Below are positions 1 through 64,000 of a stretch of DNA of 64,000 nt, piece by piece. The first letter of the stretch is position 1. Each line of letters opens with the position of its first letter. This DNA comes from Janthinobacterium sp. CG3 (GTDB lineage: Bacteria > Pseudomonadota > Gammaproteobacteria > Burkholderiales > Burkholderiaceae_D): NCBI RefSeq assembly GCF_000344615.1, contig NZ_KB467824.1, forward strand, positions 4,872,367 through 4,936,366. Reading direction: 5' to 3'. The translations under genes and the position numbers were made by a program. A model generated the notes under the pieces. It was given only the letters and a program-made list of their open reading frames with translations. It ran no database searches and was not told where the DNA came from.

Positions 1-364
1 CGGTCTTGCGGCCGACCCCGGGCAGTTCCACCAGCTGTTCGCGGGTGCGCGGCACCTCGCCGCCGTATTGCTCGACCAGGATGCGGCAGGTGGCGATGAC
101 GTTCTTGGCCTTGTTCGGATACAGGCCGATGGTCTGGATGTAGCCCTTCAACTCTTCCAGCCCCAGCGCCAGGATCGCCGCCGGGGTGTTGGCGACCGGG
201 TACAGCAGGCGCGTGGCCTTGTTGACGCCGACGTCGGTGGACTGGGCCGACAACAGCACGGCGATCAGCAATTCAAACGGCGTGCTGTATTCCAACTCCG
301 TCATGGGTTTTGGGTTGGCGGCGCGGAAACGGGTGAAGATTTCCAGGCGCTTGGCGGCGTTCAC
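1..364 (-). CDS. nth: Endonuclease III, N-terminal part (cut by window edge)
   Basis: DNA glycosylase/AP lyase of base excision repair that removes oxidised pyrimidines. About 121 N-terminal residues are visible. The fragment reads [13 protein letters not shown], then [17 protein letters not shown] and a helix-hairpin-helix start ([11 protein letters not shown]), all typical of Nth. The catalytic Lys/Asp and the 4Fe-4S cysteines lie beyond the window. The start is a GTG whose bases overlap the TGA of the upstream rsxB gene (GTGA overlap), so the pair is probably translationally coupled. An rsxB-nth order is common in proteobacteria. Identification is secure; only the C-terminal part is missing because of the window edge. 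Confidence 0.93.
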
Positions 365-1050
365 GCGTCGCCCTTCGGTTCGGCGGCCTTGGCGCGGGCG
401 CGCTCCATCGCCGCGGCGATGATGGCGCGCTTGCGTTCCTTCTCGGCGATTTCGGCATCCGTGTTGCCCGGCTCGGCGATGACCGCCTTCATTTTTTCAA
501 GCGCCTTGGCGGCCAGGCGCGCGTCGTTTTCGGCGCGCTCGCGCTGCAGGCGCATGCCGCGCAAGTCGTGCCGTTGGCGCGCGGCGGCGGCCTGTTCCCC
601 GCTCCAGGCGTTCCAGCCGGTCCGCTCGTCGGTCACCGGGTACATCACGATGCAATCGACCGGGCAGGGCGCCACGCACAGGTCGCAACCGGTGCACAGG
701 CTCGGGACGATGGTGTGCATGTGCTTGGCCGCGCCGATGATGGCGTCGACCGGACAGGCCTGGATGCACAGCGTGCAGCCGATACACAAAGCCTCGTCGA
801 TGAAGGCGACCGGGCGCGACCGCTCGAAGCCGTGTACCGGGTTCAGCGGGATGACCTTGCGCCCCAGCATCCCGGCCAGCCGCGCCACCCCCTCCAGGCC
901 GCCCGGCGGACACTGGTTGATGTCGGCGGCGCCGGCGGCGATGGCCTCGGCGTAGGGGCGGCAGCCGTCAAAGCCGCATTTGGTGCATTGCGTCTGCGGC
1001 AGCAGGTCTTCGATCTGGTCGGCGAGGGAGCGGTGGTCTGGTTGCGGCAC
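361..1050 (-). CDS. rsxB: RnfB/RsxB-family ferredoxin, electron transport complex subunit B
   Basis: Iron-sulfur protein of 229 residues resembling subunit B of the Rnf/Rsx electron transport complex. [10 protein letters not shown] motif near residues 22-30 plus a later Cys forms the 4Fe-4S domain of RnfB. Two bacterial ferredoxin repeats follow ([14 protein letters not shown] and [14 protein letters not shown]). The C-terminal ~80 residues are charged and probably helical. The hydrophobic N-terminal anchor of gammaproteobacterial RnfB is absent, as is usual for the short betaproteobacterial form. No other rnf subunit is visible here, so its electron partner is unknown. It overlaps nth by 4 bases. 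It could equally be annotated as an orphan RnfB-like ferredoxin. Confidence 0.88.
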
Positions 1051-1306
1051 GGTGATCTTCGGGGCGGTAAAACCTCATTATCCAATATATGGGTGCGGCT
1101 TATGCAAAAAACCATGGCGCGCTGTCGGACTATCGGCGAAAGCGGGCGTGGCCGGCGCCGGTGTGGCGCAATTGCCGGTTTTTCAGCGTATTTCCCGTTT
1201 GTATACAAGATGCGGACAAACAACTTTGAAAACGGTATCGTTTATGGGACGATGTTTCCTACTATCGAGGAAGAGGCGATCCGCTGATGTGTTTGGGAGC
1301 CAGCAA

Positions 1307-2107
1307 ATGAGTATCTTCAGGACGGTCGCGGTGCTCGCCGGGCTGGCCCTGTCCTGCGCCGCCGGGGCGGCGGACGGGCCGGCCGATGCGTTGCGTCCTA
1401 TCCGCTTTGCGGCCGAGGACTGGCCGCCGTTCATTTCAGCGGCGCTGCCCGGCGAGGGCCTGTCGGGCACCATGGTGAGGCTGGCGTTCGAGCGCGCTGG
1501 TTACCGCCTGAGGGTCGACTATTTCCCCTGGAAGCGCACCATGCAGTCGGGCCTGCGGGACCCGGCCTACGCCGGTTTTCTGGCGGTATGGCGCACCCCC
1601 GAACGCGAAACGCTCTGCCACTTTTCGGCGCCGATCGGCAACACGCTGACCGTGCTGGCGCACCTGAAGGAAGACCCGTTGCCGACGGCGAGCCTGGCGC
1701 AGCTGGGCGGCGTCAAGATCGGCACGGTGGCGGGCTACTCGAACGGCGAGCAGTTCGATGCGATGGTCAAACGCGGCGAACTCGGCGTCGAGGAGGGCGT
1801 CAGCGATGAAATCAATGTGAGGAAGCTGCTGATCAAGCGCTTTCGCGTGATCGTGATTGAAAGGCATGTGCTGCGGCATTTGATGCTCAGTTCGCGTTTC
1901 AGCGCGGCCGAACGGGCGCGCATCACGATTACCGAGCATGTTTTCAAGGAGCGCCCGGTGCACCTGTGCTTCAAGCGGACGGCGGAGGGCTTGCGGCAGC
2001 AGCAGAAATTCAACGACGCCGCCAAGGAGATCGATATGGCCAAGCTGGAGCGCGAGTACTGGAAGCGTATCGGCGCCGACACCAGCGGCGCCGGGCTGGA
2101 TTTCTAG
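1307..2107 (+). CDS. Periplasmic substrate-binding protein, amino-acid ABC type (SBP family 3)
   Basis: 266-residue secreted protein. An N-terminal signal peptide (MSIFRTVAVLAGLALSCAAG, cleavage near ..GAADG) precedes a type-II periplasmic binding fold: the opening IRFAAEDWPPFIS, GEGLSGTMVRLAFERAGY, FPWKRTMQSG and KIGTVAGYSNG segments are characteristic of SBP_bac_3 proteins. The ATG was chosen because GGGAG sits 7 bases upstream and the signal peptide begins there; the frame is open further upstream but without a start context. No ABC permease or ATPase lies nearby, so it may be an orphan binding protein or sensor-like protein. Ligand unknown. Confidence 0.8.
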   Translation: MSIFRTVAVLAGLALSCAAGAADGPADALRPIRFAAEDWPPFISAALPGEGLSGTMVRLAFERAGYRLRVDYFPWKRTMQSGLRDPAYAGFLAVWRTPERETLCHFSAPIGNTLTVLAHLKEDPLPTASLAQLGGVKIGTVAGYSNGEQFDAMVKRGELGVEEGVSDEINVRKLLIKRFRVIVIERHVLRHLMLSSRFSAAERARITITEHVFKERPVHLCFKRTAEGLRQQQKFNDAAKEIDMAKLEREYWKRIGADTSGAGLDF

Positions 2108-2110
2108 GCG

Positions 2111-2137
2111 TAAAAAAGCGCGCTCAACGGCGCGCTT
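2111..2137. terminator. Rho-independent terminator, mainly for phaZ (minus strand)
   Basis: Perfect 8-bp stem AAGCGCGC (2116-2123) / GCGCGCTT (2130-2137) with a 6-base loop. On the minus strand the stem is followed by a run of T (complement of 2112-2117), so it fits as the terminator of the minus-strand phaZ gene. It may also stop transcription arriving from the plus-strand binding-protein gene. Confidence 0.7.
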
Positions 2138-2184
2138 GGACGGACGGTTTCGGCGTTGACATAGTAAAAACCAAAAAGGCGCAA

Positions 2185-2218
2185 CCCCGGGGTCGGACCC
2201 CTGGGGGCCGACCCCGGC
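2185..2218. repeat. Palindromic GGGGTCGGACCCC-type intergenic repeat, copy 1
   Basis: Reads CCCCGGGGTCGGACCCC, a short spacer, then GGGGCCGACCCCGG-like sequence, so it can fold on itself. Related copies sit after other stop codons at 21969-21999 and 61459-61488, with a weaker relative near 24269-24291. Three of the four lie between convergent genes. Confidence 0.6.
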
Positions 2219-2259
2219 TCCTTGCCTGGGTTGATTTCTAGCGTTGCCGGCCCGCCCGC

Positions 2260-3480
2260 TTAACCGTGCTGCTTGATGAACTTGCCGATTTCAGGGCAAA
2301 TCACTTCGCGCCAGCGGCGGCCCGAGAAAATACCGTAGTGGCCGCATTTCGGCGCCACGAAGTCGCGCTGCATCTCGGCCGGTATGCCGCTGCACAGGTC
2401 ATGCGCGGCCTGGGTCTGGCCGGCGCCGGAAATGTCGTCCAGCTCGCCTTCGACGGTGAACAGGGCGACATTGGTGATGTCTTGCGGACGCACCAGTTGG
2501 CCGTCCACTTCCCATGTGCCCATCGGCAGCTTGAATTCCTGGAACACGGTCTTGATCGTGTCCAGATAGTATTCAGCCGGCATGTCCAGCACCGCGTTGT
2601 ACTCGTTGTAGAACTGGCGGTGGCCTTCCGCCGGCTCGTCGTCGCCGGTCACCAGGTGCATATAAAACTCGCGGTGGCTCTGGGCGTGGCGGCCCGGGTT
2701 CATCGCGATGAAACCGGCGTGCTGCAGGAAGCCGGGGTAGACCTTGCGGCCAAAACCCGGATAGTTCGGCGGCACCGCGTAAATGACGGTGTTTTCAAAC
2801 CACGAAAATTTCTTCTCGGTGGCCAGGTTGTTGACCTGGGTCGGCGATTTGCGCGGATCGATCGGCCCGCCCATCATCGTCATGGTCTTCGGCATGTGCT
2901 TGTCTTTGGCCGTGGCCATCAACGAAATCGCCGCCAGCACCGGCACCGTCGGCTGGCATACCGAAATAACGTGCAGGTCGGGCGCCAGCAGGCGGATGAA
3001 TTCCTGCACGTAAAAGATGTAGTCGTCCAGGTGGAAGGCGCCGGCGCTGGCCGGCACCATGCGCGCATCGGTCCAGTCGGTAATGTAGACGTCGTGCTCG
3101 GCCAGCAGGCCGCGCACGGTGTCGCGCAGCAGCGTCGAGTGGTGGCCCGACAGCGGCGCCACCAGCAACACTTTCGGCTGCGCCGGGGCGCCCGCGTCCT
3201 TCTGGAAGTGCAGCAGGCGGCAGAATGATTTGTTGACGACGACGCGTTCGGTGATGGCCAGGGTCTGGCCATTGACGTCAATCGTGTCGATTTCGAATTT
3301 TGGCTTCTCGTAGTCCTTGCCCAACCGGTACATCAGCTCGTAGCCGGCGGCGATGCGCTGCGAAAACGGCGTATGGGCCAGCGGTGACACCGGGTTGGTG
3401 AACAACTTGGAGGACATGTCCGCCCATTGCATCACGGGTGTGAGAAATGAGCGTTGCATTTCGTGCAGTTGATAAAGCAT
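2260..3480 (-). CDS. phaZ: Intracellular poly(3-hydroxybutyrate) depolymerase
   Basis: Mobilises PHB storage granules by thiolysis/hydrolysis in the cytoplasm. 406 residues with no signal peptide, the usual size of PhaZ1-type intracellular depolymerases. It has an alpha/beta-hydrolase fold with a catalytic Cys in VISVCQPTVPV (C175), the Asp in EGELDDISG (near D348) and the His in CGHYGIFSG (H381), matching the Cys-Asp-His triad known for the Cupriavidus PhaZ1 group. The N-terminus MLYQLHEMQRSFLTP is also typical. It is transcribed alone: a TATAAT-type promoter lies upstream and a terminator downstream at 2111-2137. It belongs with the PHA-granule region protein at 9103 and the lipid-storage genes near 10 kb. 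Confidence 0.95.
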   Translation of the reverse strand: MLYQLHEMQRSFLTPVMQWADMSSKLFTNPVSPLAHTPFSQRIAAGYELMYRLGKDYEKPKFEIDTIDVNGQTLAITERVVVNKSFCRLLHFQKDAGAPAQPKVLLVAPLSGHHSTLLRDTVRGLLAEHDVYITDWTDARMVPASAGAFHLDDYIFYVQEFIRLLAPDLHVISVCQPTVPVLAAISLMATAKDKHMPKTMTMMGGPIDPRKSPTQVNNLATEKKFSWFENTVIYAVPPNYPGFGRKVYPGFLQHAGFIAMNPGRHAQSHREFYMHLVTGDDEPAEGHRQFYNEYNAVLDMPAEYYLDTIKTVFQEFKLPMGTWEVDGQLVRPQDITNVALFTVEGELDDISGAGQTQAAHDLCSGIPAEMQRDFVAPKCGHYGIFSGRRWREVICPEIGKFIKQHG

Positions 3481-3536
3481 AAATGATTCCTCGTAGAGTG
3501 CCGGGTGCGGATTTCAGCTCCAATCATCATAATCCA

Positions 3537-3564
3537 ATTATAGAAAAATTGTTCGTGACTTGAA
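3537..3564 (-). promoter_or_regulatory. Putative sigma-70 promoter of phaZ
   Basis: On the minus strand a perfect TATAAT (-10) lies at 3542-3537, preceded after 16 bases by TTCAAG (-35) at 3564-3559. Transcription would start near 3530, leaving a ~50-base leader before the phaZ ATG. The -10 is strong and the -35 is weak. Confidence 0.5.
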
Positions 3565-3635
3565 GCAGTTTTTAATTCCGAGTGGCAATTACGCTAACTA
3601 GCGGTAAAGGTGCACGTCTCCATCATGCGCCCAAA

Positions 3636-3663
3636 ACGTAAAAAGCAGCGTTTCCGCTGCTTT
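3636..3663 (-). terminator. Rho-independent terminator of the ferredoxin-NADP reductase gene
   Basis: Stem AAAGCAGCG (3642-3650) / CGCTGCTTT (3655-3663) around a 4-base loop. Read on the minus strand, the stem is followed by TTTTTACGTTTT. It lies about 40 bases past the fnr stop codon. Confidence 0.8.
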
Positions 3664-3701
3664 CAGTGTTGCGTTTTGGCTGCGCCGGAAGGCCCGCCCG
3701 C

Positions 3702-4754
3702 CTAGTCGAAAACCGGGGTGTCGACGCCGAGGATCTTGTGCAGCTTCGGCGAGGTGGTGGTGTATTGCATATAGATTTTTTTGTCCGGGAAGATGTAGGG
3801 CGCGGCGCCGAATGCCGCCAGCGCCGCTTCGTGGAAGCCCGACAGGATCAGCTTTTTCTTGCCCGGATAGGTGTTGATGTCGCCGACGGCGAAAATACCC
3901 GGGACGCTGGTCTCGAACTTTTCCGTGCTGACCACCTTCAACTGGCGCCGCTCGATGTCCAGGCCCCAGTCGGCGATCGGCCCCAGCTTGGGCGTCAGGC
4001 CGAAGAACACCAGCAGCATGTCGAGCGGCAGGCGGCGCGTCACGCCGTCGCTGCCGCTTACCTTGATCTCGCTCAGTCGGCCGTCGCGGGTGTCGAAGCC
4101 GGTGGCCTGGCCGACGATCAGCTGCATTTCGCAGGCGTCGCACAGCGCCTTCATTTTCGCCACCGACGCCGGGGCGGCGCGGAAGTCTTCGCGGCGGTGC
4201 AACAGCACCACCGATTCGGCCTTGCCGACGAAATTCAAGGCCCAGTCGAGCGCCGAGTCGCCGCCGCCGCAGATGACGATGTTCTTGCCGTCGAACAGCG
4301 CCGGCTGCTTGACGCGGTAGAACAGTTGCGTGTCTTCGAAGGCTTCGATGCCGTCGAGCTTTAGCTTGCGCGCCTGGAACGAGCCGACGCCGGCGGCGAT
4401 GAAAATGGTCTTGGTCAGAAAGCGCGTGCCGGTGCTGGTCTCGACGTTGAAGCGGCCGTCGTCGCGGCGCTCGACCACGCTCACTTCCTGGCTCAGGTGG
4501 AAGGTCGGTTCAAACGGGGCGATTTGCTTGAGCAGCTTGTCGGTCAGTTCCTGGCCGGTGCACACGGGCACGGCTGGAATGTCGTAGATCGGCTTGTCGG
4601 GGTAGAGTTCGATGCACTGGCCGCCGACGGCCGGCAGCGAATCGATGACATGGGCTTTGATTTCCAGCAGGCCGAGTTCGAAAACCTGGAACAGCCCGAC
4701 CGGGCCGGCGCCGATGATGACGGCGTCGGCGTCGATGACGTTGTGATAACTCAT
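3702..4754 (-). CDS. Ferredoxin--NADP(+) reductase, thioredoxin-reductase-like type
   Basis: FAD flavoenzyme of 350 residues that shuttles electrons between NADPH and ferredoxin. FAD-binding GxGxxG is seen in [15 protein letters not shown], the NADP-binding repeat in [15 protein letters not shown], and the C-terminal FAD motif in [17 protein letters not shown]. There is no CxxC redox pair between the domains, which separates it from true thioredoxin reductase and matches the TrxR-like FNR group. ATG 4754 is preferred over a TTG 39 bases upstream because AGGA precedes it and MSYHNV begins just before the FAD domain. It lies 121 bp downstream of fdxA on the same strand, so the ferredoxin is a plausible partner. 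Confidence 0.92.
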
Positions 4755-4875
4755 ACCGTGTGTGTCCTGTCTGTTGCGCGATGGGGTGGTCAACGGCGCG
4801 CAGCCGCGAACGCGGCTGTGCTCGGCTGCCCGGCGCCGGGAACGGTCAAGTTAGCGTGGCCGCGCGGCCGCGCTG

Positions 4876-5199
4876 TCAGCGTACCAGCAGGTGGGTTTTT
4901 TCCTTGACGTCCTTGAATTCTTCGGCATCCGGCAGGGCCGCCTTGGTCTTGGTGATCGACGGCCAGTTACGCGCCAGGTCGACGTTGATCTTGATGAAGG
5001 CTTGCTGGTCGGCCGGCACATCTTCCTCGGCGAAAATCGCGTTGACCGGGCATTCCGCGACGCACACCGCGCAGTCGATGCATTCGTCCGGATCGATTGT
5101 CAGGAAATTCGGGCCTTCCCGGAAACAATCTACCGGGCAGACATCAACGCAGTCCGTGTAACGGCAGGCGATGCAGGATTCGGTGACAACGTGGGTCAT
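4876..5199 (-). CDS. fdxA: Ferredoxin FdxA (seven-iron type)
   Basis: 107-residue soluble electron carrier. The N-terminus [20 protein letters not shown] carries the 3Fe-4S/4Fe-4S cysteine pattern (C9, C12/C17, C21), and [15 protein letters not shown] is the second cluster motif. The C-terminal extension ([18 protein letters not shown]) is the conserved tail of the FdxA family. Length is exactly as expected. An AGGA sits 7 bases before the ATG. The ferredoxin-NADP reductase gene follows on the same strand, suggesting a redox pair. Confidence 0.96.
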
Positions 5200-5427
5200 A
5201 ACAGTCCTATCAATATGGGGGGTGCTGTGGCGCCGGAGGGAATTCGTCGGTGCCGCTAAAGCAAAGCAGCGTATTTTAAGGCAATTCGGTATTTCTCACA
5301 AATCGGGCTTATATACAATACAAATAAGCAAATTCGTTTTATGCGCGGTTTTGCGGCCGCGGCGCCAAGGCGCGGCCGCGGCGCGGTAGCGGATTGGCGC
5401 CCTTGGTTTGGAGGCGGCCGCCGCCGT

Positions 5428-5718
5428 TCAGGCGGCGGCGCGGATCTGCGCCAGCAGGGTTTGCCACGCCGCGCTGGCCGGGCTGCCGTCCTCGACGAAG
5501 CTCAGCGTGTGCTGGCGGCCGTTGTCGTCGACGGTGATGTGCCAGCGCGGCAGGTCGGCGCCGATGGTCTCCGGCTGGGCCGTGGCCCGGTCCGCGAAAA
5601 AGCCGGCCCCGGCCAGCGCCGCCTCCAGCGCCTTGCCCTTGGCGCTGGCGGCGGTGTCTATGTCGTAGCGTTCGCCCTGGCCGGCGAAGCCACCGCTGCT
5701 GGTTGCCGATATTTTCAT
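5428..5718 (-). CDS. Emfourin-type inhibitor of the adjacent metallopeptidase
   Basis: 96-residue protein that begins MKISATSSGGFAGQGERYDID. The early SGGFAG motif and the short all-in-one domain match the emfourin (protealysin inhibitor) family, which binds and blocks thermolysin-like proteases in the cytoplasm. An AGAGGAG ribosome-binding site 6 bases upstream fixes the start; the frame stays open upstream only as a shadow of the protease gene. It lies 56 bp downstream of the protease gene on the same strand, the arrangement known for protealysin operons. Family assignment is from remembered motifs and genomic context; inhibition itself is inferred. Confidence 0.78.
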   Translation of the reverse strand: MKISATSSGGFAGQGERYDIDTAASAKGKALEAALAGAGFFADRATAQPETIGADLPRWHITVDDNGRQHTLSFVEDGSPASAAWQTLLAQIRAAA

Positions 5719-5774
5719 CTCGCTCCTCTTGGTTGCGTGCCGGGCCGCCGCCGCGCGGCGCCCGCGAACCGGGC

Positions 5775-7283
5775 TTAACCCAGCTCTTCGTTCAAGCCCC
5801 GCGCCGCCGCGCCGCCGCCGCCGCCGCCGCCGCCGCCGTTTTGTTGCGCGCCGCCGCCGTCGGGCGCGTGGCCGTTGCCGCGCAGGTTGCCGCCGTAGTC
5901 GCGGCACCACGCCGCCAGCGCCGCGCGCTCCTCGTCGAGCAGGCTTTCCGATTCGAGGTATTCGGCGCTGTTCATCGTGCCGCAGCAGGCGCGCCGGTCT
6001 TGCCGCGCGCCGGGCTGGTCTTCGGTGTAGGCCTGGAACATCAGATTGGGACCGGCCTGGCCCGTCAACGGCGTCTCGCTGAGCACTTCGCGCCGCGTGA
6101 ACTGTTCGCGGATGGCGTCGCGGTAGCGCTGCGGCTTGCCGTCGGCGCTGGCGATGAGCAGCATCTGGTTGGCGACGTCGGCGTAGGTGGCGCCCATGTC
6201 CGGCGCGCCGATCAGCGCGCGCAGCAGCAGGCTGCGCAGGCCGTCGGCGACGCGGTGCAGCACCGCCGCGTCGTCTGCGACGGCCGGGTCGCGCTCGAAC
6301 GCGAACACGTCGGCCAGGATGTCGTAGACGGCGCCGGTGAACACCTGCGAGATCGCGTGCACCTCGTTGCCGGTTTCGGAGAGCTTGAAGTCGTTGTCGG
6401 CGTTGCGCAAGCCGTTCGGCCGCCCCAGCGCCAGACCGAACTGTTCGGCCATGTCGGCCAGGAAGGTCTTGTCGTGCAGGTTGGCCTTGGTCTGGGCGAT
6501 CACCGCCTCGACCTGGTCGAGCTGCGACAGGGCCAGGAAGATCGCGGTCAGGTCGCCGAAGGCTTCGTGCAGGCCGCCGGTTTGCGGCGGATTGCCGTTG
6601 AGCAGCCATTTCGGCTTGAGGCCGTCGAGCACCGCGTGGCCGGCCTCGTGCGAGACGATGTCGAACGAGCGGCAGGTGTAGACCCGCTCGGTGCCGCCGC
6701 TGGGGATGAAGTCGCCGAACTTGAGCGCCTTCTCGGTGCGGCTGTAGAACGCGTTCATGACGTTGGGCAGGCCGTGCGGAAACACCTTCAGCGGCGCGGT
6801 GTTGTTGGCGCTGTTCCACTGCCACGGCAACGGCGCGGCGTTGCCGCCGCTGGCCAGCGCGCGCTGGTACATGCTCAGCGTCAGGCGCACCACGGCGAAG
6901 GTATGGATCGCGTCGAACTGGTCGGTGTTGGGCGAGACCACGAAGTCGCCGAAGGCGTTCGGGTTGACCGGGGCGATGCCCGGCTCGCCGAAGGTGACGC
7001 GGGCGTCGCGCGGACCCTGCAGCACCAGGCCGGGCAGGAACACCTTGCGCGTGCCCAGGTCGCTCACGGCCGGGTCTTGCTTCCAGATCAGCACGCGCGA
7101 GCCGAGCGGCACCGCCGCCGGCGTCGACGGTTGCGGCCCGCGCGGGCGCCCCGGCTGCAGCGTCAGTTGCACGTTCTTGCGGTGCTGGCGGTACGGCGCC
7201 GACGGCGTCGGCACGTAGCTGACGGGCAGGGAGGCGCATTTCGTGAGCACGGCTTCGACCGGCACGATCACTTTTTGGTCCAT
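5775..7283 (-). CDS. Gluzincin (M4-like) zinc metallopeptidase
   Basis: 502-residue protein with the zinc-site motif SHEAGH (H212, E213, H216) and a downstream GGLHEAFGD whose E240 is positioned as the third zinc ligand, as in thermolysin-like gluzincins. The motif wording differs from classic M4 (HELTH / GAINEA), so it is a divergent branch. No standard signal peptide is visible; the first ~100 residues may be a propeptide-like region. The C-terminus has a run of ten glycines encoded by a (GCC)n repeat. The ATG at 7283 is chosen for the GGAGAG 7 bases upstream. An emfourin-type inhibitor gene follows directly, supporting a protealysin-like regulated protease. Confidence 0.8.
   Translation of the reverse strand: MDQKVIVPVEAVLTKCASLPVSYVPTPSAPYRQHRKNVQLTLQPGRPRGPQPSTPAAVPLGSRVLIWKQDPAVSDLGTRKVFLPGLVLQGPRDARVTFGEPGIAPVNPNAFGDFVVSPNTDQFDAIHTFAVVRLTLSMYQRALASGGNAAPLPWQWNSANNTAPLKVFPHGLPNVMNAFYSRTEKALKFGDFIPSGGTERVYTCRSFDIVSHEAGHAVLDGLKPKWLLNGNPPQTGGLHEAFGDLTAIFLALSQLDQVEAVIAQTKANLHDKTFLADMAEQFGLALGRPNGLRNADNDFKLSETGNEVHAISQVFTGAVYDILADVFAFERDPAVADDAAVLHRVADGLRSLLLRALIGAPDMGATYADVANQMLLIASADGKPQRYRDAIREQFTRREVLSETPLTGQAGPNLMFQAYTEDQPGARQDRRACCGTMNSAEYLESESLLDEERAALAAWCRDYGGNLRGNGHAPDGGGAQQNGGGGGGGGGAAARGLNEELG
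5811..5838. repeat. (GCC)n trinucleotide repeat inside the metallopeptidase gene
   Basis: 28 bases of uninterrupted GCC units (about 9 copies) encoding polyglycine near the C-terminus of the minus-strand protease. Changes in copy number would be in frame and alter only the glycine linker length. Confidence 0.9.
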
Positions 7284-7635
7284 ATTTTCTCTCCAGAAAA
7301 GATGCGGCGCGGGCCGCGGCGTCGACGCGCCAGCGCGATCAGACCGTTCCAGTTTCACGCCTCGGTTCGAACTGAGATAGTCGGCTTCTGTCCGCGCCGC
7401 GGTTTGAGCTGGCACAAGCTTTGCACGGGCGGCGCGACGTGGCGCCCGGTGCCGGGACAGGGGGAGGGGCGCCGCGCACCGAAACCAGGGGCTGAACCCG
7501 GGACCGCGCGCTCAGTTGAGGGTTGTCGTCGGTCGGGTTAGCCCGCCAGGGCGTAACCCGACTGGCGCCGGCGGCGGCTCGGCGTCGGATGGCGCCAGGC
7601 CAAGCCGACCCGCGGCGTCAGGGTGGACCCAGTTG
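7284..7635. other. Intergenic region upstream of the protease
   Basis: 352 bp between the protease start and the antiporter stop, both minus-strand. The part nearest the protease must hold its promoter but no convincing -35/-10 pair was found. The distal part carries palindromic repeat copy A (7529-7614). No coding potential is credible. Confidence 0.6.
7529..7614. repeat. Dispersed palindromic repeat, copy A (truncated)
   Basis: Core reads GGTCGGGTTAGCC ... GCGTAACCCGACTGGCG ... GGCTCGGCGTCGGAT ... GCCGACCCGCGG and aligns along its whole length with the complete copy at 24134-24263. The outer ATACCGCTAC ends seen there are missing here. Confidence 0.75.
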
Positions 7636-8916
7636 TTACAGCAGGAAGAAAAACGCCGCCGTGATGGTCGGCGGCAGCGCGCCCAGCAGCAGGCCGAGGG
7701 CGCCGATCGAACCGTCCTTGAAGCCGCGCCGCACCAGCGCGGCGCCGGCCGGATTGGGCGCGTTGGCGATCACGGTCAGGCCGCCGCCGGCCACCGCGCC
7801 GGCCATCAGCATGTACTTGGCCTGCTCCGACAGGCCGCTGATCAGCGAGCCGAGGTAGGTCAGCGCGGCGTTGTCGGTGATCGCCGTCAGGCCGAGCGCG
7901 CCGAAGAAGATGGCGGTCGGGCCCAGGCTGGACACCAGCGGCTGCAACCACCACTGCTGCATGCCGCCGAGCAGCACCAGGCCGGCCAGGAAGAATCCGA
8001 CCAGCAGGCCCTCCTTCAGGATCAGCGGGCTTTGGTGGTGCTCGTAGGCCTTGGTGTAGCCGAGGAAGAACAGGAACAGGCCGATGAAGACCACCGGGTG
8101 GTGGGCGAAATACACCACGCCGGCCAGGAACGCCAGGTGCACCGCGCTGACGGTCCACGACATCGGCGCGGCGCCAGCCGGGGCGGCGTCGGCGCCGGCG
8201 CCGTCATCCGCGCCGGCGCCGGCGTCGCGCAGGTGCGCGCGCAGCAGGAAGGTGATGACGCTGGCGTTGAGCACGACCGCCAGCGCGGCGCGCCAGCCGA
8301 AGGTGCTGGCCATGAACGCGGTGTCCCAATGCCAGGTCGTGGCGACCATCAGCACCGGCGGCGCGGCGTACGAGGTCAGCGTGCCGCCGATCGAGACGTT
8401 GACGAACAGCACGCCCAGCGCGCCGTACTTCAGCCATTCCGGCATGTCCTTGCGAAAAATCTGCGGCGCCAGCATCAGCGCGGCCAGCGTCATCGCCGCC
8501 GGCTCGGTGATGAGCGAACCGGTCAGCGGTACCACGCCCAGCCCGAGCCAGGCCAGCGCGACCGCGGTGCGCATTGGCGCCAGCCGCGCCAGCCCGGCCA
8601 GCAGGCGCCCGACCGCGCCCAGCACCGGTTGCGAGGCGGCCACCACCATGACCACGCAGACGAACATCGGCTCGGCGAACTGGCGCGATTCGGCGTAGGC
8701 GAGGGCGGCGGGGCCGCCGGCCAGCGCGGCCATCGCCAGCAGCAGCAGCATGGCCCAGAAGCCGAACACCACCTCGACCTCGCCGAGCAGGTGCAGCAGG
8801 CCGGCGTGGCGCGGGTGGCGGTGGGCCAGCACCTCGAAAAATTTGGCGCCGAAGGTGTGCAACAGGGCCAGTCCGAACAGGACCGCGCCTAGCGTTTGCA
8901 TGCTGCTCGTTTCCAT
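7636..8916 (-). CDS. Putative Na+/H+ antiporter family membrane protein
   Basis: 426-residue polytopic inner-membrane protein with about ten or more hydrophobic helices (e.g. LGAVLFGLALLHTF, MLLLLAMAALAGG, PMFVCVVMVVAAS, VVFIGLFLFFLGYT). The conserved stretches SLITEPAAMTLAALMLAP and NVSIGGTLTSYAAPPVLMVA are typical of the putative Na+/H+ antiporter family (PF07399) and related ion transporters. Transported ion and physiological role are inferred only. The start could be the first ATG or the Met five codons in (8901); a purine-rich AGAAGAAAG precedes the first. It stands alone between the protease module and a PHA-granule gene on the other strand. Confidence 0.8.
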   Translation of the reverse strand: METSSMQTLGAVLFGLALLHTFGAKFFEVLAHRHPRHAGLLHLLGEVEVVFGFWAMLLLLAMAALAGGPAALAYAESRQFAEPMFVCVVMVVAASQPVLGAVGRLLAGLARLAPMRTAVALAWLGLGVVPLTGSLITEPAAMTLAALMLAPQIFRKDMPEWLKYGALGVLFVNVSIGGTLTSYAAPPVLMVATTWHWDTAFMASTFGWRAALAVVLNASVITFLLRAHLRDAGAGADDGAGADAAPAGAAPMSWTVSAVHLAFLAGVVYFAHHPVVFIGLFLFFLGYTKAYEHHQSPLILKEGLLVGFFLAGLVLLGGMQQWWLQPLVSSLGPTAIFFGALGLTAITDNAALTYLGSLISGLSEQAKYMLMAGAVAGGGLTVIANAPNPAGAALVRRGFKDGSIGALGLLLGALPPTITAAFFFLL

Positions 8917-9102
8917 CGTTTATCTTTCTTCTTTTGTCTGTTGTCGGCGCGGCGGCGGCCCGGGGCGCACGGCCGCCGCGGCGTTATTATGCTACACAAC
9001 GGCGCGCCGCCGGAGGGCGGCGACGGGCGGGCACTGGCGCCGCCGCGGCCCAACTGGCATTATTCCGACTGTCTTATTTCATCTCAACAAAAGGATAGCT
9101 CG

Positions 9103-9387
9103 ATGGCTGACATTCATATCGTTCAGGAACACGGCCTGACACCCAAAAAAGCCCGCGAGGCGGCGCAAAAAGTGGCCGACAAAATGGCCGAGGAATACGA
9201 CCTCGACTGCACCTGGGAGGGCGACGTGCTGCGCTTCGAGCGCAGCGGCGTCAGCGGTTCGTTGACGCTGGCCAAGACGCAGGCGCAGATGGACTTGAAG
9301 CTGGGTTTCCTGTTCAGCGCCTTCTCGGCCAAGATCGAAAGCAAGATCACCGAAAACATGCAGACCGTGTTCGGCGGCAAAGCTTGA
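9103..9387 (+). CDS. Polyhydroxyalkanoic acid system / granule region protein
   Basis: Small 94-residue soluble protein starting MADIHIVQEHGLTPKKAREA. This opening and the CTWEGDVLRFERSGVSG segment match the PHA_gran_rgn family (PF09650), encoded near PHA genes in many betaproteobacteria. The predicted fold is a single alpha/beta domain with a C-terminal helix; the biochemical role is unknown. ATG 9103 is chosen because an AAGGA lies 8 bases upstream; the open frame upstream has no start signal and different composition. It is monocistronic, and its likely relevance is to PHB granules together with phaZ at 2.3 kb. Confidence 0.85.
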   Translation: MADIHIVQEHGLTPKKAREAAQKVADKMAEEYDLDCTWEGDVLRFERSGVSGSLTLAKTQAQMDLKLGFLFSAFSAKIESKITENMQTVFGGKA

Positions 9388-9665
9388 CGGCGCGCGCGGC
9401 GCTGGCCGCGCCGCTTCGCCGCGAAGGGCGCGCAAGGCGTCCTTCGAGCCCGGCCAGGGACGTCGCCCGCCACACCGACGCGCGGGTCATCATATGGCAA
9501 CAGAAAAGCGGCGACGAATGGATCGTCCAGGCGCTGGCGGCGGATAAAAATAGTCGCGGTGGAAGCGGGACGGAGGGGGCCGGCGGCGGGGGCCGGCGGT
9601 GGGCGATGGGCGATGGGCGGGGCGGGCGCCGCTGCGCGCCGGCGCCGCCCGCGCGCTAGTGCGTT

Positions 9666-9920
9666 TTAGTCTTTCAGATCGGCGATCAAGTCGACGTATT
9701 GCTGTTGCGCCTCTTCGGTCGAGGTACCCGTCAGGGCTGCCCAGGCGTCGTATTTGGCGCGGCCGACCATGTCGGTGAAGCCGGGGCGCGAACCGCTGGC
9801 GTCGCCGGCCGACGATTGCTTGAACAGCGCGTAAATCTTCAGCAAGGTCATATTGTCCGGACGCTCGGACAGGTTCTTGGAGTCAAGCTGCGCTTGCTCG
9901 AATTGCTCTTGTAAACTCAT
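9666..9920 (-). CDS. Acyl-CoA-binding protein (ACBP)
   Basis: 84-residue four-helix protein that binds and buffers long-chain acyl-CoA in the cytoplasm. The sequence has the ACBP hallmarks: N-terminal FEQAQLDSKNLSERP, LLKIYALFKQSSAGD (the conserved Y-x-KQA/S-x-GD motif) and RAKYDAWAALTGTSTEEAQQQYV. Length is typical of free ACBPs. AGGAG 7 bases upstream supports the ATG. It is transcribed divergently from a wax ester synthase/DGAT gene across a 138-bp shared promoter region; that enzyme uses acyl-CoA, so functional linkage is plausible. Confidence 0.95.
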   Translation of the reverse strand: MSLQEQFEQAQLDSKNLSERPDNMTLLKIYALFKQSSAGDASGSRPGFTDMVGRAKYDAWAALTGTSTEEAQQQYVDLIADLKD

Positions 9921-10058
9921 ACGTACTCCTGTTGGCTGAAAAAATATTGCTCTGTTAATGTTGCTAGAGTAGTTTCACTAGAATCTTATCGCAACAATCC
10001 GATTCCCGAGCGACATAATAGGACCAAACCCCCGCCAAACTATAGAGGAGATGCTCGA

Positions 10059-11528
10059 ATGTTGTCCAAAGCCCTGCCGGCCCCCAGCCGGAAAAAGATG
10101 TCCAGCGTCGACACCGCATGGCTCAGGATGGATTCGGACAGCAACTTGATGATGATCGTCGGCGTCGCCATGCTCGACAAGCCGATCAGCGCCGCGGCGC
10201 TGAAGCTGGCGCTGACGACGCGCTTCCTGGTGTTGTCGCGCTTTCGCAGCCGGGTCGTCAGCGACCTGTCGGGTAGTTGGTGGCAGGAGCAAACGGTCGA
10301 CCTCGACGACCACGTGGTGCCGGCCCTGCTGGCGCCGGCGCTGCCGGCCGGCGCCAGCAACAAGCCGGCGCTGCAGCAACTGGTCGGCGCCTTGTCGCAG
10401 CAGCCGCTGGCGGCCGACAAGCCGCTGTGGCAGATGCACCTGGTCGACCATTGCGTCGGCGAGGACGGCCGCGTGCGCCAAGCGCTGATCGTGCGCATCC
10501 ACCACTGCATCGCCGACGGCGTGGCGCTGGTGGGCGTGTTCATGTCCATGTTCGGTAGCAAAATCGACGTCGCCCCGGCCGAGCCGAGCCCGCGCGCGCG
10601 CGCCGCCGCCGAGGAAAACCCGTGGGCGCAGATCCTGCTGCCGCTGACCGCCACCGGCATCAAGGCGATCGACCTGTCGTCGCACCTGCTGATCAAGTCG
10701 ATGGGCATGCTGGGCGAGCTCGACAAGCTGGGCGGGCAGCTCGCCGAGCTGGGCCATACGGCCGGGCAATTGGCGACCGACGCCGTCAAATTGACGACCA
10801 TGAGCGAGGATACGCCGACCCGCTTGAAGGGCAAGCCGAACGGTAAAAAGCACGTGGCGTGGAGCGAGCCGCTGCCGCTGGCCGAGGTGAAGGCGGTCGG
10901 CAAGGCCTTCGGCTGCTCGATCAACGACGTGTTGATGGCCAGCGTGGCCGGGGCGCTGCGCGCCTACCTGCGCGCCAAGGGCGACGCGGTGGCGCGCGAC
11001 TGCGACGTGCGCGTCATGGTGCCGGTGAACCTGCGCAAGGCCAGCCGCCGGCAAAAGCTCGGCAACGCCTTCGGCCTGGTGCCGCTGGTGTTGCCGGTCG
11101 GGCTGGAAGACCCGGTCGCCCGCCTGTTCGAGGTGCGCCGGCGCATGAACGAGCTGAAGGGCGGTTACACCGCGCTGGTGGCGATGTCGGTGCTGGGCGT
11201 GCTGGGGGCGACCCCGAAGCAGGTGCAAAACGAGGTACAGAACTACTTCGCCAGGAAGGCCACGGCGGTGATGAGCAACGTGTCCGGTCCGCACACGCCG
11301 CTGTACCTGGCCGGCAGCCAGCTCGACCAGGTGATGTTCTGGGTGCCGCAGTCGGGCGACATCGGCGTCGGCGTGTCCATCCTCAGCTACAACGGCGGCG
11401 TGCAGTTCGGCATCGTCACCGACGACGCGCTGGCCACCGATCCGGACAACATCATTCACCGCTTCGCGCCCGAGTTCGAGAAACTGGTGATGCTGGCGCT
11501 GATGGACGAGTGGCGGGAACCGGGCTGA
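10059..11528 (+). CDS. Wax ester synthase / acyl-CoA:diacylglycerol acyltransferase (WS/DGAT)
   Basis: 489-residue bacterial WS/DGAT that joins acyl-CoA to fatty alcohols or diacylglycerol to make neutral storage lipid. The N-terminal catalytic domain contains the active-site HHxxxDG as IHHCIADGVAL. The C-terminal domain has the conserved NDV (SINDVLMASVAGALR) and VMSNVSGP-type motifs. AGAGGAG 8 bases before the ATG at 10059 fixes the start; a nearer ATG at 10051 is out of frame. The ACBP gene is divergent next door. Which neutral lipid is made cannot be read from sequence. Confidence 0.93.
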   Translation: MLSKALPAPSRKKMSSVDTAWLRMDSDSNLMMIVGVAMLDKPISAAALKLALTTRFLVLSRFRSRVVSDLSGSWWQEQTVDLDDHVVPALLAPALPAGASNKPALQQLVGALSQQPLAADKPLWQMHLVDHCVGEDGRVRQALIVRIHHCIADGVALVGVFMSMFGSKIDVAPAEPSPRARAAAEENPWAQILLPLTATGIKAIDLSSHLLIKSMGMLGELDKLGGQLAELGHTAGQLATDAVKLTTMSEDTPTRLKGKPNGKKHVAWSEPLPLAEVKAVGKAFGCSINDVLMASVAGALRAYLRAKGDAVARDCDVRVMVPVNLRKASRRQKLGNAFGLVPLVLPVGLEDPVARLFEVRRRMNELKGGYTALVAMSVLGVLGATPKQVQNEVQNYFARKATAVMSNVSGPHTPLYLAGSQLDQVMFWVPQSGDIGVGVSILSYNGGVQFGIVTDDALATDPDNIIHRFAPEFEKLVMLALMDEWREPG

Positions 11529-11589
11529 CAGGTCGCGGCGGCGGACGGTCCGGCGCGGCAGGTCAATCGACGGCTGCGACGGCTGAGAC

Positions 11590-11615
11590 GGCCGGCAAGC
11601 TCGTACTTGCCGGCC
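11590..11615 (+). terminator. Hairpin after the WS/DGAT gene, possible terminator
   Basis: Perfect 10-bp stem GGCCGGCAAG / CTTGCCGGCC with a 6-base loop, 60 bases past the stop codon. No T-run follows, so it is a weak or Rho-assisted terminator candidate, or simply an RNA-stabilising hairpin. Confidence 0.4.
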
Positions 11616-11739
11616 CGCTATACCGGAGGCGCGTGCGCGGCGCCGGCGGGCCGGATGATAGTATAGGTGTCCTGATATCGATGATGGATGGCGCGGCGCG
11701 GCAACGGCGCGCGGCGCCGCGCCCGCTGAGCGGATATTG

Positions 11740-12237
11740 ATGACCACGACCTCCATGTTGCTCCATGCCGACATTGGCGCCTTGCTGCCGCGCCTGCGTC
11801 GCTTCGCCCGCGTCCTGTGCCCGCGCCGCGACGAGGCCGACGACCTGGTCCAGATCTCGGTCGAACGCGCCTTGCAGCGCAGCGCGCAGTGGCAGCCCGG
11901 CACCCGCCTCGACAGTTGGGTTTTCCGCATCATGGCGCAGGCTTGGCGCGGCCAGCCGCGGCCGGCCGCGCGCGCCGAGCCGGCGTTCTCGGCGGACGAT
12001 ACCGGCGAGCGCGGCGGCGTCGCGGCCGACGCGCCCAGGCGCGCGCTGCGGCAGGCCATCGGCCGGCTCGACGACGAGCAGCGCCTGGTGCTCGGCCTGG
12101 TGCTGGTCGAGGGTTTGCCGTATCAGGAGGCGGCGGCCGTGCTGGACCTGCCGCCCGAGTCGGTGGGCCAGCATTTGCTACGGGCGCGCCAGGCCTTGCA
12201 GGGGCTGCTACCTGACCAGGCGCGGAAAATGCCATGA
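11740..12237 (+). CDS. ECF-type RNA polymerase sigma factor
   Basis: 165-residue two-domain sigma factor. The sigma-2 region is visible in ARVLCPRRDEADDLVQISVE and LDSWVFRIMAQAW; the sigma-4 helix-turn-helix in LPYQEAAAVLDLPPESVGQHLL. The linker between them is short and proline/alanine-rich, as in ECF sigmas. The ATG was chosen over a TTG one codon upstream. Its stop overlaps the start of the next gene (ATGA), which encodes a membrane-anchored anti-sigma-like protein, so the two are translationally coupled and likely form a regulatory pair. The inducing signal and target promoters are unknown. Confidence 0.9.
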   Translation: MTTTSMLLHADIGALLPRLRRFARVLCPRRDEADDLVQISVERALQRSAQWQPGTRLDSWVFRIMAQAWRGQPRPAARAEPAFSADDTGERGGVAADAPRRALRQAIGRLDDEQRLVLGLVLVEGLPYQEAAAVLDLPPESVGQHLLRARQALQGLLPDQARKMP

Positions 12238-13016
12238 CCTTGAGCGACGACATCCTGATGGCGTTTGCCGACGGCGAACTCGACGACGCCAGCCGCCAGG
12301 CCGTCGAGGCGGCGATGCGGCGCGACCCGGCCGTGGCGCAACGGGTGGCGCGGTACAAGGCCTTGCGCGCCGAGGTGTTCGCCGCCTTCGCGCCTATCCT
12401 CGACGAGACGCCGCCGCCGCGCTTGTTGCGGCCGCTGCGGCCCCTGCGCGGCGCCAAGGTGGTGCAACTCGACGCGGTGCGCGCCACCAGGACGGCGCGC
12501 CACGCCGCGCCGGAGCCGGTCGCCAGGGTGGCGAACTGGTCCTGGCCGGAATGGGCGGCGCTGGCGGCGGCGCTGGCCTGCGGCTTGCTGCTGGGCCGCT
12601 TCGTGCTGGCCGAGTGGCCGTCGGACCGGTTGGCGGCGGCGGCCGGCGCCGACGGCGCGCTGGTGGCGCGCGGCGAACTGGCGGCGGCGCTGTCGCAGCA
12701 ACTGTCCGGCCCGGCCACGGCGGACGGCAAGGTGGCCATTGGCTTGAGCTTCGTGTCGAACCAGGGGGTGTATTGCCGCAGCTTCGTGATGGACGGCGGC
12801 GGCCGGGATCTGGCCGGGCTGGCGTGCCGCAGCGGCGCGCAATGGGCGCTGCCGGTGCTGGTGCAGCAGGCCGGGCAAGCGCGGCAGGCGGGCGCCGGGC
12901 GCGGCCGCGCCGAGGCGGCGTTGGCGGTGCAGCAGGCGGTCGAGCAGCGCATCGACAGCGCCGCGCTGGACGCCAAGATGGAACGGCAGGCGTTGCGCCA
13001 GGGTTGGCAGCGCTAA
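12234..13016 (+). CDS. Transmembrane anti-sigma factor-like protein
   Basis: 260-residue protein. The N-terminal ~55 residues (DDILMAFADGELDDASRQAV ... VAQRVARYKALR) look like the helical anti-sigma domain that clamps ECF sigmas. One transmembrane helix follows (WPEWAALAAALACGLLLGRF). The C-terminal half is predicted extracytoplasmic, with two cysteines that could pair. There is no HxxxCxxC zinc motif, so it is not a ZAS-type anti-sigma. ATGA overlap with the sigma gene supports a stoichiometric complex. What it senses is unknown. Confidence 0.82.
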   Translation: MTLSDDILMAFADGELDDASRQAVEAAMRRDPAVAQRVARYKALRAEVFAAFAPILDETPPPRLLRPLRPLRGAKVVQLDAVRATRTARHAAPEPVARVANWSWPEWAALAAALACGLLLGRFVLAEWPSDRLAAAAGADGALVARGELAAALSQQLSGPATADGKVAIGLSFVSNQGVYCRSFVMDGGGRDLAGLACRSGAQWALPVLVQQAGQARQAGAGRGRAEAALAVQQAVEQRIDSAALDAKMERQALRQGWQR

Positions 13017-13047
13017 CGGCCGCGGCCGGCCGCGGCCGGCCGGCGGC

Positions 13048-13260
13048 TTACTCGTCGCCGGAGCCGAGCACGGCGCCGCCGACTTTGACGGCGCCCTTGC
13101 CGACGGCGACGGTGGCGTCAACGGCGGTCGAGGCCACCGACACGCCCACGCCGACGACCGTCGAGGCGACCGCCACGACGACGCAGCCGCTCAAGGCCGG
13201 CAGCAGCGCCACCAGCAGCAGCGCGCTGCGCGCAACGGTAACAACGGCGGCCTGGGACAT
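13048..13260 (-). CDS. Small putative lipoprotein
   Basis: 70 residues. An N-terminal hydrophobic signal (SALLLVALLPALSGC) ends in a lipobox LSGC, predicting cleavage and lipidation at C26. The remainder is a low-complexity Val/Ala/Gly segment (VAVASTVVGVGVSVASTAVD) ending GGAVLGSGDE, similar to small NF038104-like betaproteobacterial lipoproteins. The ATG shares a base with the TAA stop of the upstream FKBP gene (TAATG), which strongly supports it as a real, coupled gene despite its size. Function unknown. Confidence 0.7.
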   Translation of the reverse strand: MSQAAVVTVARSALLLVALLPALSGCVVVAVASTVVGVGVSVASTAVDATVAVGKGAVKVGGAVLGSGDE

Positions 13261-13616
13261 TACACGCCCAGCAGTTCGACGTCGAAAATCAGGGTCGCGT
13301 TCGGTGGAATCGCGCCGCCCGCGCCGCGCGAACCGTAGCCCAGCGCCGACGGGATGATCAGCTGGCGGGTGCCGCCGATTTTCATGCCCTGCACGCCCTC
13401 GTCCCAACCCTTGATGACGCGGCCGGCGCCCAGCGGGAATTCAAACGGGTCGTTGCGGTCTTTGCTGGAGTCGAATTTCGAGCCCTTGCTGCCGTCGTCG
13501 TTTTGCAGCCAGCCGGTGTAATGGACGACGACGTTCTGGCCCGCTTGCGCCTCGGCGCCTTCGCCGACGCTGACGTCGATGTATTGCAGGCCGGATGGTG
13601 TGGTGATTGTGGACAT
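13260..13616 (-). CDS. FKBP-type peptidyl-prolyl cis-trans isomerase
   Basis: 118-residue single-domain FKBP, a proline isomerase/chaperone. Family motifs are clear: VVVHYTGWLQNDDG, KFDSSKDRNDPFEFPLGAG, VIKGWDEGVQGMKIGG, RQLIIPSALGYGSRGAGG and IPPNATLIFDVELL. There is no signal peptide, so it acts in the cytoplasm. The frame extends upstream but the MSTITTPSGLQY start matches the family's length. It is followed by the overlapping lipoprotein gene. Identification is secure; the client protein is unknown. Confidence 0.95.
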   Translation of the reverse strand: MSTITTPSGLQYIDVSVGEGAEAQAGQNVVVHYTGWLQNDDGSKGSKFDSSKDRNDPFEFPLGAGRVIKGWDEGVQGMKIGGTRQLIIPSALGYGSRGAGGAIPPNATLIFDVELLGV

Positions 13617-13807
13617 GGTTTTCCTTGTGTGTGGAGGGGCTAATCCTAGATTGTAGAGCAAGCAGTTACAAAGCGCTATTGGGCGTGGCCGGCGCGCGGC
13701 GCCGGCCGGAGAGCGAATTGATATCTGGGCGATATCTAGGCAATAAATCGAAGCGCATGCCCGTTTGCACGTAAAATAGCCTTTTCGGACTTTCAAGCGA
13801 TTTTTTC

Positions 13808-14788
13808 ATGTTCCGCAGTCTACGCCGTATCGTTTTTTCCAGTGTCTGCGCCATCTCGGCCGTCGCGGCCGTCTCGACGGCGCAAGCGGGTGTCGTGGTG
13901 GTTCTCAACTCGCGCGACGCCACCATCCAACTGTTGAACCAGGAAACCTTCAGCCCGATCTCCTCGATACCAGTGGGCAAGGAGCCGCACCATTTGATGG
14001 AAACGCCGGACGGCAAGTCGCTGATCGTCGCCAGTTCGGTCGGCAACGAGCTGATTTTCCTCGATCCGAAAACCGGTCAGTTGCAGCGCCGCATCAAGGA
14101 CATCCTTGATCCGTATCAAATCGGCTTTTCGCCCGACCAGAAGTGGTTTATCTCCAATTCCCTGCGCCTGGACCGGATCGACCTGTACCGCTACGACGGC
14201 AGCGCGCTGACGCTGGCCAAGCGCATCCCGCTGGCCAAGTTGCCTAGCCACATGGCCTTCAACGCCGCCAGCACCATGGCCTTCATCACCCAGCAGGGCA
14301 GCGACCAGGTCAGCGGCATCGACCTGGCCACGCAAACGGTCAAGTGGACCATGCCGGTTGGCAAGCTGCCGGCCGGCATCGCCATGACGCCGGACGACAA
14401 ATACCTGCTCGTCGGCATCATGGGCAGCGACTACGTCGAGGTGATCGACTGGAAGAGCCAGAAAATCGTCAAGCGCATCAAGGCCGGCGCCGGCACCCAC
14501 AATTTCCGCGCGCTGGGCGACAAGCGCCACACCTTCGTCTCGAACCGGGTCTCGAACACGATCAACATCATCGACCAGCACACGCTGGAAAACGTCGGCA
14601 CCATCAACGTGCCGGGCGGCCCGGACTGCATGGAGGTCAGCGCCGACGGCAAGACCATGTGGGTGACTTTGCGCTGGATTAAGAAAGTCGCGGTCATCGA
14701 CTTGACCACGCGCAAGGTTGTCAAGTTGATCCCGGTCGGCCGTTCGCCGCACGGCGTGTATTTCGCCGGCCACTCGCCGCGCATTTAA
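13808..14788 (+). CDS. Periplasmic YVTN-type beta-propeller protein
   Basis: 326 residues with a signal peptide (ends ..VSTAQAGVVV). The mature part is a chain of ~40-residue repeats of the YNCE/YVTN beta-propeller kind, each with a GKEPHHLMETPDGKSLIVAS-like turn; further examples are GKLPAGIAMTPDDKYLLVG, GGPDCMEVSADGKTMWVT and GRSPHGVYFAG. About seven blades can be counted. Such proteins are usually exported scaffolds or ligand-binding propellers without catalysis. A polysaccharide deacetylase gene starts 7 bases after the stop, so the two are probably co-transcribed and may act on the same surface or wall substrate (inference). Confidence 0.85.
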   Translation: MFRSLRRIVFSSVCAISAVAAVSTAQAGVVVVLNSRDATIQLLNQETFSPISSIPVGKEPHHLMETPDGKSLIVASSVGNELIFLDPKTGQLQRRIKDILDPYQIGFSPDQKWFISNSLRLDRIDLYRYDGSALTLAKRIPLAKLPSHMAFNAASTMAFITQQGSDQVSGIDLATQTVKWTMPVGKLPAGIAMTPDDKYLLVGIMGSDYVEVIDWKSQKIVKRIKAGAGTHNFRALGDKRHTFVSNRVSNTINIIDQHTLENVGTINVPGGPDCMEVSADGKTMWVTLRWIKKVAVIDLTTRKVVKLIPVGRSPHGVYFAGHSPRI

Positions 14789-14795
14789 GCGCGGC

Positions 14796-15608
14796 ATGCC
14801 GATTCCGACCCCGCCCGCCCCGGCGCCGCGCGCCGCCCTGATCGCCGGCGCGCTGGCGGCGGCGCTGCAAGTGGCGGCGCCGGCCGCCGCCGCGCCGGCC
14901 TGCCAGGGCACGATTTACCTGACCTTCGACACCGGCAGCCAGTCGCAGGCCGAGCTGATCGCCAGCACGCTCGGGCGGCACCGCGTCAAGGCCACCTTCT
15001 TCCTGGCCAACGAAAAGACCAGCCGCGGCGACTATTCGCTGGACCCGTCCTGGGCCGCCTACTGGAAGGCCCGCGTCGCCGAGGGCCACGCCTTCGGCTC
15101 GCACACCTTCGACCACGTCTACCTGCGGCGCGACGCCGCGCCCGGGGCCATCGCGGTGCAGCCGCAGTTCGGCGCCAACGCCGGCAAAACGCTCCACTGG
15201 AGTGCGCGCCAGTTGTGCGAGGAAATCGAACGGGTCGACCGGCGCTTCCAGGAACTCACCGGCGCCAAGCTCGACCCGCTCTGGCGCGCGCCCGGCGGGC
15301 GCGTCTCGGCCGCCAGCATAGCCGCCGGCAAGGCTTGCGGCTACGCCCACGTGGGCTGGGCCAAGGCCGGTTTCTCCGGCGACGAACTGTCCAGCGAAGC
15401 CTACCCCAACCCGCTGCTGCTGCAACGCGCGCTGGCCAACTTGCGCGACGGCGACATCTTCGTCGCGCACATGGGCATCTGGTCGCGCCGGCAGGCGTGG
15501 GCACCGGCCAACCTGGAACCGCTGATCGTCGGCCTGCAACAAAAAGGCTTTTGCTTCGCCACGCTGCGCGAGCATCCCGACTATAAACCCCTCATGAAGC
15601 GTCCATGA
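14796..15608 (+). CDS. Polysaccharide deacetylase family protein (CE4-like)
   Basis: 270 residues with an Ala-rich signal peptide (..AAPAAAAPACQG). CE4/NodB hallmarks: motif 1 reads YLTFDTGS, motif 2 GSHTFDHV (H103 and H107, metal ligands), motif 3 WRAPGGR, and a late DGDIFVAHMG with the conserved His. In most CE4 enzymes motif 1 is TFDDG; here the second Asp, normally a metal ligand, is Thr (T46). Activity may therefore be altered. The stop overlaps the start of the next gene (ATGA), so it is in a tight operon with the propeller and a membrane hydroxylase-like gene. Substrate unknown. Confidence 0.83.
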   Translation: MPIPTPPAPAPRAALIAGALAAALQVAAPAAAAPACQGTIYLTFDTGSQSQAELIASTLGRHRVKATFFLANEKTSRGDYSLDPSWAAYWKARVAEGHAFGSHTFDHVYLRRDAAPGAIAVQPQFGANAGKTLHWSARQLCEEIERVDRRFQELTGAKLDPLWRAPGGRVSAASIAAGKACGYAHVGWAKAGFSGDELSSEAYPNPLLLQRALANLRDGDIFVAHMGIWSRRQAWAPANLEPLIVGLQQKGFCFATLREHPDYKPLMKRP

Positions 15609-16600
15609 TCCAATTTTTAATCGATGGCTTCGGCGCCACCCAGGGCTGGCTGTTCGAACACGCCATCCAACCCTTGATTTACCAGTTCGGCTTCGGCGCA
15701 TTCACCGAGGAAGCCTTCGAGGGCACCGAGTGGCTGCTGATCGGCGTGTGCGAGCTGGCGCTGCTGTTCGTCGTGCTGCGCCCGCTGGAGGCGCTGATTC
15801 CGGTGCACCAGATCAGCGACCGGCGCGCGCGCTGGAACGACTTCGTCTACACCGTGCTGCACCGCGTCGGCCTGTTCCCGCTGCTGATCTTCTTCACGCT
15901 CGACCCGCTGATGGATAGCCTGGCCGGCGCGTTGCGGCTCGACGGGGTGCACCCGGTCAACCTGGAAACCTTGTGGCCGGGCATCAGCCCGATCGCCAGC
16001 TTCCTGCTGTACTTTGTCGTGCTCGACTTCTTCGACTACTGGTACCACCGCGCCTCGCACGTGTTCAACTGGTGGTGGGGCCTGCACAGCCTGCACCACA
16101 GCCAGCGCAATATGAACTTGTGGAGCGACGACCGCAACCACCTGCTCGACGACCTGCTGCGCGACGTCTTCATGGCGCTGATCGCGCTGGGCATCGGCGT
16201 GCCGCCCGGCCAGTACGTGTTGCTGGTGTCGGTCTCGCGCATCCTGCAAAGTTTGCAGCACGCCAACGTGCGCATCCATTTCGGGCGCGTCGGCGAACGC
16301 CTGCTGGTGTCGCCGCGCTACCACCGCATGCACCACGCCATCGGCGTCGGCCACGAATCGAAGGGCAAGGGCAGCCTGGGCGGCTGCAATTTCGCCGTCC
16401 TGCTGCCGATCTGGGACATCGTCTTTCGCACCGCCAACTTCACGGCGGAATACGCCGCCACCGGCGTGCGCGGCCAGTATCCCTACATCAACGCCGCCGG
16501 CAAGGCGATCCCGGGGCGCGACTACGGCCGCGGCTTCTACAGCCAGCAATGGCTGGGCCTGAAGCGCATGCTCGAATACATGCGCCGGAGCCCGGACTGA
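15605..16600 (+). CDS. Sterol desaturase / fatty acid hydroxylase family membrane protein
   Basis: 331-residue integral membrane di-iron protein. Histidine clusters of the family are present: YHRASHVFNWWWGLHSLHHS (HxxxH and HxxHH) and RYHRMHHAIG (HxxHH). Several hydrophobic helices flank them (WLLIGVCELALLFVVL, VGLFPLLIFFTL, ISPIASFLLYFVVLDFF). Relatives hydroxylate or desaturate lipids using O2. The start ATG overlaps the deacetylase stop, and the next gene starts inside its own stop (TGATG), so three membrane/envelope genes are coupled. The lipid substrate is unknown. Confidence 0.9.
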   Translation: MIQFLIDGFGATQGWLFEHAIQPLIYQFGFGAFTEEAFEGTEWLLIGVCELALLFVVLRPLEALIPVHQISDRRARWNDFVYTVLHRVGLFPLLIFFTLDPLMDSLAGALRLDGVHPVNLETLWPGISPIASFLLYFVVLDFFDYWYHRASHVFNWWWGLHSLHHSQRNMNLWSDDRNHLLDDLLRDVFMALIALGIGVPPGQYVLLVSVSRILQSLQHANVRIHFGRVGERLLVSPRYHRMHHAIGVGHESKGKGSLGGCNFAVLLPIWDIVFRTANFTAEYAATGVRGQYPYINAAGKAIPGRDYGRGFYSQQWLGLKRMLEYMRRSPD

Positions 16601-17427
16601 TGCGCGCCGTGCTGAACGCCTATGGCCGCGCGCTGCTGTCGCAGTTGCACGGCCGCATGATCTTGCTGAGCCTGATCCCCTTCGCGCTGTCGGTGGCCCT
16701 GTGGGCCGCGTTGCTGTGGCTGGGCCTGCAACCGCTGGTCGACGCCCTGCACGGCTTTTTCGTCGAGCACGACGGCTTTCGCCTCAGCGGCGGCGTGCTG
16801 GGCGCGCTCGGCCTGGGCATGCTGAAGACCGTCATCGTGCCGCTGATCGCCATGTTCCTGCTGCTGCCGCTGATGATCTTGACGGCGCTGCTGTTCATCG
16901 GCGTGGCGGCGATGCCGGCGGTCGGGCGCCACGTCGGCGGGCGGCATTTCCCGCAACTGGAGAAAAAGCGCGGCGGCAGCTTCGCCGGCAGCCTCAAGAC
17001 CAGCTGCGGCGCCTTCCTGGTATTCGTGCTGGGCTGGTTCGTCACCTTGCCGCTGTACGTCTTTCCGCCGCTGGCGCTGCTGGCCCAGGCGCTGCTGTGG
17101 GGCTGGCTGACCTGCCGCGTCATGGCCTACGACGCGCTGGCCGACTACGCCAGCGAGGACGAGCGGCGCGCGCTGATGCGCACCCGGCGCTGGCCCCTGC
17201 TGGCGATCGGCCTGGTCTCGGGCGCGGCCGGCTCGCTGCCCGGCCTGTTGTGGATGGGCGGCGCCATGTCGGTGGTGTTCTTCCCCTTCCTGGCGATGCT
17301 GGCGATCTGGTTGTATGTGCTCATATTCATCTTTACCGGCCTGTGGTTCGCCTATTTCTGCCTTGCGGCGCTGGGCGCGCTGCGCGGCGCCGGCGGCGCC
17401 GGGGAAGCGGCGGCGGCCGAGGCTTGA
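16600..17427 (+). CDS. EI24 / CysZ-like integral membrane protein
   Basis: 275-residue inner-membrane protein with several long hydrophobic segments (ILLSLIPFALSVALWAALLW, VIVPLIAMFLLLPLMILTA, AFLVFVLGWFVTLPLYVFPP, FFPFLAMLAIWLYVLIFIFT). The arrangement and the GSFAGSLKTSCGAFLVF and RVMAYDALADYASEDERRAL stretches resemble the EI24 (PF07264) family that also contains the sulfate transporter CysZ. Transport substrate is not predictable. Start at the ATG overlapping the preceding stop (TGATG). It is likely the last gene of the propeller-deacetylase-hydroxylase operon, or continues into the next gene 71 bp away. Confidence 0.8.
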   Translation: MRAVLNAYGRALLSQLHGRMILLSLIPFALSVALWAALLWLGLQPLVDALHGFFVEHDGFRLSGGVLGALGLGMLKTVIVPLIAMFLLLPLMILTALLFIGVAAMPAVGRHVGGRHFPQLEKKRGGSFAGSLKTSCGAFLVFVLGWFVTLPLYVFPPLALLAQALLWGWLTCRVMAYDALADYASEDERRALMRTRRWPLLAIGLVSGAAGSLPGLLWMGGAMSVVFFPFLAMLAIWLYVLIFIFTGLWFAYFCLAALGALRGAGGAGEAAAAEA

Positions 17428-17498
17428 ACGCGCCGGGCGCCACGGCCGCTAGCGCGGGCTTTGCAATCCCTACTTTCGACTATCACACAGGAGCGGCT

Positions 17499-18284
17499 AT
17501 GGCTATCGGACTGATCATCATCGGCGACGAAATCTTATCGGGCAAGCGGGTCGACCAGCACTTCGCCAAGGTCGTGCAACTGCTCGGCGCGCGCGGCCTG
17601 CAACTGGGTTGGGCCGAATACCTGGGCGACGAGCCGGAGCGCATCGCGGCGACGCTGAAGCGCACCTTCGCCGGCGGCGACATCGTGTTTTGCTGCGGCG
17701 GCATCGGCGCCACGCCGGACGACCATACCCGCCAGGCCGCCGCCACGGCGCTGGGCCGGCCGCTGCGCCTGCACCCGGGGGCCAGGGACAGCATCCAGCA
17801 GCGCATCCTGGAGGTGGCCGCCGAGGCCGGCCGCACGGTCGACCTGGAGGCGGCGGACAATCTGCACCGCCTCAAAATGGCCGAGTTCGCCGAGGGCGCC
17901 GAGCTGATCCCGAACCCGTACAACAAGGTCGCCGGCTTCGCGCTGGGCACGCATTACTTCGTGCCGGGCTTCCCGGTGATGGCCTGGCCGATGATCGAAT
18001 GGGTGCTCGACACCCACTATCCGCAGCTGTTCAACCGCGACGCCCGCACCGAGCAGGCGGCGCTGGTGTTCGAGGCGGCCGAGTCGACACTGACGCCGCT
18101 GATGGAGGCGCTCGAGGCGCAGTTCGCGCTGGTGAAGGTGTTCAGCCTGCCGCACGTGGGCGACGCCAAGACGCGCCGGCATATCGAGCTGGGCGTCAAG
18201 GGCGAGCCGGCCCAGACGGCGGCCGCCTTCGCGCTGCTGTGCGCCGAACTGGAACGACTGGAGGTCGAGTACACGGAGATTTAA
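17499..18284 (+). CDS. Molybdopterin-binding domain protein (MoaB/CinA-N-like)
   Basis: 261 residues with a MoCF_biosynth domain over the first ~170: MAIGLIIIGDEILSGKRVDQH, then FCCGGIGATPDDHTRQAAA, which are the MPT-binding signatures found in MogA/MoaB and the N-terminal half of CinA. The C-terminal nicotinamide-nucleotide amidohydrolase part of CinA is absent. The Gly-rich glycine loop and the PGFPVMAWPM stretch resemble CinA-N more than MogA. CAGGAG lies 6 bases before the ATG at 17499. Real substrate unknown; it may be a stand-alone CinA-N-like enzyme rather than a cofactor-biosynthesis protein. Confidence 0.85.
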   Translation: MAIGLIIIGDEILSGKRVDQHFAKVVQLLGARGLQLGWAEYLGDEPERIAATLKRTFAGGDIVFCCGGIGATPDDHTRQAAATALGRPLRLHPGARDSIQQRILEVAAEAGRTVDLEAADNLHRLKMAEFAEGAELIPNPYNKVAGFALGTHYFVPGFPVMAWPMIEWVLDTHYPQLFNRDARTEQAALVFEAAESTLTPLMEALEAQFALVKVFSLPHVGDAKTRRHIELGVKGEPAQTAAAFALLCAELERLEVEYTEI

Positions 18285-18765
18285 TAACAAAATACTAGCG
18301 TCGGAAAACCCCGCTTTCTGGAGGACCGATGCGGCGCTGGCCGAATCCGGGACGCGCCGTTGTTTTTTTGCGAAAATCTCAACTGAAGCGGGTTTTTTAT
18401 ACACGCCACCCGGTCGCCGCGGTGCCGATGTGGTGGAATGGTAGTGCGACGCCGGCATGCGCCGGCGCCACGGCCGAACATTTCCAACCGACCGACAGTT
18501 TTACGCTCACTGAACCACGACTGACAGGTTTGACACATATGGGCACCTCCGAGAACCTGCTGCGCGTCGCCACGGCAACGCGCGCGTACCGTGTGCGACG
18601 CGCGTCGCGCGGCGGTGCGGCGGCGCCGGGGGCCGGCATATGTTAAGCAACCGCCGCTTTTCCCGCCCGCGCGTCGTGGTGCGCGCGGTGCGCAAACTGC
18701 GCGCCGGCGCGGCCGCGTTGCGCTACGGCCGGCCGCGGCCAGTCCCTTTTACCCATTTGCATCCT
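18285..18765. other. Intergenic region upstream of the penicillin-binding protein
   Basis: 481 bp with no credible gene. It holds a 21-base sequence at 18424-18444 that looks like the 5' end of a leucine tRNA but lacks the rest of the molecule. GC content dips around 18480-18540. No clear promoter could be assigned to the following gene. Confidence 0.5.
18424..18444 (+). other. tRNA-Leu 5'-end-like remnant
   Basis: GCCGATGTGGTGGAAT followed by GGTAG resembles the acceptor strand and D-arm of bacterial tRNA-Leu. No anticodon arm, T-arm or matching 3' acceptor strand (CATCGGC) follows, so this is at most a fragment, or chance similarity. Confidence 0.3.
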
Positions 18766-21700
18766 ATGACACAAACAAGCGCACATATGGCCCCGGCCGA
18801 CGTTCCGGTCCCGCCGCAGGAAGACGCCCCGGCGCCGCCAGCGGCGCCGAAAAAACCCCGCCGCCTCAAGGCCATGTTGCTGTTGATCCTGCTGGCGCTG
18901 CTGCTGGCGGCGGCCTGGTGGGGCGTGCGCGAAAGCCGCACCTCGGCGATGCAGGCGCGGTTCTTCACGCAACTGGTCGGCAAGCTCAAGTACACGGTCG
19001 AGGCCGGCCCTAGCCCGGCCGCGTCGATCCGTTTCCCGCAAGACAGCCCGTACGACGAGCGGCTCGGCTACGCCAACCTGCCGGACTTCCTCGGCAAGCT
19101 CAAGAGCAAGGACTACCTGGTCACGTCGCAGGCGCGCTTCTCGCCGAAGATGGTGGAACTGGCCGACATGGGCGTGTTCGCCACCTACCGCGAAAAGACC
19201 AAGGTCGGCCTGGCCATCCTCGACTGCCGCAGCGAGCCGCTGTTTACCGCCAGCTATCCGGAGCGCGTCTACAACGGCTTCGCGCACACCCCGGCCATCC
19301 TGGTGAAAAGCCTGCTGTTCATTGAAAACCGCGAGCTGCTCGACCCGACCTATCCGAAGCGCAACCCGGCGGTCGAGTGGGACCGCCTCAGCAAGGCCGT
19401 GCTCGACAAATCGCTCAACACGCTGGGCGGCCACCGCGGCGGCGGCGGCAGCACGCTGGCGACGCAGATCGAGAAATACCGCCACTCGGCCGAGGGCCGC
19501 ACCGGCTCGATGAAGGACAAGCTGCGGCAGATGGTCTCGGCCACCCTGCGCGCCTACCAGCAGGGCGAGGACACCACCGAGGTGCGGCGGCAGATCGTCG
19601 TCGACTACCTGAACACGGTGCCGCTGTCGGCCAAGCCCGGCTACGGCGAGGTCAACGGCATCGGCGACGGCCTGTGGGTCTGGTACGGGCGCGACTTCAA
19701 CGAAGTCAGCGGCGAGCTGAAGGGCAAGCTCGACCAGCCCGGCAGCGCGCTGGCCTACAAGCAGGCGCTCAGCCTGCTGATCGCGCAGCGCCGGCCGTCG
19801 CACTACCTGGGCGCCGGCGACGAGGATCTGGAAGAGCTGACCAACAGCCACCTGCGCCTGCTGGCCCAGGCCGGCGTCATCACGGCGCAACTGCGCGACG
19901 CCGCCACCGCCGTCAAGCTGCACACGGCGGCCGCCTCCGGCGCGCAACTGGCGCAGCCGATTTCCTTCGTCACGCGCAAGGCTTCGAACGCGGTGCGCAC
20001 CCACCTCGGCGGCCTGCTCGGCGACGCCCGCCTGTACAACCTCGACCGGCTCGACCTGAGCGTGGTCAGCACGCTCGACGCGCGCGCCCAGAAGGACGTC
20101 ACCACCGTGCTGCGCCAGTTGCGCGACCCGGAGGCGGCCAAGGCCGCCGGCCTGACCGGCAAGGGCATGCTGGGCAACGGCGACCCGGCCAACGTCGTCT
20201 ACAGCTTCACGCTGCTGGAAAAGGGCGAGCAGGTCAACCGCCTGCGCCTGCAGACCGACAACTTCGACCAGCCGCTCGACATCAACGACGGCGCCAAGCT
20301 CGACCTCGGCTCGACCGCCAAGCTGCGCACGCTGGTGACGTATATGGACATCGTCGCGCAATTGCACAAGCGCTACGGCGGCATGGACGCGGGCGCGCTC
20401 GGCAAGGCCGTGGTCGACCCCAAGGACACGCTGTCGCAGTGGGCCATCGGCTACTTCAAGGCGCTGCCGCTGGACCGGGGCCGCGACCTGCCGGCGATGC
20501 TCCAGGCCGCGCTCGAGCGCAAGTATTCGGGCGGCCCGGGCGAAGGCTTCTTCACCGGCGGCGGCGTGCACTACTTCAACAACTTCTCCAAGCTCGACGA
20601 CAGCCGCATCCTCACCGTGCGCGAGGCGTTGCGCCAGTCGACCAACCTGGTGTTCGTGCGCCTGATGCGCGACGTCGCGCGCTTCTACATGTTCCAGACG
20701 CCGGGCTCGTCGGCGTCGCTGCTGGCCGACTCGGACGACCCGCGCCGCGCCCTCTACCTGAGCCGCTTCGCCGACAAGGAAGGGCGCGAGTTCCTGCAGC
20801 GCTTCTACCAGAAGTACAAGGGCAAGAACGCCGCCGAGCAGGAAAAAGTGCTGCTCGGTAGCATACGCGCCACCCCGGTTCGCTTGAGCAATATCCACCG
20901 CTCGATCGCCCCCGAGGCCAGCCTGGAACAGTTCGCCGCCTTCCTCAAGGACAACCTGCCGTCGCAAAACGAAGTGCCGGCCGAGCGCGTGGCCAAGCTG
21001 TACCAGCAATACGCCATCGGCAACTGGTCGCTGGCCGACCGCGGCTACCTGGCCAACGTCCACCCGCTGGAACTGTGGATGGTCGGCTACCTGCGCGGCC
21101 ACGAGGGCGCGACGCTGTCGCAAATGGTCGCCGCCAGCGACAAGGAGCGCCAGGAAGTGTATAAATGGCTGTTTTCGACCCACCGCAAGCACGCCCAGGA
21201 CCGGCGCATTTCGGAATTGCTGGAACTGGAGGGCTTCCTGGAAATCCACCGCCAGTGGAAAAAGATGGGGTATCCGTTCGACTCGCTGGTGCCGTCCTAC
21301 GCCACCACGCTGGGCGCCTCGGCCGACCGGCCGGCGGCGCTGGCCGAAATGATGGGCATCCTCATCAACGGCGGCGTGCGCAAGGCCAGCCAGCGCATCG
21401 AATCGCTGCACTTCGCCGCCGGGACGCCGTACGACACCACCGTCAAGCGCGCTACCAGCAGCGCCAACGAACAGGTGCTGGCGCCGGAAGTGGCGCGCGC
21501 GGTGGTTGACGCGATCGCCGAAGTGGTCTCCAACGGCACCGCCAAGCGCGTCAAAAGCGCCTTCGTCAAGGCCGACGGCAGCGTCATCCCGGTCGGCGGC
21601 AAGACTGGCACCGGCGACCAGCGTTTCGACGTCTACGGCGGCGGCGGTCGGCTGATCGAGTCGCGCTACGTGAACCGCTCGGCCACTTTCGTCTTCAACA

Positions 21701-21921
21701 TCGGTGAACGCTTCTTCGGCAGCATGACCGCCTATGTGCGCGGCCCTGACGCCAAGAACTACGACTTCACCAGCGCGCTGCCGGTGCAGTTGCTGGTGGT
21801 GCTGGCGCCGAAACTAATGCCGCTGATCGAGCCGCCGGCGCCGGCCGCCGGCGCGCTGCTGAAGACCGCGGCCGGCCCGGCGCCGGGGCCGGCCGCGCCG
21901 GCGCAATGCGTCGGTGGTTGA
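18766..21921 (+). CDS. Large class A-type penicillin-binding protein (GT51 + transpeptidase)
   Basis: 1051-residue membrane-anchored peptidoglycan synthase-like protein. One helix near residues 35-55 (MLLLILLALLLAAAWWGV) anchors it. The GT51 glycosyltransferase region is recognisable by LLFIENRELLD and GGGGSTLATQIEKYRHS but is divergent from the usual ED..F..H and GGSTITQQ wording. The transpeptidase carries all three motifs: SxxK as GSTAK, SxN as QSTNLVF, and KTG as GGKTGTGDQ. It is ~250 residues longer than typical class A PBPs, with the extra sequence between SxN and KTG. ATG 18766 is chosen because it opens a short proline-rich cytoplasmic tail; 18787 is an alternative. No strong ribosome-binding site is seen. 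Confidence 0.85.
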   Translation: MTQTSAHMAPADVPVPPQEDAPAPPAAPKKPRRLKAMLLLILLALLLAAAWWGVRESRTSAMQARFFTQLVGKLKYTVEAGPSPAASIRFPQDSPYDERLGYANLPDFLGKLKSKDYLVTSQARFSPKMVELADMGVFATYREKTKVGLAILDCRSEPLFTASYPERVYNGFAHTPAILVKSLLFIENRELLDPTYPKRNPAVEWDRLSKAVLDKSLNTLGGHRGGGGSTLATQIEKYRHSAEGRTGSMKDKLRQMVSATLRAYQQGEDTTEVRRQIVVDYLNTVPLSAKPGYGEVNGIGDGLWVWYGRDFNEVSGELKGKLDQPGSALAYKQALSLLIAQRRPSHYLGAGDEDLEELTNSHLRLLAQAGVITAQLRDAATAVKLHTAAASGAQLAQPISFVTRKASNAVRTHLGGLLGDARLYNLDRLDLSVVSTLDARAQKDVTTVLRQLRDPEAAKAAGLTGKGMLGNGDPANVVYSFTLLEKGEQVNRLRLQTDNFDQPLDINDGAKLDLGSTAKLRTLVTYMDIVAQLHKRYGGMDAGALGKAVVDPKDTLSQWAIGYFKALPLDRGRDLPAMLQAALERKYSGGPGEGFFTGGGVHYFNNFSKLDDSRILTVREALRQSTNLVFVRLMRDVARFYMFQTPGSSASLLADSDDPRRALYLSRFADKEGREFLQRFYQKYKGKNAAEQEKVLLGSIRATPVRLSNIHRSIAPEASLEQFAAFLKDNLPSQNEVPAERVAKLYQQYAIGNWSLADRGYLANVHPLELWMVGYLRGHEGATLSQMVAASDKERQEVYKWLFSTHRKHAQDRRISELLELEGFLEIHRQWKKMGYPFDSLVPSYATTLGASADRPAALAEMMGILINGGVRKASQRIESLHFAAGTPYDTTVKRATSSANEQVLAPEVARAVVDAIAEVVSNGTAKRVKSAFVKADGSVIPVGGKTGTGDQRFDVYGGGGRLIESRYVNRSATFVFNIGERFFGSMTAYVRGPDAKNYDFTSALPVQLLVVLAPKLMPLIEPPAPAAGALLKTAAGPAPGPAAPAQCVGG

Positions 21922-21968
21922 GGGGAAGTGAGAGGGCCGCGCCAGTGAACGGAAGCGGCGGCCTTACA

Positions 21969-21999
21969 CCGGGGTCGGACCCTCGGGGGCTGACCGCGG
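21969..21999. repeat. Palindromic GGGGTCGGACCC-type repeat, copy 2
   Basis: CCGGGGTCGGACCCTCGGGG followed by GCTGACCGCGG, lying between the convergent PBP and GST genes. Nearly the same as copy 1 at 2185-2218. Confidence 0.6.
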
Positions 22000-22012
22000 T
22001 GCGGCGCCGGCG

Positions 22013-22636
22013 TTACGGCGTGCCGTTGCGCCCGTGCAGCATGAAGCCGGGGCGCTGGCTCAGGCGTTCGTAGTAGGCCGCCACGGCCGGGTAGTCGGGC
22101 CGCTTCATCGGCGTCATGTACCAGCGGTTCACCGACAGACCCAGCACCACGTCGGCCAGCGTGAAGCCGGGTCCGGCCACGTACTCGCCGCCGCCCTGCA
22201 AATGGCGCTCCAGCATGGCGGTGTGCTTGACCCAGTTGGCCATGCCGGCCTCCAGTTCGGCGGCGTTGCGGTGCTGCGGACTCTCGCGCACCAGCGCCAT
22301 GAAGGCGTACTTCCACGAATTGTTCAAGTCCGTGGCTTGCCAATCCATCCATTTTTCGACGTGGGCGCGGGCTTGCGGCGCGCGCGGCAGCAAGTCCTCG
22401 CGTTCGTGCCGCGCGCACAGGTAGCGGCAGATGGCGTTCGATTCCCACAGCACGAAGTCGCCGTCCTTGATGACGGGTACTAGCGCGTTCGGGTTCATTC
22501 GGAGAAATTCCGGGTCGGCGGTAGACCGGAACCCCGCGCCCCAGTCTTCGCGTTCAAAGGGAATGCCGATTTCGGCGCAGGTCCACAGCACTTTGCGCAC
22601 GTTGATGGAAGACGCCTTGCCCAGTATTTTCAACAT
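22013..22636 (-). CDS. Glutathione S-transferase family protein
   Basis: 207-residue cytosolic GST. The N-terminal thioredoxin-like domain starts MLKILGKASSINVRKVLWTC, with S/N near position 10-11 in place of the catalytic Ser/Tyr and the glutathione-binding ALVPVIKDGDFVLWESNAI motif. The C-terminal helical domain contains GPGFTLADVVLGLSVNRW, the N-capping motif. Length is standard. It is close to the beta-type GSTs of proteobacteria involved in detoxification, though the substrate is unknown. It is monocistronic, with its 3' end facing the PBP gene. Confidence 0.92.
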   Translation of the reverse strand: MLKILGKASSINVRKVLWTCAEIGIPFEREDWGAGFRSTADPEFLRMNPNALVPVIKDGDFVLWESNAICRYLCARHEREDLLPRAPQARAHVEKWMDWQATDLNNSWKYAFMALVRESPQHRNAAELEAGMANWVKHTAMLERHLQGGGEYVAGPGFTLADVVLGLSVNRWYMTPMKRPDYPAVAAYYERLSQRPGFMLHGRNGTP

Positions 22637-22742
22637 AAACTTCCCTGTTTAATGAACATCGTTCCACTGTACCCGAATTGACGCAGCGCCGCATGGACAA
22701 GCCCCTTGCATAGTTGCGCAAATATTGGCATGGTATCAACCC

Positions 22743-24116
22743 ATGAAACCTATGCGCTATACCATGTCCAAAATCCTGACGTTCACGCGTTTTTCGGTGC
22801 GCGACCTGCTCGTCACCGCCGGCCCCACCATCGCCGTCATCGTCGCCGTCTGCGCCGTCGCCTACTGGCTGGTCGACCCGGCGCCGCCGCGCAAAGTGAG
22901 CCTGGCCACGGGCCAGGACAACAGCGCCTATAGTGAATTCGGCAAGCAATACGTCGCCGCGCTGGCCAGGCACGCCATCGTCGTCACGCCGCAGCCTTCG
23001 CTCGGCTCGCAGGAAAACCTGCAGCGCCTGAACCAGGGCGCGGTCGATATCGCCTTCGTGCAAAGCGGCTCGACCGAACAGGCCGAGGCCGAGCGCAAGG
23101 GCTTGATTTCTCTGGGCAGCTTGTTTACCGAGCCGGTCTGGCTGTTCATGCGGGAGGAAAAATCGATCAATCAGTTGACCCAGCTCAAGGGATTGAAAAT
23201 TAATCTGGGACCGGAGGGCAGCGGCGTGCCGCGCCTGTTCAAGCAGGTGCTGGCGGTCAACGGCGTCGAGGCGGCCGACCTGGTCATCGGCGGGCTGGAA
23301 AACACCCCGGCCACCGTGGAATTGCTGGAGGGGCGCATCGACGCGCTGGTGTTTAGCTCGGCGCCGGAGGCGCCGCTGATCCAGATGCTGCTGCAAACGC
23401 CGGGCATCACCCTGTTCGACTTCGCCCAAGCCGAGGCCTACACCCGGCGCCTGCCGTTCCTGACCCATGTGACCTTGCCGCGCGGCATCGTCGATCTGGG
23501 CCGCGACCTGCCGGGCCAGGACTACCAGTTGATCGCGCCGACCGCGACCCTGGTCGCGCGCGAGGACTTGCATCCGGCGCTGATCGACCTGTTCGTCCAG
23601 GCCGCCGGGCAGATCCACGGCGGCACCGGCTGGTTCCAGCAGCAGGGCCAGTTTCCGTCGGCGCGGTATACCGAAATTCCGGTGGCGCGCGAGGCCGCCA
23701 AGTTCTACAAGGATGGCGCGCCGATGTTGCAGCACTACATGAGTTTCTGGCTGGCCAATTTCTTCGACCGCATGTGGGTGCTGGTGGTGGCGCTGGGCGC
23801 GCTGATCCTGCCGCTGTCGAAGGTGGTGCCGCCGCTGTACGTGTGGCGCATCCGTTCGCGCGTGTACCGTTGGTACGGCCAGTTGCGCACCGTCGAGCAG
23901 GCGCTGGAGGAGGCGCCGGAGGAACGCCGCGCCGAGATCTACGCCGAGCAACTCAAGCGCCTGAATGAAATCGAGGAAATGGTCAACCAGATATCGATAC
24001 CGCTGTCGTTCGCGGACGGCCTGTACGGCCTGCGCAGCCACATCAACTTCGTGCGCCAGCGCGTGCTCGGCCTGATGGCCGGCAACTCGGCGGAAGCGGC
24101 CGTCGTGGCGGATTGA
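22743..24116 (+). CDS. Membrane-anchored TAXI-family solute-binding protein
   Basis: 457 residues. An N-terminal helix (LLVTAGPTIAVIVAVCAVAYWLV) precedes a TAXI/NMT1-type binding domain: VSLATGQDNSAYSEFGKQYV, LNQGAVDIAFVQSGSTE, KGLKINLGPEGSGVPRLFKQ and LLEGRIDALVFSSAPEA. A second helix (MWVLVVALGALILPLSKVVP) and a charged, coiled-coil-like tail (VEQALEEAPEERRAEIYAEQ) follow, so the binding domain is held between two membrane anchors. No TRAP permease (DctQM) is next to it. Three nearby ATGs (22743, 22752, 22764) are possible; the first is reported. Ligand unknown; a sensory role is conceivable. Confidence 0.85.
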   Translation: MKPMRYTMSKILTFTRFSVRDLLVTAGPTIAVIVAVCAVAYWLVDPAPPRKVSLATGQDNSAYSEFGKQYVAALARHAIVVTPQPSLGSQENLQRLNQGAVDIAFVQSGSTEQAEAERKGLISLGSLFTEPVWLFMREEKSINQLTQLKGLKINLGPEGSGVPRLFKQVLAVNGVEAADLVIGGLENTPATVELLEGRIDALVFSSAPEAPLIQMLLQTPGITLFDFAQAEAYTRRLPFLTHVTLPRGIVDLGRDLPGQDYQLIAPTATLVAREDLHPALIDLFVQAAGQIHGGTGWFQQQGQFPSARYTEIPVAREAAKFYKDGAPMLQHYMSFWLANFFDRMWVLVVALGALILPLSKVVPPLYVWRIRSRVYRWYGQLRTVEQALEEAPEERRAEIYAEQLKRLNEIEEMVNQISIPLSFADGLYGLRSHINFVRQRVLGLMAGNSAEAAVVAD

Positions 24117-24133
24117 GCCGGGGTTGGCCCCTG

Positions 24134-24263
24134 ATACCGCTACGTTAAGGCTTTGCGTAGGTCGGCGTAGCCGGAACCGCGTAACCCGACTGGCGTCGGC
24201 AGCGGCTCGGCGTCGGATTACGCTGTCGCTAATCCGACCTACGGAAGCTCAAGGTAGCGGTAT
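24134..24263. repeat. Dispersed palindromic repeat, copy B (complete, ~130 bp)
   Basis: Bounded by perfect 10-bp inverted ends ATACCGCTAC (24134-24143) and GTAGCGGTAT (24254-24263). Inside these are nested inverted blocks GCGTAGGTCGG / CCGACCTACG and GCGTAACCCGAC / GTCGGATTACGC. It encodes nothing. It lies between convergent genes and is the reference copy for those at 7529, 31261 and 48411. It is MITE-like in structure. Confidence 0.85.
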
Positions 24264-24327
24264 TAGGGGCGGGCCCGAGGGTCGGACCCGCCGGCGGCGC
24301 CGCGGTTTTAGGCGCGGCGCGGGCGTC

Positions 24328-25458
24328 TCATTTCACGCTGAGCACGGTGATCAGCGCCAGGAACAGCAGGAACACGCTGCCGACGACAAACAGCAGCAGC
24401 GCGGTGCGCCACAGCGCCGCGCGGCGGCTGATGCCGTAGGCGCCGCGCAGTTGCACAAACATGTGCAGCGGCGGCGCGAGCAGCAGCAAGCTGATAAACA
24501 AGGTGTCGGCGTCGAGCTTGGCGAGCACCGCCAGTACGCTGAACAGCAATGACATGAAGCACAGCGAATACAGCGAAAACACGGCGTGGTCGTACATGGT
24601 GATGTCGCGCCGGCGCACGAACATCAACCAGAGGAAGGGCAGGGTGATCGGCACCAGCGCGAAGGAGAACTTGTAGGCGGTGTTCTTCAGCTTGTAGAGC
24701 ATCAGGTCGGGGTTCTTCAGCGCGCGTTTGAGCGGCAGGCCGATGCTTGGATCGTCGGTCGTGATGATGCTCGACCAGTCGCGCCGCTCCTCTTCCGGCG
24801 CCGCCGTGGCGGGGGCCGTCCCCGCCGCCGTCTTTCGGGCGGCCTTGGCGTCGAATTCCTGGAGTATGTTTTGGTTCAGCGCCAACGCGGCGCGCTCGCT
24901 CTCCAGTTCGCTGCGCGCTGCGGCCAGGTCGGCGTGGCTCGGCTCGCCGCCGGCGCGCGCCTGCAGCTTGGCCAGCGCCGCCTCGGCGCGGCCGACTTCG
25001 GCCTGCTTGTCGGCCACTTCGTCGACCAGTCCGCTCCGCGACCCGGTGTTGCCCGGCCCCTTCACGTTGATGCTGCCGCTGGTGTACGAGAACACAAAGA
25101 ACATCAGGAAGATCATGAACAGGAACAGGCCGAGCGGCGAGACGTAGCGCGCGCGCTGGCCGTTGACGTAACGCCGCGTCAGTTGGCCGGGCTGGGCCAC
25201 CAGCATCGGAATGGTGCGCCAACCCTTGGCGTCGAAATGCAGCATGCCGTGCAGGACTTCCTCGCCCAGGTGCAGCAGGGAGCGATGCACGTGCGCGGCC
25301 TGGCCGCAGGCGTGGCAGTATTGTCCGCTCAACGGCGTGGCGCAATTGGCGCAATTGGCGTCGTGCTGGCCTGCGGCCTTGCCGCCTTCGCCTTCGATAG
25401 CGCTGGCCGCCAGCCCGGCCGTGAGCAGCGCGCCGACCGATTCGATTTCCATACTCAT
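24328..25458 (-). CDS. DUF3667 zinc-ribbon membrane protein
   Basis: 376 residues. The N-terminal cytoplasmic part carries a zinc ribbon NCANCATPLSGQYCHACGQ (CxxC...CxxC). Then comes the DUF3667 signature GWRTIPMLVAQPGQLTRRYV and GQRARYVSPLGLFLFMIFLM, leading into the first helix. A coiled-coil-rich loop (DEVADKQAEVGRAEAALAKL) separates it from three or four C-terminal helices. Function unknown for the family; the ribbon suggests protein or nucleic-acid contact at the membrane. Start at ATG 25458 is supported by GGAG 8 bases upstream; a TTG four codons further up is less likely. Confidence 0.82.
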   Translation of the reverse strand: MSMEIESVGALLTAGLAASAIEGEGGKAAGQHDANCANCATPLSGQYCHACGQAAHVHRSLLHLGEEVLHGMLHFDAKGWRTIPMLVAQPGQLTRRYVNGQRARYVSPLGLFLFMIFLMFFVFSYTSGSINVKGPGNTGSRSGLVDEVADKQAEVGRAEAALAKLQARAGGEPSHADLAAARSELESERAALALNQNILQEFDAKAARKTAAGTAPATAAPEEERRDWSSIITTDDPSIGLPLKRALKNPDLMLYKLKNTAYKFSFALVPITLPFLWLMFVRRRDITMYDHAVFSLYSLCFMSLLFSVLAVLAKLDADTLFISLLLLAPPLHMFVQLRGAYGISRRAALWRTALLLFVVGSVFLLFLALITVLSVK

Positions 25459-25561
25459 CCCGCGCTCCAAGTAGTTGTCGCGCAGATTGTACCGAAATAA
25501 TCGATGAGATTATTGTAAAACCAAGCTTTCCTTATGGAATTAGTCGAAACCCTCGAATGGT

Positions 25562-26020
25562 TTACGCGCCCAGCCAGGGCAGGCCGCACTTGCACCAGCC
25601 GGCCACGTGTTTGCGATGGCCGTGTTCGTCCTTGTCGCCCTCGAAGCCTTCGAGGATGTCGAAGCAGTGCGTGTAGCCGTTTTCGGTGGCCAGCTTGGCC
25701 GCATGGCGCGAGCGCACGCCGGAACGGCACAGGAACAGCAGCACCTCGTCCTTGCCGGCGGCGGCGGCCAGTTGCGCCAGGAAGTCGGGGTTGGCCGCGC
25801 CGCCCGGGTAGGTGCTCCATTGCACCGCGCCGTGCTGGGCGGCGGGAATATCCACCCGGCCGACCCAGTCGCGCTCGGCGTTGGTGCGCACGTCGATCAG
25901 TTTGATGGCCGGGTCCGCTTCCAGCAGCGCGTGCGCCTCTTGCGGCGTGACGGCGCCCGCATAGGGTGCGGGCTGGATGCGGGCGCGCGCGGCGCCCAGG
26001 ATGTCGGCGACAAAGCTCAT
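25562..26020 (-). CDS. Rhodanese-like domain protein
   Basis: 152-residue single-domain rhodanese (sulfurtransferase fold). The opening MSFVADILGAARAR precedes the fold; AIKLIDVRTNAERDWVGRV is the CH2A motif and LFLCRSGVRSRHAA is the active-site loop with the catalytic Cys. A further cluster near the end, HVAGWCKCGLPW, adds two cysteines that could bind metal or form a relay. GGAG 9 bases upstream sets the ATG. It is divergent from glnA, an arrangement seen in related betaproteobacteria, and its upstream DNA contains the NtrC-type sites, so nitrogen control of both is possible (inference). Confidence 0.9.
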   Translation of the reverse strand: MSFVADILGAARARIQPAPYAGAVTPQEAHALLEADPAIKLIDVRTNAERDWVGRVDIPAAQHGAVQWSTYPGGAANPDFLAQLAAAAGKDEVLLFLCRSGVRSRHAAKLATENGYTHCFDILEGFEGDKDEHGHRKHVAGWCKCGLPWLGA

Positions 26021-26136
26021 GGTATTTCTCCGGTCGGAGTGGAAGAAGGATGGCTTGATTATAGTGCGCGCCGGACGCTTCGTCGCGGCCGGCGCAATGC
26101 ACCGCAACGATGCGTTTTTGGCGTTTTTGAAAAAAA

Positions 26137-26153
26137 CGCACAAGGATAGTGCG
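26137..26153 (+). promoter_or_regulatory. NtrC-type enhancer site 1 upstream of glnA
   Basis: CGCACAAGGATAGTGCG has the inverted GCAC-N7-GTGC layout of the NtrC consensus (TGCAC-N7-GTGCA). It lies ~172 bp upstream of the predicted glnA start point and 29 bp (about three helical turns) from site 2. Confidence 0.6.
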
Positions 26154-26165
26154 ATAATCGTTTTT

Positions 26166-26182
26166 TGCACTTCTTTAGTGCG
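26166..26182 (+). promoter_or_regulatory. NtrC-type enhancer site 2 upstream of glnA
   Basis: TGCACTTCTTTAGTGCG is a near-perfect match to the NtrC consensus TGCACYNNNNTGGTGCA. A third weaker half-conserved site, TGGCGCAAAGTAGTGCA, follows at 26192-26208. Confidence 0.68.
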
Positions 26183-26290
26183 TTATTGATGTGGCGCAAA
26201 GTAGTGCAAAAAAGTTCACGAAGGCGGAAATACCGCTGTCTTTTCAAGCGCTTGCCGGCGGACTCGGCAATTTGCCCGGGCTACCGGGGC

Positions 26291-26306
26291 TGGCATGGAA
26301 TCTGCT
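26291..26306 (+). promoter_or_regulatory. Sigma-54 promoter of glnA
   Basis: TGGCATGGAATCTGCT fits TGGCAY-N5-YTGCW with GG (26292-26293) and GC (26304-26305) exactly 10 bases apart, as required for the -24/-12 elements. Transcription would begin near 26317, about 90 bases before the glnA ATG. Paired NtrC-type sites lie upstream. Confidence 0.78.
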
Positions 26307-26408
26307 ATCATTTCATTGAGTTTTGGTCGCACGCAATGTTCGCTTGGCGCCGCATGATCAGCCAGTAAGACATGGTCGGCTCACCCCACATTTATTTAGG
26401 AGATACGC

Positions 26409-27824
26409 ATGGCAATGACAGCCGCAGAAGTCTTGAAAATGGCAAAAGACAACGAAGTGAAATTCGTTGATTTCCGCTTTGCCGACACCCGTGGTAAAGA
26501 ACAACACGTGACTGTTCCCGTGTCGCATTTCGATATGGATAAATTTGAATCCGGCCACGCCTTCGACGGTTCGTCGATCGCCGGCTGGAAGGGCATCGAA
26601 GCGTCCGACATGATCCTGCTGCCGGATCCCAACACGGCCAACATCGACCCGTTCATGGAAGAGACCACCCTGTTCATGCAGTGCGACGTGATCGAACCGT
26701 CGGACGGCAAGGGTTACGACCGCGATCCGCGCTCGATCGCCAAGCGCGCCGAAGCCTACCTGAAATCGTCGGGCCTGGGCGACACCGCCTACTTCGGTCC
26801 CGAGCCGGAATTCTTCATCTTCGACAGCGTGCGCTGGAAAATCGACATGTCGGGTTGCTTCGTCAAGATCGGTTCCGACGAAGCCTCGTGGTCGACCGGC
26901 AAGGACATCGAAGGCGGCAACAGCGGCCACCGTCCTACCGTCAAGGGCGGCTACTTCCCGGTGCCGCCGGTGGACAGCTTCCAGGACATGCGTTCGGAAA
27001 TGTGCCTGATCCTGGAATCGCTGGGCATCCCGGTCGAAGTGCACCACCACGAAGTGGCCGGCGCCGGCCAGAACGAAATCGGCACCCGCTTCTCGACCCT
27101 GGTCGAGCGCGCCGACTGGACCCAGAACATGAAGTACGTGATCTGGAACGTCGCCCACAGCTACGGCAAGACCGCCACCTTCATGCCTAAGCCTATCGTC
27201 GGCGACAACGGTTCCGGCATGCACGTGCACCAATCGGTATGGAAAGACGGCAAGAACCTGTTCGCCGGCGACGGCTATGCCGGCCTGTCCGATTTCGCCC
27301 TGTACTACATCGGCGGTATCATCAAGCACGCCAAGGCGCTGAACGCCATCACCAACCCGGGCACCAACTCGTACAAGCGTCTGGTTCCAGGCTACGAGGC
27401 GCCGGTCAAGCTGGCGTACTCGGCGCGCAACCGCTCGGCCTCGATCCGCATCCCGCACGTGGCCAATCCTAAGGGCCGCCGCGTCGAAGCGCGCTTCCCG
27501 GACCCGCTGGCGAACCCGTACCTGTGCTTCGCCGCGCTGCTGATGGCCGGCCTGGACGGCGTGCAGAACAAGATCCACCCGGGCGAAGCCGCCTCGAAGG
27601 ATCTGTACCATCTGCCGCCCGAGGAAGACGCGCTGATCCCGACCGTCTGCGCCTCGCTGGAAGAAGCGCTGGACGCGTTGAACAAGGACCGCGAGTTCCT
27701 GACCCGTGGCGGCGTGTTCAGCGACGCCATGATCGACGCCTACCTCGAATTGAAGATGCAGGACGTGCAGCGCATGCGCATGACCACGCATCCGGTCGAA
27801 TTCGACATGTACTACTCGCTGTAA
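26409..27824 (+). CDS. glnA: Glutamine synthetase type I
   Basis: 471 residues; ATP-dependent synthesis of glutamine from glutamate and ammonia, forming dodecamers in the cytoplasm. Family blocks are present: [33 protein letters not shown], the metal-site [11 protein letters not shown], the ATP-binding [10 protein letters not shown]-equivalent ([10 protein letters not shown] is conserved here) and NRSASIRIP. The adenylylation loop DLYHLPPEE places the target tyrosine at Y400, so it is the GlnE-regulated GSI-beta type; glnE is also in this window. AGGAGAT lies 6 bases before the ATG. Transcription is predicted from a sigma-54 promoter with NtrC sites. Confidence 0.98.
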
Positions 27825-27865
27825 CGGCGCCGCGCCGGCCCGCTGCCGGCGCCGGGGCTTAAAAG

Positions 27866-27904
27866 AACGCGAGGCGAGCCACACGGCTTTCCTCGCGTTT
27901 TTTC
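27866..27904 (+). terminator. Rho-independent terminator of glnA
   Basis: Outer stem AACGCGAGG (27866-27874) / CCTCGCGTT (27891-27899), with an inner AGCC/GGCT stem, followed by a run of T. It lies 41 bases after the glnA stop and separates glnA from the DUF4124-ntrBC unit. Confidence 0.85.
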
Positions 27905-27964
27905 ATTGATGTTGTATATTCGGCTTGGGCTGATTTATTCGCGCACCGCGAATGGGCTATTGGA

Positions 27965-28522
27965 ATGACAAGCGGATTGAATATGCAGAAAATCGCAGCA
28001 CCTGCCACTGTACTGGCGCTGGCCGCCGCGCTGGCGCTGGGCGCCGGCGCGCAGGCGCGCGCCGACGGCCAGATTTTTTTGTGCGTCGACGCCGACGGGC
28101 GCAAGGAATTGACCGACGTGAACCGCAAGGGCCAGTGCAAGCTGCTCGACCTGCCGGGGGCGATCGCGCCGGCGCCGGCGCCGCGGCGCTCCGCGCCGGT
28201 CGCGGCGCCGGCGCGCGCCGGCGGCGGCGCCGCCGCGCCGGCCCCGACGATGTCGACGCCGGCCGATTTTCCCAAGGTCGACAGCGGCGCCCAGAAGGCG
28301 CGCGACAACGACCGGCGCCAGATCCTGCTCGACGAACTGCGCGCCGAGGAGCAAAAACTGGCCGCGCTGAAGCTGGAGTACAACGGCGGCGAGCCCGAGC
28401 GCCATGGCAACGAGCGCAACTACGCCAAGTACCTGGAGCGGGTGGCGCAAATGAAGGACAACGTGGGCCGCGCCGAAAAGAACGTCGAGGCCTTGAAACG
28501 CGAGATCGCGAATATCCGATGA
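27965..28522 (+). CDS. DUF4124 domain protein, exported
   Basis: 185 residues. After a signal peptide (core TVLALAAALALGAGAQARA) comes the short DUF4124 motif QIFLCVDADGRKELTDVNRKG with its two conserved Cys (C in FLCVD and in GQCK). A proline/alanine linker then leads to a helical, probably coiled-coil tail (LLDELRAEEQKLAALKLEYN). The next Met at 27983 is an equally possible start and gives a shorter n-region. The stop overlaps the ntrB start (ATGA), tying this envelope protein to the nitrogen two-component genes; such a gene between glnA and ntrB is common in betaproteobacteria. Function unknown. Confidence 0.83.
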   Translation: MTSGLNMQKIAAPATVLALAAALALGAGAQARADGQIFLCVDADGRKELTDVNRKGQCKLLDLPGAIAPAPAPRRSAPVAAPARAGGGAAAPAPTMSTPADFPKVDSGAQKARDNDRRQILLDELRAEEQKLAALKLEYNGGEPERHGNERNYAKYLERVAQMKDNVGRAEKNVEALKREIANIR

Positions 28523-29592
28523 CACTAGTTAACCACAAGCTGGCCGGGCTGGACATCCTGGCCTCGGCCGTGGTCCTGCTCGACGCCGAGGGCCGCATCA
28601 GCTACGCCAACGCGGCCGCCGAGAACCTGCTGGAGAGTTCGCTCAAGGCGCTCTCGCGCCAGAGGCTGACCTCGCTGTTCAGCAACCCCGACGAACTGGC
28701 CGGCATCTGCGTCCAGGCGCTCGAGCACAAGTTCGCCGACATGCGCCAGGACCTGACGCTGGAGCGGCCCGGGCGCGAGGCGCTGCACGTGCACAGCATT
28801 ATCAGCGCGCTCGACGACGCCGCCGGCACCATCCTGATCGAGCTGCGCGAGAACGTCCAGCAGCTCAAGCTCGACCGCGAGGAGCGCATCCTCGACCAGA
28901 GCCAGGTCAACAAGGAGTTGATCCGCAACCTGGCGCACGAGATCAAGAACCCGCTGGGCGGCATCCGCGGCGCCGCCCAGTTGCTGGAACTGGAGCTGCC
29001 GGCGCTGCACCTGGGCGCCTTGCGCGAGTACACCCAGGTCATCATCAAGGAGGCCGACCGCCTGCAAACCCTGGTCGACCGGCTGCTGGCGCCGCACCGC
29101 CGCCCGCACATCGTCGGCGACGTCAACATCCACGAAGTGTGCGAGCGGGTGCGCAGCCTGATCCTGGCCGAGTTTCCCTGCGGCCTGAGCATCCGGCGCG
29201 ACTACGACGCCTCGATTCCCGAGTTCCGCGGCGACAAGGAACAACTGATCCAGACCGTGCTCAACATCGCCCACAACGCCGCCCAGGCGCTGTCCGAGCG
29301 CATCGAGGCGGGCGACGCCGAGCTGGTTTTCAAGACCCGGGTGGCGCGCCAGGTGACGCTGGCGAAGGTGCGCTACAACCTGGCATTAGACTTGCATATC
29401 ATTGACAATGGACCGGGCATCTCGCCCCAGATCCGCGACCGTATTTTCTACCCGCTGGTGTCGGGACGGGAGGGCGGCAGCGGTTTGGGGCTGACACTGG
29501 CGCAAACTTTCGTGCAGCAGCATATGGGCGTGATCGAGTGCGAGAGCCGGCCAGGATATACCGATTTCAGGATCGTCCTGCCGCTTCCCTAG
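28519..29592 (+). CDS. ntrB: Nitrogen regulation sensor histidine kinase NtrB (GlnL)
   Basis: 357-residue soluble kinase that phosphorylates NtrC under nitrogen limitation and is normally controlled by PII. An N-terminal PAS domain (DILASAVVLLDAEGRISYAN, NAAAENLLESS) is followed by the phospho-acceptor LIRNLAHEIKNPLGGIRGA and the HATPase blocks: N box VLNIAHNAAQAL, G1 IIDNGPGISP, and G2 GREGGSGLGLTLAQ. No transmembrane segments. The start overlaps the DUF4124 stop; ntrC follows after 63 bp. Together with the glnA promoter it forms the classical Ntr circuit. Confidence 0.96.
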   Translation: MTLVNHKLAGLDILASAVVLLDAEGRISYANAAAENLLESSLKALSRQRLTSLFSNPDELAGICVQALEHKFADMRQDLTLERPGREALHVHSIISALDDAAGTILIELRENVQQLKLDREERILDQSQVNKELIRNLAHEIKNPLGGIRGAAQLLELELPALHLGALREYTQVIIKEADRLQTLVDRLLAPHRRPHIVGDVNIHEVCERVRSLILAEFPCGLSIRRDYDASIPEFRGDKEQLIQTVLNIAHNAAQALSERIEAGDAELVFKTRVARQVTLAKVRYNLALDLHIIDNGPGISPQIRDRIFYPLVSGREGGSGLGLTLAQTFVQQHMGVIECESRPGYTDFRIVLPLP

Positions 29593-29655
29593 GCGGCGCG
29601 GGGCGGCGCCTGGTCCGTATCCCAAATGAATCCATATTGCGGGACGCACATACAC

Positions 29656-31155
<1,500 letters not shown>

Positions 31156-31260
31156 CGCAGCGCCGGTCCAGGTCGCGCGCCGGCGCGTGTCGGCGCCGCC
31201 GCCGGCGGGCCGGCGCGGTCGAATGCCGCAAGCAGGTGCGCTATGACTACGCGCGGCCCG

Positions 31261-31312
31261 GCGTCGGCTGGCGCCGTCGCGCATCCGACCCGCGGAAGTT
31301 CACCGTAGCGGC
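31261..31312. repeat. Dispersed palindromic repeat, copy D (right half)
   Basis: GCGTCGGCTGGCGCCGTCGC and ATCCGACCCGCGGAAG, ending CCGTAGCGGC, align with the right half of copy B (24210-24262). The left half is not recognisable, so it is a decayed copy between ntrC and corA. Confidence 0.6.
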
Positions 31313-31406
31313 CACGTCCCCCTCCATCTTGCACTGCGCAAACCTGCCGCGATCAGGTAAGCTCTCGGCTGCAGGGGCGGCGTGCCCCGTTTTTCATGGA
31401 AACAGT

Positions 31407-32375
31407 ATGTTGATTAACTGCGTGGCCTACCAGGACGGCAAAAAACTGGCGGACATCCCGGTCGAGGCGATCAGCGATTTCGTCGAGCGGCCCGATTGCT
31501 TCGTCTGGGTCGCCTTGCTCGACGCCCAGCCCGCCGAGCTGGCCCAGATGCAGGAGGAGTTCTGCCTGCACGAATTGGCCGTCGAGGACGCCCGCCGCGG
31601 CCACCAGCGCCCGAAGATCGAGGAATACGGCGATTCGCTGTTCGCCGTGGTGCAGACGGTCGAGCTGGTCGGCGACGCGCTGGTGCTCGGCGAAGTCGAC
31701 ATTTTCGTCGGCGCCAACTATGTGCTGTCGGTGCGCGGCAGCCACAGCTCGCAGGGCTTCCTCGGCGTGCGCGCGCGCGCCGAGCGCGAACCGCACCTGC
31801 TGTCGAAGGGCTCGGCCTTCGTCTTCTACGCGCTGATGGACGCGGTCGTCGACCGCTATTTCCCGGTGGTCGACGCGCTCGAGAGCGAACTCGAACTGAT
31901 CGAGGACCGCATCTTCGCCCGCGGCGCCGAGCGCGACAACATCGAGCGGCTGTACCAGCTCAAACGCAAGATCATGGTGCTGCGCCACGTCGTCGCGCCG
32001 CTGATGGAGGCCGTCGGCAAGCTGCACGGCGGGCGCGTGCCGGCGCTGTGCGGCGACACCCAGGAATACTTCCGCGACGTGCACGACCATTTGCACCGCA
32101 TCAGCGGCACCCTCGACACCATCCGCGACACCATCAGCACGGCGATCCAGGTCAACCTGTCGATGGTGGCGATCGACGAGAGCGAGGTCAACAAGCGCCT
32201 GGCGGCCTGGGCCGCGATCTTCGCCATCTTCACCGCCTTCGCCGGCGTCTGGGGCATGAACTTCGACGTCATGCCCGAGCTGAAGTGGAAATACGGCTAT
32301 CCGGCGGCGGTGCTGGCGATGTTCTCGGTGTCGGGCTATCTGTACTACCGTTTCCGGCGCTCCGGCTGGCTCTAA
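31407..32375 (+). CDS. corA: CorA-family magnesium/cobalt transporter
   Basis: 322-residue pentameric channel-type transporter for Mg2+ and other divalent cations. A long cytoplasmic N-terminal domain (MLINCVAYQDGKKLADIPVE ... PKIEEYGDSLFAVVQTVEL) leads through the long stalk helix (RDNIERLYQLKRKIMVLRHV) to two C-terminal helices. The first ends in the selectivity signature as WGMNFDVMPEL (GMN), and the second is AAVLAMFSVSGYLYYRF. The C-terminus is basic (RFRRSGWL). It looks monocistronic. Which metal is physiological cannot be read from sequence. Confidence 0.94.
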   Translation: MLINCVAYQDGKKLADIPVEAISDFVERPDCFVWVALLDAQPAELAQMQEEFCLHELAVEDARRGHQRPKIEEYGDSLFAVVQTVELVGDALVLGEVDIFVGANYVLSVRGSHSSQGFLGVRARAEREPHLLSKGSAFVFYALMDAVVDRYFPVVDALESELELIEDRIFARGAERDNIERLYQLKRKIMVLRHVVAPLMEAVGKLHGGRVPALCGDTQEYFRDVHDHLHRISGTLDTIRDTISTAIQVNLSMVAIDESEVNKRLAAWAAIFAIFTAFAGVWGMNFDVMPELKWKYGYPAAVLAMFSVSGYLYYRFRRSGWL

Positions 32376-32497
32376 AAAAACGCCGCGGCCGTGTCAATTA
32401 CAACAACAGTAGGATGTACAATGGCCGCATGGGCGCAGTGGCTTGCTCGCACCATCTTGTCCATCGGGCCGTCGCGGCCGCGCACCAAGGAAGATCC

Positions 32498-34039
32498 ATG
32501 ACAGACGAGATGTTGTTCGAAGACGACGAGGCGCCGCAGGCCAAGTGCGCCGCGCCGCCGCCGTGGCAAGTGATGATCGTCGACGACGAGGAATCGGTGC
32601 ACCAGGTAACCCGGCTGGTGATGTCGGACTTCAGCTTCGACGGGCGCGGCGTGCAGTTCAGCAGTTGCTATTCGGCGGCCGAGGCCGGCGCCGCGCTGGC
32701 GCAGGGCGGCGACGTCGCGCTGATCCTGCTCGACGTCGTCATGGAGCACGAGCACGCCGGGCTGGACCTGGTGCGCTTCATCCGCGACGAGCTGCACAAC
32801 CACAGCGTACGCATCGTGCTGCGCACCGGCCAGCCCGGCCAGGCGCCGCAGGAATACGTGATCCGCAACTACGACATCAACGACTACCGCGAAAAGACCG
32901 AACTCACGCACGGCAAGCTGAGCACCGTGTTCTACTCGGCGTTGCGCGGCTACCGCGACCTGATGCGCCTGCAGCGCGCCAGGGACGGCCTGCGCCGTTC
33001 GATCGAGGCGATCACCGCCGTCTGCGACGCCGACAACCTGCGCGGCTTTTGCTCGGCGGTGCTGGCCCAGGCCGGCGCGTTGCTGGGCCAGGACGGCGAG
33101 GGCGTCTGCGCCGGCCGCCTCGGCACCTTCGCCGCCGCCCGGCTCGACGAGGGCATGCGCGTGCTGGCCGTCACGCCGGCCTACGCCGGCCTGGCGCCGC
33201 AGACCAGCCTGGACCATCTGCCGGGGCCGGTGCGCGCCGCCTTCGAGCGCGCGATGGCCGAGCGGCGCGGCCACCAGGGCGAGTTGCACCACCTGAGCTA
33301 CCACCGCACCGGCGACGGCAACGAAAGCTTCCTGTACATGGCCTTCGCCGAGCCGATCGGCGCCGACGCGCGCGAGACGCTGGCCGCCTTCGCCGCCAAC
33401 GTCGCCATCACCTATGAAAAACTGCTGCAGCGCGAAGAGCTCGAGGCGACCCAGGAAGCCACCGTGGCGATCCTCGGCGAGGCGCTCGGGCGGCGTTCGG
33501 CCGCGCCCGGCGCGCACGCCGAGCGGGTCGGCGCGATCGCCGCGATGCTCGGCGCCGCCGCCGGCATGGCGCCGGCGGCCGTGCGCCAGCTGCGCCTGGC
33601 CGCGCCGCTGCACGACGCCGGCCACTGCGGCGTGCCCGACGCCGTGCTGCACGCGCCCGGTCCGCTCGACGCCGAGCAGTGGCAGCTGATGCGCCGCCAT
33701 ACGGGCATCGGGCGCGACATGCTGGCGCGCTCGCCGCGGCCGGTGCTGCAATTGGCGGCCGCCATCGCCCACGAACACCACGAGCGCTGGGACGGCGGCG
33801 GCTACCCGCGCGCGCTGGCCGGCGAACAGATCGGCCTGGCCGCGCGCATCACCGCCCTGGCCGACTTTATCGACGCCATGGTCAGCCCGCGCAGCTACCG
33901 CCAAGCCTGGTCGCTGGAACACACGCTGCGCCAGGTGCGCGAGGAAAGCGGCAAGCGCTTCGCGCCGGACCTGGTGGCGCACCTGTTCGAGCGGCTCGAC
34001 TGGCTGCGCGCGCTGTACCTGCGCCTGCCGCCGGATTAA
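32498..34039 (+). CDS. Response regulator with DUF3369 and HD-GYP-type output
   Basis: 513 residues. The receiver domain has VMIVDDEESVHQV and the phosphoacceptor in ALILLDVVMEH. A DUF3369 middle domain follows (RIVLRTGQPGQAPQEYVIRN, YDINDYREKTELTHGKL). The C-terminal HD-GYP shows LHDAGHCGVPDAVL, IAHEHHERWDGGGYP and RITALADFIDAMVSPRSY. Canonical HD-GYP enzymes have HDxGK; here the Lys is His, while HHE and GYP remain, so c-di-GMP hydrolysis is likely but not certain. ATG 32498 starts the receiver-proximal tail. A soluble sensor kinase gene follows at once and is the likely cognate partner. Confidence 0.88.
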   Translation: MTDEMLFEDDEAPQAKCAAPPPWQVMIVDDEESVHQVTRLVMSDFSFDGRGVQFSSCYSAAEAGAALAQGGDVALILLDVVMEHEHAGLDLVRFIRDELHNHSVRIVLRTGQPGQAPQEYVIRNYDINDYREKTELTHGKLSTVFYSALRGYRDLMRLQRARDGLRRSIEAITAVCDADNLRGFCSAVLAQAGALLGQDGEGVCAGRLGTFAAARLDEGMRVLAVTPAYAGLAPQTSLDHLPGPVRAAFERAMAERRGHQGELHHLSYHRTGDGNESFLYMAFAEPIGADARETLAAFAANVAITYEKLLQREELEATQEATVAILGEALGRRSAAPGAHAERVGAIAAMLGAAAGMAPAAVRQLRLAAPLHDAGHCGVPDAVLHAPGPLDAEQWQLMRRHTGIGRDMLARSPRPVLQLAAAIAHEHHERWDGGGYPRALAGEQIGLAARITALADFIDAMVSPRSYRQAWSLEHTLRQVREESGKRFAPDLVAHLFERLDWLRALYLRLPPD

Positions 34040-34095
34040 TGTAGACGATTCAAGCTTTATACCGCCAATTCACGCGCGCTGCGCAGGAGCCTACG

Positions 34096-35487
34096 ATGGA
34101 CTTGAACACACCGGCCAAGCAGGCCGACCCCGACGGCGGCGAGCACCGCGCGCTGTTCGACGCCGACGAACGCCGCACCCTGGCCGAGGCGGCGCTGCGC
34201 TCGATCACGGCGTCGACCGCGCGCGCCCGCGGCGACGACTTCCTGCGCATTCTGGTGCGCGACCTGGCCCTGGCGCTCGACGTCACCTACGTCATCGCCG
34301 GGCGCGTCATCGAGCAGGCCGACGGCGGCGAGGGCATCCGCACGCTGGCGGTGTGGGGCGGCGCCGACTACCTGCCGAACATGGAATACAGCCTGCGGCA
34401 CACGCCGTGCCAGGACGTCACCGACCAGACCATGTGCTTCCACGGCTGCGGCATCCAGGCCGACTATCCGCTCGACACGCTGCTGGTCGACATGGGCGCC
34501 GAGAGCTATATCGGGATGCCGATGATCGACACCGAGGGCAAGACGCTGGGCATCCTGTCGGCCATCGACACCAAGGAGATCGACGAGAACAAGCGCCTGC
34601 TGGCGTTGTCGCTGCTGTCGATCTTCGCCGCCCGCGGCGCCGCCGAGCTGCAGCACCAGGACCGCGAGGCGCTGCTCGAACTGAAGGTTGCGCAGCGCAC
34701 CGAGGCGCTGCGCGCGGCCCAGGCCAACCTGGTCGAGCAGGAAAAGATGGCGGCGCTGGGCGCGCTGGTGGCCGGCGTCGCGCACGAGGTCAACACGCCG
34801 ATCGGCGTGGCGGTGACGGCGGCGTCGGGGCTGAGCAGCTACGCCGACAAGCTGATCGCCACGCTGGGCGGCGACAAGGTCAGCCGCGCCGAGCTGGCCG
34901 AGCTGGCCGGCCGGCTCAAGGCCGCGGCCGGTCTGGTCGAGCAAAACCTGGCGCGCGCCGCCGAGCTGATCGGCAACTTCAAACAACTGGCGGTGGACCA
35001 GGCCAGCGAGCACGTCACCGAGCTGGCGCTGCGCGAGTATGTGCACGGCGTGGTGTCGGCGCACAGCCCGGAGCTGCGCAAGGCCGGCATCAAGGTCGAG
35101 CTGTTGATCGCCCCGGACAGCCGGGTGCGGCTGGCGGCCGGCAAGGTCTCGCAGGTGTTGTCGAATTTGTTGATGAACGCCGCCAAGCACGGCTATCCGC
35201 AGGGCGGGCCGGGGCTGGTGACGATTGCCGGCCGCGTCGACGCCGCCGACCCGGCCGCGGCGTGGCTGTTGCTCGACTTCGCCGACGACGGCGTCGGCCT
35301 GGCGCCCGGCATCCGCGAGCGCGTCTTCGAACCCTTCTTCACCACCAAGCGCGGGCAGGGCGGTTCCGGCCTGGGCATGCACATCGTCTACACCATCGTG
35401 CACCAGCTCGGCGGCCAGGTGGCGCTCGACGGCGGCGCCGCGCCCGGCTGCCGCATCCACGTGCGCCTGCCGCTGCCGCCGGCCTGA
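34096..35487 (+). CDS. GAF-domain sensor histidine kinase
   Basis: 463 residues without membrane helices. A GAF domain (residues ~25-185; YVIAGRVIEQ, YSLRHTPCQDVTDQTMCF, ESYIGMPMIDTEGKTLGILS) may bind a small ligand; its Cys/His cluster CQDVTDQTMCFHGCG could coordinate a metal or cofactor. A coiled coil (LKVAQRTEALRAAQANLVEQ) links to HisKA with ALVAGVAHEVNTPIGVA, then HATPase N box NLLMNAAKHG and G2 GQGGSGLGMHIVY. It lies 56 bp downstream of the HD-GYP regulator, so a two-component pair is inferred. Signal unknown. Confidence 0.9.
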   Translation: MDLNTPAKQADPDGGEHRALFDADERRTLAEAALRSITASTARARGDDFLRILVRDLALALDVTYVIAGRVIEQADGGEGIRTLAVWGGADYLPNMEYSLRHTPCQDVTDQTMCFHGCGIQADYPLDTLLVDMGAESYIGMPMIDTEGKTLGILSAIDTKEIDENKRLLALSLLSIFAARGAAELQHQDREALLELKVAQRTEALRAAQANLVEQEKMAALGALVAGVAHEVNTPIGVAVTAASGLSSYADKLIATLGGDKVSRAELAELAGRLKAAAGLVEQNLARAAELIGNFKQLAVDQASEHVTELALREYVHGVVSAHSPELRKAGIKVELLIAPDSRVRLAAGKVSQVLSNLLMNAAKHGYPQGGPGLVTIAGRVDAADPAAAWLLLDFADDGVGLAPGIRERVFEPFFTTKRGQGGSGLGMHIVYTIVHQLGGQVALDGGAAPGCRIHVRLPLPPA

Positions 35488-35934
35488 GCCGTCCGCGCCC
35501 GGCGCCACACGGCGTCCCGGCGCGGCCACTATGCGCATTGTTGTTGCGTATTGGCTACAATATTCATACGGTCATTTGATTTTTTGCAAAACATTCAATG
35601 TTTTTTTTAAGAATGGCAGAATATTCGCTCATTTGCGGATTTTTTGATTTGCCGCCTCCCTTCGGCCTCCCCCGCGCCCGTCGCTTTCGCTCCATAATGG
35701 CCTCCGTGTAAGAAATGTTGAGCTTTTGGTCATTGTGTGCTGTTGCCGCAGCGACAATAGCTTGGCGTTTTACATCGTGCAGGCAGTGCAGATGATCGAA
35801 TCCAGCCACCAATCCTGCTCCTCGGCCCCGCAGTGTGCTTCGGTGCGCAACGCCGGGCGGAACAATGGAATAGGCTTGAACCGATCATTCTCATTTTTGT
35901 TGATTATTTTTAGCAATTATTTGGAGTGTGGGAC
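35488..35934. other. Low-GC intergenic region upstream of the first TonB receptor
   Basis: 447 bp, noticeably AT-richer than its surroundings, with T-rich runs at 35577-35610 and 35889-35912. A short AACATTCAATGTT palindrome lies at 35590-35602. No gene is supported. It probably holds the receptor's promoter and an unresolved long leader. Confidence 0.5.
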
Positions 35935-38766
35935 ATGCAAAAAAGTATGATTGCCAAGGCCATCGCGTTGATGGGCTGTGTCGGTTTCGTCCATGGCGCC
36001 ATCGCCGCCGAAGAAGTGGCGATGGAACGGGTCATCGTGACCGGTTCGAACATCAAGCGCACGGCCTCGGAAGGCACGTCGCCGATGCAATTGATCACCA
36101 AGAAGGAAATTCAGCAATCGGGCGCGGTCAGCGTGGCCGACCTGATGAGCAAGCTGCCTGCGCTCGGTTCGAGCAACCAGGTCGACGCCCGCGACGGCGG
36201 TTTCTCGAAGGGGCTGGCGACCGCGTCGATGCGCGGCCTGGGTTCGGCCTCGACGCTGGTGCTGCTGAACGGGCGCCGCATCGCCCCGAGCGCGTACGCC
36301 GATCCGAACGCCGGCCAGTCGACCCAGTACGACTTGAACTCGATCCCGCTGTCGGCGATCGAACGCGTTGAAGTGCTGAAGGACGGCGCCTCGGCCGTCT
36401 ACGGTTCCGACGCGATCGCCGGCGTGATCAACTTCATCACCCGCAGCGACTACCACGGCGCCGAACTGTCGGCCGACACCAGCAGCGACGCGCGCGGCAA
36501 TTTCGGCCGCTCCACCGTCAACGGCGCCTTCGGTTTCGGCGACCTGGACAAGGACGGCTACAACGTCTTCGGCTCGGTCGACCTGTCGCAACGCCAGCGC
36601 GCCTCGATCGACGACGCGCGCGGCGTGCGCACCGACGAATACCGCGCCATCCACGGCCGTCTGAGCAATTTCTTCAGCGGCGTCAGCGGCCATCCGGTGT
36701 TCTACAAGGAAGCGAAACCGGGTAGCGGCGTGTTCGGCACCTACGCCGGCGCCGACCTCGGTTGCGATCCATCGCAACTGCGCACCGGTTCGACCGCGCT
36801 GGTGCCGATGCGCGCCAACGATCCGCTGATCGGCAAAAAATTCTGCAATTTCGACAACGCGAATTTCGAAGACGCGCAAGGCCAGAGCGACGCCGCCAGC
36901 GTGCTGTTGCGCGGCGAGTTCAAGGTCTCGTCGACGCTGACCGCGTTCAGCGAAGCGACCTACAACCGCTCCAAGCTGCAATACAGCGGCTCGCCGCGCA
37001 GCATGAGCGGGCGCGTGCTGACCACGGTGTTCCCGGCCCAGGGCGCCGGTACACCGTTCCAGCCGATTTTGCCGGTGGGCCATCCAGACAATCCGACCAA
37101 CAACAGCGCCAAACCGCAGCGGGTGGCGGTGGCCTACCGCTTCACCGACAGCATCGGCGGCAGCGAAAACACCAACTCGGCAACGCGCCTGCTGGCGGGC
37201 TTGAAGGGCAGCAACTTCAACTGGGACTGGGATACCGGCCTGCTGTACAACAAGTCGGAGCGCTCGCAGATCAGCAACGGTTTCGTCCATTTGCCGACGA
37301 TTGAAAAGCTGTACAAAAACAACGTCCCGTTGGCAACGATCATCAAAGACCCCAACCTGATCCGCAACGTCACCCTGGACGGCGACTCCACCATCACCCA
37401 GTGGGACTTGAAGGGCGCGACCGAATTGGGTTCTTTGCCGGGCGGTAAAATCGGCTTGGCCGTGGGCGTCGAAGCGAAGCACGAAACCATGTCCCTGCGT
37501 CCCGATCCGCTCAGCGTGACGGGCCAGATGGTCGGCATCGCCAACACCTTCGCCGAGGCGTCGCGCAACGTCGGCTCAACCTTCATCGAATTGCGCACGC
37601 CGTTCTTCAAGTCGCTGGAAATGGAATTTGCCGGGCGCTACGACAAATACCAGGGCTTCAAAGGCAAAGTCACGCCGAAGGTCGGCGCGAAATGGACGAT
37701 TATGCCGAACCTGGCCGTGCGCGGCACGTATTCGACCGGTTTCCGCGCGCCGTCGCTGACCCAGATGGTCAACGGCAGCACCCAGTACTTCGTCAACAAC
37801 TACGTCGACAAGCTGCGCTGCGATAAGCCGGGCGCCGACACGCTCGATTGCAACCGCAGCTTCTCCGGCATCGCCGCGGCCAATCCGGACTTGAAGCCGG
37901 AAACCGCCAAGAGCTTTACGCTGGGACTGGTGTACTCGCCGATCAATTCGATCGACATCTTGCTTGATTACTACAGAATCAAGAAAGAGAAGGAAGTCGA
38001 CCTGATCTCGTCGGCCACCGTCATCGACGATCCGGCATATGCGAAATACGTCAGCCGCAACCAAAACCAGGGTACCTGGTTGCGCGACGCCAACGGCGTG
38101 CTGATCCCCAACTCGGGTCCGTTGATCAGCGTGCAAACGCCTTACATCAACGCCGGCCGCACCGACACCAGCGGCCTCGATCTGGAATTGGCAATGCGCA
38201 ACTCGCTGGGCCAGTACGGCAAGCTGAGCAGCCGCCTGAACGCCAGCTACATGCTGTCGTACAAAAAGGCCGGCGGCGCGAACGACCCGGCGTATGAACT
38301 GGTTGGCACCAACGGCGCCGTCAGCAACGACACCACCAGCGTCGGCGACCTGCCGCGCCTGAAAGGCAGCCTGTCGACCAACTGGTCGTTCGGTCCGCAC
38401 AGCCTGACCGGCACCGTCAACTACATCGGCGGCGTGTCGCTGATCGCCCGCTACGCCACCGACGAGGAGACCGGCAAGGTGGTTGCCTACGAGAAGCCGT
38501 ATTGCGAATACGGCCGCGCCGCCAGCGTGCCGCTGTACGCCAAGGACCACGCCGACTGCAAAGTCAGCGCCTGGACCACGGTCGACATGGCCTACAGCTA
38601 CGCCTACTCGAAACAGCTGACGATGGGCTTCAACGTCCAGAATTTGCTGGACTCGAAGGCGCCGTTCGATCCGAACTCCAACACCACGCAGATTGGCGGC
38701 TTCAACGCCAGCATGCATAGCGGCAAAGGTCGTTACTTCACCGCCAAGGCGAACTACAAGTTTTAA
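35935..38766 (+). CDS. TonB-dependent outer-membrane receptor
   Basis: 943-residue outer-membrane beta-barrel for energy-dependent uptake. A signal peptide (AIALMGCVGFVHGAIA) is followed by a plug domain beginning ERVIVTGSNIKRTASEGTSP and continuing with LVLLNGRRIAPSA, IPLSAIERVEVLKDGASAVYG and SDAIAGVINFITR. The barrel has typical alternating strands and ends in an aromatic residue (..FTAKANYKF). It carries two disulfide-like cysteine pairs in loops. TTGGAG 8 bases before ATG 35935 fixes the start. No TonB/ExbBD or transporter genes are adjacent, so its ligand is unknown; it resembles the oligosaccharide/peptide-type receptors common in this group. Confidence 0.93.
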   Translation: MQKSMIAKAIALMGCVGFVHGAIAAEEVAMERVIVTGSNIKRTASEGTSPMQLITKKEIQQSGAVSVADLMSKLPALGSSNQVDARDGGFSKGLATASMRGLGSASTLVLLNGRRIAPSAYADPNAGQSTQYDLNSIPLSAIERVEVLKDGASAVYGSDAIAGVINFITRSDYHGAELSADTSSDARGNFGRSTVNGAFGFGDLDKDGYNVFGSVDLSQRQRASIDDARGVRTDEYRAIHGRLSNFFSGVSGHPVFYKEAKPGSGVFGTYAGADLGCDPSQLRTGSTALVPMRANDPLIGKKFCNFDNANFEDAQGQSDAASVLLRGEFKVSSTLTAFSEATYNRSKLQYSGSPRSMSGRVLTTVFPAQGAGTPFQPILPVGHPDNPTNNSAKPQRVAVAYRFTDSIGGSENTNSATRLLAGLKGSNFNWDWDTGLLYNKSERSQISNGFVHLPTIEKLYKNNVPLATIIKDPNLIRNVTLDGDSTITQWDLKGATELGSLPGGKIGLAVGVEAKHETMSLRPDPLSVTGQMVGIANTFAEASRNVGSTFIELRTPFFKSLEMEFAGRYDKYQGFKGKVTPKVGAKWTIMPNLAVRGTYSTGFRAPSLTQMVNGSTQYFVNNYVDKLRCDKPGADTLDCNRSFSGIAAANPDLKPETAKSFTLGLVYSPINSIDILLDYYRIKKEKEVDLISSATVIDDPAYAKYVSRNQNQGTWLRDANGVLIPNSGPLISVQTPYINAGRTDTSGLDLELAMRNSLGQYGKLSSRLNASYMLSYKKAGGANDPAYELVGTNGAVSNDTTSVGDLPRLKGSLSTNWSFGPHSLTGTVNYIGGVSLIARYATDEETGKVVAYEKPYCEYGRAASVPLYAKDHADCKVSAWTTVDMAYSYAYSKQLTMGFNVQNLLDSKAPFDPNSNTTQIGGFNASMHSGKGRYFTAKANYKF

Positions 38767-38811
38767 GCCCCCGTTCGCCAGCGGCGCGCCGGTCCGGGCG
38801 CCGCCCGACGT

Positions 38812-38846
38812 AAAAAAAACGCCGCGATCTTCGCGGCGTTTTTTTC
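38812..38846. terminator. Bidirectional terminator between the TonB receptor and the FAD dehydrogenase
   Basis: Perfect stem AACGCCGCGA / TCGCGGCGTT with a 3-base loop, flanked by A7 on the left and T7 on the right, so it can stop transcription from both convergent genes. Confidence 0.9.
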
Positions 38847-38865
38847 GTCCGGGGCCGGCGCGCCG

Positions 38866-40494
38866 CTAGCCGGCGGCCATCGCCAGCGCCACCGCCTCGG
38901 CCACCTTGATGCCGTCGACCGCCGCCGACAGGATGCCGCCGGCGTAACCGGCGCCCTCGCCGGCCGGGAACAGGCCGCGGGTGTTCAGGCTTTGCAGGTC
39001 GTCGTCGCGGCGTTTGATGCGGATCGGCGACGAGGTGCGCGTCTCGACCCCGGTCAGCACCGCGTCGGCCTGGTAGTAACCCTTGATCTGCTTGTTGAAC
39101 GCCGGGAAGGCTTCGCGCATGGCCGCGATGGCGTATTCCGGCAGCGCCGACGCCAGGTCGGTCAGGCGCACCGCCGGCTTGTACGACGGCGTCACCGAGC
39201 CGAACTCGGTCGAGGCGCGCGCGGCGACGAAGTCGCCCACCAGCTGGCCGGGGGCGTCGTAGTTGCCGCCGCCCAGGGCGAAGGCGCGCTCCTCCAGCTC
39301 GCGCTGCAGGGCGATGCCGGCCAGCGGATGGCCCGGGTAGTCCAGCGGCGTGATGCCGACCACGATGGCGCTGTTGGCGTTGCGCTCGTTGCGCGAATAC
39401 TGGCTCATGCCGTTGGTGACCAGGCGGCCCGGCTCGGACGCCGCCGCCACCACGGTGCCGCCCGGGCACATGCAAAAACTGTACACCGAGCGGCCGTTGG
39501 TGGCGTGGTGCACCAGCTTGTAGTCGGCGGCGCCGAGGATGGGGTGGCCGGCGCTGGGGCCGAAGCGGCAGCTGTCGATCAGCGACTGCGGGTGCTCGAC
39601 CCGGAAGCCGATCGAAAACGGCTTGGCCTCGATGTATACGCCGCGTTCGTAGAGCATTTCAAAGGTGTCGCGGGCGCTGTGGCCGATCGCCAGCACGACG
39701 TGGCGCGTGGCGATGCGCTCGCCGCCGGCCAGCGTCAGGGCGCGCACCTGGCCGCCGTCCTGGCCCGGCTCGATCTCGATGTCGACGACCTTGCTGTTGA
39801 AGCGGTATTCGCCGCCCATCGCCTCGATGTTGGCGCGCATCTGCTCGACCATTTTGACCAGGCGGAAGGTGCCAATGTGCGGTTTGCTGACGTACATGAT
39901 CTCCTCCGGCGCGCCGGCCTTGACGAACTCGGTCAAGACCTTGCGCCCGTAGTGCTTCGGGTCCTTGATCTGGCTGTACAGCTTGCCGTCCGAGAAGGTG
40001 CCGGCGCCGCCCTCGCCGAACTGCACGTTCGACTCCGGGTTCAGTTCGCGCTTGCGCCAGAAGCCGAAGGTGTCGACGGTGCGCTCGCGCACTTCCTTGC
40101 CGCGCTCGAGGATCAAAGGGCGCAAGCCCATCTGCGCCAGCACCAGCGCCGCGAACAGGCCGCAGGGGCCGGTGCCGATGACCACCGGGCGTTCGCCGCG
40201 CGCCCCGGCGGCGGCGCGTTCGCCGCCGGCGACGAAGCGGTAGGCGGTGTCGGGCGCCGGCGCCAGGTGGGCGTCGTGCTTCAGGCGCGCCAGCAGCGCG
40301 GCCTCGTCGGCGACGGCGACGTCGAGCGAGTAAATCAGCACCACCGCGCTGCGCTTCCTGGCGTCGTAACTACGCTTGAAGATGGTGTAGCCGAGCAGCG
40401 CCTCGGCGCCGATGCCCAGGCGCGCCAGCACGGCGCCGGTCAGCGCCGCCTCGTCGTGCTCGAGCGGGAGTTTTACTTCGTTGAGTCGCAACAT
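38866..40494 (-). CDS. FAD-dependent dehydrogenase, uncharacterised (COG2509 type)
   Basis: 542 residues. An N-terminal ~90-residue domain (MLRLNEVKLPLEHDEAALTG, FKRSYDARKRSAVVLIYS) precedes an FAD-binding Rossmann motif, RPVVIGTGPCGLFAALVLAQ, and a long conserved block NVQFGEGGAGTFSDGKLYSQ found in this family of putative flavin oxidoreductases. The C-terminal GLFPAGEGAGYAGGILSAA is the second flavin motif. Substrate unknown; relatives are annotated only as NAD(P)/FAD-dependent oxidoreductases. ATG 40494 chosen as it opens the conserved N-terminal domain; a CGGAAA precedes it. It is transcribed convergently with the upstream TonB receptor. Confidence 0.9.
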   Translation of the reverse strand: MLRLNEVKLPLEHDEAALTGAVLARLGIGAEALLGYTIFKRSYDARKRSAVVLIYSLDVAVADEAALLARLKHDAHLAPAPDTAYRFVAGGERAAAGARGERPVVIGTGPCGLFAALVLAQMGLRPLILERGKEVRERTVDTFGFWRKRELNPESNVQFGEGGAGTFSDGKLYSQIKDPKHYGRKVLTEFVKAGAPEEIMYVSKPHIGTFRLVKMVEQMRANIEAMGGEYRFNSKVVDIEIEPGQDGGQVRALTLAGGERIATRHVVLAIGHSARDTFEMLYERGVYIEAKPFSIGFRVEHPQSLIDSCRFGPSAGHPILGAADYKLVHHATNGRSVYSFCMCPGGTVVAAASEPGRLVTNGMSQYSRNERNANSAIVVGITPLDYPGHPLAGIALQRELEERAFALGGGNYDAPGQLVGDFVAARASTEFGSVTPSYKPAVRLTDLASALPEYAIAAMREAFPAFNKQIKGYYQADAVLTGVETRTSSPIRIKRRDDDLQSLNTRGLFPAGEGAGYAGGILSAAVDGIKVAEAVALAMAAG

Positions 40495-41053
40495 AATCAA
40501 TATTTCCGAGAATTTCTGCGCCGGTCGTCGGACCGGCGGATAGTGTGAGCGGCGTGTGCGGGGTGAGCGCGCGGCGCCGGCGCCAGCCGCCAAGCGGGCG
40601 GGGCGCGCCAAAGACGCTATTTTACCTCCATCAAACGGCGCCGCCGGATCGCCGCGCGGCGGGCCCGTCGAGACCGCCCGTGCGCGTGGCGTTCGCGCCC
40701 GCGGAAAACGCTGGTTCCGAACTTTGCCGCTGTTTGTAGATGCATTTATGGTGCTTAATTTTGTGCGGGCCTGCACCGACTTGGTGAAGATAACGATTTA
40801 CGTCATTGTGTGACAACCATCTGTTGTTTCTACGCATAAAGCAACGTGCTTAGTTGACAGTAAATGTTTCGATATGTTTCCATAGGTAGCTTGATCAGGC
40901 GGATTTTTGTATCGCGTCTGATCAGCTAGTCTGCTTACCGGCGGCTTGGGAAATAGGAAGAGGCCAGACTTTACTATCCTGTAATGCTACGTAATGAGTC
41001 CACAAACTTACACCAGCTTATCTATCAGAAAAGCATATAAATTGGGAAATCAC
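40495..41053. other. Intergenic region between divergent FAD dehydrogenase and TonB receptor
   Basis: 559 bp. The half near the dehydrogenase is GC-rich; from about 40730 to the receptor start it is AT-rich and looks like a promoter plus long leader. A TTGACA at 40854-40859 is a good -35 element but no equally good -10 follows at standard spacing. An inverted repeat lies at 40887-40928. No gene is supported. Confidence 0.5.
40887..40928. promoter_or_regulatory. Inverted repeat upstream of the second TonB receptor
   Basis: TAGCTTGATCAG (40887-40898) pairs with CTGATCAGCTA (40918-40928) with a single bulged base, just downstream of a TTGACA. It could be an operator or a leader hairpin; nothing else identifies it. 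Confidence 0.35.
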
Positions 41054-43858
41054 ATGTTTAGAAAAACAGTTTTGGCACGCGCCCTGACAATCGCATTCGG
41101 CACCGCCGCGCTCAGCGCTGTGGTGGTTCCGTCGGCCATGGCGCAACAGCAACCCGCCGCGGACGCCCCGATCCAGCGCGTTGAAATCACCGGCTCGTCG
41201 ATCAAACGGATCGCCGCCGAAGGTGCGCTGCCGGTAACCGTGGTGAACGCCGCGGCGATCAAGGCCAGCGGTGTGACGTCCGCCGCCGATCTGGTCAAGC
41301 GCCTCGTCGCCACCCAGGGCGGAATGGGCGAATCGGGCGCCGTCGGCGGCGGCAGTTTCGGTTTTTCTGGCATCTCGATCCACAACGTCGGCGAAACCCG
41401 CACCCTGGTGCTGTTGAACGGCAAGCGCCTGGCCCTGTTTGGCGGCCAGAACCTGACCGGCTTCGCCGCCGGCTTCGACTTGAATTCGATTCCGCTGTCG
41501 GCCATTGAACGCGTGGAAATGCTGACCGACGGCGCCTCGGCCCTGTACGGCGCCGACGCGATCGCCGGCGTGGTCAACTTTATCACCAAGCGCAACTCGA
41601 CCGAAGGCGATGTCACCATCGGCTTCTCCAACCCGGCCGACGGCGCCCAGGAAAAACGTTTGAGCGCCAGCAAGGGCTTCGGCTCGCTCGATGAAGACGG
41701 CTTCAACGTGATGATGACGTTCGGCCATGACGAACGCACCAAATTGAAGTCCGGCGACCGCGACTTCGCCAAGACCGGCAAGGTGAAGTTTTCCGCCAAC
41801 GGCAAGCAATACCAGAAGCAACAATTCTCGGCCAGCCCGATTCCGGCCAACGCGACCGACGACCTGGGACAGCTGATCAACCCGTACCAGAAAAAAAACG
41901 GCTCCTGCCCAACCCAGACCTTCCGCGTGACCGAGCCTTACAACGACGGCACCGGTTTGGTGGACGACTACTGCGGCTACGACTTCGTGGGCGATCTGGA
42001 AATCTTTCCGGAGCGCAAGCGCGACAGCTTCATGAGCTCGCTGACCGCCAAACTCGGCAGCCAGGAAGTCTTCGCCGACGTCCTGTTGTCGCGCACCAGC
42101 CAGGTCTCGCGTATCGCACCGGTGCCGGGCTCGATCAGCATCGACGCCGGTACCCCGCTGCATGACAAGTACCTGCTGCCACTGGGTATTACGCAAGACA
42201 GCCTGGCGTACTACCGCCTGTACGACATGGGTAAGCGCACCTCGAGCGACAAGGCCGATTTCGTCAGCATCGTCGGCGGCATCCGCGGCGAAGTGATGGG
42301 TTGGGACTATAACGCCGCGTACAATTTCTCCGAAAGCAAGGTCAAGGGCAGCATCTCCGGCTACCCGGGCGCGCGGGCGGTGCGTGCTCTGACCGGCAGC
42401 GGCTTGCTCGATCCTTTCGTCGGACCGGGCCAGCAATCGGCCGCCGCGCTGGAAGCCATCAAAGGCGCCGCCTACAGCGGTTACTTCGACGGCGGCGAGT
42501 CCAAACTGCAATCGTTGAGCGTCAACGGTTCGCGCGCCCTGGCGCAACTGCAGGGCGGCTCGATGATGCTGGGCGTCGGCGCCAGCGTGTCGCGCGAGAA
42601 TTTCTCCAGCAAGCCTAGCTTGTTTTCGCAGGGCAAACTGGCCGATCCGGTCAAGGGCACCTTGTGCGGCGGCGCGCTGCTGTGCGACAAGCGCTTCGGC
42701 GACGCCGCCGACGCCCTGCCGTACGAGGCCGGCCGCACGTCGAAGGGCGTATTCGGCGAATTGATCATGCCGGTGCTGAAAACGCTGGAACTGGGCGCCG
42801 CGCTGCGCCTCGACGATTTCTCCGACTTCGACAGCGCCACGACGGCCAAGGCCAGTTTCCGCTGGACCCCGGTGCCGACAGTAATGGTGCGCGGTTCGGT
42901 CGGCAACGGCTTCCACGCGCCGACGGTGCCACAGGTGAACGCGCTGTTGCAAGGCTATGGCGTCACCAGTGAAAAATACAAATGCACGCCGGAATTGCAG
43001 GCGGTCGCAACCGCGAACAACGCCATTTGCCAGAGCGGCAACCGCCAATATGACAAGCTGGCCGGCGGCAATCCCGAGCTGAAGGCAGAAAAATCCAAGC
43101 AAGCGACCTTTGGCCTGCGTTTCGAGCCGATGGCCGCGCTGTCGATGGGCGCCGATCTGTGGCATGTGCAAATTCGCGACACGTTTGGCCAGCTGACCGA
43201 GGACGTGGTCTTCGCCAATCCGGCTAAGTACGCGGATTCCTGGGGCAGCAAGGTCGACGTCGGCACCGGTAAAAACTATCTGGCCTTCCTGGCGGATAAC
43301 AAAAACCTGGGCAACGCCTATTACACCGGAGTCGATATCGATATCACCGGCCGCCTCAAAACCGGCTTCGGCCAGTTGACCTCGCAGCTGAACGTGACCC
43401 ATATGCTGCGTGAGCGTAGCCAGTTGCTGAAAGACGGCGAGTATTACTCGGCGGTAGGCAATTTCGCCGACCTGGGCACGGTGACGTTCCGCACCCAGGG
43501 CCGTTTGGTGACCACCTTGAAAACCGGTAACTGGACCAATACACTGGGCTTGAACTTCAAGTCCGGCTACAAGGATCAGGCCACCAGCGTCGAAGTGCTC
43601 GATGCCAGCGGTGTCGTCACCGGTACCGAAAAAATCCGCATGGAAGTCGGCTATTTCTCGACCTGGGATTGGCAGACCCTGTGGACCCCGAGCAAAAGCT
43701 GGTCCATTTCGGCGGGTGCTTTGAACCTGTTCGACCGCGATCCGCCGTTCGTTCCTTCTACGTCCGGTGGCAACCGCGGCCAGCAGTTCGGCTACGACGA
43801 CCGTTACTACGATTCGCGCGGCCGCACGCTGTATGCGAACGCGTCGTATAAGTTTTAA
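41054..43858 (+). CDS. TonB-dependent outer-membrane receptor
   Basis: 934 residues with signal peptide (TIAFGTAALSAVVVPSAMAQ). The plug domain opens IQRVEITGSSIKRIAAEGAL and contains RTLVLLNGKRLALFGG, IPLSAIERVEMLTDGASALY and GADAIAGVVNFITKR. The barrel ends ..TLYANASYKF with a terminal Phe. Several paired cysteines lie in predicted extracellular loops (NGSCPTQTF, DDYCGYDF, GTLCGGALLCDKRF). ATG 41054 is chosen as the natural start of the signal peptide; GGGAAA precedes it. It is the second of three receptors of the same subclass in the window. Ligand unknown. Confidence 0.93.
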   Translation: MFRKTVLARALTIAFGTAALSAVVVPSAMAQQQPAADAPIQRVEITGSSIKRIAAEGALPVTVVNAAAIKASGVTSAADLVKRLVATQGGMGESGAVGGGSFGFSGISIHNVGETRTLVLLNGKRLALFGGQNLTGFAAGFDLNSIPLSAIERVEMLTDGASALYGADAIAGVVNFITKRNSTEGDVTIGFSNPADGAQEKRLSASKGFGSLDEDGFNVMMTFGHDERTKLKSGDRDFAKTGKVKFSANGKQYQKQQFSASPIPANATDDLGQLINPYQKKNGSCPTQTFRVTEPYNDGTGLVDDYCGYDFVGDLEIFPERKRDSFMSSLTAKLGSQEVFADVLLSRTSQVSRIAPVPGSISIDAGTPLHDKYLLPLGITQDSLAYYRLYDMGKRTSSDKADFVSIVGGIRGEVMGWDYNAAYNFSESKVKGSISGYPGARAVRALTGSGLLDPFVGPGQQSAAALEAIKGAAYSGYFDGGESKLQSLSVNGSRALAQLQGGSMMLGVGASVSRENFSSKPSLFSQGKLADPVKGTLCGGALLCDKRFGDAADALPYEAGRTSKGVFGELIMPVLKTLELGAALRLDDFSDFDSATTAKASFRWTPVPTVMVRGSVGNGFHAPTVPQVNALLQGYGVTSEKYKCTPELQAVATANNAICQSGNRQYDKLAGGNPELKAEKSKQATFGLRFEPMAALSMGADLWHVQIRDTFGQLTEDVVFANPAKYADSWGSKVDVGTGKNYLAFLADNKNLGNAYYTGVDIDITGRLKTGFGQLTSQLNVTHMLRERSQLLKDGEYYSAVGNFADLGTVTFRTQGRLVTTLKTGNWTNTLGLNFKSGYKDQATSVEVLDASGVVTGTEKIRMEVGYFSTWDWQTLWTPSKSWSISAGALNLFDRDPPFVPSTSGGNRGQQFGYDDRYYDSRGRTLYANASYKF

Positions 43859-43958
43859 GCGACTGGACACGGTGGGCTTGCGCCTGCTGTGAGTGCGCGC
43901 CCCGAAGCGGGGCGCGCGGCGGCCGCGGCCTGGCTAGTCCAGGTGGGTGGCCGCTTCG

Positions 43959-43994
43959 AAAAAAAACCGCCGGCGTCAAGCCGGCGGTTTTTTT
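43959..43994. terminator. Bidirectional terminator between the TonB receptor and rsmE
   Basis: Stem CCGCCGGC (43967-43974) / GCCGGCGG (43980-43987) with loop GTCAA, flanked by A7 and T7. It serves both convergent genes. Confidence 0.9.
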
Positions 43995-44007
43995 GCGAAG
44001 GGGGGCG

Positions 44008-44733
44008 TTACATGCCGCCCCACAGCGCGTTGAGCGCGGCCAGCGCGGCCAGGCCGGCCGTCTCGGTGCGCAGGATGCGCGCTCCCATCGACAGCGCCAG
44101 CGCGCCGTGCGCCAGCGCGGCGTCCTCCTCGGCGGCGCTGAAGCCGCCCTCCGGGCCGACCATCAGCGTGACGGCCTGCGGCGGCTGGTGGCGCGCCCAG
44201 TCGGCCAGCGACTGCTGGCCGCGCGGACTGAGAATGATGCGCCGGTGCATGTCCTGCTGGGCGATCCAGCGCTGGAAATCGTCCAACGGCGCCAGTTGCG
44301 CCAGCCGGTTGCGTCCGCTTTGCTCCGAGGCGGCGACGACGATGCCTTGCCAATGCGCGTGCTTTTTCTCGGCCCGTTCGGCCGACAGGCGCACCACGCA
44401 GCGCTGCGCCGACAGCGGCGCGATGCCGGACGCGCCCAGTTCGATCGCCTTCTCGACGATCCAGTCCATCTTCGACGCCTCCGGCAGCGCCTGCGCCAGC
44501 GTCACCGCGTAGGCCAGCTCGGTGTCGCGCGGCGCGAAGGCCTTCAGCTCGGCCGTCACGCGGCGCTTCTCGACGCTGGCCAGAACCGCCGTGTACTCGC
44601 CGCCCTCGCCGTTGAACAGGGTGATGGCGTCGCCCGGCGCCAGCCGCACCACTTGCACATGGTGGGCGACGGCCTCGGGCAGGGTGACGGTGGCGCCGAT
44701 GGCGAGGGCGAGTGGGCAGAAAAAACGCGGCAT
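44008..44733 (-). CDS. rsmE: 16S rRNA (uracil-1498-N3)-methyltransferase RsmE
   Basis: 241-residue SPOUT-fold methyltransferase that modifies U1498 of 16S rRNA. N-terminal PUA-like domain: MPRFFCPLALAIGATVTLPE and HHVQVVRLAPGDAITLFNGEG. The SPOUT knot has KMDWIVEKAIELGASGIAPL, SERAEKKHAHWQGIVVAASEQ, the cofactor loop VTLMVGPEGGFSAAEEDAAL and LSMGARILRTETA. Size is standard. ATG 44733 is preceded by AGGA at good spacing; the frame is open further upstream but without family similarity. Divergent from tkt. Confidence 0.96.
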   Translation of the reverse strand: MPRFFCPLALAIGATVTLPEAVAHHVQVVRLAPGDAITLFNGEGGEYTAVLASVEKRRVTAELKAFAPRDTELAYAVTLAQALPEASKMDWIVEKAIELGASGIAPLSAQRCVVRLSAERAEKKHAHWQGIVVAASEQSGRNRLAQLAPLDDFQRWIAQQDMHRRIILSPRGQQSLADWARHQPPQAVTLMVGPEGGFSAAEEDAALAHGALALSMGARILRTETAGLAALAALNALWGGM

Positions 44734-44948
44734 GCAAAATCCTGGTGTAGAAGGGTGGGGGCGGCCCGCCCCGGGGGGGGGCGCCGGGCGCGGCCAAAAC
44801 GGGGGAAAAGCGCGCAACAGGCATCAAAAACGCGCCGCTTTGCAGTGCAATTTTAATTCGGACACACTTGGTCTGGTAAAATACTTAGCTCAGAAAGTAG
44901 CTTGATCTACTGCAAACGAATTCAAACTCCGCGATCGACCACACCACG

Positions 44949-46946
44949 ATGAAATCTACGCTCCCTACCACCAAAATGGCCAACGCGATCCGCGCGCTGG
45001 CAATGGACGCTGTGCAAAAGGCCAATTCCGGCCACCCGGGCATGCCGATGGGCATGGCCGAGATCGCCGTCGCGCTGTGGAGCGGGCACTATAGCCACAA
45101 CCCGGCCAACCCGAAATGGATCAACCGCGACCGCTTCCTGCTGTCGAACGGCCACGGTTCGATGCTGCACTACGCGCTGCTGCACCTGAGCGGCTACGCG
45201 TTGACGATGGACGACCTGCGCGCCTTCCGCCAGATGCACTCGAAAACCCCGGGCCACCCGGAAGTGGACGTCACGCCCGGCGTGGAAACGACCACCGGCC
45301 CGCTCGGCCAGGGTATCGCCAACGCGGTCGGCATGGCGCTGTCGGAGCAACTGCTGGCGGCCGAGTTCAACCGCCCGGGTTTCGACGTGGTCGACCACTA
45401 CACCTACGCCTTCCTCGGCGACGGTTGCCTGATGGAAGGCATTTCCCACGAAGTGTGCGCGCTGGCCGGCACGCTGGGCTTGAACAAGCTGATCGCGCTG
45501 TACGACGACAACGGCATTTCGATCGACGGCAAGGTCGAGGGCTGGTTCACCGATGACACGCCGAAGCGCTTCGAAGCCTACGGCTGGAACGTCATCGCCG
45601 CCGTCGACGGCCACGACGTCGCCGCGGTCGACGCCGCCATCGCCGCCGCCAAGACCTCGGCCAAGCCGACCCTGATCTGCTGCAAGACCGTCATCGGCAA
45701 GGGTTCGCCGAACCTGCAAGGCGGCGACAAGGTGCACGGCGCCGCGCTGGGCGACAAGGAAATCGCCGCGGTACGCGAATACATCGGCTGGGACGCCGCG
45801 CCGTTCGAGATGCCGGCCGACGTCTACGCCGCCTGGGACGCGAAAGCCGCCGGCGCCGCCGCCGAAGCCCAATGGAACGCCAGCTTCGCCGCCTACGCCG
45901 CCGCCTTCCCGGCCGAAGCGGGCGAGCTGACGCGGCGCATGAAAGGCGAGCTGCCGGCCGCGTTCGACGAGGTGCTGGCCGCCGCCATCGCCGCCTGCGT
46001 CGAGAAAAAAGAAAACATCGCCACCCGCAAGGCCAGCCAGAACGCCATCCAGGCGCTGGCGCCGGCGCTGCCGGAATTCCTCGGCGGCTCGGCCGACCTG
46101 ACCGGTTCCAACCTGACCAACTGGAAAGAGTGCGTCGCGCTGCGCTCCGGCCAGCCGGGCAACCATATCAACTACGGCGTGCGCGAATTCGGCATGAGCG
46201 CGATCATGAACGGCATCGTCCTGCACGGCGGCTATATCCCGTTCGGCGCGACCTTCCTGACCTTCTCCGACTACAGCCGCAACGCGCTGCGCATGGCCGC
46301 GCTGATGAAGCTGCGCTCGATTTTCGTCTTCACCCACGACTCGATCGGCCTGGGCGAAGACGGCCCGACCCACCAGTCGGTCGAGCACATCTCGTCGATG
46401 CGCCTGATCCCGAACCTGGACAACTGGCGCCCGTGCGACACCGTTGAGTCGGCGGCGGCGTGGGGCGCGGCGGTGAAACGCCAGGACGGCCCGTCGACCT
46501 TGATCTTCTCGCGCCAGAACCTGCCTTACCAGGAACGTTCGAGCGCGCAGATCGCCGACATCAGCCGCGGCGGCTACGTCCTGAACGACGTTGCCGACGC
46601 CAAGGCGATCCTGATCGCCACCGGTTCCGAAGTCGAACTGGCGGTGGCCGCGGCCAGCGCGCTGGCGGCCGAAGGCATCGCCGTGCGCGTGGTGTCGATG
46701 CCGTCGACCGACGTCTACGACCGCCAGGACGCCGCCTACAAGGCCGGCGTATTGGCCAAAGGCCTGCCGCGGGTGGCCATCGAAGCCGGCGTCACCAGCT
46801 TCTGGTATAAATATGTCGGCCTGGAAGGCGCCGTCGTCGGCATCGACAGCTTCGGCGAGTCGGCCCCGGCCGGCGTACTGTTCAAGCATTTCGGCTTCAC
46901 CGTCGAGAACGTCGTGGCGAAAGTCAAATCCGTTCTGGCCGCATAA
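44949..46946 (+). CDS. tkt: Transketolase
   Basis: 665-residue thiamine-diphosphate enzyme of the pentose phosphate pathway transferring two-carbon units between sugar phosphates. It has the expected N-terminal [36 protein letters not shown], ThDP-binding [18 protein letters not shown] ... [14 protein letters not shown], the pyrimidine-domain [15 protein letters not shown] and [16 protein letters not shown], and the C-terminal [14 protein letters not shown]. Full length. No strong ribosome-binding site precedes the ATG, but the start matches the family. gap follows 71 bp downstream, a typical betaproteobacterial order linking the pentose phosphate pathway and glycolysis. Confidence 0.98.
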
Positions 46947-46956
46947 TTTCTGTGAC

Positions 46957-46978
46957 GGGCGCCGCGTAGGCGGCGCCC
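46957..46978 (+). terminator. Hairpin between tkt and gap
   Basis: Stem GGGCGCCG / CGGCGCCC with a 6-base loop, followed only by TT. It probably acts as a partial terminator or as an mRNA-processing hairpin in a tkt-gap transcript. Confidence 0.4.
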
Positions 46979-47017
46979 TTGTGCTAAGTACCTCATTTTT
47001 TTAATCAGGAGCAAAGT

Positions 47018-48028
47018 ATGACGATCAAAGTTGCAATTAACGGTTATGGCCGCATCGGCCGCAATGTCTTGCGCGCATTCTACGAAGGCGGCAAGAAGCA
47101 AGACATCCAGATCGTCGCGATCAACGACCTGGGCGACGCCAAGTCGAACGCCCACCTGACGCGCTACGATACGGCGCACGGCAAGTTTCCCGGCACCGTC
47201 ACGGTCGAAGGCGACAACATGATCGTCAACGGCGACACCATCCGCGTGTTCGCGCAGCGCAATCCCGCGGAAATCCCGTGGGGCGAGCTGGGCGTGGACG
47301 TCGTGCTCGAGTGCACCGGCTTCTTCACCACCAAGGAAAAGGCTTCGGCCCATCTGGTCGGCGGCGCCAAGAAAGTCATCATTTCGGCGCCGGGCGGCAA
47401 GGACGTCGACGCCACCATCGTCTACGGCGTCAACCACGCCGTGCTGAAGTCGAGCGACACCGTCATCTCGAACGCCTCCTGCACCACGAATTGCCTGGCG
47501 CCGCTGGTCAAGCCGCTCAACGACGCCATCGGCATCGAAACCGGCCTGATGACCACCATCCACGCCTACACCAACGACCAGGTGCTGTCCGACGTGATGC
47601 ACGAAGACCTGCGCCGCGCCCGTTCGGCCACGATGAGCATGATCCCGACCAAGACCGGCGCCGCCGCCGCGGTCGGCCTGGTGCTGCCCGAGTTGAACGG
47701 CAAGCTGGACGGTTTCGCCATTCGCGTGCCGACGATCAACGTGTCGCTGGTCGACCTGTCGTTCATCGCCAAGCGCGACACCACGGTCGACGAAGTCAAC
47801 GCGCTGATGAAGGCCGCGGCCGAAGGCGCGCTGGAAGGCATCCTGACATACCAGACCGAGCCGCTGGTGTCGATCGACTTCAACCACAACCCGGCGTCGT
47901 CGAATTTCGATTCGACCCTGACCAAGGTATCGGGCCGCCTGGTGAAAGTATCGTCGTGGTACGACAACGAATGGGGTTTCTCGAACCGCATGCTGGATAC
48001 CACGGTGGCGCTGATGTCGGCTAAATAA
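47018..48028 (+). CDS. gap: Glyceraldehyde-3-phosphate dehydrogenase, type I
   Basis: 336-residue glycolytic/gluconeogenic tetramer that oxidises glyceraldehyde 3-phosphate with NAD(P). N-terminal nucleotide-binding [19 protein letters not shown], catalytic Cys in [13 protein letters not shown], conserved His in [10 protein letters not shown], substrate site [14 protein letters not shown] and the C-terminal [21 protein letters not shown] 8 bases before the ATG. A clean terminator follows, so gap ends the tkt-gap unit. Confidence 0.98.
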
Positions 48029-48045
48029 GCCTGCCATATCGCTGG

Positions 48046-48076
48046 AAAAAAACGCCCCGCGGGGCGTTTTTTTTCG
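48046..48076 (+). terminator. Rho-independent terminator of gap
   Basis: Stem AACGCCCC / GGGGCGTT with GC loop bases and a following T8 run, 22 bases after the gap stop codon. Confidence 0.88.
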
Positions 48077-48410
48077 TCCGCACAAACCGAGATATAAGCC
48101 CGGCTAGGTGAGGATGGTATTGGCTTTGATATCAAATACAGCTTATTTGAAACCGCCTGCGACGCGCGCATTGGAAACCTCGGCGCAGCGAATATGGACC
48201 TTCTTATCGGGCGAGTATAAGGAGAAACGCGAATGCAATAAATTATTTAATCGGACACTATTTACACTTTCAAAAATAAACTCTTCGAATATCCGCCACG
48301 CCGCTTATGCCGCTAAGTTCGAGCGATTTTCGTAAGTTGGATTAGTCCAACAACGTTGATCCAAAGCGCCGCGTCTTGCCTCGTCCCCCCCAACATCGCA
48401 TTCGTTGGAA

Positions 48411-48516
48411 ATACCGCTAGGTTAAGATTCCGTAGGTCGGATTAGCGGGACGCGTAATCCGACGCCGGGCCGCTGCCGACGCCAGTCGGGTTATGCCGTT
48501 CCGGCTAACCCGACCT
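48411..48516. repeat. Dispersed palindromic repeat, copy C (inverted, one end missing)
   Basis: Starts with the ATACCGCTA end and reads GTAGGTCGGATTAGCG ... GCGTAATCCGAC ... GCCGACGCCAGTCGGGTTA, the reverse complement of copy B. The right end stops at CGACCT and lacks the final ~25 bases present in copy B. Confidence 0.8.
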
Positions 48517-48569
48517 TCTATGATGAATTCCAAGTCAACTGGTTTTTCGCAAATTTATCCTATCCCTTG

Positions 48570-48644
48570 TTTCGGTATCGGCCGGGGTCAAGGGCGGGGC
48601 AGAAGCCCGGCGAAGCGAACCCTTGACGCCGACCGATACCGAAA
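48570..48644. repeat. 25-bp imperfect inverted repeat with 25-base loop
   Basis: TTTCGGTATCGGCCGGGGTC (continuing AAGGG) at 48570-48594 pairs with CCCTTGACGCCGACCGATAC (continuing CGAAA) at 48620-48644, 23 of 25 positions matching. It would form a long hairpin in RNA or single-stranded DNA. It lies beside the IS110-like wreck. Confidence 0.8.
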
Positions 48645-49032
48645 TACTGCTGGTCCATGGCGCCATGACGCATATTGCGGCTTGGCGCCATGCCGACCTG
48701 TTTTCGTTTTTTGGCCTTCGTTCATTGCCAGCCGCTATTGCGCTTTCGTCCCGTTCGTAACAGCCCAGTTCGAAGCTCTCGGTCATCATTGCACGGTGAG
48801 ACTTCACGTCCCACACACCTCTATCCGCTGGTTTTGCTACCCCAGCCTAATTCTGCATGCGCCGTTGCGCTTAGTGACCTTGATGCGTGCAAGCCCCATC
48901 TACTAGCGGTCGGTTGCCATGGGGCAACCAGGTCGGGTTACGGGCCTGCCTACTCCTTGCTGCTGGCGTACTTCAACGTAATGCCAACTACTGGTACTGA
49001 ACGTGCCGCCTTACTCCCTTAATGCCGCTCGT

Positions 49033-50201
49033 TTCAACTGCGCGCCCCTTCGGGGACGATACCCATGATCCCAGGTAGCGCCACAGGGCGACCACCAGCT
49101 TGCGCGCCAACCGCCGACGATGGCGATGCGCTTGCCGCCGCTTGTTCTGGCCTCCATGCGTGCGCCGGGCGAACCATTTCGTCATCACGCTGTCGGGTTG
49201 GTAGCGCAGCCAGAACCCAAGACTCTCGATCAACAGCGCGCGCACGCGCCGGTTGCCCCTGCTTGCTGATGCCCTGGTCAACCCGGCTCTCGACCGCTGT
49301 CGTAGGGCTGCGGCACCAAAACCGACGCAGGCGCCCACCTGCCTGCGGTTCTCGAAATTTGCGCCAGAACAGCTCCAGCACCAGCCTCGGTCGCGCCCAC
49401 CCGCCCCACCGCCTTCAACCGTTCCAGGTCGGCAATGCGCTGGCGCACCTCCGGCGGCAATTGCCTCCGCCATCCCTTTTTCCAGCGCGCGGCCAGTTGT
49501 TTGCTGCGCGCAAACTCCAAACGTTTGCAACTCCCTGTTCCAGCCGCTGCTGCAGCTGCGCCGACAAGCGGATCGCGCGTCGTAGGCAACACAATTCCCG
49601 CTTGTTCAGCCGCGCCCCCACACATTCGCCGCCGACGCCATCCCAGGCAGCCGACGGTGCGCAGCAGCTTGCGGATCCGGTCGCGGTGCTGCTGCGTTTC
49701 CTTTTGCAACTCGCCGCGGTCCCCGTACCACGTGCCGCTGCGCCTCGGCCTCCACCGTCGGAACACGGATCACGTGCATCCGGTCGTACTCGCCACGCAA
49801 ACCAGCCCCGCAATGTCAGCACCAGCTTGATCGCGTCGAGCCGGTCGGTCTTGGCCCGCCGTTTGTGCCGCTCGACGGGAATGCTGGCAGGGTCGCAGAT
49901 CACCACCTCGTAGCCCAGCTTCGAGAGGGCGCGTTCAATCCAGAAGCCATCCTGACCAGCCTCGTACAGCACGACGGTGCGTACCTCGGGCGGCCAGGCC
50001 CCACTTTGCCTTGAACTTCTCAATCTCCTGCACCGTTTCGTTGAGGCGCCCCGCCGCTGTCTCGCCGGAAACCGTCTGAATCGCCGGCTTCTCTCTCTTT
50101 TCGTCGTGCAAGGCAATTTTCCAGCTCTTGCTCGACAACTCTAATGCCACTGCAAAAACTTCGACTTCAGGCGTAAAATCGTTGGCGCGGGTCGGTTGCA
50201 T
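49033..50201 (-). pseudogene. IS110-family transposase, multiply frameshifted
   Basis: Fragments of one transposase lie in successive frames: start MQPTRANDFTPEVEVFAVAL with LSSKSWKIALHDEKREKP (50201 to ~49950); then VVLYEAGQDGFWIERALSKL, VICDPASIPVERHKRR and the DEDD block AKTDRLDAIKLVLTLRG; then VIRVPTVEAEAQRH; then KETQQHRDRIRKLLRTVG and PPEVRQRIADLERLKAVG; finally ALLIESLGFWLRYQPDSVMT, RRLARKLVVALWRYL and IVPEGARS. These are signatures of the DEDD (N-terminal) and transposase_20 (C-terminal) halves of IS110 transposases. At least four frameshifts separate them, so it cannot make functional protein. It is a mobile-element relic. Confidence 0.85.
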
Positions 50202-50446
50202 GATTTTCTCCTAAGTTGATTCTTCGAACCTTCACTTTAGGATTAATTTGCGTCTTTTGCCGACCCGCCTTCATTCATAGTATCTACGGAAACCCTTGGA
50301 AAGGGCGCCGCTCATGCTCAATTTTGGCTTAAACAAGTCAATTTTTTGTCTGTCCTGGGCGCGCTGCGACATAATCAAGCTGACGGCATAACCCCGGAAT
50401 TAGACTTGACGTTATCCCCGGCCAGTCATATGGGCGGCATGTGTTG
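50202..50446. other. Left flank of the IS110 relic
   Basis: 245 bp with no gene. CAAGTCAA at 50334-50341 repeats the CAAGTCAA at 48531-48538 on the other side of the relic and could mark the element's limits (about 1.8 kb apart). Sequence between 50202 and 50340 is AT-richer than the chromosome around it. Confidence 0.4.
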
Positions 50447-51208
50447 TCAAGCTTTACGGCGGTAATAGCGCCACAGCAGATGCGCGTCGTGCACGATCGG
50501 ACCGATGGCCAAGGTCGCCAGCACGGCGGCCAGAACAATGGTGGCGGAGAAGCCGATATGTTTAAAGCCAAGCGCGCCAGATATGCCGCCGACGAAGAAG
50601 AACAAAACCAGCAGGGAATGTAGCTTGAGTTTCTGGCGGTTGGCGCGCACCAGTAATTCGGGCCGGGCGTGGCGGTTGTAATAGAAGAGCTTGCCCAGTT
50701 CGATACCGATGTCAGTCGACAGGCCGGTGACGTGGGTGGTACGGATCGAGGCGCCGGATATTTTGGTAATGATCGCGTTTTGCAAGCCCATGATAAAACA
50801 CAGCAATAACACGGTGACCGGGGCCAGCATATCGTGCATCGCCGCCAGGTTATTGCCGGCCAGGCCGAACAATAATAGCAGCGCCGCCTCCAGCAATAAA
50901 CTCAGCGCATATTGGCTGCGCAATTTGCGGCGTCGGGTCCAGTTGATCAATACGGCGGTGGTGGCCGCGCCGGCGATGAAAGCCAACCAGGCCGCCAGCG
51001 CGGCCAGCGCCACCCGGGCGTTGCCCAGCGCCAGGTCGTCGGCCATGTTGGAGACGATGCCGGTCATGTGCGAGGTGTAGCGGCCGATGGCGAGGAAGCC
51101 GCCGGCGTTGACCGCGCCGGCAACGAAGGCCAGCACGCAACCCAGATGCAGGTCGGAGCGGGCGTCGCGTTTTTCGGCGCTGAGGCGGGACAGGTAGCGG
51201 ATCGGCAT
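50447..51208 (-). CDS. DUF1275 (YoaK-type) membrane protein
   Basis: 253-residue inner-membrane protein with about six helices (CVLAFVAGAVNAGGFLAIG, VALAALAAWLAFIAGAA, YALSLLLEAALLLLFGLAG, LAPVTVLLLCFIMGLQNAII, LLVLFFFVGGISGALGF, IVLAAVLATLAIGPIV). The motifs AGAVNAGGFLAIGRYTSHMTG and GLQNAIITKISGASIRTTHV-to-TGLSTDIG are diagnostic of DUF1275. Function of the family is unsettled; a transporter-like role is inferred elsewhere. It is next to a small cache-domain gene on the same strand. Confidence 0.9.
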   Translation of the reverse strand: MPIRYLSRLSAEKRDARSDLHLGCVLAFVAGAVNAGGFLAIGRYTSHMTGIVSNMADDLALGNARVALAALAAWLAFIAGAATTAVLINWTRRRKLRSQYALSLLLEAALLLLFGLAGNNLAAMHDMLAPVTVLLLCFIMGLQNAIITKISGASIRTTHVTGLSTDIGIELGKLFYYNRHARPELLVRANRQKLKLHSLLVLFFFVGGISGALGFKHIGFSATIVLAAVLATLAIGPIVHDAHLLWRYYRRKA

Positions 51209-51239
51209 CGGGGCGGTCGGGCGCGTGCGCCGACCCGGC

Positions 51240-51704
51240 TTATTTGTAGATACCGGAGCCGACGATGATGTTGTCGACCTTCTCGATATAGCCGGCCTTC
51301 TGCTCGACCGCCTTGGTCACCGGATTGGGCCATTTGAATTCGACCCAGCCTTTGCCGGCCGGGCTGTTGGCCATCTCGATCAAACCCTTGATGACGGCCT
51401 TGCCCTCGTTGTCCTTCAATTCGATCAGGTTCTTGCCGACCATCTTAGGATTGTTGCCATGCGCCAGGGTGATGCCGTTCATGTCGTAGACGTAGACATA
51501 CAGGTCGCGGTCGTGGAAGGTGGCGTTGGTCGGATCGGCAATCTCGGCGAAGGCCTTGTCCTTGCCGGCCGATCTGATCAGCGCCACGGCCTTCTTGGTC
51601 ATGGCGATGGCCTGCTCGGCCGTGCCCTTGTCGGCCGCCAGCGCCGCGGACGGCATGGCGAGGATGCTGAGGCTCACTGCGACTGCGGTAACGAGTGCTT
51701 TCAT
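51240..51704 (-). CDS. Secreted single-cache-domain protein
   Basis: 154 residues. Signal peptide (LVTAVAVSLSILAMPSAALA) then a cache sensory domain: AEQAIAMTKKAVALIRSAG, ATFHDRDLYVYVYDMNGITL, AHGNNPKMVGKNLIELKD and GWVEFKWPNPVTKAVEQKAG, ending DNIIVGSGIYK. It is only the sensor module, with no membrane anchor or signalling output, so it is a free periplasmic ligand-binding protein. ATG 51704 is preceded by GAGAG at good spacing. Proteins of this kind often sit near chemotaxis or kinase genes; none is adjacent here. Confidence 0.88.
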   Translation of the reverse strand: MKALVTAVAVSLSILAMPSAALAADKGTAEQAIAMTKKAVALIRSAGKDKAFAEIADPTNATFHDRDLYVYVYDMNGITLAHGNNPKMVGKNLIELKDNEGKAVIKGLIEMANSPAGKGWVEFKWPNPVTKAVEQKAGYIEKVDNIIVGSGIYK

Positions 51705-51791
51705 TGTGACGCTCTCCAAAAGTGCAATGGTGAATCCGGCCTTGTCGTCCGGCTTAAACGTTCTTTCCGTACTGAAACAGTTATACAATAT

Positions 51792-54548
51792 TTACGCGGC
51801 CTTGTCACCGAAGATGCCCGTCCATAGTTGCCGTACGCTGTCGGTGTGCGCCCGCACCTGGGCCGGTTCGACCCGCGCCGAGTCCTGGCCCTGCAGCCGG
51901 ATCTGGTGCTGTAGCTTGCGCAGCGCGCGGTAGGCGTCGGCGGCGCGGGCCGCCAGCGCCGCGTCGATCAAGTCCAGCTCGCCGCACAGCTTGAGCAGGG
52001 CGATGTTGCCGACGTTGGCGGTCAGTTGCGGGTAGCGCGCCGCGTGTTGCAGCACCAGGAACTGGACCATGAATTCGATGTCGATCATGCCGCCCGGGTC
52101 TTGCTTGAGGTCGAAGCGGCCGGGGCGGGACGGGTGGGCGTCGCGCATTTTCTTGCGCATCGTCAGCACCTCCTGCTTCAGCGGCCCGTCCTGGGGCCGC
52201 TCGCGGCGCAGCACGTCTTCGCGGATTTGCTCGAAGCGCTCGCCGATGCCGGCGTCGCCGGCGCAAAAACGCGCCCGCGTCAACGCCTGGTGTTCCCACA
52301 CCCAGGCCGAGTTGGCCTGGTAGCGCTCGAACGCCTGCACGCTCGACACCAGCATGCCGGAGGCGCCGTCCGGGCGCAGCGCGATGTCGACGTCGAACAG
52401 GATGCCGGCCGAGGTGTGCGAGGTCATCCAGGTGATGAAGCGCTGCGCCAGCTTGGCGTACAGGCCGGGGGCGTCCTGGTCGTCGTCGTCGTACAGGAAG
52501 ATGACGTCGAGGTCGGAGACGTAGCCGAGTTCCTTGCCGCCCAGCTTGCCGTAGGCGATCACGGCGAATTTCGGCACCTCGCGGTGGCGCGTCGCCAGCG
52601 CCTGCCAAGCCGACTGGATGGTGGCGGCGACGATGATGTCGGCCAGCTTGGACAGGTAATCGGCGAGTTTTTCCACCGTCAGGTCGCCGGCCAGGTCTTG
52701 CGCCAGCCAATGGAACAGCTGGGCATGGTGCATTTCGCGCAGCACGTCCATCTGCCGCTCGGTGTCGCCGGTGGCGCCGTCGAGCTGTTCTTGCAGTTCG
52801 CGCGCCAGCGCCGTCGGGTCCGGCACGTCGTTGCGGATGCGCGCGTCCAGCAACTCGTCGAGCAAAATCGGGTGCAGCGTCAGGAACGTGGCGGCCCAGC
52901 CGCTGGCGCAGACCATCAGCACCACGTGTTCGAGCGTGTGCGGGTATTCGGTCAGCAGCGACAGGTAGGCCGAGCGGCGCGCGATCGCTTCGAGGAAGTC
53001 GAGCAGGCGGCCCAGCGTGGTCAGCTGGTCGCCCGGGCCGCTGGCCGGGGCGTTCTTGGCAATCAGCGGCAGCGCCAGGTTGACCAGCGCGACCAGGCGG
53101 TTGCGGCTGGCCTCGGGCATCGATTGCAGCCGCGGCGCCTGCCAGGTGGCGATCAGGCGCTTGGCGGCGGCCGGCGGCTCGACGAAGCCGAGGGCGCGGA
53201 AGCGCGCCTCGATCGCCTCGTGGTTGTCGGGGTCGGCGCAGTCGTTGCTGGCCTGCGGGTCGAGATTGCCGTCGGCCGGCGGCGCGCTCTTGTCGCTGAA
53301 CATTTCGTCGAACTGCCCGGCGACGAAGGCGCGGTGCCATTCGAGCCGCGCCAGCAGCGTGGCGGTGTCGGCCAGGCCCATCATCTGCGCCACCACCAGG
53401 CGGTCGGCGTCGTTGGGCGGCAGCGTGTGGGTCTGGGCGTCGTCGAGGTATTGCAGGCGGTGTTCGAGGTTGCGCAGGAAGGTGTAGGATGCCAGCAGTT
53501 GTTCGACGATGTCCGGCGTTAGCAGGGTTTTCTCGGCCAGTATCCGCAGCGTGGCGCGCGTCGAGCGGTCCCGCAGCGCGGCGTCGCGCCCGCCCCGTAT
53601 CAGTTGGAACACCTGCGCCAGGAATTCGATTTCGCGGATGCCGCCGCGGCCCAGCTTGACGTTGTTGCTGCGGTCCGGGTGCAGGCGCTCCTGGCGGCCG
53701 ACCTCGGCGCGGATTTGCCCGTGCATGTTGCGGATCGCGTCGATGACGCCGAAGTCGAGGTAGCGGCGGAACACGAACGGGCGCACGATGGCGTCGAGCG
53801 CGGCGATGTCGGCCTCGGTGCCGCTGACGGCGCGCGCCTTGACCCAGGCGTAGCGCTCCCATTCGCGGCCCTGGACGATCAGGTATTGCTCGACCATGTT
53901 CAGGCTGGCCACCAGCGGGCCGGAGTTGCCGTTCGGGCGCAGCGCCATGTCGACCCGGAAGGTGAAGCCGTCCTCGGTGATTTCGGCGAGCGCGGCGATC
54001 AGTTTCTTGCCCAGGCGGGTGAAGAATTCGTGGTTCGACAGCGGCCGCTGGCCCGGCCCGTCGGCCAGCGTGTCGCCGTCCTCCGGATAGACGAAGATCA
54101 GGTCGATGTCGGAAGAGACGTTGAGTTCGCCGCCGCCCTGTTTGCCCATCGCCAACACCAGCATTTCCTGCGGCAGTCCCGATTCGTGACCGATGGGCAT
54201 ACCGTGCGCGGCCACCGTCTCGGCCATCAGCGCCCGCAGGTGGGTCTGGATGGCGAAGTCGGCGAAGCCGGTCATCGCGCCGACCACCTCGGCGAGGTCG
54301 GCGCGGCCATCCAGGTCGCGCTCGATCAGGCCGGCCACCAGCAGGTTGCGCAGGCGCCGCATGGCGCGCGGTAGCGGCAGCGCCGCCACAGCCCCTTCCG
54401 GGCGGGCCTCGCGTTCCAGCGCGGCGGCGAAGTCGAGTCCGGCCAGCGGCAGGCGCGCCAGTTGCGCCACCTTGGCGGCGCGGTCGGGGGCCGCGCCCAG
54501 CCAGCGCTGGTAGAAACGGGAGGCGGAGATCAGGGGGGAGTGGCTCAT
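51792..54548 (-). CDS. glnE: Bifunctional glutamine synthetase adenylyltransferase/deadenylase
   Basis: 918-residue enzyme that attaches AMP to, and removes it from, GlnA in response to PII. Two related nucleotidyltransferase domains are visible: the N-terminal deadenylase with KQGGGELNVSSDIDLIFVYP, and the C-terminal adenylase with YGKLGGKELGYVSDLDVIFL and ALRPDGASGMLVSS, each followed by its helical regulatory domain (LKLGRGGIREIEFLAQVFQ; FDLKQDPGGMIDIEFMVQF). ATG 54548 is chosen to match the family N-terminus SPLISASRFYQRWL; the frame is open upstream. Its target tyrosine is Y400 of the GlnA encoded at 26.4 kb. Divergent from yhdP, as in relatives. Confidence 0.97.
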   Translation of the reverse strand: MSHSPLISASRFYQRWLGAAPDRAAKVAQLARLPLAGLDFAAALEREARPEGAVAALPLPRAMRRLRNLLVAGLIERDLDGRADLAEVVGAMTGFADFAIQTHLRALMAETVAAHGMPIGHESGLPQEMLVLAMGKQGGGELNVSSDIDLIFVYPEDGDTLADGPGQRPLSNHEFFTRLGKKLIAALAEITEDGFTFRVDMALRPNGNSGPLVASLNMVEQYLIVQGREWERYAWVKARAVSGTEADIAALDAIVRPFVFRRYLDFGVIDAIRNMHGQIRAEVGRQERLHPDRSNNVKLGRGGIREIEFLAQVFQLIRGGRDAALRDRSTRATLRILAEKTLLTPDIVEQLLASYTFLRNLEHRLQYLDDAQTHTLPPNDADRLVVAQMMGLADTATLLARLEWHRAFVAGQFDEMFSDKSAPPADGNLDPQASNDCADPDNHEAIEARFRALGFVEPPAAAKRLIATWQAPRLQSMPEASRNRLVALVNLALPLIAKNAPASGPGDQLTTLGRLLDFLEAIARRSAYLSLLTEYPHTLEHVVLMVCASGWAATFLTLHPILLDELLDARIRNDVPDPTALARELQEQLDGATGDTERQMDVLREMHHAQLFHWLAQDLAGDLTVEKLADYLSKLADIIVAATIQSAWQALATRHREVPKFAVIAYGKLGGKELGYVSDLDVIFLYDDDDQDAPGLYAKLAQRFITWMTSHTSAGILFDVDIALRPDGASGMLVSSVQAFERYQANSAWVWEHQALTRARFCAGDAGIGERFEQIREDVLRRERPQDGPLKQEVLTMRKKMRDAHPSRPGRFDLKQDPGGMIDIEFMVQFLVLQHAARYPQLTANVGNIALLKLCGELDLIDAALAARAADAYRALRKLQHQIRLQGQDSARVEPAQVRAHTDSVRQLWTGIFGDKAA

Positions 54549-54776
54549 CGGTGGCGTTCTGTGGGGCTCGGTAAGTGGCTGGGTAAATGGCAAAGGAAGG
54601 CCGAAATGCTGGGCAAAGCGGCGTTCTTTCCGGTGGGTATGCGGTAGAATTGGGCCGCGGGCGGAAACCCGCGCCGCCCGCCCCGCCAGGACGATGGTAA
54701 GGGAGGCGTGGTTTTGAAGCAAGTGCGCCTTTTATTCAGCTTTTTTTTACGCCGGACCCGATTTATTAGCTTATTG

Positions 54777-57700
54777 ATGCAAAAACCGCCAGAGGAGACC
54801 GTGAACGCGCATGTGCCCCTGGCCGTGCGCTGGCGCAGGATGCGTAGCGCCTATCGGATTTGCAACCTGGCAACCCACCACGTGCTGGGCTTTAGCGTCA
54901 AGCTGGCCGTGGCCGCGTATTTCCTGTTCGCCGTCCTGTTCCTGTTCCTGCGCTACGCGATCCTGCCGAATATCGACTATTACAAGGGCGGCATCGAACA
55001 GGCCGCCAGCCGGGCGATCGGCAACCGGGTCGCCATTGCGCGCATTTACGCGTCGTGGAGCGGGCTGCGGCCGAACCTGTTCCTGGGCGACGTGACGCTG
55101 CGCGACGGCGCCGGGCGCACCGTGCTGAGCCTGCCGAGCGTGTCGGCCACGCTGTCCTGGTGGAGCGTGCTGTCCGGCGGCGTGCGTTTCGAATCGCTGG
55201 AAATCATCCGCCCCGACCTGGACGTGCGCCGCGCCGCCGACGGCACGCTGTACGCCGCCGGCGTGGCGCTGGGCGGCGCCGGCGGCGACGGCGCCGGCGC
55301 CGACTGGTTGCTGTCGCAGCGCGAAATCGTCGTGCGCGAAGGGCGCCTGCGCTGGACCGACGAGCTGCGCGGCAACGTCCCGCTGGCGCTCGACAAGCTC
55401 AACCTGCTGCTGCGCAACAAATGGCGCAGCCACCAGTTCGGCTTGCAGGCGACGCCGCCGGCCGGCCTGGCCGCGCCGATCGACGTGCGGGCGCGCTTTT
55501 CCCACCCGCCTTTCGCGCGCCGCGTTTCCGACGTCGGCATGTGGAAGGGCGAAATTTTCGCCGACTTGAAGGACGCCGACCTGGCGGCCCTGACAAGCCA
55601 TATCGATTTTCCGTTTGAACTGAGCCGGGGCCGCGGCGCGCTGCGCGCCTGGCTGACGCTGGACCACGCCAAATTGGCCGGCTTCACCGCCGACGTCGGC
55701 CTGACCGACGTGCTGGCGCAACTGGGGCCGGAGCTGCCGGCGCTGGACCTGGTGCGCGTCAGCGGGCGCGTCTCGGCGCACGAGGTCATCGCCGCCGACG
55801 CGCAGGACGGCAAGCCGACCTTCGGCGCGCGCGGCCACGCCGTCAGCCTCAGCGCGTTTTCGCTGGAAACCCGGGACGGCCTGAGCCTGCCGCCAACTTC
55901 GCTGTCGGAGCGCTACGTCGCCGCCGCCGCCGGCCAGCCGCAGCGGGTGGAAATCAAGGCCCGCTCGCTGGAGCTGCAAACCATGGCGGCGCTGGCCGCG
56001 CGCCTGCCGCTGGCCGCGGCGCAGCGCCAGGCGCTGGAGGCGCTGGCGCCGAGCGGCCGGCTGCACAATTTCTCGGCCGAGTGGCAGGGCGCCTTGCCCG
56101 AGGTGAAGTCTTACCGCGTGCGCGGCCAACTGGCGGGGCTGGGCCTGCGGGCCCAGCCGGCGCGCCCGGCGCAGCCGAGGAACGGCGCCGACGCGGCCGT
56201 GCCGGCGACGGCCGCGTTGCCCGGCTTCGACAACTTGAGCGGCGCCATCGACGCCAGCGAGCGGGGCGGCAGCGTCACGCTGGCCTCGCGCGACCTGGTG
56301 CTGCGCATGCCCGCTTACTTCAGCGAGCCGGCCATGCCGTTCGAGCGCCTCAACCTGAAGGCGCGCTGGTCGTTCGAAAGCGGCAGCAAGCTGCGGGTCG
56401 ACGTCGACGGCCTCGACTTCGTCCAACAGGGCTTGTCGGCCACGCTCAAGGGCTCGCACCTGCTGCCGCTCGACGCGGCGCCCGGCAAGGGCCTGGGCAG
56501 CGCCGACTTCAGCGGCACCGTGCACAATTTCGACCTGAAAACCATCGACCGCTACCTGCCGCTGCAAACCCCGGCCGACCTGCGCCACTGGCTGGTCGGC
56601 GCGCTCGAGGACGGCGTTGCCAGCGACGTCGGCCTGCGCCTGCGCGGCGAGCTGGCGCATTTCCCGTTCAAGGCCGACACGCCGCAGGAGCGCAGCCGCG
56701 GCGAATTCCGCGTTGCCGGCCGGCTCGAGAACGCCAAGCTGAACTATTCGCCCGGGCATGTCGCCAAGGACGGCAAGGCGCCGCTGTGGCCGCAGGCCGA
56801 GCACATCAAGGGCGGCTTCGTGTTCGAGCGCGCGCGCATGGAAATCCGCGGCGACAGCGCCACCACCGGCGGCGTCGCGCTGTCCGGCGTGAAGGCGGTG
56901 ATCGCCGACTTGACGGTGCCGGAAAAAATGCTCGACATCGAAGGCGGCGCGTCCGGGCCGATGCAGGAATTCCTGAAGTACATGGCGGCCAGCCCGGTGC
57001 TGGAGTGGATTTCCCACTTCACCGACCAGACCTCGGCCAGCGGCAACGCCAAGCTGGCGCTCAAGCTGCACCTGCCGCTGCACCACATGGTCGAGGCCAA
57101 GGTGCAGGGCGCGCTGCAACTGGCGGGCAACGACATTACGCTGTTCCACGACTTTCCGCCGGTGCAGGGCACGCTGGGGCGCATCGAGTTCAACGAGAAG
57201 GGCGTCAACCTGAACAGCCTGGGCGGCAGCTTCGTCGGCGGCCCGGTGGCGGTGTCGGGCGGCAGCCAGCGCGACAATAGCATCGTCGTGCGCATCGCCG
57301 GCAACGTCACCGCCGACGGCTTGCGCAAGGCCTATCCGGCGCCGGTGATGCAGCGCCTGGCCGGGCACCTGAGCGGCGGCGCCCGCTACAGCGCGCTGGT
57401 GACGGCGCGCGAGCACCAGTTCCAGGTCGCGGTCGACTCGAACCTGGTCGGCCTGGGCCTGGACTTCCCGGTCCCGGCGAAGAAGGCGGCGCCCGACAGC
57501 CTGCCGCTGAAGTTCGTGCTCAGCGGCGGCGCCGCCAACGAGGCCGGCTTGATGCGCGACGACATCCGCATCGCGCTCGGCGGCGGCATCGCCGCGCGCT
57601 ACCAGCGCGAGAAGCAGGGCGGCGAGGCTTGGCGGGTGGTGCGCGGCGGCATCGGCGTGAACACGCCGGCGCCCGAGCCCGACAGCGGCATGATGATCAA

Positions 57701-58937
57701 CGTCAACCTCAAGTCGCTCAACGTCGACTCCTGGCTGAACCTCGGCGGCGCCATCGCCGGCCCGGCCGCCGCCCCCGGCGCGACCGCGGCCGGCGACCCC
57801 GGCGCCCCGGAGCTGGGCCAGTACGTGCTGCCGGACCTGATGGCGGCGCGCGCCGACGAGATGATCCTGGGCGAACGCAAGCTCGACAACGTCGTCGTCG
57901 GCGCCACCCACCAGAAGGGCCTGTGGCAGGCCAACGTGGATTCCAACCGCGTGTCCGGCTACGTCAGCTGGGTCGAAACGCCGTCCGGCCTGGGCAAGGT
58001 GACGGCGCGGTTATCCTCGCTGATTATTCCGGAGTCGGCCGGCGCCGACGTCAAGGACTTGCTAGAAGGTAAAAACGGCGCGGCCCAAAGCATCCCCGCG
58101 CTCGACATCGTGGCCGAGCGCTTCGAATTGTTCAACAAACAGATCGGCCGGCTCGAACTGCAAGCCTACAACGCCGCCGCCACCGGGCGCGACTGGCGCG
58201 TCAGCAAGTTATCGCTGGCCAACGCCGACGGCGAGCTGAAGGGCACCGGCAAATGGATTTTGCGCGACGGCCAGAGCAACACCAGCCTGAACTTCACGCT
58301 CGACATCGCCGACGCCGGCAGGCTGCTGGACCGCTTCGGCTTCGCCGACACGGTGCGCAAGGGCAAGGGCAAGCTGAGCGGCGACATCAGCTGGAAGGGC
58401 TTGCCGTATTCGCTGGACATCCCCAGCCTGAGCGGCCAGCTGGTGATGAACGTCGAATCGGGCCAGTTCCTCAAGCAAGACCCGGGCGCGGCCAAGTTGC
58501 TGGGCGTGCTCAGCCTGCAGGCCCTGCCGCGCCTGCTCAAGCTGGATTTCCACGACGTCTTTTCGGAGGGGCTGGCGTTCGACGGCATCAGCGCCAACGC
58601 CAGCATCGCGCGCGGCGTGGTCAAGACCGACAACTTGAAAATGCACGGCGTGGCCGCCACCGTGTTAATGGACGGCAGCGCCGACATCGCCAACGAATCG
58701 ACCAACCTGCACGTGGTGGTGATACCCGAGTTCAACCTCGGCACCGGGCCGCTGGTATACGCGCTGGCGGTCAACCCGGTCATCGGCCTGGGCAGCTTCC
58801 TGGCGCAGTTGTTCTTGCGCGCGCCGGTGATGAAGGCGCTGACCTACCATATGCAAGTGACGGGGCCGTGGAAGGCGCCCGTGATAAGCAAGCTCGATAG
58901 TGGTAAATTGGAGGCTGCGCCGGCCAAGGCGAATTAA
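54777..58937 (+). CDS. YhdP-family AsmA-like large envelope protein
   Basis: About 1386 residues. One N-terminal helix (VKLAVAAYFLFAVLFLFLRY) anchors a very long periplasmic region rich in beta-strands, of the YhdP/AsmA kind implicated in phospholipid delivery to the outer membrane. Family marks: NIDYYKGGIEQAASRAIGNR, IYASWSGLRPNLFLGDVTL, and C-terminal SGQLVMNVESGQFLKQDPGA, LGVLSLQALPRLLKLDF and NPVIGLGSFLAQLFLRAP. The start is uncertain: ATG 54777 has no clear ribosome-binding site, TTG 54714 has GGGAGG at 7 bases, and GTG 54801 has AGGAG but only 3 bases away. First gene of the yhdP-nitrilase-tldD cluster. Confidence 0.9.
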   Translation: MQKPPEETVNAHVPLAVRWRRMRSAYRICNLATHHVLGFSVKLAVAAYFLFAVLFLFLRYAILPNIDYYKGGIEQAASRAIGNRVAIARIYASWSGLRPNLFLGDVTLRDGAGRTVLSLPSVSATLSWWSVLSGGVRFESLEIIRPDLDVRRAADGTLYAAGVALGGAGGDGAGADWLLSQREIVVREGRLRWTDELRGNVPLALDKLNLLLRNKWRSHQFGLQATPPAGLAAPIDVRARFSHPPFARRVSDVGMWKGEIFADLKDADLAALTSHIDFPFELSRGRGALRAWLTLDHAKLAGFTADVGLTDVLAQLGPELPALDLVRVSGRVSAHEVIAADAQDGKPTFGARGHAVSLSAFSLETRDGLSLPPTSLSERYVAAAAGQPQRVEIKARSLELQTMAALAARLPLAAAQRQALEALAPSGRLHNFSAEWQGALPEVKSYRVRGQLAGLGLRAQPARPAQPRNGADAAVPATAALPGFDNLSGAIDASERGGSVTLASRDLVLRMPAYFSEPAMPFERLNLKARWSFESGSKLRVDVDGLDFVQQGLSATLKGSHLLPLDAAPGKGLGSADFSGTVHNFDLKTIDRYLPLQTPADLRHWLVGALEDGVASDVGLRLRGELAHFPFKADTPQERSRGEFRVAGRLENAKLNYSPGHVAKDGKAPLWPQAEHIKGGFVFERARMEIRGDSATTGGVALSGVKAVIADLTVPEKMLDIEGGASGPMQEFLKYMAASPVLEWISHFTDQTSASGNAKLALKLHLPLHHMVEAKVQGALQLAGNDITLFHDFPPVQGTLGRIEFNEKGVNLNSLGGSFVGGPVAVSGGSQRDNSIVVRIAGNVTADGLRKAYPAPVMQRLAGHLSGGARYSALVTAREHQFQVAVDSNLVGLGLDFPVPAKKAAPDSLPLKFVLSGGAANEAGLMRDDIRIALGGGIAARYQREKQGGEAWRVVRGGIGVNTPAPEPDSGMMINVNLKSLNVDSWLNLGGAIAGPAAAPGATAAGDPGAPELGQYVLPDLMAARADEMILGERKLDNVVVGATHQKGLWQANVDSNRVSGYVSWVETPSGLGKVTARLSSLIIPESAGADVKDLLEGKNGAAQSIPALDIVAERFELFNKQIGRLELQAYNAAATGRDWRVSKLSLANADGELKGTGKWILRDGQSNTSLNFTLDIADAGRLLDRFGFADTVRKGKGKLSGDISWKGLPYSLDIPSLSGQLVMNVESGQFLKQDPGAAKLLGVLSLQALPRLLKLDFHDVFSEGLAFDGISANASIARGVVKTDNLKMHGVAATVLMDGSADIANESTNLHVVVIPEFNLGTGPLVYALAVNPVIGLGSFLAQLFLRAPVMKALTYHMQVTGPWKAPVISKLDSGKLEAAPAKAN

Positions 58938-58964
58938 GCGCGGGGCCGAGGGGGCAGGGGGCGA

Positions 58965-59061
58965 GGGGACAGACCACGATTTCCGGGGGAAGTTTCCCGG
59001 AAATCGTGGTCTGTCCCCGGTGTGGAGCGCGGAAATCGTGGTCTGTCCCCGGTGTGGAGCG
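58965..59061. repeat. 32-bp tandem repeat with inverted copy
   Basis: Two exact 32-base units (58998-59029 and 59030-59061) containing GGAAATCGTGGTCTGTCCCC followed by GGTGTGGAGCG. Upstream, GGGGACAGACCACGATTTCC at 58965-58984 is the inverted copy, so 58965-59018 can form a hairpin with a ~20-bp stem. It lies between yhdP and the nitrilase-like gene. Confidence 0.9.
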
Positions 59062-59096
59062 TCACGCTCATCAAACGAGAACGGGCAAGAATTTCT

Positions 59097-59894
59097 ATGG
59101 ATACAGTTGCAGCAGTACAGATGATTTCCTCGCCGTCGGTGGCCGACAACATCGAGACGGCGCGCCGCCTGATCGGCCAGGCCGCCGCCACCGGCGCCTG
59201 CCTGGTGACGCTGCCGGAATACTGGGCCATCATGGGCCAGCACGACAGCGACAAGGTGGCCCACGCCGAGCAGGCCGGGCGCGGCCCGATCCAGGACTTC
59301 ATGGCGCAGATGGCGCGCCAGCACGGCGTCTGGCTGATCGGCGGCACGCTGCCGCTGGCCAGCGAGTTGGAGGGCAAGGTCTTGAACACCACGCTGGTGT
59401 ACGACCCGCAGGGCCGGCCGGCCGGACGCTACGACAAGATCCACCTGTTCGGCTTCACCAAGGGCAGCGAATCCTACGACGAGGCGCGCACCATCGTGCC
59501 GGGCGCGGCGGTGGGCAGCTTCCAGGCGCCATTCGGCCGGGTCGGCCTGTCGGTCTGCTACGACCTGCGCTTCCCCGAGCTGTACCGGGCGATGGGGCCG
59601 TGCGCGCTGATCGTCGTGCCGGCCGCCTTCACCCACACCACCGGCCTGGCGCACTGGGAGGTGTTGCTGCGCGCGCGGGCGATTGAAAACCAATGCTACG
59701 TGCTGGCCGCCGCGCAGGGCGGGCTGCACCCGAACGGCCGCCGCACCTGGGGCCATAGCATGCTGATCGACCCGTGGGGCGAGATCAAGGCGCTCTTGCC
59801 CGAGGGCGAGGGCGTGGTCAGCGGCGCGGTCGACCCGCTTTTCCTGGCCAGCGTGCGCGAGTCGCTGCCGGCCCTGCAGCACCGCACCATGTAA
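59097..59894 (+). CDS. Carbon-nitrogen hydrolase (nitrilase superfamily, Nit-type)
   Basis: 265-residue cytosolic amidase-like enzyme. The nitrilase Glu-Lys-Cys triad is visible as LPEYWAIMG (E), GRYDKIHLFGF (K) and GLSVCYDLRFPELYRAMG (C). The sequence is closest to the Nit1/Nit2 group, several of which act on deaminated glutathione or omega-amides (from family knowledge). ATG 59097 begins MDTVAAVQMISSPSVADNIE, the canonical opening; sequence upstream is a repeat. It lies between yhdP and tldD, a conserved neighbourhood in betaproteobacteria. Exact substrate unproven. Confidence 0.93.
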   Translation: MDTVAAVQMISSPSVADNIETARRLIGQAAATGACLVTLPEYWAIMGQHDSDKVAHAEQAGRGPIQDFMAQMARQHGVWLIGGTLPLASELEGKVLNTTLVYDPQGRPAGRYDKIHLFGFTKGSESYDEARTIVPGAAVGSFQAPFGRVGLSVCYDLRFPELYRAMGPCALIVVPAAFTHTTGLAHWEVLLRARAIENQCYVLAAAQGGLHPNGRRTWGHSMLIDPWGEIKALLPEGEGVVSGAVDPLFLASVRESLPALQHRTM

Positions 59895-59933
59895 TGCGGC
59901 ATAATTAAACAACATCGACGAAAAGACACCATC

Positions 59934-61394
<1,461 letters not shown>

Positions 61395-61458
61395 TAAGAG
61401 GATGGCGCGCCGCCGGCGTTGAAAAAAATCCGAGGCGGGCAGCCGGCGCCAAGGCGGC

Positions 61459-61488
61459 AAGGTCGGACCGTCGGGGTCCGGCCCCGGG
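61459..61488. repeat. Palindromic GGTCGGACC-type repeat, copy 3
   Basis: AAGGTCGGACCGTCGGGGTC followed by CGGCCCCGGG after the tldD stop; related to copies at 2185-2218 and 21969-21999. Confidence 0.5.
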
Positions 61489-61549
61489 TGCGCGCCCTTG
61501 GTTTCGCCTATGTCGCGGCGCCGCAACAAAGTACAAAAGGACAATTTCC

Positions 61550-61579
61550 TTGCCAAGCGGCGTGGATTGGCGGTATAGT
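61550..61579 (+). promoter_or_regulatory. Sigma-70 promoter of the aroG leader
   Basis: TTGCCA (61550-61555) and TATAGT (61574-61579) separated by 18 bases. A start near 61586 places the leader peptide's second Met 19 bases into the transcript and gives a ~160-base leader before the terminator. Confidence 0.6.
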
Positions 61580-61604
61580 CGTTGCGACTTCAATGGATTC
61601 CGAC

Positions 61605-61673
61605 ATGCACAGCTTCCCATTTTTTACCGGTTATTTTTACTTTAGCAATTCCAACCCAAAGGCGGTGGAGTAG
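61605..61673 (+). CDS. Phe/Tyr-rich leader peptide of aroG
   Basis: 22-residue peptide, MHSFPFFTGYFYFSNSNPKAV plus a final E; an in-frame ATG at 61593 would add MDSD. Five Phe (at 61614, 61620, 61623, 61635, 61641) and two Tyr (61632, 61638) fall within ten codons. Such density of the pathway's end-product codons, directly before a DAHP synthase gene and followed by a terminator, is the signature of an attenuation leader (compare pheA and pheST leaders). The stop TAG is at 61671-61673. The peptide itself needs no function; ribosome stalling on it is the sensor. Confidence 0.8.
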   Translation: MHSFPFFTGYFYFSNSNPKAVE

Positions 61674-61748
61674 CGGCCGGTTCACGTAGCAAGCAAAAAC
61701 GAGATCCCAGCAAATCCTGAAAACCGCCAACGATGGCGGTTTTTTTTT
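61661..61748 (+). promoter_or_regulatory. aroG attenuator: antiterminator arm and Rho-independent terminator
   Basis: Terminator stem ACCGCC (61723-61728) / GGCGGT (61735-61740) followed by T8. The same GGCGGT also occurs at 61661-61666, at the end of the leader reading frame, and can pair instead with ACCGCC to form an antiterminator. A ribosome stalled on the Phe/Tyr codons would leave that arm free; one reaching the stop codon at 61671 would cover it and allow termination. Confidence 0.75.
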
Positions 61749-61788
61749 ACTTCGACGTTTTATCTTTCGACTCTTTTTGGAGAACACC

Positions 61789-62847
61789 ATGCCACGCACC
61801 GACGATCTGCGCATCCGCGAAATGAAAGAATTAACGCCGCCGTCGCACCTGATCCGCGAATTCGCCTGCTCGGAAAACGCCGGCCAGACCGCCGCCGACG
61901 CGCGCATCGCGCTGCACCGCATCCTGCACGGCCAGGACGACCGCCTGATGGTGGTGATCGGGCCGTGCTCGATCCACGACACCAAGGCGGCGATGGAATA
62001 CGCGCGCCTGCTGGTGAAGGAGCGGGCGCGCTTCGCCGGCGAACTCGAAATCGTGATGCGGGTGTACTTCGAGAAGCCGCGCACGACGGTGGGCTGGAAG
62101 GGGCTGATCAACGACCCGTACATGGACAACAGCTTCCGCATCAACGACGGCCTGCGCATGGCGCGCGAGCTGCTGCGCGACATCAACGAGCTGGGCCTGC
62201 CGGCCGGCACCGAATTCCTCGACGTGATCAGCCCGCAGTACATCGCCGACCTGATCAGCTGGGGCGCGATCGGCGCCCGCACCACCGAATCGCAGGTGCA
62301 CCGCGAACTGGCGTCGGGGTTGTCGTGCCCGGTCGGCTTCAAGAACGGCACCGACGGCAACGTCAAGATCGCCGTCGAGGCGATCAAGGCGGCCTCGCAG
62401 CCGCACCATTTCCTGTCGGTGACCAAGGGCGGCCACTCGGCCATCGTCTCGACCAACGGCAACGAGGACTGCCACATCATCCTGCGCGGCGGCAAGGCGC
62501 CGAATTACGACGCCGTCAGCGTCGAGGAGGCCTGCAAGGCCATCGCCGCGCAAGGCTTGGCGGCGCGCCTGATGATCGACGCCTCGCACGCCAACAGCTC
62601 GAAGAAACCGGAAAACCAGGTGCCGGTGTGCGCCGACATCGCCGCCCAGGTGGCCGGCGGCGACAGCCGCATCGTCGGCGTGATGGTCGAATCGCACCTG
62701 GTGGCCGGGCGCCAGGACCTGGTGCCGGGCAAAGAGCTGGTGTACGGCCAGTCCGTGACCGACGGTTGCATCGACTGGACCCAGAGTGTTGCCGTGCTCG
62801 AAGGCCTGGCCGCCGCGGTGCGCCAGCGCCGCCTGCAACAGGACTGA
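61789..62847 (+). CDS. aroG: 3-Deoxy-7-phosphoheptulonate synthase (DAHP synthase, class I)
   Basis: 352 residues; condenses erythrose 4-phosphate and phosphoenolpyruvate in the first step of aromatic amino-acid synthesis. Class I AroFGH motifs: MVVIGPCSIHDTKAAMEYAR, MRVYFEKPRTTVGWKGLIND, GTEFLDVISPQYIADLISWG, GARTTESQVHRELASGLSCP, GFKNGTDGNVKIAVEA and IDASHANSSKKPENQ. GGAG 6 bases before ATG 61789 fixes the start. A Phe/Tyr-rich leader and attenuator lie directly upstream, so the enzyme is likely transcriptionally repressed when Phe-/Tyr-tRNA is charged; it may also be feedback-inhibited. Assignment to the Phe-sensitive AroG isozyme is inferred from the leader. Confidence 0.95.
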   Translation: MPRTDDLRIREMKELTPPSHLIREFACSENAGQTAADARIALHRILHGQDDRLMVVIGPCSIHDTKAAMEYARLLVKERARFAGELEIVMRVYFEKPRTTVGWKGLINDPYMDNSFRINDGLRMARELLRDINELGLPAGTEFLDVISPQYIADLISWGAIGARTTESQVHRELASGLSCPVGFKNGTDGNVKIAVEAIKAASQPHHFLSVTKGGHSAIVSTNGNEDCHIILRGGKAPNYDAVSVEEACKAIAAQGLAARLMIDASHANSSKKPENQVPVCADIAAQVAGGDSRIVGVMVESHLVAGRQDLVPGKELVYGQSVTDGCIDWTQSVAVLEGLAAAVRQRRLQQD

Positions 62848-62907
62848 CGGGGGCCGGGCGCGGCGACGCGCCCGCCAGACGCGTCGCGCCGGCATGGCCG
62901 TCAACGC

Positions 62908-62955
62908 AAAAAAACGGCGCCGGGCGCGGGGTTTCCCCCGCCTTCCCGGCGCCGG
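62908..62955 (-). terminator. Terminator of the third TonB receptor (minus strand)
   Basis: Outer stem CGGCGCCGGG (62915-62924) / CCCGGCGCCG (62945-62954) with an inner GCGGGG/CCCCGC stem. On the minus strand it is followed by T7 (complement of 62908-62914). It lies 40 bases past the receptor's stop and may also stop aroG transcripts. Confidence 0.82.
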
Positions 62956-62994
62956 TTCGGGCGGCCGTCTGCGGCGCGCCCTTCTCCCTGCCGA

Positions 62995-64000
62995 TTAGAA
63001 CGTATAGCCTGCGCGCACGTAGAACGCGCGGCCGACCGGGTCGGTGTAGCGCGGATCGTAACCCTTCTGGAACAGCGTGCCCTGGTTGGAGAACGGCGGC
63101 TCCTTGTCGAACAGGTTTTTCACGCCGGCCGTCAGCAGCAAGCCCTTGACGCCGGCGTAGCTGCCCGACAGGTTGATCAGGCTGTACGAACCGATGTCCT
63201 GCTTGAACTCGGGATCGACCGCGTTCTGGTCGGTGTAGCCCGACTTAAACGACTGCGCCAGCGTCGCGCTGTAGTCGCCCATGCGCCAGTTCAGCGCCAG
63301 GTTGTGCTTCCAGCGGAACACCACGTTGTTGTCGGCGTAGCGGCCGACGTTGTGGATGAACTCGCCGTTGCGCTCGTTCTGGTAGTCGTACTTGTGCACA
63401 TAGGTGCCGTCCAGCGAGACGGTGAAGTTGCCGTAGGCGCTGGCCGGCAGGCGCAGGTTCAGGCTGGCGTCGATACCGTCGGTCTTGACTTCGCCGATGT
63501 TGTCGTTGAGGTCGAGGATGGCGTTCGGCGAGCCGTCGGCGTTGCGCAGGAACAGCGCCTTGTAGCGTTCGTAGTTGCCGAAAATGCTTTGCTCTGGCAG
63601 CGAGGAGATCTTGTCCTTGAGCGCGATGTTCCAGTAGTCGAGCGCCAGCGTGACTTCCTTGATCGGCTCGATGACCATGCCGACGGCGAAGGTCTTGGAT
63701 TGTTCAGGCTTCAGGTTGGGATTGCCGCCCTGCAGCTTGAACTGCTGGGTTTTGCAGTCGCGCGAAGGGTTGGCGCCGGGTTGCTTGACGCCGCCCGGGC
63801 ACAGGATCGGATCGCTGTACGAGTCGTTGGTGTCGTTGCGCGACGGCGGGCCGTTTTTCTCGAACAGCGTCGGCGCGCGGAAGCCGGTGCTGGCCGAGCC
63901 GCGCAGCAACACCTGCTTGGTGGGCTGGTAGCGCACGCCGATTTTCGGGTTGGTGGTGTTGCCGACGTCGCTGTAATCGTCGTAGCGCAGCGCCAGTTGC
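62995..64000 (-). CDS. TonB-dependent outer-membrane receptor, C-terminal part (cut by window edge)
   Basis: The last 335 residues of a receptor barrel; the plug and signal peptide lie beyond the window. Visible barrel segments include QLALRYDDYSDVGNTTNPKI, GSASTGFRAPTLFEKNG, NPNLKPEQSKTFAVGMVIEP, VTLALDYWNIALKDKIS, GIDASLNLRLPASAYGNFTV and the terminal VGRAFYVRAGYTF with a final Phe. The RASASTGFRAPTLFE-type block is a strong family marker. It is the third receptor of this subclass here. The open frame continues to the window edge without interruption, so the gene is truncated only by the window. Confidence 0.92.
   Translation of the reverse strand, partial: QLALRYDDYSDVGNTTNPKIGVRYQPTKQVLLRGSASTGFRAPTLFEKNGPPSRNDTNDSYSDPILCPGGVKQPGANPSRDCKTQQFKLQGGNPNLKPEQSKTFAVGMVIEPIKEVTLALDYWNIALKDKISSLPEQSIFGNYERYKALFLRNADGSPNAILDLNDNIGEVKTDGIDASLNLRLPASAYGNFTVSLDGTYVHKYDYQNERNGEFIHNVGRYADNNVVFRWKHNLALNWRMGDYSATLAQSFKSGYTDQNAVDPEFKQDIGSYSLINLSGSYAGVKGLLLTAGVKNLFDKEPPFSNQGTLFQKGYDPRYTDPVGRAFYVRAGYTF

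Follow-up and report, generated by a model that had tools for sequence, protein, structure and literature searches.

Enterobacterial attenuators such as those of trpL, pheL and ilvL work through alternating pairings of the leader RNA (1:2, 2:3 and 3:4), with the control codons placed before the 1:2 hairpin. In Rfam, the Phe_leader family (RF01859) covers elements that stand ahead of pheA or pheST. The aroR leader of Corynebacterium glutamicum, located upstream of aroF, is described as acting by ribosome-mediated attenuation in two reports (PMC4046766; PMC11802643), and according to the second of these, limitation for phenylalanine matters while the availability of tyrosine does not. A further case has been proposed in Acholeplasma, where the account of the uORFC-13-1 motif presents a phenylalanine-dependent upstream open reading frame (ORF) lying by a terminator before aroF (PMC8632094). 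Attenuators before tyrA operons, including a DAHP synthase-tyrA operon of Vibrio, figure in Merino's attenuator database, as that resource is cited in PMC1173090. In Escherichia coli, the first committed aromatic step is controlled through TyrR and TrpR (PMC5343134).

The locus analysed here comes from Janthinobacterium sp. CG3, within a window of 64,000 nucleotides that represents the whole stretch of DNA considered. Ahead of aroG, it very probably carries a complete and conserved ribosome-mediated transcription attenuator of that gene, as judged from sequence. The hallmarks are there: codons for products of the pathway are clustered in a short leader, and a terminator separates this leader from aroG. 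The original prediction had stressed that such a device was placed on DAHP synthase. The identity of the gene stands, its product scoring 581.6 bits against the NCBIfam AroG model NF006723 (cut-off 568), but this placement was already known in Corynebacterium and had been proposed in Acholeplasma. The element is of a known kind, and attenuation of a DAHP synthase is not unprecedented; no Rfam family matches it here.

The likeness to aroR, as judged from published descriptions, lies in a short Phe-Tyr-Phe leader that likewise precedes a DAHP synthase gene subject to ribosome-mediated attenuation; by contrast, aroR belongs to another phylum and is reported to answer phenylalanine, not tyrosine. 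The Acholeplasma motif, compared by description alone, likewise associates an upstream ORF and a terminator before DAHP synthase, yet its 24 sequences are reported from Acholeplasma and environmental samples only, that is, from unrelated organisms. With trpL, pheL and ilvL, likened by scheme alone, the principle of alternating pairings is the same, whereas the genes and sequences differ; the mixture of aromatic codons recalls the multivalent ilv leader. The Phe_leader family also follows the same principle, with its Phe-rich leader and terminator, but the gene controlled here is aroG. Against the RF01859 model the window reaches 23.6 bits, for a gathering threshold of 55, and eight places of the same genome score higher than the element, none of them over the cut-off. 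Six relatives scanned gave no Rfam match at E 0.01, and the T-box model was not among the eight Rfam matches obtained up to E 5 in 61400-61900. We found no betaproteobacterial description of an aroG element in the literature searched, subscription papers being largely outside it, so that a prior prediction is possible.

Organization of the element

Direct reading of the sequence places a promoter, a leader ORF, a repeated arm and a terminator ahead of aroG, all on the forward strand. The promoter, of the sigma-70 type, combines TTGCCA (61550-61555) and TATAGT (61574-61579) across 18 nucleotides, with 10 of 12 matches, and transcription would start near 61586. The leader ORF, MHSFPFFTGYFYFSNSNPKAVE, comprises 22 codons followed by TAG (61605-61673, with its ATG at 61605 and its stop codon at 61671); no strong Shine-Dalgarno sequence is seen by eye before it. 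Its codons 4-13 (61614-61643) read F P F F T G Y F Y F, hence the five Phe and two Tyr in ten codons of the original prediction. The hexamer GGCGGT is found twice, once in the end of the leader (61661-61666) and once in the 3' arm of the terminator (61735-61740), both at the coordinates first given.

The first copy, extended by GGA, forms the putative antiterminator arm 2 (61661-61669). Arm 3 (61715-61728) consists of UCC (61715-61717), the partner of the GGA of arm 2, and of ACCGCC (61723-61728), for which the GGCGGU in arm 2 and that in arm 4 are alternative partners. The intrinsic terminator, 3:4 (61720-61748), is made of AAAACCGCCA (61720-61729) and TGGCGGTTTT (61734-61743), with a T run at 61740-61748; a terminator had indeed been announced, but its run counts nine T, not eight. 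To these parts we add a hairpin that had escaped the earlier reading, a predicted 1:2 or anti-antiterminator structure at 61645-61674 (GCAAUUCCAACC... paired with ...GGUGGAGUAGC), which overlaps arm 2 and would sequester it. With this hairpin, none of the three alternating pairings known from classical attenuators is missing. The presumed controlled gene, aroG (61789-62847, ATG at 61789), codes for a type I DAHP synthase of 352 amino acids. Further upstream, on the same strand, are tldD (59934-61394) and a gene of a nitrilase-family amidohydrolase (59022-59894).

Conservation in the family

A protein search with aroG gathered a first set of 111 loci, including that of the window. Most belong to Oxalobacteraceae (Janthinobacterium, Massilia, Duganella, Rugamonas, Pseudoduganella, Herminiimonas, Undibacterium, Herbaspirillum, Collimonas and others), with a few loci of Caballeronia, Paraburkholderia and Burkholderia. 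The set includes certain genomes twice, and 95 of the 106 element sequences found are distinct; once near-identical ones are left out, 67 elements remain as a non-redundant set, 66 of which (L004 being omitted) make up the alignment termed A1 below. A script recovered a leader and a terminator at 106 of the 111 loci, none of these 106 lacking the GGCGG arm. One more leader, MHQVALSTCIFYFSHSSPKAVE at L022, is present on reading, below the aromatic density that the script demanded. The remaining four loci are L002, L027, L051 and L090. L002 (G000:C1:3308031-3309065) is the second DAHP synthase of the Janthinobacterium genome, a paralog 53% identical to the first, and it is devoid of such a leader. 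L027 and L051 come from one and the same genome, a 2.2 Mb metagenome-assembled genome (MAG) of Oxalobacteraceae, and L090 from a short MAG contig; there, the aroG gene is deprived of leader and terminator, apparently through loss.

The promoter recurs as TTGCCA-N17/18-TATAGT ahead of the leader in 39 of the 67 non-redundant elements. The leader frame and the alternative pairings, whose lack of conservation in relatives had been named as an outcome that would speak against attenuation, are both conserved in the family and recognizable in part of the order. A further stretch, between the stop codon of the leader and the terminator (61675-61716; GGTTCACGTAGC...CGAGATCCCAGC), shows in much of the family more conservation than the weak inner pairs of the antiterminator account for.

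Predicted alternative pairings and the presumed place of the ribosome

Folding and covariation had both been put forward as checks. Folded alone, the sequence 61586-61760 has an ordinary stability (z -1.19, with 26 of 200 shuffles equally good). For the terminator, covariation score and double changes both surpass every one of 500 shuffles, while the number of its pairs having a double change does not (70/500); RNAalifold, run on the alignment, found the terminator alone. For the 1:2 hairpin, 89.2% of the cells are paired, a share that drops to 32.5-62.8% once the partner is slid, and only 3 of 500 shuffles reach as high; its covariation score is not above that of shuffles, 130 of 500 being equal or better. 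By prediction and by pair counts, this hairpin would sequester arm 2.

The 2:3 core of the antiterminator is nearly invariant and, as a consequence, displays no covariation in A1 (228 of 500 shuffles are as good on pairing). When arm 4 is omitted, which mimics the moment when RNA polymerase is just past arm 3, all 67 non-redundant elements have a minimum-energy fold closed by 2:3. The energy of its hairpin is below that of the terminator in 63 of 67, a comparison of separate hairpins and not of their competition during transcription. The interior of 2:3 is only slightly better than shuffled sequence (mean z -0.73, 15 of 67 elements in the best tenth, z +0.34 in the window). Outside the family, covariation does appear in one pair: the base flanking the GGCGG/CCGCC core is Watson-Crick matched in 19 of 27 elements for 11.4 expected, a level reached by 22 of 20000 shuffles, and the signal weakens to 20 of 27 for 16.7 expected when G-U is allowed (147 of 5000 shuffles), it being understood that this single pair was picked after viewing the table and that the statistics ignore relatedness. 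By prediction, antiterminator and terminator would be mutually exclusive.

The spacing of the parts bears on whether a ribosome could choose between them. Counted from the first base of the last aromatic codon, arm 2 starts after 20 nt (37/67) or 14 nt (25/67); counted from the first base of the arm, the stop codon follows after 10 nt (34/67) or 16 nt (20/67), and later in 13 elements. A ribosome covers roughly 12 nt beyond the first base of the codon in its A site, and around 15 nt upstream of its P site. With this footprint, arm 2 would stay free if the ribosome were held on the aromatic codons, where it would cover the 5' strand of 1:2, and would be covered once the ribosome had reached an early stop codon. 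The distances in most of the 67 elements fit such blocking or freeing, and the classical geometry that had been claimed for the locus is upheld in this respect.

In the scheme that we infer from this arrangement, for translation and stalling as for the amino acids sensed and the direction of the response, RNA polymerase would start near 61586 and the leader would be translated. Were charged tRNA-Phe, and probably also tRNA-Tyr, scarce, the ribosome would stall on the last aromatic codons (61632-61643) and cover the 5' strand of 1:2; arm 2 (61661-61669), left free, would then pair with arm 3 (61715-61728), no terminator would form and aroG would be transcribed. With phenylalanine and tyrosine plentiful, the ribosome would reach the stop codon at 61671 and cover arm 2, so that arm 3 would pair with arm 4 (61734-61743) and the transcript end at the T run, after approximately 160 nt. 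If the leader remained untranslated, 1:2 would occupy arm 2 and the terminator would form as well. The original interpretation, ribosome-mediated attenuation of aroG, is supported by these comparisons.

The amino acids sensed

Codons were counted at fixed distances from arm 2 in the leader frame, and were not anchored on Phe; the leaders had been selected for aromatic density, yet not for the position of codons relative to the arm. Phe stands 20 nt ahead of the arm in every one of the 102 in-frame leaders (64/64 in the non-redundant set). The next one upstream is Tyr in 85 of 102 (with Phe in 8 and Trp in 7), or in 56 of 64 when non-redundant, and the third codon back from the arm is again Phe (92/102; 58/64). 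At the conserved Tyr position, synonymous codons are both in use, TAC 46 times and TAT 10 times. Phe is present in all 87 distinct leader peptides of the first set, Tyr in 84 and Trp in 20; among 36 distinct leaders outside the family the figures are 36, 33 and 19, all these counts of presence being due in part to the choice of leaders rich in aromatic residues. Trp occurs in runs such as FYFWF, FFWYL and FYFWYYF, the last one from L148; leaders from Massilia offer Phe-Trp-Phe, and leaders from Paraburkholderia Phe-Phe-Trp-Tyr.

If the mechanism is right, the sequences make it nearly certain that phenylalanine is a signal; tyrosine is a likely one, and tryptophan a possible one in some lineages. 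A combined sensor would be reasonable, since DAHP synthase feeds the synthesis of all three aromatic amino acids. It is conceivable, though less likely than not, that the leader is multivalent: where the pathway begins, one and the same short ORF would read the charge of the tRNAs for all three aromatic amino acids, in a device spread through much of the order whose mix of Phe, Tyr and Trp codons each lineage would have adjusted. The original prediction took the mixed use of Phe and Tyr codons to mean sensing of both. This may fail, as analogy with C. glutamicum warns, because aroR there is reported to answer limitation for phenylalanine and not the availability of tyrosine.

This brings in the alternative that the attenuator senses phenylalanine alone, its Tyr codons being passengers. 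The universal presence of Phe in the distinct leaders, where Tyr falls a little short, the invariant Phe codon 20 nt before the arm and the Corynebacterium precedent, a Phe-Tyr-Phe leader reported to respond to phenylalanine but not to tyrosine (PMC11802643), all point that way. Yet Tyr precedes the last Phe in as many as 56 of 64 non-redundant leaders while its codon varies between TAC and TAT, as if the residue mattered, and we regard a sensor of phenylalanine alone as rather unlikely.

Unlikely alternatives: arrest, trans-acting RNA or chance

Leader peptides may also act by arresting the ribosome, as do TnaC and SpeFL. Here a nascent peptide with the motif SNSNPKAVE would respond to a ligand, in place of codon-specific starvation. 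In the family, the N-terminal residues of the leader vary freely, whereas the peptide that follows the aromatic codons, SxSxPxAVE (SNSNPKAVE in the window), is well conserved, as arrest would have it. But four of the 106 elements (L046, L063, L070 and L108) keep the GGCGG arm in another reading frame, with a different peptide, and outside the family the peptide downstream of the aromatic run is quite different. The C-terminal sequence thus appears to be conserved as RNA, the arms of 1:2 and 2:3 accounting for its constancy, and arrest is most improbable.

Chance has to be considered with some care, because neither a fold nor a terminator suffices to make a case: in 1 kb the number of terminators is not beyond expectation (1 found, 1.5 expected), and the fold of the window, as reported above, is ordinary. 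The significance of the element comes from the combination of its parts and from their conservation. As a sample of the order outside the family we took the genes with at least 58% identity to aroG, with 97 upstream regions, of which 96 were readable (of all 120 upstream regions fetched, lower-identity ones included, 9 had been dropped because they had no usable start match). The strict test asked for three or more aromatic residues in ten within a leader ORF, for a terminator, and for a second copy of the terminator arm towards the end of the leader; 21 of these 96 regions passed it, against 0 of 960 dinucleotide shuffles. At least five aromatic residues in ten codons are present in 32 of 96 regions versus 34 of 1920 shuffles, and at least six in 26 of 96 versus 1 of 1920.

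These figures weigh against another view, in which the element would be a constitutive premature terminator or the gene of a small RNA of about 160 nt acting in trans, with an ORF there by accident. To be sure, promoter and terminator both belong to the element itself, and 61675-61716 is conserved in many relatives despite weak inner pairing. An accidental ORF, however, would rarely be so rich in aromatic residues, and in most elements fixed spacings separate arm 2 from the control and stop codons; as a substitute for attenuation, this view has very little chance of being correct, though the terminated RNA may play an additional role in trans. As for a terminator of tldD accompanied by a chance ORF, it is extremely improbable, for although that gene ends at 61394 on the same strand, the terminator lies some 330 nt past it, downstream of a promoter recurring in 39 of 67 elements, and leader and arm are conserved together with it.

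Distribution and significance

Attenuation of aroG as proposed here is, by sequence criteria, widespread in the order but not universal, most of the sampled aroG regions of the order being without it. This follows from three sets of counts. A covariance model of the element, run at E 0.01 over 300 genomes of the order and 185 of the class, matched 81 of the 300. Each of the best 30 among these matches precedes a DAHP synthase gene whose product shares 62-100% identity with that of the window, and 21 of the 30 are outside the family. Where genomes had also been searched for the protein, 24 of 29 non-family matches are just upstream of aroG and five are elsewhere, one of them at E 6e-5; because of these five, weak matches to the model should not be counted as members. 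Second, 27 of the 96 readable regions outside the family have an aromatic-rich leader and a terminator (the terminator being seen, on reading, in 27 of the 32). Among DAHP synthase rows of lower identity (49-56%; 23 of 32 listed rows fetched), the joint criteria gave 0 of 15 readable regions. Third, the class scan matched 12 of 185 genomes, with the element at aroG in the window itself, in one genome of the order and in two genomes of a single family outside the order (L148 and L149); the other eight had no aroG within the stretch examined and were taken as chance. Within the Janthinobacterium genome, no second copy is convincing, the next matches, at E 0.03 and 0.36, being respectively the opposite strand of the same terminator and a site with no aroG nearby.

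In many species of the order, the first aromatic step seems to be governed by the charging of tRNA, by means of a leader RNA of widely divergent sequence. The differences in Phe, Tyr and Trp codons between lineages would make up a natural experiment on how a single leader weighs these amino acids against one another. The element would also offer a practical handle, since removal of the terminator should raise the flux into aromatic products.

Two minor features of the leaders deserve mention. Their Phe codons are TTT in 239 of 313 cases, versus 92 of 437 when aroG itself is counted at those 67 loci; leaders thus favour the synonym that is rarer in aroG, a preference that could serve either sharper stalling or a leader free of structure. 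At two loci, L106 and L026, the -10 hexamer is only 6 and 10 nt from the ATG of the leader, and the mRNA would there begin at or beside the start codon, leaderless or nearly so.
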